The notes: generated by a model not told the origin, from the sequence alone. 44,363 nucleotides of DNA from an uncultured Mycoplasmatota bacterium (GCA_946629885.1 CAMOYI010000006.1:1-44363); one strand, 5' to 3'; counted from the first letter of the stretch, positions 1-44,363 are shown. Numbers and translations: made by a program.

Positions 1-717
1 ACAATTACATACTAAGTCTTTTCTAGCGGTCCATTTTTTCTTATATTCTTTACCTGTTAATCTATATGCTAATTCTTTAGATAGACACTCATCCTTTACA
101 AAACCATATTCGCGCAAGTTTTTTTCTTCATTGCAAGTATGAATTATGATATTGTGCTTTTTAGCACTTTTACTAAAAGATGTACCAATAACTTTATAAT
201 CATCTTCACATAATGCTCTATATTTTAACACCTTGTAATTTTTTCTAACATTCTTATAGTCATCTATGAAGTGAATTAATATTTTACTAATACAACCATC
301 TAGTAATTCACATATTCTATCAAACGCTTTAATATGGTAATCCAAATTATATTTTTCACTTATAAATATCGGATCATATCTTATTACGATGTTTTCTTTA
401 CCTATAAGACCTGATAATCTTTTAATAGCATCAATAACTTCTTTTTTAGACGGGACATTCGGTTCGATATCCTTTTTATAAGGAGTTAGTGTTATATGAA
501 AGTAGACTTTTTTATCGATATATTTAAACTTGTCTAATATCGGTATTGGGTTCTTAGTACAAAAAAATAGTAAATCGACATCTTCTAGCATTATTCTACT
601 TACTAATTTCGGATTGAATGGATTTCTTACATCTATGAAGCCTTCTTTTAAGCGATTCATTAGCCAATCTGTGTAAAATGCGACAATATCTGTTCTACCA
701 CTTATATTGAGGATCAC
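1..717 (-). CDS. DUF1848 family protein (radical-SAM-like), 3' end truncated by window start
   Basis: Reverse-strand reading from a GTG start at 717: MILNISGRTDIVAFYTDWLMNRLKEGFIDVRNPFNPKLVSRIMLEDVDLLFFCTKNPIPIL...; open to the window edge. Missed by the ORF track (GTG start, no stop in window). Confidence 0.8.
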   Translation of the reverse strand, partial: MILNISGRTDIVAFYTDWLMNRLKEGFIDVRNPFNPKLVSRIMLEDVDLLFFCTKNPIPILDKFKYIDKKVYFHITLTPYKKDIEPNVPSKKEVIDAIKRLSGLIGKENIVIRYDPIFISEKYNLDYHIKAFDRICELLDGCISKILIHFIDDYKNVRKNYKVLKYRALCEDDYKVIGTSFSKSAKKHNIIIHTCNEEKNLREYGFVKDECLSKELAYRLTGKEYKKKWTARKDLVCNC

Positions 718-789
718 TTTACCATCACTTCCATTAAATCTATTTTCACTATTATATCATCAATTTTACAAAAGAAAAAACAGATATTT

Positions 790-1269
790 TTAAAACAAAA
801 TCTGTTTCTTTTTAACGTTCTCAATTAAAAACTTGCAAGCCTTAGTAACCACTGAAGAAGCCATTATTTCTTCATATGTCATAAAAAACAGTCCATCACA
901 TTTATCTGGTTCCATTATTTTTAACTTACCACCTTTATATTCGCCATAGTATATAATAAAGGTCCAGTTGATAAGATTTTTTTTGACATGCATTATGCCA
1001 ATAGAGTTACTAATATCGATAAGTGCCTCTGTACCTATTTCTTCTTTTAATTCTCTAATAATTGCTTCTTTGAATGAGTTGTCTGTTTTTTCTACTTTTC
1101 CACCGATTTCTTCAAGTAGGCCGATCTCATCTCTTGCTTTTGCCCCCCTTTTTTGAAGTAATATTAATCCATTAGAATCTTCAATATGTATAATTACTCC
1201 CAATTGTGTATTATCTTTTATAGTTATTTCTGATGGAGTTATTTCATGGTCAAGTGCTATGTACTTCAT
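790..1269 (-). CDS. NUDIX hydrolase (MutT-like)
   Basis: Nudix box GGKVEKTDNSFKEAIIRELKEEIGTE fits GX5EX7REUXEEXGU. Confidence 0.88.
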   Translation of the reverse strand: MKYIALDHEITPSEITIKDNTQLGVIIHIEDSNGLILLQKRGAKARDEIGLLEEIGGKVEKTDNSFKEAIIRELKEEIGTEALIDISNSIGIMHVKKNLINWTFIIYYGEYKGGKLKIMEPDKCDGLFFMTYEEIMASSVVTKACKFLIENVKKKQILF

Positions 1270-1437
1270 AATATCACCAAATTAATTATAAAAAAAATAA
1301 TATGCTAATGCAATATTTATATTTTTCCAATAAGAATGAATCATAACTGATTAACATCCGTTTTGTGTCAATTTTACATCTTTTATTTGTGTTTAATTTA
1401 AATATATAATATACTTAAATTGAGGATGGTATAGTGT

Positions 1438-3309
1438 ATGAAGTCATTTCGTGAAATATATTTAAATAGTAAATTCGTACCTAAAGAAGACTGGCAAGAA
1501 TTAATTAAAACTGTCTCTACTTATAATGGAACTTTTAAAAAATGGAAAATAGTCATTACGAACGATAAAAATAAGATACAGTTTTTTACGGAAACAAAAT
1601 GTAGTTTACCTGCCACAATAAATAACCTGACTTCATTTATCTTGAAAGAAAAAGAAAAAATAGATAAAATGCCAAAAGTGACTTTTTCTATACCATTTAC
1701 ATCTTTTAAACATGAGTACAACTTAATAGATATAATTAACCTATGTGAAGTAAGGAATAAAGGCGAATTCACTGCAATGACAATCAGTATTAAACCTCGT
1801 ACCAACGGTTTATTTAAAACTAAGATATTTTTTTACTTAACTAAAGATGTCAAAAATAAAAAATATAAAATGTTATTTACTAATCCTATAAATCTTTTGT
1901 CGATAGATTTTGATGGTAATAAAAGGTATTTTTATAAAGGAACACCAAAGTATTTAGATATCAACAAGGCCTTACATTTACTAAATACTGATAGTGCTTC
2001 ATCTATTTTAAAAGTCGATACTTTCCCATATTTACAAGGAGACTTTTACTTAAATCAAAACAACTATTCTTTCAATAAGCATTCTATCGTTATGGGATCT
2101 AGTGGAACTGGTAAATCTAAATTTATTAGTTTACTAATTCATAACATATATAAGAATATCAATTTAAAACAACAGTATAAAGTTGTAGTAATAGATCCAC
2201 ATGCCGCATTGGAAAATGATATCGGTGGTATCGGTAAAGTAATCGATTTTAAGTCTAGAAGAAATAGTATCGATTTATTTTCGAATAGTACTGATGATAT
2301 TATATCGAATACTGAACTACTAATGGAACTATTTAAGTCAATCATAGGATCTCAATTTAATTCGAAGTTGGAAAGGGTTCTTAGACATTCTATCAGTTTA
2401 CTATTAACTAATAAAGATTTTAGTTTCACGTCATTAAGAAAACTTCTTTTGGACATGGAATATAGAAATAACTTAGTTAAAGAACTAACTGATAAATTGA
2501 ATTCCAGCGTTGTAGAATTTTTCTTATCAGACTTCAATGAACTTAAAACAAAGTCTTATGGTGAAGCGATTTCTCCGATAATTGGTTTTATTGATGAAAT
2601 GGAAATGATACCAGTATTCAATGGAGATGCTTCTAGTAATACCATAAAAGATACTATACATGATAATTTTTTAACGATCTTCTCTTTAGATAGGACAAAA
2701 CTAGGAGATAAAATTACTAAGACGATTTCAGGACTTATAATGCAACAGATACTTACTCTTGTTCAAAGTGCAAGGATGAATGAACACATCATATTTATAG
2801 TCGATGAGGTTGCAGTAGTCGAAAGTCCAATATTATCGAGATTCCTATCAGAAGCGAGAAAATATAATCTATCTTTGATGCTTGCTGGGCAGTACTTTAA
2901 TCAAATATCAGACGAACTAAAAGACTCTATATTCGCAAATGTCGTAAATTATTATATATTTAGAGTATCGATGGCTGATGCTCAAGTGCTAGTTAATAAC
3001 TTCGATATGAAAGTGCCACTCGATGACACTAAAGAACGTAAAGTAAAAATATTATCAGAACTCAACAATAGGGAATGTATAGTTAGAATTGATTCCAAGG
3101 ATGTATTACTACCTGCATTTAAAGCTAAGACAATGGATTATACGAGTATTCCAAGGGTAGATGAAGAAGTATTCGATTTAGATGAAGTCAAACCAAATGT
3201 TATAAAAGAACAAGAAATTAAATTTGATATAGGAACGAGCATTAACTTAAAAGATATTTTAATAAATACATCTTCTAGTAGAAAGGTAGTGGGGAAAGAT
3301 GGACGATAG
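1438..3309 (+). CDS. HerA/VirB4/TraG-like P-loop ATPase (DUF87-type, type IV secretion/DNA-translocase superfamily)
   Basis: Walker A MGSSGTGKS, VVVIDPHAALE, Walker B-like HIIFIVDEVAVVES, C-terminal LSRFLSEARKYNLSLMLAGQYFNQI as in HerA/TraD-type ATPases. Confidence 0.75.
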   Translation: MKSFREIYLNSKFVPKEDWQELIKTVSTYNGTFKKWKIVITNDKNKIQFFTETKCSLPATINNLTSFILKEKEKIDKMPKVTFSIPFTSFKHEYNLIDIINLCEVRNKGEFTAMTISIKPRTNGLFKTKIFFYLTKDVKNKKYKMLFTNPINLLSIDFDGNKRYFYKGTPKYLDINKALHLLNTDSASSILKVDTFPYLQGDFYLNQNNYSFNKHSIVMGSSGTGKSKFISLLIHNIYKNINLKQQYKVVVIDPHAALENDIGGIGKVIDFKSRRNSIDLFSNSTDDIISNTELLMELFKSIIGSQFNSKLERVLRHSISLLLTNKDFSFTSLRKLLLDMEYRNNLVKELTDKLNSSVVEFFLSDFNELKTKSYGEAISPIIGFIDEMEMIPVFNGDASSNTIKDTIHDNFLTIFSLDRTKLGDKITKTISGLIMQQILTLVQSARMNEHIIFIVDEVAVVESPILSRFLSEARKYNLSLMLAGQYFNQISDELKDSIFANVVNYYIFRVSMADAQVLVNNFDMKVPLDDTKERKVKILSELNNRECIVRIDSKDVLLPAFKAKTMDYTSIPRVDEEVFDLDEVKPNVIKEQEIKFDIGTSINLKDILINTSSSRKVVGKDGR

Positions 3310-3997
3310 TAAAGCATTAGAAATAGTTAATAAAATTTTTGTAGCGGTATTTGGAAAGCAAAATAGTTTTACACTAGAAGAACTTCTAGACAAGTTTGCA
3401 TTCGATGTTAAACTTCCAAAGCAAGTAATGGATTCAACTACAAATGAAATTACTTGGGCAGATTCTATCAATAGTGGTAGATATATAAAGTTTTCCAATA
3501 TGGAAAAACGCGATAAGACAACTGGCTGGATGTTAGAGAAAAAACAAATATCTAATCTACAAGACTTAATTGATATCTGGAATTCTGTTAATCTCACTGC
3601 TACTGAGCGTGTCAATGATTCCATTGATGTAGTTAAAAGTGATACTATATATAGAAGTGAAAAAATATATAGATGTTCTGATACATCAGACTCTAAAAAT
3701 ATGGTTTTCTGCGATTCTTGTGCTAATTGCGAGTTTGTGTTAGCATCTCAAAGATCTAGTATGAGTAACTTCTGTATAAGAGTTGATGATTCGACTAATT
3801 GTAGTAACTCATATGGTGTACAATACTCTAATAAAGTATCCAATTCTTTATTCATACAAGACTGTTTTGATGTCAACGAATGCATGTTTTGTTCGCATCT
3901 AGCAAATAAGAAATATTGTATAGCAAACATGCAGTTTGAAGAAAAAGAGTATTTTGAAATAAAGAAATTAATAATTGAATGGATCTTAAATTCATAA
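3299..3997 (+). CDS. Uncharacterised Cys-rich repeat protein
   Basis: ORF overlaps the ATPase gene by 11 nt; central segment with about 10 Cys (FCDSCANCEF...SNFCIR...DCFDVNECMFCSHLANKKYCIANMQF). Confidence 0.7.
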   Translation: MDDSKALEIVNKIFVAVFGKQNSFTLEELLDKFAFDVKLPKQVMDSTTNEITWADSINSGRYIKFSNMEKRDKTTGWMLEKKQISNLQDLIDIWNSVNLTATERVNDSIDVVKSDTIYRSEKIYRCSDTSDSKNMVFCDSCANCEFVLASQRSSMSNFCIRVDDSTNCSNSYGVQYSNKVSNSLFIQDCFDVNECMFCSHLANKKYCIANMQFEEKEYFEIKKLIIEWILNS

Positions 3998-4000
3998 AAT

Positions 4001-4030
4001 AAAGTTTAATAGGAGGTTATTAAACTTTTT
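4001..4030 (+). terminator. Intrinsic terminator (AAAGTTTAATA-GGAGGT-TATTAAACTTT + T)
   Basis: Perfect 11-bp inverted repeat 4001-4011/4018-4028 followed by T-run, directly after the 3997 stop. Confidence 0.75.
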
Positions 4031-4031
4031 A

Positions 4032-4060
4032 TTGACAAGAAAAACCTTTATTTGTAGTAT
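4032..4060 (+). promoter_or_regulatory. Sigma-A-type promoter TTGACA-17-TAGTAT
   Basis: Consensus -35 at 4032-4037 and -10-like TAGTAT at 4055-4060, spacer 17. Confidence 0.6.
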
Positions 4061-4086
4061 ATAGCATGAAAGAAGGTATTGCGCAA

Positions 4087-5094
4087 ATGGAAAATATAAG
4101 TAGTGGAAATAATGGACATTTTGAAATTGGTTACTTAAAGCATGGTACGCCCATAATAGTTAAAATAACTAATGGTAATAATGTAAGAAAAACCGAAGTT
4201 TTTTCGGAGATTAATCCTGCATATTCAAAAAGTGCTGAGCCAATGTTAGATGGGTTTTATAGTAATAATGTTAAGCCGTATTTTGATGGAGACACTCAAG
4301 AAGATAAAGACATAAGAAAGGCTTGTCTCCAACAGCAATTGGCTCCACAGGAGGATTGGCCAGTATATCACATGTGGCAGAAAGAATCGATGCTAGAGCA
4401 CAGAGACGTATATAATGGTTTTGAAGGATTTAAAAGATTTGTTACAGATCGCGAAGTAGAACTTAATGATAAATCTACCCTTCGCTTTCTAGAACATTTA
4501 GGTATTACTGAAGAAGATTGGAAAGAATATGAAGCAGGTGTGCCTGTTGATTTTGCAGCAATTGCAGAGGCAATTCAATATAGAAAAAAAGGTAAACTTT
4601 TACCAGAAAATGATAATTATGCGGTTGGGTATGATTGGACTAATCATCCTGTATTGGTAGCTAAAGAAGATAATGGCGACTATGTTCCATTAAATAATAT
4701 TTGCGGTGATATTTGGTCGCCGTTTGCATTGGTGCCAAATACACAATTTGCGAATACGGATCGCGTCCTCTCATCTATTTTTTGGTTCCCTACTTATTTA
4801 TATACCAGATACACTAGTACTGGAGGGCTTGTTGCACCTGGTGATTTGCACTTAATTCCAACGTCACAGCATTTCTACGATATGTATTTTAAAAGATCAG
4901 GCCTTAACATAGATAAAGAGTTATGTAAAAAAATATTATTAGCATGTGCTTTTTCTGAGGAAGAGATTCAAAATGCTATTCTATACTTAAAACATTCTCC
5001 TAAGTTTATTGTTAGAAGCCTTTATCAGAAAGATCTTAAAAAAAGGTTACAACTACAAGGCAATCAAAAGCACATGACACCGGTAGATAAATAA
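4087..5094 (+). CDS. Hypothetical protein (~335 aa)
   Basis: Long ORF; ATG at 4087 preferred over 4066 because GAAGG lies about 10 nt upstream and the promoter -10 is at 4055-4060. Confidence 0.75.
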   Translation: MENISSGNNGHFEIGYLKHGTPIIVKITNGNNVRKTEVFSEINPAYSKSAEPMLDGFYSNNVKPYFDGDTQEDKDIRKACLQQQLAPQEDWPVYHMWQKESMLEHRDVYNGFEGFKRFVTDREVELNDKSTLRFLEHLGITEEDWKEYEAGVPVDFAAIAEAIQYRKKGKLLPENDNYAVGYDWTNHPVLVAKEDNGDYVPLNNICGDIWSPFALVPNTQFANTDRVLSSIFWFPTYLYTRYTSTGGLVAPGDLHLIPTSQHFYDMYFKRSGLNIDKELCKKILLACAFSEEEIQNAILYLKHSPKFIVRSLYQKDLKKRLQLQGNQKHMTPVDK

Positions 5095-5132
5095 AATAAT
5101 TGAACAAAGAAATAAATGACATCCAAAATTTT

Positions 5133-5164
5133 AAAGAAACATTGAGATGATGTTTCTTTTTTTG
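5133..5164 (+). terminator. Intrinsic terminator
   Basis: AAAGAAACAT/ATGTTTCTTT stem, 7-nt loop, T-run. Confidence 0.75.
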
Positions 5165-5185
5165 TATAATTAAAATGGAAGTAAA

Positions 5186-6586
5186 GTGAGCAGTATGAGA
5201 AAGTTGTTGATTCTTTGTTTAATATTGTTGACGGGTAGTCTAGTGCTGTTGGTATGGGTTTTATTTGTTAAGGATGATATAAAGTGTGAATTAAACGGAA
5301 AAGAAAAACAATCAGTGGAAGTATTTAGCAAATACAATGAGAAAGGTATTAAGATAACTAATAGGGGAAAAGTATTATCTAAAGATAAGTATACTTTAAA
5401 AATAAAAGGAAAAGTTATTACAGACAAATTAGGTGATAATGACATCATCTATATTGTTAAATATCATAAAAAGAAATATACACTTAAGAGGGTAGTAAGT
5501 GTAATAGATTCTACACCTCCTATAATATCTACAAATATTGAAACTGTAACTAAAGACGTCTGCACAAAAAAAGAAATTCAAGAGCTTACTTTTTCTGCCG
5601 AAGATAATTATGATAAAGATTTGAATGAGAAAATCGAAAGAAAAGATACAGAAGAAGAAATCAATCTCAGTGTCTCTGATTCTAGTGGCAACATATCGAC
5701 TAAGAAGTTAAAAATAGTCTATACAGAAAAACCAAAAAACATTTTTTCACTAAATGGCAAAAATATTATTTACGTACCAATAAATACAAAATATAATGAA
5801 AAAGGAGCTATATATAAAGATGGCTGTGGAGAACCATTACAAGCTAATATTAAAACCACTGGTAATGTTAATACATCTGTTATCGGTGACTACACAGTAA
5901 AATACACTTTGGAAGATGGAGAGTCATTAAAGAGAACAGTTAAAGTATATGACCCAAACATTCCAAATGAAAAAATAATATATTTGACCTTTGATGATGG
6001 CCCAGGAAATACTACTAAAAAAATATTAGACGCACTAGCTAAATACAATATAAAAGCTACTTTCTTTGTAACTAATCAATTTCCTAGTTATAGGAATCTA
6101 ATTAAAGAGGAATATATAAATGGACATGCAGTCGGTGTGCATTCATACACACATAAATACGATATCTATAAAAGCTTAGATAGCTATTTAAATGATTTTA
6201 ATAAAATGAATGAAATTATAAAAGAAGAGACTGGTACTTATTCGCAAATATTTAGATTTCCTGGCGGAGCATCTAATACCATAAGTAAGTCTTATAAAAA
6301 GGGTATTGTTAGCGAAATCGCTAAATACTTAACGGCTAAGGGATACTTATATTTCGATTGGAATGTAGATTCTACAGATGCTGCGGGTGCAGGAACAGAG
6401 GCGATTATAAAAAGAGTAACGACGGATGTATCAAAATGCAGTAAATGTGTCGTATTAATGCATGATATAAAAACTACCACTGCTAACGCAATAGATCCAA
6501 TTTTAGCAGAACTTACAAGCAGAGGATACTCATTTCAAGTATTAAATTCAGATGGACCGAAAGTTCAACATAAAATAGCCAATTAA
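5186..6586 (+). CDS. Secreted/membrane polysaccharide deacetylase (NodB homology) with N-terminal Ig-like (DUF5011-like) domains
   Basis: N-terminal hydrophobic segment; two Ig-like repeats; NodB motifs IIYLTFDDGPGNTTKKIL, HAVGVHSYTH, FRFPGG, VVLMHD. Confidence 0.87.
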   Translation: MSSMRKLLILCLILLTGSLVLLVWVLFVKDDIKCELNGKEKQSVEVFSKYNEKGIKITNRGKVLSKDKYTLKIKGKVITDKLGDNDIIYIVKYHKKKYTLKRVVSVIDSTPPIISTNIETVTKDVCTKKEIQELTFSAEDNYDKDLNEKIERKDTEEEINLSVSDSSGNISTKKLKIVYTEKPKNIFSLNGKNIIYVPINTKYNEKGAIYKDGCGEPLQANIKTTGNVNTSVIGDYTVKYTLEDGESLKRTVKVYDPNIPNEKIIYLTFDDGPGNTTKKILDALAKYNIKATFFVTNQFPSYRNLIKEEYINGHAVGVHSYTHKYDIYKSLDSYLNDFNKMNEIIKEETGTYSQIFRFPGGASNTISKSYKKGIVSEIAKYLTAKGYLYFDWNVDSTDAAGAGTEAIIKRVTTDVSKCSKCVVLMHDIKTTTANAIDPILAELTSRGYSFQVLNSDGPKVQHKIAN

Positions 6587-6608
6587 AATAATTATTGGCT
6601 TTTTAATT
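6577..6608 (+). terminator. Intrinsic terminator overlapping stop codon
   Basis: AGCCAAT...ATTGGCT stem followed by TTTTTAATTT. Confidence 0.6.
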
Positions 6609-6635
6609 TGACTTTTTTATATATTTATATATAAT
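6608..6635 (+). promoter_or_regulatory. Putative sigma-A promoter TTGACT-16-TATAAT
   Basis: -35 6608-6613, -10 6630-6635, upstream of the 6664 start. Confidence 0.55.
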
Positions 6636-6663
6636 ATGTAAATCAATGAAAGAGGGGGAAAAA

Positions 6664-8307
6664 ATGGCAAATATGTCCAATGGATCATTCAATAAATACG
6701 TGGACTTTGTAATTCATAACACAAGTGAATTTGATCCAGTGCGAAGAGCACTAGGTCAGGGTAATACACAGCCTGAAATCGAATCGTTTGCAATTTTTAA
6801 TGATACTCTTATAACTGCATATAAGAAAAAGGTTTTATTAGATGACGATATTGTCTCACTAGTTAGAGAATTGATTCTTCGAATTGTTGAATCGGGATAT
6901 ACCGAAAGATTAGTTGTTAGTTATACGATAATTATACAAAGGGAATATCCCACAGCACGCCAACTAGCTGCTTTAGATAGTGAGTTAATGTACTATGGGC
7001 TCGATAAAACAATTTTATCTATTTATATGAAAAAAATGAAATCTAATGTCAGACATTTAAATGGTATTTTTGCTAATGCTAATAATTATTTTGCTCCTAT
7101 TGCAGCAGCTGTTAAAAATGAAATTGGAAGAAGAGAAACAATTTTAAGGAGCCAATCGTCAGAATTACCATCACAAATAGATATAGAAGAAACCAACAAG
7201 CTAGCAACAACTTACTACTTTTTAAGTCACCAGGAAGATATTTATAGAAAGAGCATTTATATTAAAGATTTGTCAATTTTTAATCCAATTTTACAAATGT
7301 ATTCTGAAGATGAAGAATTATTAACAAATTTTATAAGTTGGTTTATTTCTCTTCTAAGTGACGTTGTCGATTATCTTTTTTCTGCAACAGAAGCAAATAA
7401 AAGAAGTAATAACCATGATTATGCTGATAATGAAATCAGAGCCGATAAGACTTCGAAAGAAAAAAAAGTTATAGGCTATTATGAATTTTCTAAAGACTAT
7501 CCAGATTCATATCTGGACCAACATAATCGAAAGCTTGAACAAATAGTGAATCATGTTTTTGAATCTTACAGATTTGTACCATTTGACACAGATGCAAATA
7601 ATAATCACCCTGAAGCTTTAACAAAATTGCAAGAACTAAGTAAGGCAAAAGAGGTTGTTAAAAGTAGTGAAAATTTAATAGATGACCGTAAAAGTAGCTT
7701 AGAAGCAATACGATGCCTACTAATTGAGTTAGGATTGGATGAAAAATTTGCTAATGTGTATTTTAAAAAAATGATGGATAGAATTATACCTGTGCCAAAA
7801 GCAAAGCCAGTAACTGTTGAACCAGATAGACAAAATTATAAAGACCAAATAAAAAGAGTGAGAAATGCTGAAACAACAATTGCTTCTATAGATAGCAAAC
7901 CTTCACCTGTTAGTATGGAAGATATGGAAAAATACATAAGCGCTAATGATGTGTTAAAAGAAGAAGTATCATCATTTTTAACAAAACAGATAGAAGCATT
8001 AATAAGAAATATAGATAACTTCTCCTGTATTGCTCAATTAAAGGATATATATAATAAATATAAAGATTTATTCGTATACTACTATAATAATTTGGAAACT
8101 AATGATGAAGATATACTTTTTTTTGAATTGGTGATTCGGGATATTGACAATATACCGGATAGTTTGGAATTGTATAGTAATAGAGAATTGATGGACATGC
8201 ACTCTTGTCTTATACCAGATTTAAAAAAATATCTTTTGCAAGCTTTATATAACATTAAACCTAGTGACATATATGTATTATTTAAATCGTTACAAAAACA
8301 ATTATAA
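6664..8307 (+). CDS. Hypothetical protein (~547 aa), predicted helical
   Basis: Long ORF; ATG 6664 preceded by strong RBS AAAGAGGGGG; no recognisable family. Confidence 0.8.
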   Translation: MANMSNGSFNKYVDFVIHNTSEFDPVRRALGQGNTQPEIESFAIFNDTLITAYKKKVLLDDDIVSLVRELILRIVESGYTERLVVSYTIIIQREYPTARQLAALDSELMYYGLDKTILSIYMKKMKSNVRHLNGIFANANNYFAPIAAAVKNEIGRRETILRSQSSELPSQIDIEETNKLATTYYFLSHQEDIYRKSIYIKDLSIFNPILQMYSEDEELLTNFISWFISLLSDVVDYLFSATEANKRSNNHDYADNEIRADKTSKEKKVIGYYEFSKDYPDSYLDQHNRKLEQIVNHVFESYRFVPFDTDANNNHPEALTKLQELSKAKEVVKSSENLIDDRKSSLEAIRCLLIELGLDEKFANVYFKKMMDRIIPVPKAKPVTVEPDRQNYKDQIKRVRNAETTIASIDSKPSPVSMEDMEKYISANDVLKEEVSSFLTKQIEALIRNIDNFSCIAQLKDIYNKYKDLFVYYYNNLETNDEDILFFELVIRDIDNIPDSLELYSNRELMDMHSCLIPDLKKYLLQALYNIKPSDIYVLFKSLQKQL

Positions 8308-8422
8308 TTTATTCTATTAACATGTTTACATATGTTGACATCATATTACATAAGCTTAAATATGGCCATTTGAATGAAATAAAGAAAAAATTATAAAGTC
8401 AGTCACATGTAAACATTTTTAT

Positions 8423-8450
8423 AAAAAGTGTCTATTTACGACACTTTTTT
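8423..8450 (+). terminator. Intrinsic terminator
   Basis: AAAAAGTGTC-TATTTAC-GACACTTTTTT hairpin and T-run. Confidence 0.7.
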
Positions 8451-8494
8451 GTAAACTTTTAAAGAACTTTGTTATAATAATATTGGTGAGAATT

Positions 8495-9412
8495 ATGAAT
8501 GAGACTTTTAGTGTTCTTGAACGTTATGCTGAAGATTTAACTCAAAAAGAATATATAACAGATCCCGCTATTGCAAGGGATGATGTAATTAAAGAGATTA
8601 TACTAACTCTTTTGACTCCTGAGAAGGGAGCATTGCTAGTTGGTAAGCCTGGTATTGGTAAGACAGCAGTTGTAGAAGGGCTTGCATACCGCATACAAAA
8701 AGGAATGGTACCTAATGCTCTTTTAGGTTGGAAATTATATAAAATAAATATTACTAGCCTTTTGGGAAGTGCTGGAGATACAAATGACAGTAAAATAGAA
8801 GCATTGATTAAAGAACTTAAAAATTTAGATAAAACTATTATTTTTATAGATGAAGTACACTTATTAGTAAGTAGAAATGAATCGAATAGTATCGATTTTG
8901 CCAATTTATTAAAACCAGCATTAGATAGAGGTACAATTAAAATGATTGGTGCAACAACTACTGAAGAATACGAAACATATGTATTGCGCGATAGAGCATT
9001 TGTAAGACGATTCCAAAAAGTAGATGTATTTGAAACAGATGGCCCAACCACTGTAAGAATACTTATGGGTACACTGCCAAAGCTGGAAAAACAAATAGGG
9101 GTCAAGTTAGACTATACGCCATTTATTGTGGAAAGAATTATGAAATTTATAGTTGAAATGACCAGTGAGTATAAAAGGGTATATGAGGTATCTAGTAGAT
9201 ATCCAGATATATGCATAACCATAATTGCAAATGCACTTAGCTATGCATTATTCGAAAATTTAGATAAAGCAAGTATCAGACACGTCTACAAAGCAGTGGT
9301 AAATGCTAAAAACATCTACCCGGATGCCAAAGCAAAGGCTATCGAACAATTTAAAGAAGAATTTAACGACTTAATAAGAGAAGAAAATATTCTTTTGGAA
9401 AACTTAGTTTAG
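8495..9412 (+). CDS. Stand-alone ClpA/ClpB/ClpC-type AAA+ ATPase D1 module
   Basis: [28 protein letters not shown] (Walker A), [11 protein letters not shown] (Walker B), [27 protein letters not shown] (sensor-1/Arg-finger region) as in the Clp first AAA domain. ATG 8495 preferred over TTG 8483. Confidence 0.82.
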
Positions 9413-9458
9413 CTCATAAAAGTTTTTGTACTGCATATAATCTTGTAGGTGAAGATTT

Positions 9459-12035
9459 ATGGGTAGAGATCATACTAGAGGACTAACTAAGGAAGAAGTA
9501 CTAAAAAGCCGCGAGAAATATGGTACTAATTGTATTACCAGTGATAATAAAAACAGTTTTTTCAAATTGCTAATCGAGTCACTCAGTGATCCGATAATAA
9601 AGATATTATTAATAGTATTAGCAGTTAAAACTGTTTTTTTATTTCAAAATTTTGATTGGTTTGAGACGCTTGGCATTGTTATTGCAATTACGATTGCATC
9701 ACTGATATCGACACTGAGTGAATATGGCAGTGAAAAAGCATTTGAAAGATTACAAGATGAGGCATCAAAAATTAATGCTCGTGTCTATAGAGATGGAACT
9801 TTAGAAACTGTAGATGTAAGTGATTTAGTTGTTGGCGACATAGTGGACGTCGTAACTGGGGATGTTATAAATGCAGATGGAGTCTTGATTAAAGGAAATC
9901 TAATTATAGATGAATCTAGTTTTACAGGAGAGACTAGGGACATAGCAAAGAAAGAAAATGATTCATTATTTAGGGGAAGCATCGTCATAAATGGATGTGG
10001 CCTTATGAGAGTAGAGAACGTGGGATTAAACACTAAATACGGAAAATTGGCATCTGAACTTTTGCAGAAAAATCCCGAGAGCCCACTTAGATTAAAACTT
10101 CGTGAACTTGCGAATACTATAAGTAAAATAGGCTATATTGGGGCGATTCTTACATTTTTTTCATACCTTTTTTCAGTCATATTTGTCGCGAACAGATTTG
10201 ATTTTTCGACTATAATTTCTATAATAAGTACTCCTAAAATAATTTTTGGTCACATTATTTATGCTCTTACTATTGCTGTAACTATAATTATAGTGAGCGT
10301 ACCAGAAGGATTACCTATGATGATTGCTCTCGTTCTTTCATCAAATATGAAAAGAATGGTTAAGAACAATGTATTAGTTAAAAGAATGGTAGGAATCGAA
10401 ACATCCGGTAGAATTGATGTGCTTTTTTCTGATAAAACTGGAACTATTACCGAAGGAAAAATGAAAGTTGCAGGTTTTATATTGGGTAGTGGCAAAGTAA
10501 TAAGTGATTTAGACGAATTACAAGATGGAACACTGAAAAAGTTAATAGTTGAAAACATGCTCATTAATAACGAAGTAAAGTTGGATAGTAGCAACAATAT
10601 AGTAAGTGGAAATAGTACAGATAGGGCATTACATGAATATATTAAAAATAATAACATTCTCTATAAATTACTAAATAGAACTCCTTTTAGTAGTTCAAAA
10701 AAGTATTCTAGTGTAAAGATAGACGATGGAACAGTACACACCCTCATCAAGGGCGCGCCAGACATTCTTCTAAAAAATGTAAAAGATTATATCACACAGG
10801 ATGGATTAAAGAAAAAAATAGATATGCATAGTATAAAGGAATCTATTGAAAAGTATTCTTCATTAGGATACAGATTAATTTTACTTGCAAATGCAATTAA
10901 TAATAATGATTATTCATATGTTGCGTCGATACTAATAAAGGATGAACTATCGCCATCCAGTAAAGAAGCGATTAAAATGATAAATAAAGCAGGCATACAG
11001 ATAATTATGATAACAGGAGATGCAAAAGATACAGGCCTTGCCATTGCAAAGGAATCTGGTATTTTTGTAACAGGCGATTTGGCATTAACAAGTAGTGACT
11101 TAGCTAATTTGACTGACGAAGAAATTATGCAAATGTTTACAAAAATAAAACTAGTTGCGCGGGCATTACCTAGCGATAAGAGTAGACTAGTAAAAATTGC
11201 TCAATCGATGGGGAAAATAGTAGGAATGACCGGAGATGGTGTAAACGATGCTCCAGCATTAAAGTGTGCCGATGTAGGATTCGCCATGGGAAGTGGAAGC
11301 GAAGTCAGTAAAGAAGCAGCAGATATAGTTATACTCGATAACAATCTTACATCTATTGCTAAAGCCATACTGTATGGAAGAACTATTTTTAAAAGTATTC
11401 GTAAGTTCATCATATTCCAGTTGACCATGAATCTTTGCGCACTTACACTAAGTATCATTGGACCTTTTTTAGGTATCAAAACGCCAGTCACGGTAATGCA
11501 GATGCTTTGGATAAACATGATCATGGATACACTTGCAGGACTTGCATTTTCTTTTGAAGCACCATTAAAAGAGTATATGAGTGATCCTCCAATTAAAAAA
11601 GATGAACCAATTATTAACAAGTACATGTATAATAACATTTTAGTATCTGGGCTTTTTACCTCAACACTACTTATCTGTTTTTTAAAAAGCAATTTTATAA
11701 GAGAAATCTTTCGATACGACATCAATGATAAATACGTTTTAACAGCATTCTTTGGTCTATTTGTCTTTTCTGGTGTGTTTAATTCTCTCAATGCCAGAAC
11801 GCACAGAATAAATATTTTTTCTCATCTATTGGACAATATACCTTTTATATTAATCACAATGTTGATTGTAGTAGTACAGATAATTTTGTTATATAGGGGT
11901 GGTTTAACATTTAGAACATTTGGTCTTACACTTAAAGAATTTTTAGTAATGTTATCTCTTTCATTACTCGTTATTCCAGTGGATATTATAAGAAAAATAA
12001 TTTTAAAGAAAACTAATAGTAGAAGAGGTGTTTAA
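9459..12035 (+). CDS. P-type cation-transporting ATPase (Ca2+-ATPase, PMCA/SERCA-like)
   Basis: Phosphorylation motif SDKTGTITEGKM, TGES-like SFTGETRD, VPEGLPMMIAL, MTGDGVNDAPALKCADVGFAMG. Confidence 0.92.
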   Translation: MGRDHTRGLTKEEVLKSREKYGTNCITSDNKNSFFKLLIESLSDPIIKILLIVLAVKTVFLFQNFDWFETLGIVIAITIASLISTLSEYGSEKAFERLQDEASKINARVYRDGTLETVDVSDLVVGDIVDVVTGDVINADGVLIKGNLIIDESSFTGETRDIAKKENDSLFRGSIVINGCGLMRVENVGLNTKYGKLASELLQKNPESPLRLKLRELANTISKIGYIGAILTFFSYLFSVIFVANRFDFSTIISIISTPKIIFGHIIYALTIAVTIIIVSVPEGLPMMIALVLSSNMKRMVKNNVLVKRMVGIETSGRIDVLFSDKTGTITEGKMKVAGFILGSGKVISDLDELQDGTLKKLIVENMLINNEVKLDSSNNIVSGNSTDRALHEYIKNNNILYKLLNRTPFSSSKKYSSVKIDDGTVHTLIKGAPDILLKNVKDYITQDGLKKKIDMHSIKESIEKYSSLGYRLILLANAINNNDYSYVASILIKDELSPSSKEAIKMINKAGIQIIMITGDAKDTGLAIAKESGIFVTGDLALTSSDLANLTDEEIMQMFTKIKLVARALPSDKSRLVKIAQSMGKIVGMTGDGVNDAPALKCADVGFAMGSGSEVSKEAADIVILDNNLTSIAKAILYGRTIFKSIRKFIIFQLTMNLCALTLSIIGPFLGIKTPVTVMQMLWINMIMDTLAGLAFSFEAPLKEYMSDPPIKKDEPIINKYMYNNILVSGLFTSTLLICFLKSNFIREIFRYDINDKYVLTAFFGLFVFSGVFNSLNARTHRINIFSHLLDNIPFILITMLIVVVQIILLYRGGLTFRTFGLTLKEFLVMLSLSLLVIPVDIIRKIILKKTNSRRGV

Positions 12036-12526
12036 AAGTATCCGTTTTTAACTTCTAGTGATTCATTTATAATAATAAATGCACTATTATCATATGTATC
12101 TATTAGACGCTTTAATTTTTTTAAGTTTTTCTTGTCGATTTCAACCAATATAAATTCTTTAGATTTATCTTTAACTATCGTACTTGCGCCATATCCACTT
12201 CTTTTTAGACATTGTCCCAAATTTACTGTTTTCTTAGTAAATATTAAGATAGTTAAATTTCCCTTTATTAAGTATTTATTTACAAGACCACCCATATAAG
12301 TTCCAACGGCGTATCCAAGTGCATAACTTACTACTACTAAAAAACTAATATTTCTCATCGTTATAGTTTCTCTTGCAACATAAAACCAAATTAGTAGTTC
12401 TATAAATGCAAGAAAACAAGCGATAAAGTTTTTCTGTTTTATCAGGTATACTGTTCTTATAGAACCTATACTGACATCTAAAATCCTAGCGAAAAAGACT
12501 TCTAAACACAATAATAACGTTTCCAT
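12032..12526 (-). CDS. UPF0316/DUF2179-type membrane protein
   Basis: N-terminal FFARILDVSIGSIRTVYLIKQKN and C-terminal DUF2179-like domain; convergent with the P-type ATPase gene. Confidence 0.75.
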   Translation of the reverse strand: METLLLCLEVFFARILDVSIGSIRTVYLIKQKNFIACFLAFIELLIWFYVARETITMRNISFLVVVSYALGYAVGTYMGGLVNKYLIKGNLTILIFTKKTVNLGQCLKRSGYGASTIVKDKSKEFILVEIDKKNLKKLKRLIDTYDNSAFIIINESLEVKNGYF

Positions 12527-12547
12527 ATTATTAGTATGTTAGATATT

Positions 12548-12582
12548 AAAAAAAATAAACAAAAGATCAGCCTCTTTTGTTT
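12548..12582 (-). terminator. Intrinsic terminator for the FemAB-like gene
   Basis: AAACAAAAGA/TCTTTTGTTT stem, T-run on minus strand (AAAAAAAATAAAC on plus). Confidence 0.65.
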
Positions 12583-13790
12583 AATTCTTGTGCAAGTTTA
12601 CCACTCGACAATAAATATTTATAAAGTTTATCTCTAAATACTAGGTCATATTCACCGATATATTCGAAGACCATTGGATTAAATCCCAATTTAAATCTAT
12701 TCAATCCTTTATAAGGGTTATTACCCTTAAAATCACCGGTAATGCCGTTTAAATCTAAGAATTCGAAGTCGTCTTTATATCGTTCTATTATTGCATTGTA
12801 TAAGAAATAGTTTGCATTTAATGTAGAAAGTTTCTTGTCATATCCACTTTCCACTATGTGTACTCTATTATTATATTTGATTACTAGTGCACCTGCGACT
12901 ACAGCATGATTGTCATTTCTCAATCCGTCAGTTGCAAAGATAATTTCATTTTTTAAAATACATAGTTTGCTATCGCTCGCACTCTTAGAATTGATATCTT
13001 CCTTTCTGTGACTTCTATGTAGTATCTCATTTAATAGTGCATTGCGATTCAACTCTTCGTCATATAGTTCTTGTCCCTTTTTTATAAACTGTTCATAATC
13101 TATTTTTACTAGCAGTAATTCTATTTTGTCTTTCCCAAAGATATTGTATAAATTCTTATAATAAGTAAATGGTTTATCTGTATCTAATATACTATGTAGG
13201 TTTGCTAAATCATCATCCGTACCAACTTCTAAATATAGTCCTTTTCTTCTTGAATTGTTTATCTTATTTCTATTTGCCTTTGAATATAATTTAAAATCTA
13301 CTTTTCTTAGGTCTATATACGCATTAAATCTTGGTTCAACTGCTTCAAAAAATAAATTGTCCTTAAGTTTCCTAAAACCATATTTAGGAAAATTCTGTTT
13401 CAACTTTAAATTAGCGTTTGGATAGTATTCGTATGTCTTATTGTTATATTCTGCAGTTACAATCTCAGGATTAACTTTTATAAAGACAACTCCTTTTTTT
13501 TCATAATAATTTTTTAGTTCGTTAGTAAACGTAGTCAACAAGTCTATATCGTAATAATTTATTAAAAACCCTTTAGGAGCATATCCATAATATGTATTAT
13601 GACCAATCTTCTTAATTCCAATCAATGAAGCTGCTTTAATGGTGCTACCATCGACAAGTCCAATATATTCATAACTATACCCGTTTTCTCCCATGAATCT
13701 GGCATATTCTACTGTTTGCATATAGTTTTTTAATGGATGATTATTTGCAAATGAAGTAAACTCTTCAATAGTTAATTCTTTTATACACAT
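12567..13790 (-). CDS. FemAB/MurM-family peptidoglycan aminoacyltransferase
   Basis: FTSFANNHPLKNYMQTVEYARFMG...GYAPKGFLINY...FIKVNPE...FNAYIDLR...NKINNSRRKGLYLEVG and C-terminal GNNPYKGLNRFKLGFNP typical of FemABX. Confidence 0.87.
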   Translation of the reverse strand: MCIKELTIEEFTSFANNHPLKNYMQTVEYARFMGENGYSYEYIGLVDGSTIKAASLIGIKKIGHNTYYGYAPKGFLINYYDIDLLTTFTNELKNYYEKKGVVFIKVNPEIVTAEYNNKTYEYYPNANLKLKQNFPKYGFRKLKDNLFFEAVEPRFNAYIDLRKVDFKLYSKANRNKINNSRRKGLYLEVGTDDDLANLHSILDTDKPFTYYKNLYNIFGKDKIELLLVKIDYEQFIKKGQELYDEELNRNALLNEILHRSHRKEDINSKSASDSKLCILKNEIIFATDGLRNDNHAVVAGALVIKYNNRVHIVESGYDKKLSTLNANYFLYNAIIERYKDDFEFLDLNGITGDFKGNNPYKGLNRFKLGFNPMVFEYIGEYDLVFRDKLYKYLLSSGKLAQELNKRG

Positions 13791-13845
13791 GATATAACTC
13801 CCTTCTTGAGTTATTCATTATAACACAATATATTGGAAATGTCAC

Positions 13846-13874
13846 TTGAAATATTTAATATAATCGTTTATAAT
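13846..13874 (+). promoter_or_regulatory. Sigma-A promoter for eno, TTGAAA-17-TATAAT
   Basis: -35 13846-13851, -10 13869-13874, spacer 17. Confidence 0.7.
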
Positions 13875-13901
13875 TTTATCTAGAATAAAAGGTGAGGCAA
13901 A

Positions 13902-15149
13902 ATGTTTAAGATAACAGGACTATGTGCACATGAGATACTAGATTCAAGAGGTAATCCAACAGTATACTGTGAAATGCGTGTGAACGAGGATATTTTTGTC
14001 TCTGCCAGTGTTCCAAGTGGTGCATCCACTGGCTCAAAAGAAGCCTTGGAATTGAGAGATGAAATACAAACTAGATTCGATGGTAAAGGCGTGAAAAGGG
14101 CAGTAACAAATGTCAATGAAATAATAAAACCTCGAATCTTAGGAGAAGATTTAGATCAAGAAAAAATTGATAAGATATTAATCGATTTAGATGGAACTCC
14201 AAATAAATCCAGATTGGGAGCAAACGCCATACTACCGGTGTCAATTTGTGTAATGAAAGCTCTTGCTAAAAGTTTAAAAATAGAACTATACGAATATTTG
14301 GGCAATGGTAATATATCTATGCCAATTGCAATGATAAACATATTAAATGGTGGCATGCATGCAAATAACGGAGTAGATATTCAGGAATTTATGATAGTGC
14401 CAGCTTTGAAAACTATTCATGAAAGAGTTCGTTGTGGAGCAGAAATATTCCATAAATTGCAATCTATACTTAAGAAAAAGGGACTTTCTACTGGCCTTGG
14501 AGATGAAGGAGGATACGCACCTAAACTAGTAAGTAATACGGAAGCTTTGGATTTATTAGTAGAAGCCATTACTAAAGCAGGATATGTACCAGGCAAAAAT
14601 GTTTTTATCGCTTTGGATGTCGCTGCAAATTCGCTGTATGACGAAAAAACTAACACATATAAACTAGATAATACTAAAATGAGTAAGGACGATCTATTGA
14701 ACTATTATAAATATATCGTAGGTAAGTATCCAATAATCAGTATTGAAGATCCTTTTCAAGAGGATGACTTGGATTCACTTCGTAAAATCACACAGGTATT
14801 AGGAACTAAACTCATGATAGTAGGAGATGACTATTTTGTTACGAACAAGAATCTTTTAGAAATAGCAGCTTACAAATCGTGTGGAAATGCAATACTACTA
14901 AAGCCTAACCAAATCGGAACTATAACAGAAATGATGGAAACTATCAACTTTGCTAAAGAAAAAGGGTATAGGACAATCATCAGTCATAGAAGTGCCGAGA
15001 CAACTGACGACTATATCGCAGATATGGCGGTTGGACTTAACATAGGTTTTATCAAGACTGGATCTATGGCAAGGGGAGAAAGAATTGCTAAATATAATAG
15101 ACTAATGCTTATTGAAGATAAATTGACTGGAAAGAGCGAGTTGGAGTAA
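13902..15149 (+). CDS. eno: Enolase
   Basis: ILDSRGNPT, VPSGASTGSKEALELRD, GDEGGYAP, SIEDPFQEDD, VGDDYFVTN, LLKPNQIGTITE, SHRSAETTDD, IKTGSMARGERIAKYNRL. Confidence 0.95.
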   Translation: MFKITGLCAHEILDSRGNPTVYCEMRVNEDIFVSASVPSGASTGSKEALELRDEIQTRFDGKGVKRAVTNVNEIIKPRILGEDLDQEKIDKILIDLDGTPNKSRLGANAILPVSICVMKALAKSLKIELYEYLGNGNISMPIAMINILNGGMHANNGVDIQEFMIVPALKTIHERVRCGAEIFHKLQSILKKKGLSTGLGDEGGYAPKLVSNTEALDLLVEAITKAGYVPGKNVFIALDVAANSLYDEKTNTYKLDNTKMSKDDLLNYYKYIVGKYPIISIEDPFQEDDLDSLRKITQVLGTKLMIVGDDYFVTNKNLLEIAAYKSCGNAILLKPNQIGTITEMMETINFAKEKGYRTIISHRSAETTDDYIADMAVGLNIGFIKTGSMARGERIAKYNRLMLIEDKLTGKSELE

Positions 15150-15151
15150 AA

Positions 15152-15652
15152 ATGCTAAGAATTATAAAGATAACTGGTATTTTTTTACTATCCGTATTTG
15201 TAATTCTATTAATTTTACACTTTTGGTATTTTTTTGAAACTGTAATGAGACTTAAGACTTATCCGGAATTTGCTTCATATAAAATGTATCTGATAAAAGA
15301 AAGACCAAATTTGACGGGAATTGAAAAAGGTGACCTTCTGATTATTAGGAATACTATAGAAGGCAAACCTGGAGATATTGTATTATATTTAAATAATAAC
15401 AGTAAATACGAGCTTGCAAGATTGATCTCTAAAAATAGTGTATCAGTAGAAATCAAAAAAGATAGCGATGAGGCTTCCACTACGATGAATAGTAGCGTAG
15501 TGATAGGTAAAGCAGTAAAAAAAGTGTCAAATTTTACAAATATTATAAAAATTTTTGGCAATAAACTAGTGGTAGTTGCATTTGGTTTAATAGGATTCAT
15601 TTTCGTCGTATTTGCCCAAGAAAGAATGTCTAGACCAAAACAAATAAATTAA
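15152..15652 (+). CDS. Signal peptidase I (S26/SipW)-like membrane protein, apparently lacking the catalytic Ser
   Basis: TM-(GIEKGDLLIIRN)-(GDIVLYLNN)-(ARLISKNS)-(VVIGKAVKKV)-TM layout of SipW-type peptidases; no SGSMxP motif. Confidence 0.55.
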   Translation: MLRIIKITGIFLLSVFVILLILHFWYFFETVMRLKTYPEFASYKMYLIKERPNLTGIEKGDLLIIRNTIEGKPGDIVLYLNNNSKYELARLISKNSVSVEIKKDSDEASTTMNSSVVIGKAVKKVSNFTNIIKIFGNKLVVVAFGLIGFIFVVFAQERMSRPKQIN

Positions 15653-15709
15653 AATGCTTGCATGCTTTTTACATGTATGTTAAAATTAATACCGAAATCA
15701 GGTGAAAAA

Positions 15710-15928
15710 ATGGAAATAGCATTGTTAATATTATCTATATTATTAATTGCTTTAGCATTATTACAAGGCAACAAGGCAAGTGATGCAGGGCAGATAATAA
15801 CTGGAGGAAACATAGAATTGTTCCAAGCTCAGAAGGAAAGAGGAGTAGAACTTTTTATTTCAAGACTAACTTTTGTTCTAGGCGGAGCTTTCATGATAAT
15901 AGCATTTTTAATTATGTTTACAGCATAA
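15710..15928 (+). CDS. secG: Preprotein translocase subunit SecG
   Basis: Two TM segments, LALLQGNKASDAGQIITGG, RGVELFISRLT; followed by rnr-smpB-ssrA, the classical order. Start corrected to ATG 15710 (RBS AGGTGA). Confidence 0.88.
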   Translation: MEIALLILSILLIALALLQGNKASDAGQIITGGNIELFQAQKERGVELFISRLTFVLGGAFMIIAFLIMFTA

Positions 15929-15950
15929 ACACACATAGGTGTGTTTTTTT
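15928..15950 (+). terminator. Intrinsic terminator after secG
   Basis: AACACAC-ATAG-GTGTGTT + T7. Confidence 0.7.
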
Positions 15951-15991
15951 ATTGTATTTTGTGCTAAAATACTCATGAAGGTAGATAACAT

Positions 15992-18112
15992 ATGAAAGAA
16001 AGAATATTAACTATTTTAAAAGGTGAACAGAATGCAATTACTACAGATGAATTGTGTTCAAGGCTAGATGCAAACGTGGAAGAAATACAGCGAGTACAAG
16101 AAATACTTAATGAAATGGTACAAAATTTCGAAGTTTATTATACTAATAAAGGTAAATATATATTATTCGAAAACTGTAAAGACATAGAAATCGGCGAAAT
16201 AGATGTCCATCCAAAAGGATTTGGATTTTTACTATTGCCTGGTGATGATGTACACATCGATAAAAACATGTTAAACGGTGCAATCGATGGCGATATCGTA
16301 ATAGTAGAAATAACTTCTAGAAAACCCAAACTAGAAGGTAGAGTCTTAAAAATTGCCAAGAGAAATTTAAATAATTTGGTAGGCGAGGTTAAATTTATTC
16401 ATGGAAAGCCATTCATGAAATTAGAGGATAGAAGATCACTTATTATAGAACTTGATTCTAAGACTACTAGAGACTGTGTGGATGGCACAATTATTACTGC
16501 AAGTATAATAAAGGAAGTCAGAAAAAACTATTATTTAGCTAGAGTAAAAGATATTGTTGGTCATAAAGATGATGCAGGTGTAGACATATTGACTATTGCG
16601 TATAAACACGAAATTTACCCAGATTTTAGTGAAAAAGCAATGAAAGAGACTGAATCAATACCAACCGAAGTGGGAGAAAGTGAACTCGTTGGACGAACAG
16701 ATTTAACAGATAAGGTAATATTTACTATAGATGGAGCAGATACAAAAGATATCGACGATGCGATAAGCTTAGAAGAGAAAAATGGAAATTATTTACTAGG
16801 AGTACACATCGCAGATGTAAGTTATTATGTAAAAGAAAACTCACAACTTAATTATGATGCAATGCATAGAGGAACGAGCTCTTATTTAGCAGATACAGTT
16901 ATACCGATGCTGCCACATAAGTTATCAAATGGAATATGTTCTTTAAATGAAGGTGTAATAAGATTGACTGAATCCTGTGTCATGGAAATAAATAAAGAGG
17001 GAAAAGTTATAGATTACGACATTTTTCCAAGCTATATAAAGTCTAGAAAGAAAATGACTTACGAACATGTCAACGACATATTAATGCGCGACATTGTCGA
17101 ACCTGGTTATGAAGAATTTGTCGATATTCTTAAAAAAATGAATGAATTGGCACATATTCTTCGCAAGAGAAAAGTTAAAAGAGGTTATATCGATTTTGGA
17201 ATAGACGAAGCTAAAATATATTGCGATGAAAACGGAAGAGCTAAAGAAATCAAAAGAATTATTAGAGAAGATGGAGAAAAACTAATCGAAGACTTCATGA
17301 TTATTGCAAACGAAACAGTAGCGTCACACATCTATAACATGGATTTGCCATTTGTGTATAGAGTACACGATATTCCGAGTAGAGAAAAAATAGATGACTT
17401 TATGAAATTTGTGTCAATCCTAGGATATAGTGTAAATGCCGATTTAAATAAGTTGACGCCTATCACTTTACAGAATATACTAAAGCAGTTGGAGGATAAG
17501 CCGGAGTATTTGGTATTATCTTCAAACTTATTAAGAAGTATGAAAAAAGCTAAATATCAGGTCGAAAACATTGGTCACTTTGGTCTCGGAAGTGAAACTT
17601 ACACTCACTTTACAAGTCCAATTAGAAGATATCCAGATTTGACAGTTCATAGACTGCTTCGAAAATATATATTCGATAAAGATATAATTTCTAGTACTAA
17701 AAACGATTTTACTGACAAACTAAGCGAAATCGCCGATATATCTAGTGATAGAGAATTAAAAGCCCAAGAAGCTGAAAGAGAAGTAGACGATATGAAGATG
17801 GCAGAATACATGGAAGGCCATATAGGAGAAGAATACGATGGTATTATCTCTGGACTAATGAATTTTGGCTTCTTTGTACAATTAGATAATCTTATAGAGG
17901 GATTAGTACATATAAGTACATTAAAGAAAGACTATTACAACTATAATCCAGATATCATGGCTATAGTAGGTGAATCACATAAAAAAATGTTTAGACTAGG
18001 AGATAAAGTAAGAGTAAAAGTGATAGATGCCTCTAAAGAAAATAAAACGATAGACTTTGAACTAGTCGAGGGGGATAAAAATGCAAATAATAAACAGGAA
18101 AGCAAGATTTAA
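15992..18112 (+). CDS. rnr: Ribonuclease R
   Basis: RNB motifs TIDGADTKDIDDAISLE, GVHIADVSYYV, YLADTVIPMLPHKLSNGICSLNEG, HFTSPIRRYPDLTVHR; C-terminal S1 domain. Confidence 0.95.
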   Translation: MKERILTILKGEQNAITTDELCSRLDANVEEIQRVQEILNEMVQNFEVYYTNKGKYILFENCKDIEIGEIDVHPKGFGFLLLPGDDVHIDKNMLNGAIDGDIVIVEITSRKPKLEGRVLKIAKRNLNNLVGEVKFIHGKPFMKLEDRRSLIIELDSKTTRDCVDGTIITASIIKEVRKNYYLARVKDIVGHKDDAGVDILTIAYKHEIYPDFSEKAMKETESIPTEVGESELVGRTDLTDKVIFTIDGADTKDIDDAISLEEKNGNYLLGVHIADVSYYVKENSQLNYDAMHRGTSSYLADTVIPMLPHKLSNGICSLNEGVIRLTESCVMEINKEGKVIDYDIFPSYIKSRKKMTYEHVNDILMRDIVEPGYEEFVDILKKMNELAHILRKRKVKRGYIDFGIDEAKIYCDENGRAKEIKRIIREDGEKLIEDFMIIANETVASHIYNMDLPFVYRVHDIPSREKIDDFMKFVSILGYSVNADLNKLTPITLQNILKQLEDKPEYLVLSSNLLRSMKKAKYQVENIGHFGLGSETYTHFTSPIRRYPDLTVHRLLRKYIFDKDIISSTKNDFTDKLSEIADISSDRELKAQEAEREVDDMKMAEYMEGHIGEEYDGIISGLMNFGFFVQLDNLIEGLVHISTLKKDYYNYNPDIMAIVGESHKKMFRLGDKVRVKVIDASKENKTIDFELVEGDKNANNKQESKI

Positions 18113-18503
18113 TTATTTCATCGATAGAGAAGTAGAAGCTGGAATTGTATTAACAGGTACAGAGATAAAATCTATAAGAAAAGGTAGTGCCAATTTTAAC
18201 GATGCCTATATAACTATTAAAAATGGCGAAGCTTATGTCATAAACATGTATATTGCCAAATACGAAGATGGAAATAGATTTAATCACGATGAGCGAAGAA
18301 CGAGAAAGTTATTATTACACAAAAGTGAAATAAAACATATCGGTAATGAACTTAAAAATACGGGTATTACATTAGTACCATTGAAATTATATTTTAAGGG
18401 TAACTACGCAAAAGTAACAATTGGAGTTGCTAGAGGTAAAAAGCTTTACGATAAAAGAGAAACTATAAAACAAAGAGACTTAGAACGAGAAACAAGAAGA
18501 TAA
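18081..18503 (+). CDS. smpB: SsrA-binding protein SmpB
   Basis: NRKARFNYFIDREVEAGIVLTGTEIKSIRKGSANFNDAYI; C-terminal GKKLYDKRETIKQRDLERE. Confidence 0.96.
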   Translation: MQIINRKARFNYFIDREVEAGIVLTGTEIKSIRKGSANFNDAYITIKNGEAYVINMYIAKYEDGNRFNHDERRTRKLLLHKSEIKHIGNELKNTGITLVPLKLYFKGNYAKVTIGVARGKKLYDKRETIKQRDLERETRR

Positions 18504-18510
18504 TGACTAC

Positions 18511-18539
18511 TTGCAGGTTTAAGAACAATATGGTATAAT
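18511..18539 (+). promoter_or_regulatory. ssrA promoter TTGCAG-17-TATAAT
   Basis: -35 18511-18516, extended TGG-TATAAT 18534-18539, about 14 nt upstream of mature tmRNA 5' end. Confidence 0.75.
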
Positions 18540-18552
18540 TTCAAGTACTTAC

Positions 18553-18919
18553 GGGGCCGTAATTTGGTTTCGACAGAGTATTGATTTGGTCTAACTGCAA
18601 GTAGAAGTTCATCTTCAACGAACAAAAATAAATTAAATGACAAAAATACAAGCGCATTTGGCGCTCCTGCACTAGCTTTTGCCTAAGATAGGTATTGGTG
18701 CATTCCATGTTGAGTTGACTTAGGGCTCGATATTGGGATTCATATTACTAAGTTATATCTGTATGCCAGTCTAAAGCATATAGAAGAATTTAATTAGACT
18801 TACTTGCTAGAGGGTTTTCGATACCTTAATCTTGTGAGGAAATTTTAATATCGAATAAACTTGTAGACGTTATTCTGAATGTACTTTGGACAGCGGTTCG
18901 AGTCCGCTCGGTTCCACCA
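18553..18919 (+). ncRNA. ssrA: Transfer-messenger RNA (tmRNA)
   Basis: 5' GGGGCCGTAATTTGGTTTCGAC pairs with 3' CGGTTCCACCA; T-arm AGCGG-TTCGAGT-CCGCT; tag ORF ending ...PALAFA-TAA at 18684-18686; directly downstream of smpB. Confidence 0.95.
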
Positions 18920-18930
18920 ATGTGATTGCA

Positions 18931-18950
18931 AGAGCAATTGCTCTTTTTTT
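18931..18950 (+). terminator. ssrA intrinsic terminator
   Basis: AGAGC-AATT-GCTCT followed by T-run. Confidence 0.75.
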
Positions 18951-18992
18951 ATTATAAGAGAAATGCTATAATACGACTCAAATGGTGATATT

Positions 18993-19961
18993 ATGGAAGA
19001 AATTATTGAATTATCAAATATACTTACAAGATTTACAGGAGTGGTCATGTACTGTAGTTATGCTAGAGAAACCAATAATGCGTATTTACTTAGTCTAATA
19101 GATGGATTTAAAGACTTTAGCAAAATTGTAAATCCAGAACAACTAAAAAATAATTTCATGGAAGAAATAGGTAAAATTCACGAATTGGGATTCGACTTAT
19201 TTACAAGACTAGAGAGAATCTATAGACTTTATGGCATCACTACATTTGATGGTTGTGTCGAAAGAATACTTGAGATATGGAGTAATAATCATATAAACAA
19301 TCCAGAATTAATTAAAAACACGTTACTCAATCTTTCGGACATGTACAATTCTTACCCTGGTACGAGATCAGAAATTCGAAAATTTGCTACTAAATCTTTA
19401 GAACAACTATATGTCGATATGTTTTACGATGGTATGCTTGATCCAATGGCTAGTATTGGCACTTCTCATGAACCACTATATGCGTTATTACCAGTTGATG
19501 AAAAATTCTTTGATATAAACTTACAAATAATAGCAGATAGACGGATCGATTGGAGTATTTATAGCAATGGCATACATGTATTAGATAGATTATGCCAAGA
19601 TTATGAATCTGCCTGTGCTAATAAAAACGAAAAATTAGCAGCCTATTATCACGATGCCATAATGGCTGCCATAAGGGGCTCTTGTAGTTTATTTAGTAAT
19701 AAATTTTATACACCTGGTGATTTTAAGCCTATAATAATTCGCCCTCCACTATACTTTAGACTATTTGGACAGAACAAATTCTACAGTCATAATCTCGATG
19801 AGAAATTAAAAGAAGAGATTAGGGATTACCTACTAACTGACGAAGGCTTTAATAACCAATGTAATAACGAATTAGGATTATATAAGGATACAAGTGAACA
19901 ATCAGATGTAGAGATAGCCAAAATAGAGGAATTGAGAGCTAAAAGAAAGGAATTCATATAA
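18993..19961 (+). CDS. Hypothetical protein (322 aa)
   Basis: Long ORF with upstream TATAAT and GGTGA RBS; no family recognised. Confidence 0.75.
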   Translation: MEEIIELSNILTRFTGVVMYCSYARETNNAYLLSLIDGFKDFSKIVNPEQLKNNFMEEIGKIHELGFDLFTRLERIYRLYGITTFDGCVERILEIWSNNHINNPELIKNTLLNLSDMYNSYPGTRSEIRKFATKSLEQLYVDMFYDGMLDPMASIGTSHEPLYALLPVDEKFFDINLQIIADRRIDWSIYSNGIHVLDRLCQDYESACANKNEKLAAYYHDAIMAAIRGSCSLFSNKFYTPGDFKPIIIRPPLYFRLFGQNKFYSHNLDEKLKEEIRDYLLTDEGFNNQCNNELGLYKDTSEQSDVEIAKIEELRAKRKEFI

Positions 19962-20020
19962 TATTAAAAATATTGATACAAATGCGATAAAAAATGGTAT
20001 AATTAAATGGAGTTGATTAT

Positions 20021-21361
20021 ATGAAAAAAATATTATTATTTCTAATTTCGTTTTTACTAGTTACTAATGTCTTTGCAATACCAGTAAAGAATACTATACA
20101 AGATGAAGTTCAGTCTTCGGTTGTTGCCCCTAACGAAACTAGTACAATATTGGGTGAAGAATCTGAACAGAGTGATTCGAGTGACACTGTAACGATAACT
20201 AAATATGAAAACGATTTTTCATCTAACTGTATTGATTTTTCACCAGCTATGAGGGTAATAGGAGTAATTATATTAATACTGAAGATTTCAATTCCTATTA
20301 TAATTATTGTCATGTCATCTATTAATATATACAATACCATTACAAGTGACAAACCTAATGATTATAGTAGTGTTGCAAAAAAAGCTGGCATGTCTATCTT
20401 AGGTGGAGTATTAATATTTTTGTCATCAAATATCATAGATGTAGTTTTCTTAACTGTGACAAATATAATAGGCGTAGAAAAGGAAAATTTAGATATTAAT
20501 TATTGTAGAGAATGTATTTTCCATCCATTAAGTGAAGAATGCGAAAGAAATATTGAACTAAGTGATAATAGAAAATATGGCGAAATCATAGAATTGATCA
20601 CGTCTAGTACCACAACTACTAATGAAGAACAGAGTAGCAAAACCACTTCGACAAAGAATAGTGGAGGTGGCGGAGGTGGAGGCGGCAATAAAAACGTTAA
20701 ATATTCGCCATATAAAAACAGATTATTGCCAAATAGACCTTTTTCAAGTGGAGATTACGGTCTTTGGATAGCGCATCAAAAGAACACTAAAGCTGCCATT
20801 CAGGATGCTTTATCAAAAGGATTTTATGGAATAGAAGTAGATGTTTCAGATATGAACGGACAACTTATTTTGCATCATTCGGGAGTACCAGATGATGGTA
20901 CAACACTAGAAGACTTCCTTAAGATAGCAAAAGAAAATAATATATTAGCAGTACTGGATTTAAAGGTTATAAATAAAAAATATTCTGAAATAGTATCGCT
21001 CGTTAAAAAGCATTATTCCATGGACTCAGTCGTATTTATGGCCATGGAAAAAGATAAACTTGAAGGAATATATAATGTGGATAATACAGCTAGATTGTGG
21101 TACTGTAGAGGAACTGCCGAAACCGGAGCTTACAGCAGATTTGAAAGAGAAAATGTTACAGATGACTTTGCTAGCAAGTTAGAAGGTATTTCGACATTAG
21201 CAAAACTAATAGATAAAGACTTAGTCGACTGGGCTCATGAAAAAGGACTTACTGTTGAAATATTCTCATATATAGACATATTATACTCTGACTATTCTAC
21301 TAGCACTCTTAGGGAATGGGGAGTAGAATATTTCTCAGCAAATGAAATAGATGAAAAATAA
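20021..21361 (+). CDS. Fusion protein: signal peptide + VirB2/TrbC-like two-TM hairpin + Ser/Thr/Gly linker + GDPD-like domain
   Basis: MKKILLFLISFLLVTNVFA; hairpin AMRVIGVIILILKISIPIIIIVMSSINIYNTI...SILGGVLIFLSSNIIDVVFLTVTNIIG flanked by Cys; SGGGGGGGGNK; GDPD-like LWIAHQKNTKAAIQDALSKGFYGIEVDVSDMNGQLILHHSG. Confidence 0.72.
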   Translation: MKKILLFLISFLLVTNVFAIPVKNTIQDEVQSSVVAPNETSTILGEESEQSDSSDTVTITKYENDFSSNCIDFSPAMRVIGVIILILKISIPIIIIVMSSINIYNTITSDKPNDYSSVAKKAGMSILGGVLIFLSSNIIDVVFLTVTNIIGVEKENLDINYCRECIFHPLSEECERNIELSDNRKYGEIIELITSSTTTTNEEQSSKTTSTKNSGGGGGGGGNKNVKYSPYKNRLLPNRPFSSGDYGLWIAHQKNTKAAIQDALSKGFYGIEVDVSDMNGQLILHHSGVPDDGTTLEDFLKIAKENNILAVLDLKVINKKYSEIVSLVKKHYSMDSVVFMAMEKDKLEGIYNVDNTARLWYCRGTAETGAYSRFERENVTDDFASKLEGISTLAKLIDKDLVDWAHEKGLTVEIFSYIDILYSDYSTSTLREWGVEYFSANEIDEK

Positions 21362-21391
21362 TAGGTATAAAATATTGGAGGGAGAAAGAAT

Positions 21392-22654
21392 ATGAAAATA
21401 CCATTTAAAAGTGGCAACATACTATTGCCAAAACAGACAGATATGACGAAATGGAGCGTAGTAGCTTGCGATCAATATACGAGTGAACCAGAATATTGGA
21501 AGAGCGTTGAAGAAATTGTTGGAGATGCTCCAAGTACATTAAAATTGACATTACCAGAAATATATTTGGAAGGTTCTGATGTGGATGAAAGAATCAAAAA
21601 TATTAACAATAATATGGAAGAATTGTTAAAGGAAGATTTCTTTCAAGAATATACTAACTCTATGTTCTATATAAGAAGAACTCAAGCAGATGGAAAAGTT
21701 AGAGAAGGACTTATTGGTGTAGTAGATTTAGAGGATTACTCTTATGAAATTGGTTCTCAAACAATGATTAGAGCTACAGAGAAAACTGTAATCGAAAGAA
21801 TTCCACCAAGGGTAAAGATAAGAGAAAATGCTCCTATCGAATTTCCACATATAATGATTTTAATCGATGATGAAAAGAAAGATATCATTGAATCATTACC
21901 TAGCACATTAACAGAAGAAGATGTTGTTTACGACTTTGATTTAATGAAAAACGGAGGACATATTAAAGGCTATAAACTAAGTGACAGTACGATTGAGAGT
22001 GTCAACGAAAAACTAGAAGCCCTTGCAGATCAGGAATATTTTAATAATAAATATGGTGTGGAAAATAAGGGCGTATTGCTATTTGCAATGGGAGACGGAA
22101 ATCACTCTTTAGCAACTGCAAAAGCATGTTATGAGGCACTAAAGAAAAATATGAGCGAAGAAGAGTATCTTGCTCATCCAGCAAGATATGCACTTGTTGA
22201 ATTAGTAAACCTACATAGTCCTGCACTAGAGTTTGAAGCTATTCACAGAGTTGTCTTCGATACCAATCCTACCGAACTAATTTCTGAATTAAAGAAATAC
22301 TATAATATAAATAGTGATGGAAATGGACAAGAGTTTGTACTAGTGACTCAATCAGGTGAGGAAAAGCTCTATATTTCTAATCCAAAATCAAATATTTCTG
22401 TTGGATCAATTCAAATGTTCCTAGATGAATATCTAAAAAATCATGCTGGCAAAATAGACTATATACATGGCGAGGATGTCACTAGGGATCTTACAAAGAG
22501 CAACCCAAGTAATGTAGGATTTATCTTCAACGCAATGAAAAAGGAAGAATTATTTAAAACAGTTATTTTGGACGGAGCATTGCCAAGAAAGACGTTCTCT
22601 ATGGGACACAGTTATGATAAGAGATATTACTTAGAAGGAAGAAAGATAAAATAA
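21392..22654 (+). CDS. DUF1015 family protein
   Basis: WSVVACDQYTSEPEYWKSVE, RTQADGKVREGLIGVVDLEDY, FAMGDGNHSLATAKACYE, NPSNVGFIFNAMKKEE. Confidence 0.85.
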   Translation: MKIPFKSGNILLPKQTDMTKWSVVACDQYTSEPEYWKSVEEIVGDAPSTLKLTLPEIYLEGSDVDERIKNINNNMEELLKEDFFQEYTNSMFYIRRTQADGKVREGLIGVVDLEDYSYEIGSQTMIRATEKTVIERIPPRVKIRENAPIEFPHIMILIDDEKKDIIESLPSTLTEEDVVYDFDLMKNGGHIKGYKLSDSTIESVNEKLEALADQEYFNNKYGVENKGVLLFAMGDGNHSLATAKACYEALKKNMSEEEYLAHPARYALVELVNLHSPALEFEAIHRVVFDTNPTELISELKKYYNINSDGNGQEFVLVTQSGEEKLYISNPKSNISVGSIQMFLDEYLKNHAGKIDYIHGEDVTRDLTKSNPSNVGFIFNAMKKEELFKTVILDGALPRKTFSMGHSYDKRYYLEGRKIK

Positions 22655-22655
22655 A

Positions 22656-22972
22656 AAACATCTAAAGAGGTTTTTGACGAACATCTATCTAATTCGTATG
22701 CTTGTGCGTCAAAGATAGTTGGAAACTATATAGAGTGGTTAAGAAGCCAAGATTTTTATAAAGATACAACTATAATTATCATGGGAGATCATACGATAAA
22801 TAAGGATTACAATAGAGTAAATAGAAAATTAGCAAAGGACGAAATATTAGAATTCTGTAAAAGAATAAGTTATAACTTTTTTTCACAAAATTATACAAAA
22901 ATTAATTTTACTACGAATAATCCTGTTTATATTAAAACACTTGAACTTAATGATAAAGACACTTCAATCTGA
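22656..22972 (+). pseudogene. C-terminal remnant of an LTA-synthase/phosphoglycerol transferase-type sulfatase
   Basis: Reading from 22656 (no start): KTSKEVFDEHLSNSYACASKIVGNYIEWLRSQDFYKDTTIIIMGDHTINKDYN...; resembles the NSYxYASxxVxxFIEWLxxQDFYxNTTIVIxGDH segment of LtaS-like enzymes; upstream catalytic part absent. Confidence 0.65.
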
Positions 22973-22979
22973 AGTGTCT
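22957..22979. terminator. Hairpin between convergent genes
   Basis: GACACTTCA-ATC-TGAAGTGTC perfect 9-bp stem; weak T-runs. Confidence 0.5.
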
Positions 22980-23964
22980 ATTTATTATAGAAGTTATTTA
23001 CTAAATCTTCATATGGAACATATTCTTTAATCTCACCAGAATTAATTATGATATCCTCAAGATTTTTAAAAAGTTTTTCCTCGATATATGGATTATCTAG
23101 CCAACTGTCAGCTTGTTTATATCTTTCTACAATATCGGTTAAATCGTTAATAGATGTATCAGGAAATTGATCTATTATGATCTCAGAAATTGTTTTAGAA
23201 TCGTTTTCTTTGACAAACTCAAGTCCTCTTGCAATTGCTTTTGTGAAACCTTCAATTATATCTTTATTTTTTTCTATGTAACTCTTTTTTGCGTTAAACG
23301 CAGTATATGGCATCTCACCAGACTTTTCTCCGATAGATGCAACTATGTGACCCAACCCCATTTTTTCTAACTTAGTAGCATTTGGTTCAAATAGGTTTAC
23401 ATAGTCTCCAGTGCCGGAAATAAATGCACTTGTAAGTGAAGCAAAGTCTACAGATGTATTTATTTTTACATCACTTTTAGAAATACTCGTATTTTTTAAT
23501 GCATTTTCAAAATTTAATTCTGGCATTCCACCAATTCTACCAGCTAGTACTTCGCTTCCTTTTAACATATCCCAATTAAAATTATCAATTTTTTTTCTAC
23601 TTACGATGAATTGACCATCTCTTTTTGTTAAACCTGCAAATGACTGTATATAATCTTTTGTCTTACCATTATAGACATAGATTGTAGCTTCTGGCCCACA
23701 AAATCCAATATCAATATCTCCGCTTAAAACAGCGGCTGCAACATTGTTCGCACCACTTATTAATACGATTTCAACGTCTAAACCCTCTTTTTCAAAATAT
23801 TTAAGTTCTTTAGAAACATATAGTGGAGCATAAAAAGCGCTGTGTGTTACTTCACCAAGAGTAATTTTCTTTAAATTACTTTTTGTCTTATTATTGCTGC
23901 AACCAGAGAATAAAATGCATGAACAAATTATCAAAAATATAAAAACATATAATATTTTTTTCAT
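22978..23964 (-). CDS. ABC transporter substrate-binding lipoprotein, SsuA/THI5-like (NMT1 family)
   Basis: Lipobox FSGCSNN; ITLGEVTHSAFYAPLYVSKELKYFEKEGLDVEIVLISGANNVAAAVLSGDIDIGFCGPEA. Confidence 0.87.
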   Translation of the reverse strand: MKKILYVFIFLIICSCILFSGCSNNKTKSNLKKITLGEVTHSAFYAPLYVSKELKYFEKEGLDVEIVLISGANNVAAAVLSGDIDIGFCGPEATIYVYNGKTKDYIQSFAGLTKRDGQFIVSRKKIDNFNWDMLKGSEVLAGRIGGMPELNFENALKNTSISKSDVKINTSVDFASLTSAFISGTGDYVNLFEPNATKLEKMGLGHIVASIGEKSGEMPYTAFNAKKSYIEKNKDIIEGFTKAIARGLEFVKENDSKTISEIIIDQFPDTSINDLTDIVERYKQADSWLDNPYIEEKLFKNLEDIIINSGEIKEYVPYEDLVNNFYNK

Positions 23965-24081
23965 TTAACCACCTTACAGCGTATTTTATGTATTTTAGAA
24001 ACAAGTGTTACTGCGATATAACTATTTACAATTAAAAAATGTTTTGTTAAAATATATCTAGAATAGTAGGGAGATGCTAGT

Positions 24082-25287
24082 ATGGAAAGATTTGAAATGA
24101 TAGGCGATAGTAAACTAATCGAATTCAAAAGCTTTTTAAATAAAACTAAAGAATCGATTGGCAGTTTAATCGATGATATAAAGGAACATATCTCATCTTA
24201 TGAGACAAGTATTAAAGAAACAGAAGGAGAAATTAAAGAAGCAGAAAACTCTTCTCGCACATGTGAACAAGAAATTTCGAGATTACAGGAGCAGATAAGA
24301 GGATTAAAGAAATCTATCGATAATGTTGAAAAAACATATAAAAAGATGGTAGATGCATATTCTTCTACTAGTGAAGGCAGCACCAAAGACATTTATAGTG
24401 ATATCATCGAGAATGCAAGGGAAAACTGTGAAAGAGACGTTGAGAAGAACAATGCAGAGATAGACAGCATTAATGAAAACATTTATGGAATTAAAAACAA
24501 CATAAGGGAATTCAATTCTACAATTGACAGATTGAATAGAGATCTTGAAGATTATCAAAAAGAACTAGAAAAGTACAATAGATCTTTACAATATATGCAA
24601 AAAGTATATGATGGTGTAATTGAAGATCTAAATGATATTGAGTCTGGAAAAAATTCGAGATCAAAGACTATAGAGAGGACTATAGAACCTATTGTAATCG
24701 ATGAAAAACCTGTTGTAAATGAACCTGATGACGACAGTGATGAAACGAACAAGGCAAGTGAAGAGTTACAGAGAATTTATGATCTTACGGGTTATAAACC
24801 AGAAAAAGACAAACAGGAAGAGGAAGTTAAAGATGAAGTTTCAGAAGAATCTAAGGAGGAAACTGAACCAGTGTACAGTGGAAATCTTGAGAATCTTTTC
24901 TTAAATTCGGGAGTTGAAGATTTAAAGATTGAGACTACACCAACATCACCAAATGAAGAATATAACGATAATAAACTTTCAGAATGGGAAGAAATGTTAA
25001 ACGAAAAAACAATAACATTCGATGAGCCAGTTAAAGCTCCAAGTGAAATAGATACTGTAAATCAATTGCTCAAACCTTATGGAACAACTTATGAAACATT
25101 ATTAGGATTAATGGATGATAGAATCGAATACAAGGATGGAACAATTCTTCCAGTTACAATTGGAGTTGAAGACATTGTAAAAGCAGTAAACCAAATCGAT
25201 ACAATAGATCTAAAGTCGATGAAGATAGTAGGTCCTAACACAACTATACTTAAAAAGATAAAGAAGATAAAAGAAGGAGTAATGTAG
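24082..25287 (+). CDS. Coiled-coil protein of unknown function
   Basis: N-terminal ~200 aa heptad-rich, acidic linker, globular C-terminus. Confidence 0.75.
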   Translation: MERFEMIGDSKLIEFKSFLNKTKESIGSLIDDIKEHISSYETSIKETEGEIKEAENSSRTCEQEISRLQEQIRGLKKSIDNVEKTYKKMVDAYSSTSEGSTKDIYSDIIENARENCERDVEKNNAEIDSINENIYGIKNNIREFNSTIDRLNRDLEDYQKELEKYNRSLQYMQKVYDGVIEDLNDIESGKNSRSKTIERTIEPIVIDEKPVVNEPDDDSDETNKASEELQRIYDLTGYKPEKDKQEEEVKDEVSEESKEETEPVYSGNLENLFLNSGVEDLKIETTPTSPNEEYNDNKLSEWEEMLNEKTITFDEPVKAPSEIDTVNQLLKPYGTTYETLLGLMDDRIEYKDGTILPVTIGVEDIVKAVNQIDTIDLKSMKIVGPNTTILKKIKKIKEGVM

Positions 25288-25288
25288 T

Positions 25289-25597
25289 ATGGGATTCTTA
25301 TATAAGTTTGGATTTACAGATGAAGAAATTAATTCTTTAAAGGAAACTTTGAGCAAGGATATGTACAGTGAGATGGCTTTCTTAAATAAAATAGTTAGTG
25401 AAAATTTGGATTACCTAAAATCGTTCGGAGTTACTAACTATAGTCAAGTGTTTGTAAAGTATCCAGAAATATTTATGAGAGATCCGGAATCATTTAAAAA
25501 TGTGCTTGGCAAGTTTGATAAGGCAGATTTAATAGATAAAGTACTCAAAAATCCAGCGGTTATAAAAAAGATGGTCGATTATGTAGACAATAATTAA
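25289..25597 (+). CDS. Small helical protein (102 aa), possible mTERF-like repeats
   Basis: Starts 1 nt after the previous stop; LKSFGVTNYSQVFVKYPEIFMRDPESFKNVL repeat-like pattern. Confidence 0.65.
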   Translation: MGFLYKFGFTDEEINSLKETLSKDMYSEMAFLNKIVSENLDYLKSFGVTNYSQVFVKYPEIFMRDPESFKNVLGKFDKADLIDKVLKNPAVIKKMVDYVDNN

Positions 25598-25616
25598 AGC
25601 CTTAGGGCTTTTTTAT
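25596..25616 (+). terminator. Intrinsic terminator
   Basis: AAAGCC-TTAG-GGCTTT + T-run. Confidence 0.75.
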
Positions 25617-25660
25617 TTTATATAAAAATGATATAATAATAGAGAATAGGGTGGTACGCC

Positions 25661-27649
25661 ATGAGAAAATTGTTAATTCTATTAATAGTTCTTTTATCAT
25701 TTGTCATTAATATTAATGTATGGGCCGCAAACAAATATACGCATGGCGTAATCAAAGGAACTACAAACGTTTATAGTGATGCAAATTTTTCTAAGAGATT
25801 GTATAACGACACGGGCAATGCTATAACACTTTATAATGCCGATGTGGTCGAAGTTTTAGATGAAGATACAAAGTATTACAAAGTTTATTTTATTTATTCT
25901 GGTTTCTTTTATACTGGTTATATTGCTAAGAATAATGTATTAAAGACTGAATATGAAATTGATGATAACTATATTAATGAATTAGTATCAAAAGGTTTTC
26001 CGATGGATTATGCAAAAAAATTGGCAATTCTTCATGCAATACATCCAAATTGGACGTTTGTACCTTCCATGACCGGAAAAGTAAATGGAGGCATGGACTT
26101 TAATACTGCCGTAAGCAAAGAAGCCGAAGTCGTCTCTAGAAACTTAATAGACAGCGCTAACACATCTCTTAGATCGACAGAAGATGGTGCTTATATCAAT
26201 GGGCAGTGGATAGGTTTGAGTGGATCGAGATGGTTTGCTGCAAGTAGACAAACTATTGCGTTCTTTTTAGACCCAAGAAATTTTATGGATGAGTCTCACA
26301 TGTTCATGTTTGAAAACTTGGGATATAATCCTACGACACAAACTCGAGAAGTTATAGAAAAAATAATTGGTTCTAGCTTTATGAAGGATCCATTTGAATG
26401 TATTAGTACATCTAATATATGTTCTATTGGAACTCATTACTATGTCGATTCCTTTTTACAAGCAGGTGTCGATAAAAGTGTGAGTCCTGTCCATCTAGCA
26501 ACTAGAGTAATTCAAGAGCAAGGCTCAAAAGGATCGATCTTATCATTAGGTAAGGGATATAAAGATCAATACGTTGGTTACTATAACTTTTATAATATAG
26601 GAGCAAGTGGAAAAACTGATGAAGAAGTAATTACTAATGGTTTGACTTATGCTTACAATCGAAACTGGAATAATCAACATGCTTCTATTTATGACGGTTC
26701 AAGTACTATTGCTTCTAATTACATAAAGTTAGGTCAAAGTACTCTATATTATCAAAAATTTAATACAATACTATTGAATTTTTCGCATCAATACCAACAA
26801 AATGTGAAAGCTCCATATTCCGAAGGCTTTAACACGTATACTAGTTACTACAAGTCTTATGATTCACAAGAGGAATGGAATAACGCAATATACGAATTTT
26901 TAATTCCAGTATACTCAAATATGCCTGTAAGTACTACACTAGATGTATCAGGAAACGATGATTCAACGTTGCGAATGTTAAATATATCAGAATGCAAACT
27001 AAATCCGTCATTTCAATCCAGTGCAAGAGAGTACGATTGTTACTTAAAGAAAGATGTGACTGAAGTCGAGGTAGAGGCGATAGCGACTAATAGCCTTGCA
27101 ACTGTCGATGATATATCAAAAGTTACTTTAGAAAGTGATGAAACAAGGGTAGAAATAAACGTTACTGCTGCCAGTGGTAGCAAGTCGACATATGTTGTAA
27201 ATATACATAGAATTGACACAGATGGCTATTCTCCAAATGAAATAGTCAATGGAATTGGGTATAAAATAAACGGCAACTATATTACAAATATATCACAGGG
27301 TACAGACTTATCAAATATAGTAAATAGTGTCCAAAATAAATACCATTTTGCTTCTATTAATATTCTTAATGGAGCATCTGGAAAAGTAAAGACAGGTTAT
27401 AAATTAACTATTACCAACGCCGGCACTACAGGTACATATGGTTTAGTATTATTTGGTGATACGTCAGGCGATGGAGAAATAGACATACGAGACTTGTTAA
27501 TAATTCAAAAACACCTAGTAAAAGCTAATACTCTTAAAGATGAATATGAGGTAAGCGCCGATGTTAATCACGACGGAATTATAGATATAAGAGATTTGCT
27601 ATTAGAACAAAAACACTTATTGGGACAATATACTATTTCCCAAGGATAG
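25661..27649 (+). CDS. Secreted SH3/glucosaminidase-like peptidoglycan hydrolase with cadherin-like domain and C-terminal type-I dockerin
   Basis: Signal peptide; SH3-like TNVYSDANFSKRLY; HAIHPNWTFVPSMTG...MDFNTAVSKEA; cadherin-like LRMLNISECKLNPSF..REYDCYL; dockerin loops GDTSGDGEIDIRDLLIIQKHL and ADVNHDGIIDIRDLLLEQKHL. Confidence 0.85.
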   Translation: MRKLLILLIVLLSFVININVWAANKYTHGVIKGTTNVYSDANFSKRLYNDTGNAITLYNADVVEVLDEDTKYYKVYFIYSGFFYTGYIAKNNVLKTEYEIDDNYINELVSKGFPMDYAKKLAILHAIHPNWTFVPSMTGKVNGGMDFNTAVSKEAEVVSRNLIDSANTSLRSTEDGAYINGQWIGLSGSRWFAASRQTIAFFLDPRNFMDESHMFMFENLGYNPTTQTREVIEKIIGSSFMKDPFECISTSNICSIGTHYYVDSFLQAGVDKSVSPVHLATRVIQEQGSKGSILSLGKGYKDQYVGYYNFYNIGASGKTDEEVITNGLTYAYNRNWNNQHASIYDGSSTIASNYIKLGQSTLYYQKFNTILLNFSHQYQQNVKAPYSEGFNTYTSYYKSYDSQEEWNNAIYEFLIPVYSNMPVSTTLDVSGNDDSTLRMLNISECKLNPSFQSSAREYDCYLKKDVTEVEVEAIATNSLATVDDISKVTLESDETRVEINVTAASGSKSTYVVNIHRIDTDGYSPNEIVNGIGYKINGNYITNISQGTDLSNIVNSVQNKYHFASINILNGASGKVKTGYKLTITNAGTTGTYGLVLFGDTSGDGEIDIRDLLIIQKHLVKANTLKDEYEVSADVNHDGIIDIRDLLLEQKHLLGQYTISQG

Positions 27650-27657
27650 GAGGAAAA

Positions 27658-28983
27658 ATGAAATATTTGAAGATTTTGCTCTTTGCAATAGTATCGTTTA
27701 TTTTTGTTGGAAATGTGCATGCGGCTTCAGGTTCAATATCAGTATCCAGTTCTACTAAAATGGCAGTCGTAGGATCTACATTTACTGTTACTGTAAAGGT
27801 AAGTTGTTCAGAGGCATTAGGGTCGTGGCAGTTTGGATTAGCATATGATAGTGCCTATGTTTCACTTCAATCTGGTGATACTTCAATCGCCGCATATGGT
27901 GATGGACAATCCAAAGTAAAAACTTATACATATAAGTTTAAAGCGATTAAATCTGGAAGTGCATCCATTAGAATTACAGGAGCTTCAATGGTCTCTTGGA
28001 ATGATGTGAACACATTATTTACGCCTAGCATTTCCAATACTTCGGTAAATGTAAAAACGCAGAAAGAAATAGAGGCTTCTTATAGTAAAGACAACAATCT
28101 AAAGTCACTAAGTGTCGAGGGCTTTGAATTGTCGCCAGCGTTTTCTAAGGATGTTACTGAGTATAGCATTAATGTTCCGGATGATGTATTGTCGATAAAG
28201 GTGGCTGCACAGGTAAATGATGGAAAAGCAAGCGTACGTGGTACTGGAACGATAGATGTGAGTGAAGGCAATAACAAATTGGAAGTAATAGTAACTGCTC
28301 AAAACGGTTCTACTAAAACATATATAATCAATGTTACTGTTAAGGATTTGAATCCAATCGTTGTAAATGTAGATGGAAAGGATTTAAGCGTTGTCAAAAA
28401 AGAATCGCTCTTGACTTGTCCAACTGGATATACACCAAAGACCATTAAGATTAACGATATCGATGTTCCAGGATTCATAAGTGAAATTACCAATTTCGTT
28501 TTAGTTGGACTAAAAGATGACGCGGGAGAAATTAATCTGTATAGATATGATGAAAAAGGATATCTAAGGTATGTCGAAGTTAAATCGAAAGGATTGACAC
28601 TGTATCCCGATAATGCTCCTAGTACACCAAAAGGATTCAAAAAGGAATCTATAACTATAAACGATATAAAAATGACTTCATATACCAGTGAAAACATTGG
28701 TAAAAAAGTTTTAATATATGCGATAAATGTAGAAAACGGTTATAGGGGATTCTATTTATATGATAAAGATGAAAATTCCTTTGTTAGATATGATGAGAAA
28801 ACACTAGAAATACTAGATAAGAAAGATAAAGAGAATAAATTTATCATACTTGCAATGTCTTTGATGTCTTTAATACTATTATGTATCTCGATAGTATTGG
28901 GAAGAAATTATACTAAAATTAAAAAAGCAGTTGTCAAAAAGACAACAAATGAAAAAGAGAACAGTCCTACAAAGGAAGATTAG
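27658..28983 (+). CDS. Membrane-anchored cohesin-domain protein with cadherin-like domain
   Basis: Signal peptide; cohesin-like VSSSTKMAVVGSTFTVTVKVSCSEALGSWQFGLAYDSAYVSLQSGDT...; cadherin-like LKSLSVEGFELSPAFSKDVTEYSINV; C-terminal TM IILAMSLMSLILLCISIVLG plus basic tail. Confidence 0.8.
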   Translation: MKYLKILLFAIVSFIFVGNVHAASGSISVSSSTKMAVVGSTFTVTVKVSCSEALGSWQFGLAYDSAYVSLQSGDTSIAAYGDGQSKVKTYTYKFKAIKSGSASIRITGASMVSWNDVNTLFTPSISNTSVNVKTQKEIEASYSKDNNLKSLSVEGFELSPAFSKDVTEYSINVPDDVLSIKVAAQVNDGKASVRGTGTIDVSEGNNKLEVIVTAQNGSTKTYIINVTVKDLNPIVVNVDGKDLSVVKKESLLTCPTGYTPKTIKINDIDVPGFISEITNFVLVGLKDDAGEINLYRYDEKGYLRYVEVKSKGLTLYPDNAPSTPKGFKKESITINDIKMTSYTSENIGKKVLIYAINVENGYRGFYLYDKDENSFVRYDEKTLEILDKKDKENKFIILAMSLMSLILLCISIVLGRNYTKIKKAVVKKTTNEKENSPTKED

Positions 28984-28994
28984 TTCTCTTTTTT
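28952..28994 (+). terminator. Intrinsic terminator overlapping CDS end
   Basis: AGAGAAC...GTTCTCT stem plus T-run. Confidence 0.55.
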
Positions 28995-29046
28995 CTTGAA
29001 AAACTAAACCATGTATTGTATAATCATTTATAGAATAGGTGAAGAT

Positions 29047-29403
29047 ATGAAGAATAATAGAGAAGTTATAAGACATTGTCCTCATTTTTATACTATTATA
29101 AATTTCGAATATTACGGTAACGATGTGGTATCTGAAAAGTTAATCGAAGTATATGAAAAATATATTTTTGCGTGCGATATGAATATCCCAGAAAACGTAA
29201 ACAAAGTAGAAAAGTTAGATACTATACTATATAAATACATAACTGATTACAGCTTTAGAGAACAAGTAAAAAGTGATATAACGAAGGTTCGCGTAAAAAG
29301 AGGAGAAAACGTACTAGATGTAGTTGTAAGCGCGATAATAAATTTCTTCGATAATTACGAAAAATACAAATGTAGAAAAGTACAAGTTACTAGGTGGATA
29401 TAA
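29047..29403 (+). CDS. Hypothetical protein (118 aa)
   Basis: ORF with RBS AGGTGA before ATG 29047; overlaps next start (TAATG). Confidence 0.65.
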   Translation: MKNNREVIRHCPHFYTIINFEYYGNDVVSEKLIEVYEKYIFACDMNIPENVNKVEKLDTILYKYITDYSFREQVKSDITKVRVKRGENVLDVVVSAIINFFDNYEKYKCRKVQVTRWI

Positions 29404-30275
29404 TGGATGAAGATTTTAAAGATGTATATTCATCTAAAAGTAAGCTTACAACTATAGTTATAGTATCTATCATCTTGGGCCTTGTAGCGTTTGGCTATTT
29501 TTTTGTCTATTCTAAATACAAGTTTACTTTAAAGACAATTAAACATGAAATTGGGACTCCACTAAGTGTCGACGTAAACGACTATTTGAGAAAAAAACTT
29601 GTTGATACGGCAGGTTATAAGTTAGATACTTCTGGTGTAAACACTAGTGAAGTTGGGACATATGAGTATAAGATAAAATATAATAAAATCGTTAAAAAGG
29701 GCAAAATTCAGGTTCTAGACACCACTCCACCAGATTTTAAAGTTAAAGATAAGATCGAAGTAGAAGCTGGAGATGTAAATTTCTATCTTAGCGATACTCT
29801 TTCGAGTTGTACTGATGCTTCCATGCCTTGTTTCGTAAATTTTAGTGATGAAAACGATTCTGAAAAATTAAATACACCCGGAGAATATGACATAGATATA
29901 ATAGTTGAGGATTTATATAAGAATAGTAAAACATCTAAAGTGCATATAACTGTCTTCGAAAAAGGTACACTTGTAAAAGACGAAGAAAAAGACTTGGAAT
30001 TTGCATCTAGTTCATCACCATTAACAGACTTTAATGATGATTATTATGTCAAATTCGATAAGGCAATCGCAGATAATACCGATGAAATAGAGGATATTAT
30101 TTCTAGCATTACTACTGAAGACATGGAATCATATGTAAATAGTAACTATCCTGGATTTAGAATAACTGGTTCAGAAGTGATTAAAATGCATAACAAGAGT
30201 AACTACGTAATAGGTTTAGTTGTCAAGTTGACTATTAGCAATGGTTCAAGTAGAGTTGTGTACATGAAAAAGTAA
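29403..30275 (+). CDS. Single-pass membrane protein with Ig-like (DUF5011-like) domain(s)
   Basis: TM near N-terminus, VLDTTPPDFKVKDKIEVEAGD...GEYDIDIIVEDLYKNSKTSKVHITV. Confidence 0.7.
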   Translation: MDEDFKDVYSSKSKLTTIVIVSIILGLVAFGYFFVYSKYKFTLKTIKHEIGTPLSVDVNDYLRKKLVDTAGYKLDTSGVNTSEVGTYEYKIKYNKIVKKGKIQVLDTTPPDFKVKDKIEVEAGDVNFYLSDTLSSCTDASMPCFVNFSDENDSEKLNTPGEYDIDIIVEDLYKNSKTSKVHITVFEKGTLVKDEEKDLEFASSSSPLTDFNDDYYVKFDKAIADNTDEIEDIISSITTEDMESYVNSNYPGFRITGSEVIKMHNKSNYVIGLVVKLTISNGSSRVVYMKK

Positions 30276-30293
30276 GAATACATCTTACTTTTT
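30267..30293 (+). terminator. Intrinsic terminator
   Basis: AAAAAGTAAGA-ATACA-TCTTACTTTTT. Confidence 0.7.
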
Positions 30294-30348
30294 CTTTATA
30301 TGGCTACAAAAATGTGTTATACTTCAATTATAGAATAGAGTGATAGTA

Positions 30349-31581
30349 ATGAAAAATAGAGGCTTTATTGCAACATCATTAATATATTCATTTTTCTTAG
30401 TATTTTTAGTATTATTGGCAGTAATCTTAAATAGTATGATTTTCAATAATCGTATACTCAATGTGTATAACAAATCCATAATGAATAAACTCAATAAAGA
30501 AATAGATAAGACTTCGGATGAACCATCATATGTCAAAGATGATTTAGAGATACTAGATATTAGGCCACAAACAGGCACACCTAATTTTAATTCGGTTGCA
30601 ACGACTAATGAGGGCGTTTTTATTGCAGAGGATAATCATGGTACAAGTTACTACTATCGCGGCAATATAGACAATAACTATATGGTTTTTGGCCATAAAA
30701 CTGGCGATCCTGATGATGGGCATCCACTATATTGGAGAATAGTTAGAATTAATGGAGATGGTTCTCTAAGGCTCATGTACGAAGGATATATGGATAGAAG
30801 AAACTTGATAAAAGATTCTATTGGAAACGTGGCATGGAGTACTAGTACTTCATCTGTTGGAATACATCAGGCCTTTAATAGAACACTAAATACGTTTTAT
30901 ACGGACAGCTTTTTAAATACAGAATATGAAGCATATATCAGTGATTCTGGTTTTTGCTCTACTATTGCATCTAAAACGAACAACCCGGAAAACTGTTCTA
31001 TGAGAGATGGAAACATAACTTGTGGTGGCCAAGCAATGGAAATTACAGATTTTTCAGATTACGACAAAGTGGCAACATTTGGTCCAACTGCTATTGGAGC
31101 TAGTCCATCTCTAAAGTGTGACAAGGCAAATCAATATACTGTATCAACTATTAACGGGAATGGTTATTTAACATATCCAATAGGTATAATAAGTTCTAAC
31201 GAAATAGTCATGGCTGGTGGCAGATACTTGCAGGAAAACAGCAACAAATATATTAATGAAGATTTTTACTTGTACAAACAGGAAGACTATTGGACCTCTG
31301 CTCTATTTACCAAAAAAACCAATAGCGGCGGAGGAGGATCTCTTATGTCAATTAGATTTTTAACTGGCAAAATAACTCCAACAGAACCAACAGATCCGTC
31401 AGCTGGTAGTACTGGAAACTACGTTTTAACGTATTCTACAGATGGATCACTAATTGAAAAGAGTATTAACGATGCAAAAATAGGTGTATACCCTGTAATT
31501 AATGTAAAAGAGGAGTATATTTCAACCATTGAAGGGGATGGAACTATAAATAATCCATTTATAGGAAAATTAGATAGGTGA
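30349..31581 (+). CDS. Pilin-like N-terminus with large C-terminal ectodomain
   Basis: MKNRGFIATSLIYSFFLVFLVLLAVILN (class III signal-like, no Glu5) followed by YYYRGNIDNNYMVFGHK...YWRIVRINGDGSLRLMYEG. Confidence 0.68.
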   Translation: MKNRGFIATSLIYSFFLVFLVLLAVILNSMIFNNRILNVYNKSIMNKLNKEIDKTSDEPSYVKDDLEILDIRPQTGTPNFNSVATTNEGVFIAEDNHGTSYYYRGNIDNNYMVFGHKTGDPDDGHPLYWRIVRINGDGSLRLMYEGYMDRRNLIKDSIGNVAWSTSTSSVGIHQAFNRTLNTFYTDSFLNTEYEAYISDSGFCSTIASKTNNPENCSMRDGNITCGGQAMEITDFSDYDKVATFGPTAIGASPSLKCDKANQYTVSTINGNGYLTYPIGIISSNEIVMAGGRYLQENSNKYINEDFYLYKQEDYWTSALFTKKTNSGGGGSLMSIRFLTGKITPTEPTDPSAGSTGNYVLTYSTDGSLIEKSINDAKIGVYPVINVKEEYISTIEGDGTINNPFIGKLDR

Positions 31582-31585
31582 AGAT

Positions 31586-32116
31586 ATGAAAAATAAGGGA
31601 TTTGTATTACTAGAAACAATTGCTGTACTATCTATCATATGTATTACACTTGTCACCCTATATAGTGCTTACATAAGAATTATTAAAAATGTAAAAGAGC
31701 GAAGTTTCTATGATAATACGGAGTACATATATAAGACAAAATTAATTGGAGATTTACTATCTAGTGATATTAGTAGTGAAGATATAAAAGATAAAGATAT
31801 TTTTATATATTGTAATACTGCCGTATACAGAACTCAAGCTAATCCTAATCCAACATTGGTTACATGTAATAGTGATTCGATGAAATATAAGAACTTATTT
31901 ACTGCGATGAATGTAAAAGGTGTTTATATTACAACTTGGAATACGAGAGAAATAGATTCGATGTCATATATAGAGGTTGAACCAACCACACAGAAATATT
32001 TAAACCATATTAACGATAAGAGAGGTACAGGATATAAAATTATAGTAATGTACAGTGATAGAGTATCACCTAAAAAGTATCAATACGCATCACTTAGGTT
32101 TGTTCCTGAATCATAG
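31586..32116 (+). CDS. Prepilin-like protein
   Basis: MKNKG-FVLLETIAVLSIICITLVTLYSAY with Glu5. Confidence 0.8.
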   Translation: MKNKGFVLLETIAVLSIICITLVTLYSAYIRIIKNVKERSFYDNTEYIYKTKLIGDLLSSDISSEDIKDKDIFIYCNTAVYRTQANPNPTLVTCNSDSMKYKNLFTAMNVKGVYITTWNTREIDSMSYIEVEPTTQKYLNHINDKRGTGYKIIVMYSDRVSPKKYQYASLRFVPES

Positions 32117-32131
32117 GGAGTGTGAAAAAAA

Positions 32132-32497
32132 GTGAACAAGAAAGGTTTTACGTTAATTGAATTGTTAGTTATCATTGGGCTTTTGGCATTGATGGCAGGA
32201 CTTTTTTCAGTCAACATGGTGCAAATATTAAATAAAACCAACTCGGATTCAGAAGAGGAAGGCTATTCAGAGCTAATCGCGGCGACAGATGTGTACTTGG
32301 CAATTAATAAAGAAAAACTAGCCTTGCTACATAATGGCGAATCCAACAAGATTAAAATACCAATTAAAAGTTTAAAAGATGAAGGTCTTATCAGTAGGGA
32401 TTATTCTATAAATGGAAAAAAGATTCGAGATGATATGTCTATAGTCGTCATTTTAGGTGACAAAGGTGAACTTGAAATAAGTATTGAAAAGAGTTGA
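32132..32497 (+). CDS. Prepilin-type protein
   Basis: MNKKG-FTLIELLVIIGLLALMAGLF, GTG start. Confidence 0.85.
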   Translation: MNKKGFTLIELLVIIGLLALMAGLFSVNMVQILNKTNSDSEEEGYSELIAATDVYLAINKEKLALLHNGESNKIKIPIKSLKDEGLISRDYSINGKKIRDDMSIVVILGDKGELEISIEKS

Positions 32498-32502
32498 ACA
32501 TA

Positions 32503-33219
32503 ATGAATAGAAAAGGTTTTACATTAGTCGAATTATTAGCTATTATCATGCTTTTAACTATTTTAGTTGTCTTGATAATTACAAATGTAACTGGACCTTT
32601 AGATAGTTCTAATAGTACTATAGAAAATTCGCAGATAAACGTACTTTTAGCAGCAGCAAAAAACTACGCAGAAGATAATATTAATGATTATGCAAGTTGT
32701 ACATACAATACTAATCTGCCAATACCAAGCTTGTGCTCAATAAGTACAAGAGTGCTTGTCGATGAAGGATACTTGAATGAAGAAGAGATAGATAGATTAG
32801 ATGACAAACACACCATAATAGCATGTTACAATTCTGACAACACTACTATTTCTGTGTATTATAAGGATAAGAGAACAGCCGACTGTAAAGATGTTGAATC
32901 TCATAGGATTCATATAGAACCACAGATAATGTCTACTTATTACTTAGACACGGCTACTTTGTCGACAAACATATCGACAAACGGCGTATTTGAATCTTTT
33001 GTTTGCGAGGTTAGTCCAGATGATTTCGAACGCTCAAGCTGGGCTACTTGTACCATTTCAAGCGACCATAAATCGATGTACATCCAATATTATGGAAGAG
33101 AAGATTTTCCTTATTTGAGTTCTCAAAATTTGACCATAAGAATAATAGGTAAATATAAAGATGAAAACGATAATGAAAAAGAACTAACGAAGAACTTTAG
33201 GTTAGTTATATTTAAATAG
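32503..33219 (+). CDS. Prepilin-type protein
   Basis: MNRKG-FTLVELLAIIMLLTILVVLI; ATG 32503 preferred over TTG 32494. Confidence 0.85.
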   Translation: MNRKGFTLVELLAIIMLLTILVVLIITNVTGPLDSSNSTIENSQINVLLAAAKNYAEDNINDYASCTYNTNLPIPSLCSISTRVLVDEGYLNEEEIDRLDDKHTIIACYNSDNTTISVYYKDKRTADCKDVESHRIHIEPQIMSTYYLDTATLSTNISTNGVFESFVCEVSPDDFERSSWATCTISSDHKSMYIQYYGREDFPYLSSQNLTIRIIGKYKDENDNEKELTKNFRLVIFK

Positions 33220-33233
33220 GCGAGGGATATCAT

Positions 33234-33716
33234 ATGAATAGAAAAGGCTTTACAGTACTCGAATTGTTAGTAAGTATCATAATATTATCAGTAGTTTTGA
33301 CATTTGCTATGAATTTATTTTTAAGAGTGCGTGCTTCATATACTACAGAGAAAAAAAATATCGAGATGGAAGTGTCTAAAAGCATTGTGATAGATACAGT
33401 CATGAGTGACGTATACGAATATGGTGTTAGCAGCGTAAATTGTGTTGGAGATAATGTTACAATAAATTTTAATACAACTCCCGTCACTAAAAAAATTCTC
33501 GCTTTTAACAAAAGTGACGCTTCATACGATTATATAACATACAGAGATAATGCAAACGTAATTATGTCTAGAAGGCTACCAAAGGGCAGTCTAAAAAGTG
33601 GACCTATATGTAGATCAAGTCTTGGACTGAGTGAGGGCGCAATTACAAATATCTTCTATAGAATAGAGGATGACAATAAAAACGACTATTCCATAGATAT
33701 GTTCCTACCGGCATAG
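33234..33716 (+). CDS. Prepilin-type protein
   Basis: MNRKG-FTVLELLVSIIILSVVLTFAMNLF. Confidence 0.85.
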   Translation: MNRKGFTVLELLVSIIILSVVLTFAMNLFLRVRASYTTEKKNIEMEVSKSIVIDTVMSDVYEYGVSSVNCVGDNVTINFNTTPVTKKILAFNKSDASYDYITYRDNANVIMSRRLPKGSLKSGPICRSSLGLSEGAITNIFYRIEDDNKNDYSIDMFLPA

Positions 33717-34606
33717 TCACCCTGATAAATATCATTATCTATCAAATATCTATCAATTTTGTTTAAAAGTGTAAACTTACCTACAAGCCACTCTGGTTTG
33801 TAGAGTTTTTTTAAATCGGGATTACTTATTATTCTGTGAATTACTATATTTTTATCTAAGTACTGTAATTGTTTAGCGACGATTGTAATATAATCTTTCT
33901 CAGTCAGCAATTTAAAAGGATAGTTCTCATATATATTGTAAAATTTCGTATCTTTTTCAATGTATAACATGTGAATTTTGATTCCAGATATTCCCAATGA
34001 ATTTACATATTTTGCTGTGTCAATCATCATCTTTGGAGTTTCATTTGGTAACCCATTTATTATGTGAACTACTATGTCTATTCCCAAATTTTTAAGTTTT
34101 TTAACTGCGTGAGTAAATTCATCTCTAGTATGATTTCTATTAATCGATTTAAGTGTTTTATCATGACAAGATTGAAGCCCCAATTCAACTGTCAGATATG
34201 TTCTTTTAGATAAGTCTTTTAAATAAGAAAGAACTTCTTCATCTAAACAGTCGCATCGTGTTCCTATATTAATTCCAACTACATCACTAATTTTTAGTAT
34301 TGGCTCATATATTTCTTTTAATTTATCAACACTTGCATATGTATTTGTACCAGCTTCGAAATATAAGATATATTTTGGATTTTTCCACTTATTTGACAAC
34401 AGTTTTTTCATCTTTTCTATTTGTACTATTATGTCGTCGTTTTTATCTCCAATATATGGCGTCTTACTACAAAAAATACAACCGCCAACACCTTTAGTTC
34501 CATCTATATTTGGACAGGTAAAGTTGGCATCTAAACTTAATTTTACGATTTTGCAACCAAATTTTTTCCTATAAAAGTCATTTAAAGTATAGTAATGTTT
34601 GTCCAA
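33686..34606 (-). CDS. TIGR01212-type radical SAM protein (YhcC-like)
   Basis: YYTLNDFYRKKFGCKIVKLSLDANFTCPNIDGTKGVGGCIFCS; overlaps the last pilin gene tail-to-tail by 31 nt. Confidence 0.87.
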   Translation of the reverse strand: MDKHYYTLNDFYRKKFGCKIVKLSLDANFTCPNIDGTKGVGGCIFCSKTPYIGDKNDDIIVQIEKMKKLLSNKWKNPKYILYFEAGTNTYASVDKLKEIYEPILKISDVVGINIGTRCDCLDEEVLSYLKDLSKRTYLTVELGLQSCHDKTLKSINRNHTRDEFTHAVKKLKNLGIDIVVHIINGLPNETPKMMIDTAKYVNSLGISGIKIHMLYIEKDTKFYNIYENYPFKLLTEKDYITIVAKQLQYLDKNIVIHRIISNPDLKKLYKPEWLVGKFTLLNKIDRYLIDNDIYQGDYAGRNISME

Positions 34607-34677
34607 TTTGCTTCACCAAAAGTATTTTACCATATTTTTATTTTTATGGTATAATAATAAAAGAATGGAGGACTGAC

Positions 34678-36054
34678 ATGAAGAAAAGTATTATGTTATT
34701 GATAAATGGCTTTGGAATTGAAAAAAAAGACTCAGTAGAAATATACAGTGCTTCTCTAATGCCAGCGTTAGATTCATTAACTAAAAAATATATATTTGGA
34801 AGTCTTGAAGCTCCTGTAAGCGACTATAACAATGGATATAGACTCTTTAGCATTTCTCAAGAAAAGACTATCGAACAAGATGTTGTAGATAAAGCGATAG
34901 AAGATAAATCGATATCTAATATAGATGGAATGAAAAAGTTACAAGCAGAACTTCCTTCTGGAAATAAAATCCATATATTTTATGTAGTAGAATCTGGACG
35001 AAAACTGATGCAGGTTAGGGACTTATTACATCTTATCAATCCTTTGAAAGATAAGACTGTGTACCTCCATATAGTTTTTAGCAGCTCTGATGTAAATGGT
35101 TACGATGAAATTGAACGCATTTTATCTAAGTTAGCATTTGAACTTGGTGAATATTCTAAACTTGGAATTATCGTTGGAAAAGATAAATTAAACGATGAGA
35201 ACATTGATAAAACCGTACTTGGCAAGTATGGTGAGCATTGGGGAGAATATGCAAAGAAGATAGAAATATTAAAAAGAGACGTAGTCACACCAAATGAAGT
35301 TTCAGCATTTTTTATAAATAGTGGTTTTGAGTTCAGTAATCAAGATAGAGTTTTATTTTTAAATTATAGTCAAGTAGATTTTACTAGCATATTAAATGTT
35401 CTATCTGTTAATAACGCCGAATTATACAGTTTATTTGAAATGCAAGGATGCTCAAATCTATTTGAAAGAGGCGAGAGTAGTGTAGATTGTTTTAATAGTA
35501 AACTACTTAAAATTAATAAAAAAGTCTTATTTTTGACAGATAAGGAAAAAATAAACGATATAAACTATTATTTAAATGGAATGCAAACTAGAATAATTCC
35601 TAATGTAACTTATGCCGTAAGAAATCTAGACTTCTTAAAAGATAAGGAAAGTTTATCCAAAATATTTAACGACTCTTATGATGGTCTAATAATAGATTTC
35701 AACATAGGAAATTTGACAAAGGTAGATGAAATAAAGGGTAATCTAAAAGATATAGACTCGATTATAAAACCTTTGGAGGAATTTTCTTTGGAAAATGGTA
35801 TCTTATTTATGATAAGCAGTCTTTTTGGAATGCATGCGATAGTAATGGACGGAGCAATGCAAAAGACAGTCAATTTTTCAGGAAGAGTTCCTTGCATTGT
35901 CGTGAGTAAAGATTACTTAAAAAGTAATTATTCTATATCTGATAAAGATACATACGATCTATCTACTGCCTTTTTATCTAGTATAAGTGATACACAAATT
36001 GGTAGTGGAATAATTCATAAAAAGTCATTCTTAGAACAACTATTAAAAAGATAG
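34678..36054 (+). CDS. Cofactor-independent phosphoglycerate mutase-like protein, likely catalytically inactive
   Basis: KSIMLLINGFGI...; iPGM-like insert KIHIFYVVESGRKLMQVRDLLHLI..KTVYLHIVFSSSDV; catalytic Asp/Ser/DHG motifs not conserved. Confidence 0.6.
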   Translation: MKKSIMLLINGFGIEKKDSVEIYSASLMPALDSLTKKYIFGSLEAPVSDYNNGYRLFSISQEKTIEQDVVDKAIEDKSISNIDGMKKLQAELPSGNKIHIFYVVESGRKLMQVRDLLHLINPLKDKTVYLHIVFSSSDVNGYDEIERILSKLAFELGEYSKLGIIVGKDKLNDENIDKTVLGKYGEHWGEYAKKIEILKRDVVTPNEVSAFFINSGFEFSNQDRVLFLNYSQVDFTSILNVLSVNNAELYSLFEMQGCSNLFERGESSVDCFNSKLLKINKKVLFLTDKEKINDINYYLNGMQTRIIPNVTYAVRNLDFLKDKESLSKIFNDSYDGLIIDFNIGNLTKVDEIKGNLKDIDSIIKPLEEFSLENGILFMISSLFGMHAIVMDGAMQKTVNFSGRVPCIVVSKDYLKSNYSISDKDTYDLSTAFLSSISDTQIGSGIIHKKSFLEQLLKR

Positions 36055-36077
36055 GTTTAAATTTAAACCTATCTTTT
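36046..36077. terminator. Bidirectional terminator
   Basis: Perfect palindrome AAAAGATAGGTTTAAATTTAAACCTATCTTTT between convergent genes. Confidence 0.75.
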
Positions 36078-39021
36078 ATTTCATACTGTCGAGTTTAACA
36101 CTTACTAGTTTTGAGACACCTGACTCTTGCATCGTTATTCCGTATAGTGTATTTGCATATTCCATTGTCTTCTTCTTATGAGTTATGACTATAAATTGAG
36201 TTTTGTTTTCATATTCTTTTAAATAGTTACCAAATGTATCTACATTTGCTTCGTCAAGCGCTGCCTCAACTTCATCTAATATGCAAAAAGGTACAGTTTT
36301 AACATTCAATATTGCAAATAGTAGGGCAATTGCAGTAAGGGTTTTTTCTCCACCACTCAATAGTGAAATACTCTTTAGTTTTTTACCAGGTGGTTCAGCG
36401 ATGATGTCTATACCTGTTTCTAACATATCTAAGGGATTGGTTAACACTAACTCTCCATTTCCACCCTTAAATAATTGTCTAAAGACTTTCTTAAATTCAG
36501 AATTGACCTGATTAAATGTACTAGAAAATTCTTCAATCATAGTTTTGTCCATGTCATCAATAATTTGAAGTAAATCGTCTATCGATGACTTTAAATCATC
36601 CCTTTGATTAGATAGGAAAGTATATCTTTCATTGACACGCTCAAATTCGCTTATAGCGCCTGTGTTTACTTCACCTAAGTCTTTAATATTTCTCTTTAAC
36701 TCTTGTACTTTTCCTCTCGAACTCTCGATATCAGGATTAATTCCATATTCTATCTTAGCTCTCTCATAAGTAATAGAGTATTCATCATTTAATCTGATTA
36801 ATAGATTATCCAGCTTAATATCTAGTTTCCCAATGGCAACATCTATCTGATTCAAATCACTTACTAACTTGTTATAAGTTGAATTTACTTTTTTGTTTGC
36901 GAGTTCCAATTCGGAAAGTTCATCATTTGTACTAGATTTTTTATCTTTTAAACTGTCGATGATCTCTTGTAAAGAATTTTTTTCACTCGTCTTTTCATAG
37001 TAAGCATTTAGTACTCTATCGAGTTCTTTATCAAGAGCCCCGGATTTTAAATTATTAGTTCCATCTAATTCTTTTTTCTTATTAGAAATATTTTCTTGAA
37101 TGGAATCTATATTTGACATTTTAGTCTTTATGACGATATTGGAAGTAGTAATAGAATTGGTTAGTTCATTCATCATGTTCTCATTTAAATTTAAATCTTT
37201 TGCTAGACTTTCCAATTTTCCATTTTTATAGTCTATTTCCTCATTCAACATTCCTAGGGTGTGTTTAAGACTAACAAGAGTAGCTTTTTCATTGATAGTA
37301 TTTTTGTTATTCTTCTTATCACCACCACTCATAGAACCACCAGCATGAAGTATTTCTCCATCCAAAGTAATAACCCTGTAAGAATAATTTATTTCTTTAC
37401 CGATTTTGTTCATATCATAGATATTGTTAACAACTATTATATTGCCAAGTTGGTTAGAAACTATATTTTGATATTTTGTATCATATGTCACTAGATTTGA
37501 TGCGATGTCCACAAATCCTGAATATGATTTTACTTTCTTTAAAGTATCTGTATCTATGTATTTAGACTTGATGATATTCATAGGAAAGAATGTCGCTCTA
37601 CCTAAGTGGTTTTCTTTTAGAAAATTAATAGCTTCTGTTGCAGATACTTCATTATCACAGACGATGACATTCTGGTTATAAGATAATGCTGTTTCTATTG
37701 CAGTAGAATATTTTTCTTCTACGTCTATTAGACTACCGAGTGTTCCATGAAGCCCTTTTAATCTCGGATTCGCTAGGCATTGTTTTACAGGTGCTGGCAC
37801 TAAAGAATCATTTGCAATATTTGACTCTAATATATCTATTCTATTCTTAGTCTCTCCGAGCAATTTAGATTTAAGTGCAACTTCATTTGAAAGATTATTT
37901 CTAGATGCTATCAATTTTTTGTGTTCTAGTTCTAGTTCCGTCAATTTTTGATTTTGACCAGATAAATTTTCTTCTTCTATTTTTAATTCTTGCTTTAATA
38001 CTTTAACATTGTTTTCTAATTCTAATATAGCTTCCTTTAAAGAAATAATATTTGCACTTAATTTGACATCATCGACTTCATATTTTTTTCTTTCCGAAAT
38101 GACTTGTTTCTCTGCCTCCAGCGAGCTTATCTCTTCGGTAATTTCTAAAAGTTTAGCACTTTTAGCATTGATATCTTGATCGAGTTTGATAATTGTGAGT
38201 TTCAACTTCTCAATTTTCGCATCATCTTTACTAGATGACATATCTATTTCACTTATCTCTTTTTCAATTACTTCCTTATTCTTTTTTAAATTGTCGTATT
38301 CACTATTAAGCTTAGAAATATCGTTTATTAGTAGTGAGACTTCCAACTGTTCGAGTTCCTTTTTAAAGCTTAAATACTTACTTGCTTTTTCTTTTTGTTC
38401 TCTAAGTGGTTCCAAATTGACTGATAACTCATTAATTATTAAGTCTATTTTATTTAAATTGTCATTTGTCTTATCTAATTTTTTTAGACTGTCTATTTTT
38501 CTTTTCTTATACTTAAGTACGCCGGCAGCTTCTTCAATAATTACGCGCCTGTCTTCTGGTCGATTGTTAAGAATTTCTCCGATTCTACCTTGTCCAATGA
38601 TACTGAATGCTTCCTTACCTGCGCCGGTATCTAGAAATAAGTCAGTAATGTCTTTAAGTCTTACTCTTGCTCCATTGATAGTGTATTCGTTATCTCCAGA
38701 GGAATATACAGTTCTTTTTATTTCTAATTCGTCAAAATCGCTTTTTAAATAGTGGTCTTTATTGTCAAAGATTAGAGACACACTCGCTCTAGTCAATGGC
38801 TTTCTAGAACTAGATCCTTGAAATATTACATCGCTCATAGCATTATCTCCACGCAATGCTTTTACGGACTGTTCTCCTAAGACCCATCTAACTGCATCTA
38901 CAATGTTAGATTTACCGCTTCCATTTGGACCGACAATGCCTGTTATGCCATCTTTAATCTCTATATCAATTTTATCTGCAAACGACTTAAAACCGTATGC
39001 TTTAATACTTTTGAGTTGCAT
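36076..39021 (-). CDS. smc: Chromosome segregation ATPase SMC (short form)
   Basis: KAYGFKSFADK, GIVGPNGSGKSNIVDAVRWVLGEQSVKALRG, hinge LKGLHGTLGSLI..., LLSGGEKTLTAIALLFAIL, CILDEVEAALDEANV. Confidence 0.95.
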   Translation of the reverse strand: MQLKSIKAYGFKSFADKIDIEIKDGITGIVGPNGSGKSNIVDAVRWVLGEQSVKALRGDNAMSDVIFQGSSSRKPLTRASVSLIFDNKDHYLKSDFDELEIKRTVYSSGDNEYTINGARVRLKDITDLFLDTGAGKEAFSIIGQGRIGEILNNRPEDRRVIIEEAAGVLKYKKRKIDSLKKLDKTNDNLNKIDLIINELSVNLEPLREQKEKASKYLSFKKELEQLEVSLLINDISKLNSEYDNLKKNKEVIEKEISEIDMSSSKDDAKIEKLKLTIIKLDQDINAKSAKLLEITEEISSLEAEKQVISERKKYEVDDVKLSANIISLKEAILELENNVKVLKQELKIEEENLSGQNQKLTELELEHKKLIASRNNLSNEVALKSKLLGETKNRIDILESNIANDSLVPAPVKQCLANPRLKGLHGTLGSLIDVEEKYSTAIETALSYNQNVIVCDNEVSATEAINFLKENHLGRATFFPMNIIKSKYIDTDTLKKVKSYSGFVDIASNLVTYDTKYQNIVSNQLGNIIVVNNIYDMNKIGKEINYSYRVITLDGEILHAGGSMSGGDKKNNKNTINEKATLVSLKHTLGMLNEEIDYKNGKLESLAKDLNLNENMMNELTNSITTSNIVIKTKMSNIDSIQENISNKKKELDGTNNLKSGALDKELDRVLNAYYEKTSEKNSLQEIIDSLKDKKSSTNDELSELELANKKVNSTYNKLVSDLNQIDVAIGKLDIKLDNLLIRLNDEYSITYERAKIEYGINPDIESSRGKVQELKRNIKDLGEVNTGAISEFERVNERYTFLSNQRDDLKSSIDDLLQIIDDMDKTMIEEFSSTFNQVNSEFKKVFRQLFKGGNGELVLTNPLDMLETGIDIIAEPPGKKLKSISLLSGGEKTLTAIALLFAILNVKTVPFCILDEVEAALDEANVDTFGNYLKEYENKTQFIVITHKKKTMEYANTLYGITMQESGVSKLVSVKLDSMK

Positions 39022-39033
39022 ATTAACACATCC

Positions 39034-39699
39034 TTATTTTACACTTTTTCTATAGGCATCGAATGCTGCCTTTTGTTCTGCTTCTTTTTTGCTCTTGCCG
39101 GTACCTGTACCAAAAATCATATCGTTTATTACTACATTTACCACATAAGTTTTGTCGTGGGCAGGGCCAGATTCCTTGACGAGTTTATATTCTAAAGACT
39201 TTTTATCAGTTTGAACCATCTCTTGTAATAATGACTTGTAGTCCGAATAAAACTTGATGCCTTTTTCGATATAAGGCGTAATTATACTCAATATATATTT
39301 TTTACTTTCCTCATAACCGTAGCTTAAAAATATTGCACCTAAAATTGCTTCGAAAACATCTGCGATAATCGTTTCGTTTACATTATGTATCTGACCATTT
39401 CCAACTTTAATATATGGAATAAAGCCTAATGCTTTAGAGTATTCATATAAGGCATGCTCACATACATAACGAGAACGTATCTTAGTCATTTCTCCTTCTT
39501 TATACTTGCCAGTAGAGTAAAAGTATTCACTAGTTATTAACTCCAATACAGCATCTCCCAAAAACTCCAGTCTCTCATAACTTTCGACGTTGTGCTCATT
39601 GGAATATGATGAGTGAGTTAAAGCAGTCTCAATATTAGACACTTTGTTTACATCTAAACCAAACTTATTTAAGAAATTCATATTTTTCACCGTATTCAT
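39034..39699 (-). CDS. rnc: Ribonuclease III
   Basis: ALTHSSYSNEHNVESYERLEFLGDAVLELITSEY, DVFEAILGAIFLSYG, C-terminal dsRBD GTGKSKKEAEQKAAFDA. Confidence 0.95.
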   Translation of the reverse strand: MNTVKNMNFLNKFGLDVNKVSNIETALTHSSYSNEHNVESYERLEFLGDAVLELITSEYFYSTGKYKEGEMTKIRSRYVCEHALYEYSKALGFIPYIKVGNGQIHNVNETIIADVFEAILGAIFLSYGYEESKKYILSIITPYIEKGIKFYSDYKSLLQEMVQTDKKSLEYKLVKESGPAHDKTYVVNVVINDMIFGTGTGKSKKEAEQKAAFDAYRKSVK

Positions 39700-39799
39700 T
39701 ATACTACTAAATAGGGTATAATTACTAGATTAATTTTTTTATGGTTTTACAAAAGTATTTTTTTATAGTAAAATTAATTTATCAAAGTAGGTGTCGTTT

Positions 39800-40675
39800 A
39801 TGAAAAAAAAGATATTATCCATTGTTTTTTTACTAACCGTGATGTTTAGTATGACAGGATGTATTATTAAGAGGGATAATCTAGAAAATGTAGATATATA
39901 TACTACGGTTTATCCAATAGAGTATTTAGTAGATACACTTTATGGCTATAATTCGAATGTATTGAGCATTTATCCTGCAGAGATAGATTTGTCTAGCTAT
40001 AAGCTTACTAAAAAGCAAATAGATAAATATTCTAAGGGCGAACTATTTATTTATAATGGGTTATCTAACGAAAAAAGTATTGCAAGAGATCTATTAAATT
40101 CAAATACGAGTTTAAAGATTATTGATGTATCTCAAGGATTAGAGTTTACATATTCTACAGAAGAGCTATGGTTAAATCCTAGAGATTACTTAATGATGGC
40201 TCACAACGTCAAAAATGGAATTGAAGAATATATTAGTAATAAATATATAATAGAAGAGATAGATAAAAATTATGAAAGTCTAAAATACTTGATAAGCAGT
40301 ATCGATGCTGAATTAGAAACTATACCAGAAAATGCCAAAGATAAGAATATCATTATTGCAAGTGATTCACTTTCTTTCCTTGAAAAATACGGATTTGTTT
40401 TGACTAACGTCGATAATACAAAAGGAGAAGTACCAAACACTGTAATTCAAAAAGCAAAAAAACTAGTGCAAGGAAAGACAGTTAAATATGTATTCTTATT
40501 GGATACTATGGAAGAAAGTGATGTAGTTAAAGATTTAGTTAGCGCCGGCGCTGAAGTTGTTAAAGTTAGAAGTATGAGTATAAAAAAAGAGACTGATAAA
40601 GAAAATGGCGTCAATTATAAGACGATGATGCAGGACATAATGGAAGCACTAAAAAAAGAAGTTTACGAAGAGTAA
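39800..40675 (+). CDS. ZnuA/cluster A-I-like metal ABC transporter substrate-binding lipoprotein (divergent)
   Basis: Lipobox SMTGCII; VDIYTTVYPIEYLVDTLYG; LWLNPRDYLMMAHNVKNGIEEY; ATG 39800 with RBS AGGTG. Confidence 0.68.
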   Translation: MKKKILSIVFLLTVMFSMTGCIIKRDNLENVDIYTTVYPIEYLVDTLYGYNSNVLSIYPAEIDLSSYKLTKKQIDKYSKGELFIYNGLSNEKSIARDLLNSNTSLKIIDVSQGLEFTYSTEELWLNPRDYLMMAHNVKNGIEEYISNKYIIEEIDKNYESLKYLISSIDAELETIPENAKDKNIIIASDSLSFLEKYGFVLTNVDNTKGEVPNTVIQKAKKLVQGKTVKYVFLLDTMEESDVVKDLVSAGAEVVKVRSMSIKKETDKENGVNYKTMMQDIMEALKKEVYEE

Positions 40676-40686
40676 ACTTTTTTTTA
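40659..40686 (+). terminator. Intrinsic terminator overlapping stop
   Basis: AAGTTTAC-GAAGA-GTAAACTT + T-run. Confidence 0.7.
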
Positions 40687-40689
40687 AAA

Positions 40690-41070
40690 CTAGATTCCAA
40701 TATCGTTAATTTCACTGTCTGTCGATTTCAACTCCAAATACAAAGATATTCCCCCAGCAGTTAAGAATAGAATAGAGGTTATGACATTTATAAGAGTATC
40801 CCTATTTTTATTAGAATTATACCTTTTAAATGAAATAAAGATAAAATAAATATAGATAAAAAAAGCTATTGTTAGTACTACTAAGTTGACACTATGAAAC
40901 TCCGTCAACTTTTTTTTATCGTGCGTAAGAGTATATTCTTTTTCTAGTTTATTAGAGTACAAAGCTGCCACTGATATAAAAATATAAATATACCAAACCA
41001 AGTCGTCTAAATTTAATGCACTTATTTTTGATGATGTAGTATCACTCATACAATAATCATATGCAATCAA
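40690..41070 (-). CDS. Small membrane protein, unknown
   Basis: ORF with hydrophobic segments LVWYIYIFISVAALY, LVVLTIAFFIYIYFIFI, VITSILFLTAGGISLYL. Confidence 0.55.
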   Translation of the reverse strand: MIAYDYCMSDTTSSKISALNLDDLVWYIYIFISVAALYSNKLEKEYTLTHDKKKLTEFHSVNLVVLTIAFFIYIYFIFISFKRYNSNKNRDTLINVITSILFLTAGGISLYLELKSTDSEINDIGI

Positions 41071-41132
41071 TAAAACTATATTGAAAAAGAATGTTTAAAA
41101 TTATATAATCTTAATAGAGAATAGGTGATAAT

Positions 41133-44100
41133 ATGAAAAAAATCATGGACGGAAATGAAGCTGCTGCAAGCATTGCTTACCTTTTTAGCGACCTTGCGAG
41201 TATATATCCAATAACGCCTTCAAGTCCGATGGCGAGCACTGTAGATAAAGAATCGATTTCTGGATTAAAAAATCTTTTTAATAGTCCAGTAAAAGTTATA
41301 GAAATGCAATCAGAAGCAGGTGCTGCTGGATGTATGCATGGAGCACTATGTGCTGGCAATTTTGCTTCGACGTTTACTGCAAGCCAGGGATTGTTGTTGA
41401 TGATTCCTAATATGTATAAGATTGCAGGAGAAGAACTACCAGGTGTCATGCATGTTGCAAGCAGAACAGTAGCGACACATGCACTATCCATTTTTGGTGA
41501 TCACTCTGATGTCTACAGTGTTAGAGATACCGGATGGTGTATGTTATCATCTTCTAGTGTACAAGAGGCTCACGATTTGGCTGCAGTTGCTCACTTGTCT
41601 GCAATTAAAAGCTCTTTACCATTTTTGCATTTTTTCGATGGTTTTAGAACGAGTCACGAGATAAATACAGTAAATGTATTAAATAGTGAATTGTTGAGCA
41701 AATTAATAGATAAAAATAGAGTAAAAGAGTTTAGAGATAGATCGTTAAATATTAATAGACCATATACTAAGGGGACTGCCCAAAATGAGGATATATATTT
41801 TCAGTGTGTAGAAGCCAGAAGCAAAGACTACGACGGAGTATATGAGAATGTTTCATACTACATGAAAAAAATAAATGAAATTCAAGGAACTGATTATGCT
41901 CCATTCAACTATTACGGAGTAGATAATCCTAAATATGTAATCGTAGCAATGGGAAGCGTTACATCTACAATTAAGAAAGTTATAGACAACTTAAATAAAG
42001 ACAATCGTTCACTTGGATTAGTTACAGTACATTTGTATAGACCATTCAATAAAGAAGCTCTTTCTAGGTTATTACCTAAGAGTGTTAGAAGAGTAGCGGT
42101 TTTAGATAGAAGTAAATCACACGGAAGTGCTGGTGAACCACTCTATCTAGACGTTTCTTTAGCGCTTAAAGATACGAACATAGAAGTATATGGTGGAAGG
42201 TATGGTCTTTCTAGTAAAAATGTAACACCTAGTGATATTTATGCAGTATATGAAATGCTAGAGACAAATCCAAAAGATAATTTTACTGTTGGAATTATTG
42301 ATGATCTATCTAATACATCACTACCATCAAATGATTATAAGTGTCCTTCAAGTGCAAAAGAAATCGTAATATATGGTTACGGTTCCGATGGTATGGTTGG
42401 AGCATCAAAAGACTTATTAAAAATACTCGGTACAGTAAAAGATGAATTTGTACAGGGATATTTTCAATATGACTCTAAAAAAAGTGGTGGTGTAACAGTA
42501 TCTAACCTAAGATTTGATACTAAAAAAATAGAGGAACCATATTATTGTACCGAACCCAACATTTTAGTAGTGACAAAAGATATATATTTAAAGAAATTCA
42601 GAGTTACAGAAAACATTAGACAAAACGGAGTCATGATTATAAATACTACTAAAGTTGCAGACAAAATTGAAATGTTAGATGCCATTAAAAGAGACTTGAA
42701 AGAAAAAAATGTGACTCTATTTACTATAGATGCTGAAAAAATTGCAGAAAGAAATAATCTAAAGGGAAAGATAAGCATGATTTTTGAAGCAATATTATTA
42801 AGACTGTTGAAAGTAGATGATTACCAAAGTGTCTTAATAGAAAGCATTAAGAAAAAATTTGCAACAAAGGGAGAAAACATAGTAAACTCAAATATTCAAT
42901 GCGTCAAAGAGGCTGTCGCTGGGCTTTCACCATTTAGCGGTTCACTGTCTGAAACTGGATTTAATTTAGAAACAAATGACATAATAGATGTGATTAACGA
43001 ACGCAATGGTGATAGCATTTCAGTCGCATCTCTATTTGACTATAGATATGGCGATTTTCCATCTTCTACGACAAAATCTGAAAAAAGGGATGTCTCTACA
43101 CTCGTTCCGGTTTGGAATAAAGAAAATTGTATCCAATGTGGTATGTGCTCAATGGTATGTCCACATGCTGTGATTAGACCATTTATAGTAGAAAGTGATA
43201 GTACATATAAGGATGAAGCAATTTCATTGATCGGTGATAAAGACGGCAAATATAAATATATAATTAGTGTCAGTGAGGCAGATTGTACAGGATGTGGGGC
43301 TTGTATAAACGTGTGTCCTGGTAAAAAAGGAGAGAAGGCACTGCAATTTGGAGAAAAAGATGCAAGAAGACAGACACTAGCTAATACACTATTTAATTTT
43401 TATAAAAATCCTACTCTCTACGATAAATATTCAATAAAAGGTTCTCAGTTGGAAAAACCTGGATTTGAATTCTCTGGAGCTTGTGCCGGATGTGGAGAAA
43501 CACCATATATTAAGATCCTAACACAGCTCTATAAAGATAGATTGATTATCGCAAACGCAACAGGATGTTCTAGCATATATGGTGGAAGTATTCCATCTAC
43601 TCCATACAGCACTCCTTGGGCAAATAGTCTATTTGAAGATAATGCCGAATTTGGTTATGGTATCTATTCCGGTTATAAAGTAATCAGAGAGCGAATTAAA
43701 AACATCATGCAAGATGCAATGGACGGTGAAACACCTGTCGTAAAAGAACTATTCGAAGAGTGGATTAATAATATGGATGACTATGATGTTACTAAAAAAG
43801 TTAAGGACTCACTAAAGGGTGAAAATATTCCTCATGAATTGGAAGAATTGTTTGATTACTTAGAAAAGCCATCCGTTTGGTGTATCGGCGGAGATGGTTG
43901 GGCATACGACATAGGATTTGGCGGAATTGATCACGTACTAAGTACAAATGAAGATATCAACATTCTAGTACTAGATACAGAAGTTTATTCTAATACAGGT
44001 GGACAAGCATCTAAGTCGAGCCGTCTAGGACAAATCGCAGAATTTGCCAGTTCTGGTAAAAAGACCGATAAAAAGGATTTATTTAAAATAGCAATGAGTT

Positions 44101-44363
44101 ATCCTAATTGTTATGTTGCAAGCATTAGCATGGGCGCAAATATGATGCAAACGATTAAGGCATTCAAAGAAGCGGAAGAACACAAAGGCCCTTCGATAAT
44201 AATTGCATACTCTCCATGTATAGAGCAAGGAATAAAAAAAGGAATGGGATGTGCGATGAACGAACAAAAATTAGCAGTCGATTGTGGATATACAATGCTC
44301 ATGAGATATGACGGAGTAAACTTGACAGTAGACTCCAAAGAACCAGATTATGAAAAGTATGAC
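41133..44363 (+). CDS. Pyruvate:ferredoxin (flavodoxin) oxidoreductase, 3'-truncated by window end
   Basis: MKKIMDGNEAAASIAYLFSDLASIYPITPSSPMAST; CIQCGMCSMVCPHAVIRP and CTGCGACINVCPG clusters; SGACAGCGETPYIKILTQLY; TGCSSIYGGSIPSTPY; WCIGGDGWAYDIGFGGIDHVL. Open at window edge, so missed by ORF track. Confidence 0.95.
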   Translation, partial: MKKIMDGNEAAASIAYLFSDLASIYPITPSSPMASTVDKESISGLKNLFNSPVKVIEMQSEAGAAGCMHGALCAGNFASTFTASQGLLLMIPNMYKIAGEELPGVMHVASRTVATHALSIFGDHSDVYSVRDTGWCMLSSSSVQEAHDLAAVAHLSAIKSSLPFLHFFDGFRTSHEINTVNVLNSELLSKLIDKNRVKEFRDRSLNINRPYTKGTAQNEDIYFQCVEARSKDYDGVYENVSYYMKKINEIQGTDYAPFNYYGVDNPKYVIVAMGSVTSTIKKVIDNLNKDNRSLGLVTVHLYRPFNKEALSRLLPKSVRRVAVLDRSKSHGSAGEPLYLDVSLALKDTNIEVYGGRYGLSSKNVTPSDIYAVYEMLETNPKDNFTVGIIDDLSNTSLPSNDYKCPSSAKEIVIYGYGSDGMVGASKDLLKILGTVKDEFVQGYFQYDSKKSGGVTVSNLRFDTKKIEEPYYCTEPNILVVTKDIYLKKFRVTENIRQNGVMIINTTKVADKIEMLDAIKRDLKEKNVTLFTIDAEKIAERNNLKGKISMIFEAILLRLLKVDDYQSVLIESIKKKFATKGENIVNSNIQCVKEAVAGLSPFSGSLSETGFNLETNDIIDVINERNGDSISVASLFDYRYGDFPSSTTKSEKRDVSTLVPVWNKENCIQCGMCSMVCPHAVIRPFIVESDSTYKDEAISLIGDKDGKYKYIISVSEADCTGCGACINVCPGKKGEKALQFGEKDARRQTLANTLFNFYKNPTLYDKYSIKGSQLEKPGFEFSGACAGCGETPYIKILTQLYKDRLIIANATGCSSIYGGSIPSTPYSTPWANSLFEDNAEFGYGIYSGYKVIRERIKNIMQDAMDGETPVVKELFEEWINNMDDYDVTKKVKDSLKGENIPHELEELFDYLEKPSVWCIGGDGWAYDIGFGGIDHVLSTNEDINILVLDTEVYSNTGGQASKSSRLGQIAEFASSGKKTDKKDLFKIAMSYPNCYVASISMGANMMQTIKAFKEAEEHKGPSIIIAYSPCIEQGIKKGMGCAMNEQKLAVDCGYTMLMRYDGVNLTVDSKEPDYEKYD

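Follow-up and report, generated by a model that had tools for sequence, protein, structure and literature searches.

A putative dockerin-cohesin pair predicted to tether a peptidoglycan glycosidase to the membrane in uncultured gut Bacilli

Described systems and the P1-P2 locus

The digestion of plant fibre is the textbook setting of cohesin-dockerin pairs. Dockerins are also already known on wall hydrolases that form part of large cellulosomes, including a lysozyme of R. champanellensis (PMC6403190) and an NlpC/P60 protein of R. flavefaciens (PMC3573020), and cohesins that act pairwise outside cellulosomes have been described. A different arrangement is found in S. aureus, where SpdC scaffolds the glucosaminidase SagB at the membrane and nascent strands are cut to the right length (PMC10581084, PMC12272431). 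No account of a membrane cohesin dedicated to a peptidoglycan glycosidase was found in the literature searched, which covered few subscription papers, and searches combining RF39 with dockerin, or dockerin with glucosaminidase or autolysin, gave no account of the system considered here.

This system consists of two genes in the window, the whole stretch of 44,363 nucleotides that was analysed. P1 (25661..27649, + strand; 662 aa) encodes a signal peptide, an SH3-like region, a SagB-like glucosaminidase domain, a cadherin-like module, an X module and a dockerin. P2 (27658..28983, + strand; 441 aa) encodes a signal peptide, a cohesin, a cadherin-like domain, a beta domain, a transmembrane helix and a basic tail. 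The P1 stop and the P2 start lie 8 nt apart (27650-27657), and the coordinates of both reading frames and of this gap, as given in a preliminary description, were reproduced exactly. Consensus scanning located a terminator-like hairpin with a T-run upstream of P1 (25596..25611, + strand) and a TATAAT between this hairpin and P1 (25632-25637), which is suggestive of a two-gene unit. Just 3' of the pair, at 30340-33716, lies a run of prepilin-like genes with GFTLIELL motifs and, in two of them, an N_methyl domain.

Domain composition of the two proteins

The enzyme domain of P1 (aa 93-422; 25937..26926, + strand) matches SagB of S. aureus (NCBIfam NF052642, 2e-11) and the PDB entries 6fxp and 6u0o (E about 1e-10). 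It reaches 43.6 bits against the NCBIfam model, far below the cut-off of 425, and is therefore regarded as related to SagB and not as SagB itself. Glu286 (codon 26516-26518) is the counterpart in the alignment of SagB residue 155 (6u0o), which we take to be the catalytic Glu of that enzyme, and is invariant across 74 aligned orthologues. Both the sequence similarity and the catalytic Glu of a SagB-type glucosaminidase are thus present in P1, as in a relative of SagB. A domain scan detected SH3_3 in 55 of 74 P1 orthologues, and the earlier reading of the enzyme as SH3/glucosaminidase-like agrees with these results. The cadherin-like module that had been noticed in both proteins was also recovered: PF12733 scores 43.6 bits (4e-11) in P2 (aa 148-227; 28099..28338, + strand) and 23.6 bits in P1 (aa 442-517; 26984..27211, + strand), just below the cut-off of 24.2. 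In nine loci (L107, L121, L122, L127, L129, L132, L134, L139 and L147) the SagB-like domain of P1 is circularly permuted, with profile positions of about 205-323 preceding positions 10-238, and the genes with this permuted enzyme form one supported group on the tree.

P1 ends in a type I dockerin (aa 599-653; 27455..27619, + strand), which scores 40.6 bits against PF00404 (cut-off 22.9). Its two Ca-binding loops (27458-27493 and 27560-27595, + strand) are intact as read from the sequence (DTSGDGEIDIRD and DVNHDGIIDIRD), so that the dockerin carries both the model match and the paired loops of its type, as the preliminary description had proposed. PF00404 is matched by 73 of 74 P1 orthologues. 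The recognition positions 10, 11, 13, 17 and 18 are the same in both repeats of P1 (I R L Q K). Across dockerins, recognition positions agree between the two repeats of one protein in 90% of cases, versus 70% between proteins of one class, which is consistent with dual-mode binding. The genome-wide dockerin count that had been suggested as a check returned the P1 dockerin as the sole one in the window's genome, an assembly of 0.96 Mb that is 70% complete.

The cohesin domain of P2 (aa 24-134; 27727..28059, + strand) had been called by eye, and the call needed a test because the window's own P2, taken alone, stays below the threshold of the Pfam cohesin model (PF00963). This model is matched at E < 0.01 by 14 of 74 P2 orthologues, and a family-wide search placed P2 orthologues above the curated cut-off in many genomes (e.g., G044, G043 and G084). 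When a profile of the 74 orthologues was compared with the PDB, the cohesins 3l8q, 6kg8 and 6kgc ranked first, with E-values of 2e-4 to 5e-4 over about residues 23-115. The AF2 model of the window's P2 has a mean pLDDT of 93, and its single-domain fold matches in Foldseek include the cohesins 2jh2 and 2xdh (TM 0.58-0.59). For the modelled N-terminal domain of the orthologue at locus L077, the top eight Foldseek matches are all cohesins, among them 2w1n, 2jh2, 2xdh, 2vo8 (TM 0.70, the best), 4dh2 and 6kgc. P2 therefore combines a cohesin profile match, by way of its orthologues, with a nine-stranded sandwich in the AF2 and Foldseek analyses; the absence of a cohesin fold, which would have spoken against the call, was checked for, and the fold was found.

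The extracellular beta domain that follows the cadherin-like domain of P2 (aa 235-377; 28360..28788, + strand) had no family match in the Pfam scan. It is kept in homologues that lack the cohesin, and P2 thus probably has some additional function. A single transmembrane helix (aa 395-416; 28840..28905, + strand), evident from the sequence and from an AF2 helix at 380-416, is followed by a basic cytoplasmic tail that extends to 28980 on the + strand as read from the sequence, in keeping with the earlier account of the C-terminus. A second P2-like protein is encoded in the window's genome (L251:1420-2757, contig C38) and comprises an N-terminal beta region, two cadherin-like domains, a transmembrane helix and an acidic tail; its N-terminal domain did not match the cohesin profile.

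Distribution and co-variation of the pair

The pair was surveyed in 117 genomes representing 116 genera of the window's Bacilli family, which we take to belong to GTDB order RF39 from 'Candidatus Caccenecus' and MAG titles; a search for papers that use both names returned none. P2 homologues occur in 95 of the 117 genomes and are full length in 80. In addition to the window, 80 further loci around P2 orthologues were collected, and the removal of loci cut by a contig end left 80 assessable loci from about 80 genera. In 77 of these the gene immediately before P2 encodes a dockerin, usually 0-30 nt away, the exceptions being L136, L144 and L150. A set of loci from named records, obtained by a DNA-pattern scan with a 10-row subset of an alignment, which are MAGs of uncultured Bacilli, Mollicutes and Tenericutes, mostly from the gut, and one Candidatus Caccenecus avistercoris, gave the same arrangement in 79 of 80, with the remaining locus cut by a contig end. 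The two sets overlap and together hold 141 distinct P1-P2 pairs.

Dockerins were found in 79 of the 80 genomes with full-length P2 versus 11 of the 37 without (Fisher 3e-16), and the SagB-like enzyme family in 74 of 80 versus 1 of 37. The genes murG and mraY are nearly universal across the family, which rules out that absence of the pair simply reflects absence of a wall. Three genomes stand apart. G066 (locus L136) has kept a cohesin-bearing P2 beside a P1 without a dockerin, which counts against the partnership, and is the only family genome with full-length P2 in which no dockerin was found; its P1 (2767-5415) bears several SH3 repeats and an SH3-like insert within the catalytic domain. G015 and G042 carry P2 without an adjoining enzyme, which counts against the tether reading.

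Outside the family, a class-wide sample revealed P2 homologues in two other Bacilli families (f13 and f19), and all nine full-length P2 genes fetched have a gene for a dockerin protein directly upstream. Seven of the nine enzymes are PF01832 glucosaminidases (one just under the cut-off), one is a GH25 muramidase and one is SagB-like. PF01832-type enzymes also bear the dockerin at four loci of the window's own family, three recognised by Pfam (L101, L112 and L124) and one by sequence resemblance (L118). The dockerin is therefore joined to SagB-like, circularly permuted SagB-like, PF01832 and GH25 enzymes, each a peptidoglycan glycosidase by domain. Since these different enzymes carry it upstream of P2 both within and beyond the family, the enzyme is exchangeable and the coupling is retained. 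In two genomes (G351 and G362) the neighbouring metA is retained in the same synteny, P2 is without its cohesin domain, and neither a dockerin gene nor a remnant of one was detected; thus, the dockerin and the cohesin were gained or lost together. Other architectures with these modules were also observed. In another Bacilli family, a subtilisin-like protease with a dockerin (L250:3898-6816) is encoded close to a P2-like protein with a cohesin; in the window's sister species, a single large chain carries first a cohesin, next a TM-like stretch and last a dockerin (L253, G083:C6:22000-30500, reading frame from 4842); and both modules occur in proteins of 2,000-3,000 aa in several relatives.

Co-variation was studied by comparing distance matrices of the domains over 132 pairs. 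Dockerin and cohesin distances correlate at r=0.74 (partial 0.67), compared with 0.28 for the dockerin and the X module next to it in P1, 0.29 (partial 0.06) for the dockerin and its own enzyme, and 0.38 (partial 0.16) for the cohesin and its own cadherin-like neighbour. After dereplication to 68 pairs, the partial correlations are 0.60 for dockerin-cohesin, 0.10 for dockerin-X, 0.06 for dockerin-enzyme and 0.14 for cohesin-cadherin, and within the main cohesin class alone the dockerin-cohesin value is 0.42 versus <=0.21 for the controls. A tree built from the remaining domains implies about 14 changes of cohesin class, and its supported branches require at least 7 changes between the main class and the rest. 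Among independent pairs, the dockerin class moves in the same direction in 5.0 of 7 and in the opposite direction in 0.2 (sign test p=0.0625). Mosaic loci are informative: the NSADLLRMRQ dockerin class and its cohesin class accompany the permuted enzyme, the normal enzyme (L130) and, by eye, a PF01832-type enzyme (L118), and the mosaic L134 joins the permuted enzyme to another dockerin class together with the cohesin of that class. Locus L122, which has a main-class cohesin and an other-class dockerin, is a natural mismatch.

At the residue level, coupling was scored by permutation z-scores in 81 dereplicated pairs, in place of entropy-normalised mutual information, which gave artefacts at near-invariant columns. 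Column pairs with z>6 make up 2.5% of those between dockerin and cohesin versus 0.03-0.2% of those between dockerin and the cadherin-like, X and enzyme domains. In each of the top 40 couplings the dockerin column is position 13, 17 or 18, with both repeats represented, and in 27 of them the cohesin column lies on strand b3 (aa 54-63; 27817-27846, + strand). With strand numbering mapped from the AF2 secondary structure, coupling is stronger on the strands of the 8-3-6-5 face, through which cohesins bind dockerins in solved complexes (PMC5429695), than on those of the opposite face (p=3e-5; 0.01 in the enzyme control). Residue L120, an alignment artefact in a column with many gaps, was dropped. 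Within the main class the residue-level coupling is weak, and it thus rests largely on class switches. At L077, a natural in-frame stretch from dockerin through signal peptide to cohesin, with the intergenic TAG read as serine, was modelled by AF2 as one chain. Both modules are folded (pLDDT 91), with a pTM of 0.56, about as for unplaced modules, and the hydrophobic signal-peptide linker is likely to hinder docking in this model.

A proposed membrane tether, its alternatives and its relation to known systems

The domain identities, the conserved pair, its joint presence and absence, the class-matched co-variation and the exchange of enzymes with retention of the coupling lead us to consider it likely, with good confidence, that P1 and P2 are dedicated partners in a one-to-one complex, in which P2 would be the membrane tether of the peptidoglycan glycosidase P1. 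The preliminary description had proposed such a tether, made of one dockerin and a single membrane cohesin, and conservation, joint presence/absence and module co-variation now strongly support it. We infer from these data a physical binding of P1 to P2, its Ca dependence, the activity of the enzyme and an effect on strand length or release. P1 would be secreted, and its SagB-like domain would cut the glycan strands of peptidoglycan. The C-terminal dockerin, presumably Ca-loaded, would plug into the single cohesin of P2, which one TM helix would hold in the membrane, and the enzyme would thereby be kept at the outer membrane face, where new strands emerge. The complex may limit the length of strands or release them, and may prevent the loss of a dangerous enzyme.

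It is very improbable that the P1 dockerin binds a cohesin elsewhere, for instance on a multi-cohesin scaffold, and that P2 is a mere neighbour. Some relatives do have additional cohesins and as many as 12 dockerin stretches, and the window's genome, only 70% complete, encodes the second P2-like protein on contig C38. However, the N-terminal domain of that protein fails the cohesin profile, 55 of the 90 dockerin-bearing family genomes have one dockerin stretch only, the dockerin class tracks the cohesin of the adjacent P2 (clusters matched in 125 of 132 pairs), and G351 and G362 are without both modules. The correlation might instead arise by linkage, if adjacent stretches of DNA were exchanged together and binding were not under selection. 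The 3' part of P1 adjoins the 5' part of P2, recombination across both could raise the correlation, and the mosaics L130, L134 and L118 exist; yet the equally close dockerin-X and cohesin-cadherin pairs reach partial correlations of 0.135 and 0.159 against 0.671, and the coupling is concentrated at the recognition positions and the 8-3-6-5 face, so we give linkage little credence.

The target of the complex is a further question. According to published predictions, a peptidoglycan wall is retained in most RF39 species, and most PBPs and lyt/cwl endopeptidases were lost in the ancestor shared by RFN20, RF39 and ML615J-28 (PMC10868615). The complex could nevertheless serve as an extracellular weapon or feeding device directed at the walls of other bacteria or at host glycans, given that dockerin-bearing lysozymes are reported in a cellulosome (PMC6403190) and that gut bacteria use dockerins in mucin degradation (PMC12997984). 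This appears unlikely, as a single membrane cohesin is paired with one enzyme, the pair is retained in most genera of a walled family with reduced genomes, and no mucin or plant CAZyme domains were found in the P1 proteins scanned. Furthermore, the commonest neighbours of the pair in relatives are wall-polymer genes, namely LytR-CpsA-Psr (LCP) ligases in 43 of 79 loci, GT4-type glycosyltransferases in 26 and O-antigen-ligase-like polymerases in 20, with none near the window's own P1-P2. Returning to the tether, we advance more tentatively, at somewhat under an even chance, a broader proposal: that a widespread, previously undescribed cohesin-dockerin lock, Ca-dependent, swappable and divided into several co-evolving specificity classes, would hold interchangeable glycosidases, either a glucosaminidase or a muramidase, at the membrane in most genera of the family as well as in two other Bacilli families, and that strand length would be set or nascent strands released there, a task that falls to SagB-SpdC in S. 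aureus.

Cohesin-dockerin coupling as a conserved one-to-one anchor of wall glycosidases suggests a housekeeping role for this device. Two unnamed genes, found in most genera of a gut lineage that is abundant but uncultured, would gain a testable function, and the natural cognate pairs, roughly 140 in number and of several specificity classes, provide material on how such coupling evolves.

P1-P2 shares with type I cellulosomes the dockerin with two Ca loops, its repeat symmetry, the cohesin fold, and recognition at positions 17 and 18 versus the 8-3-6-5 face. The term 'minimal cellulosome-like complex', first suggested for the locus, fits this coupling alone. The likeness ends there, because P1-P2 has one cohesin, one enzyme and a TM anchor, its enzymes are peptidoglycan glycosidases only, and no multi-cohesin scaffoldin, CBM, cellulase or other plant polysaccharide enzyme was found in the proteins scanned. 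Ruminococcal cellulosomes likewise join a wall hydrolase to a dockerin, as one of many parts, whereas P1 would be the dedicated partner of one anchor. The nearest folds to the P2 cohesin are non-cellulosomal, from C. perfringens GH84/GH33 proteins (2jh2 and 2vo8) and Archaeoglobus fulgidus (2xdh), and resemble it in pairwise use in place of a scaffold; the C. perfringens cohesins sit on glycoside hydrolases, whereas that of P2 sits on a membrane anchor and its presumed target is the wall.

By analogy, the SagB-SpdC (LyrA) peptidoglycan release complex may be a closer functional counterpart than the cellulosome, since in both a dedicated partner would fix the position and orientation of a SagB-like glucosaminidase at the membrane, and P2 would scaffold P1 through the dockerin-cohesin lock as SpdC does SagB. 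The two differ in construction: SpdC is multi-pass, CAAX-protease-like and bound directly, whereas P2 is single-pass with extracellular beta domains, and P1 is a secreted enzyme with SH3 and dockerin modules that would be linked through its dockerin to the cohesin. P1-P2 would represent a second, independent solution to the problem solved by SagB-SpdC.
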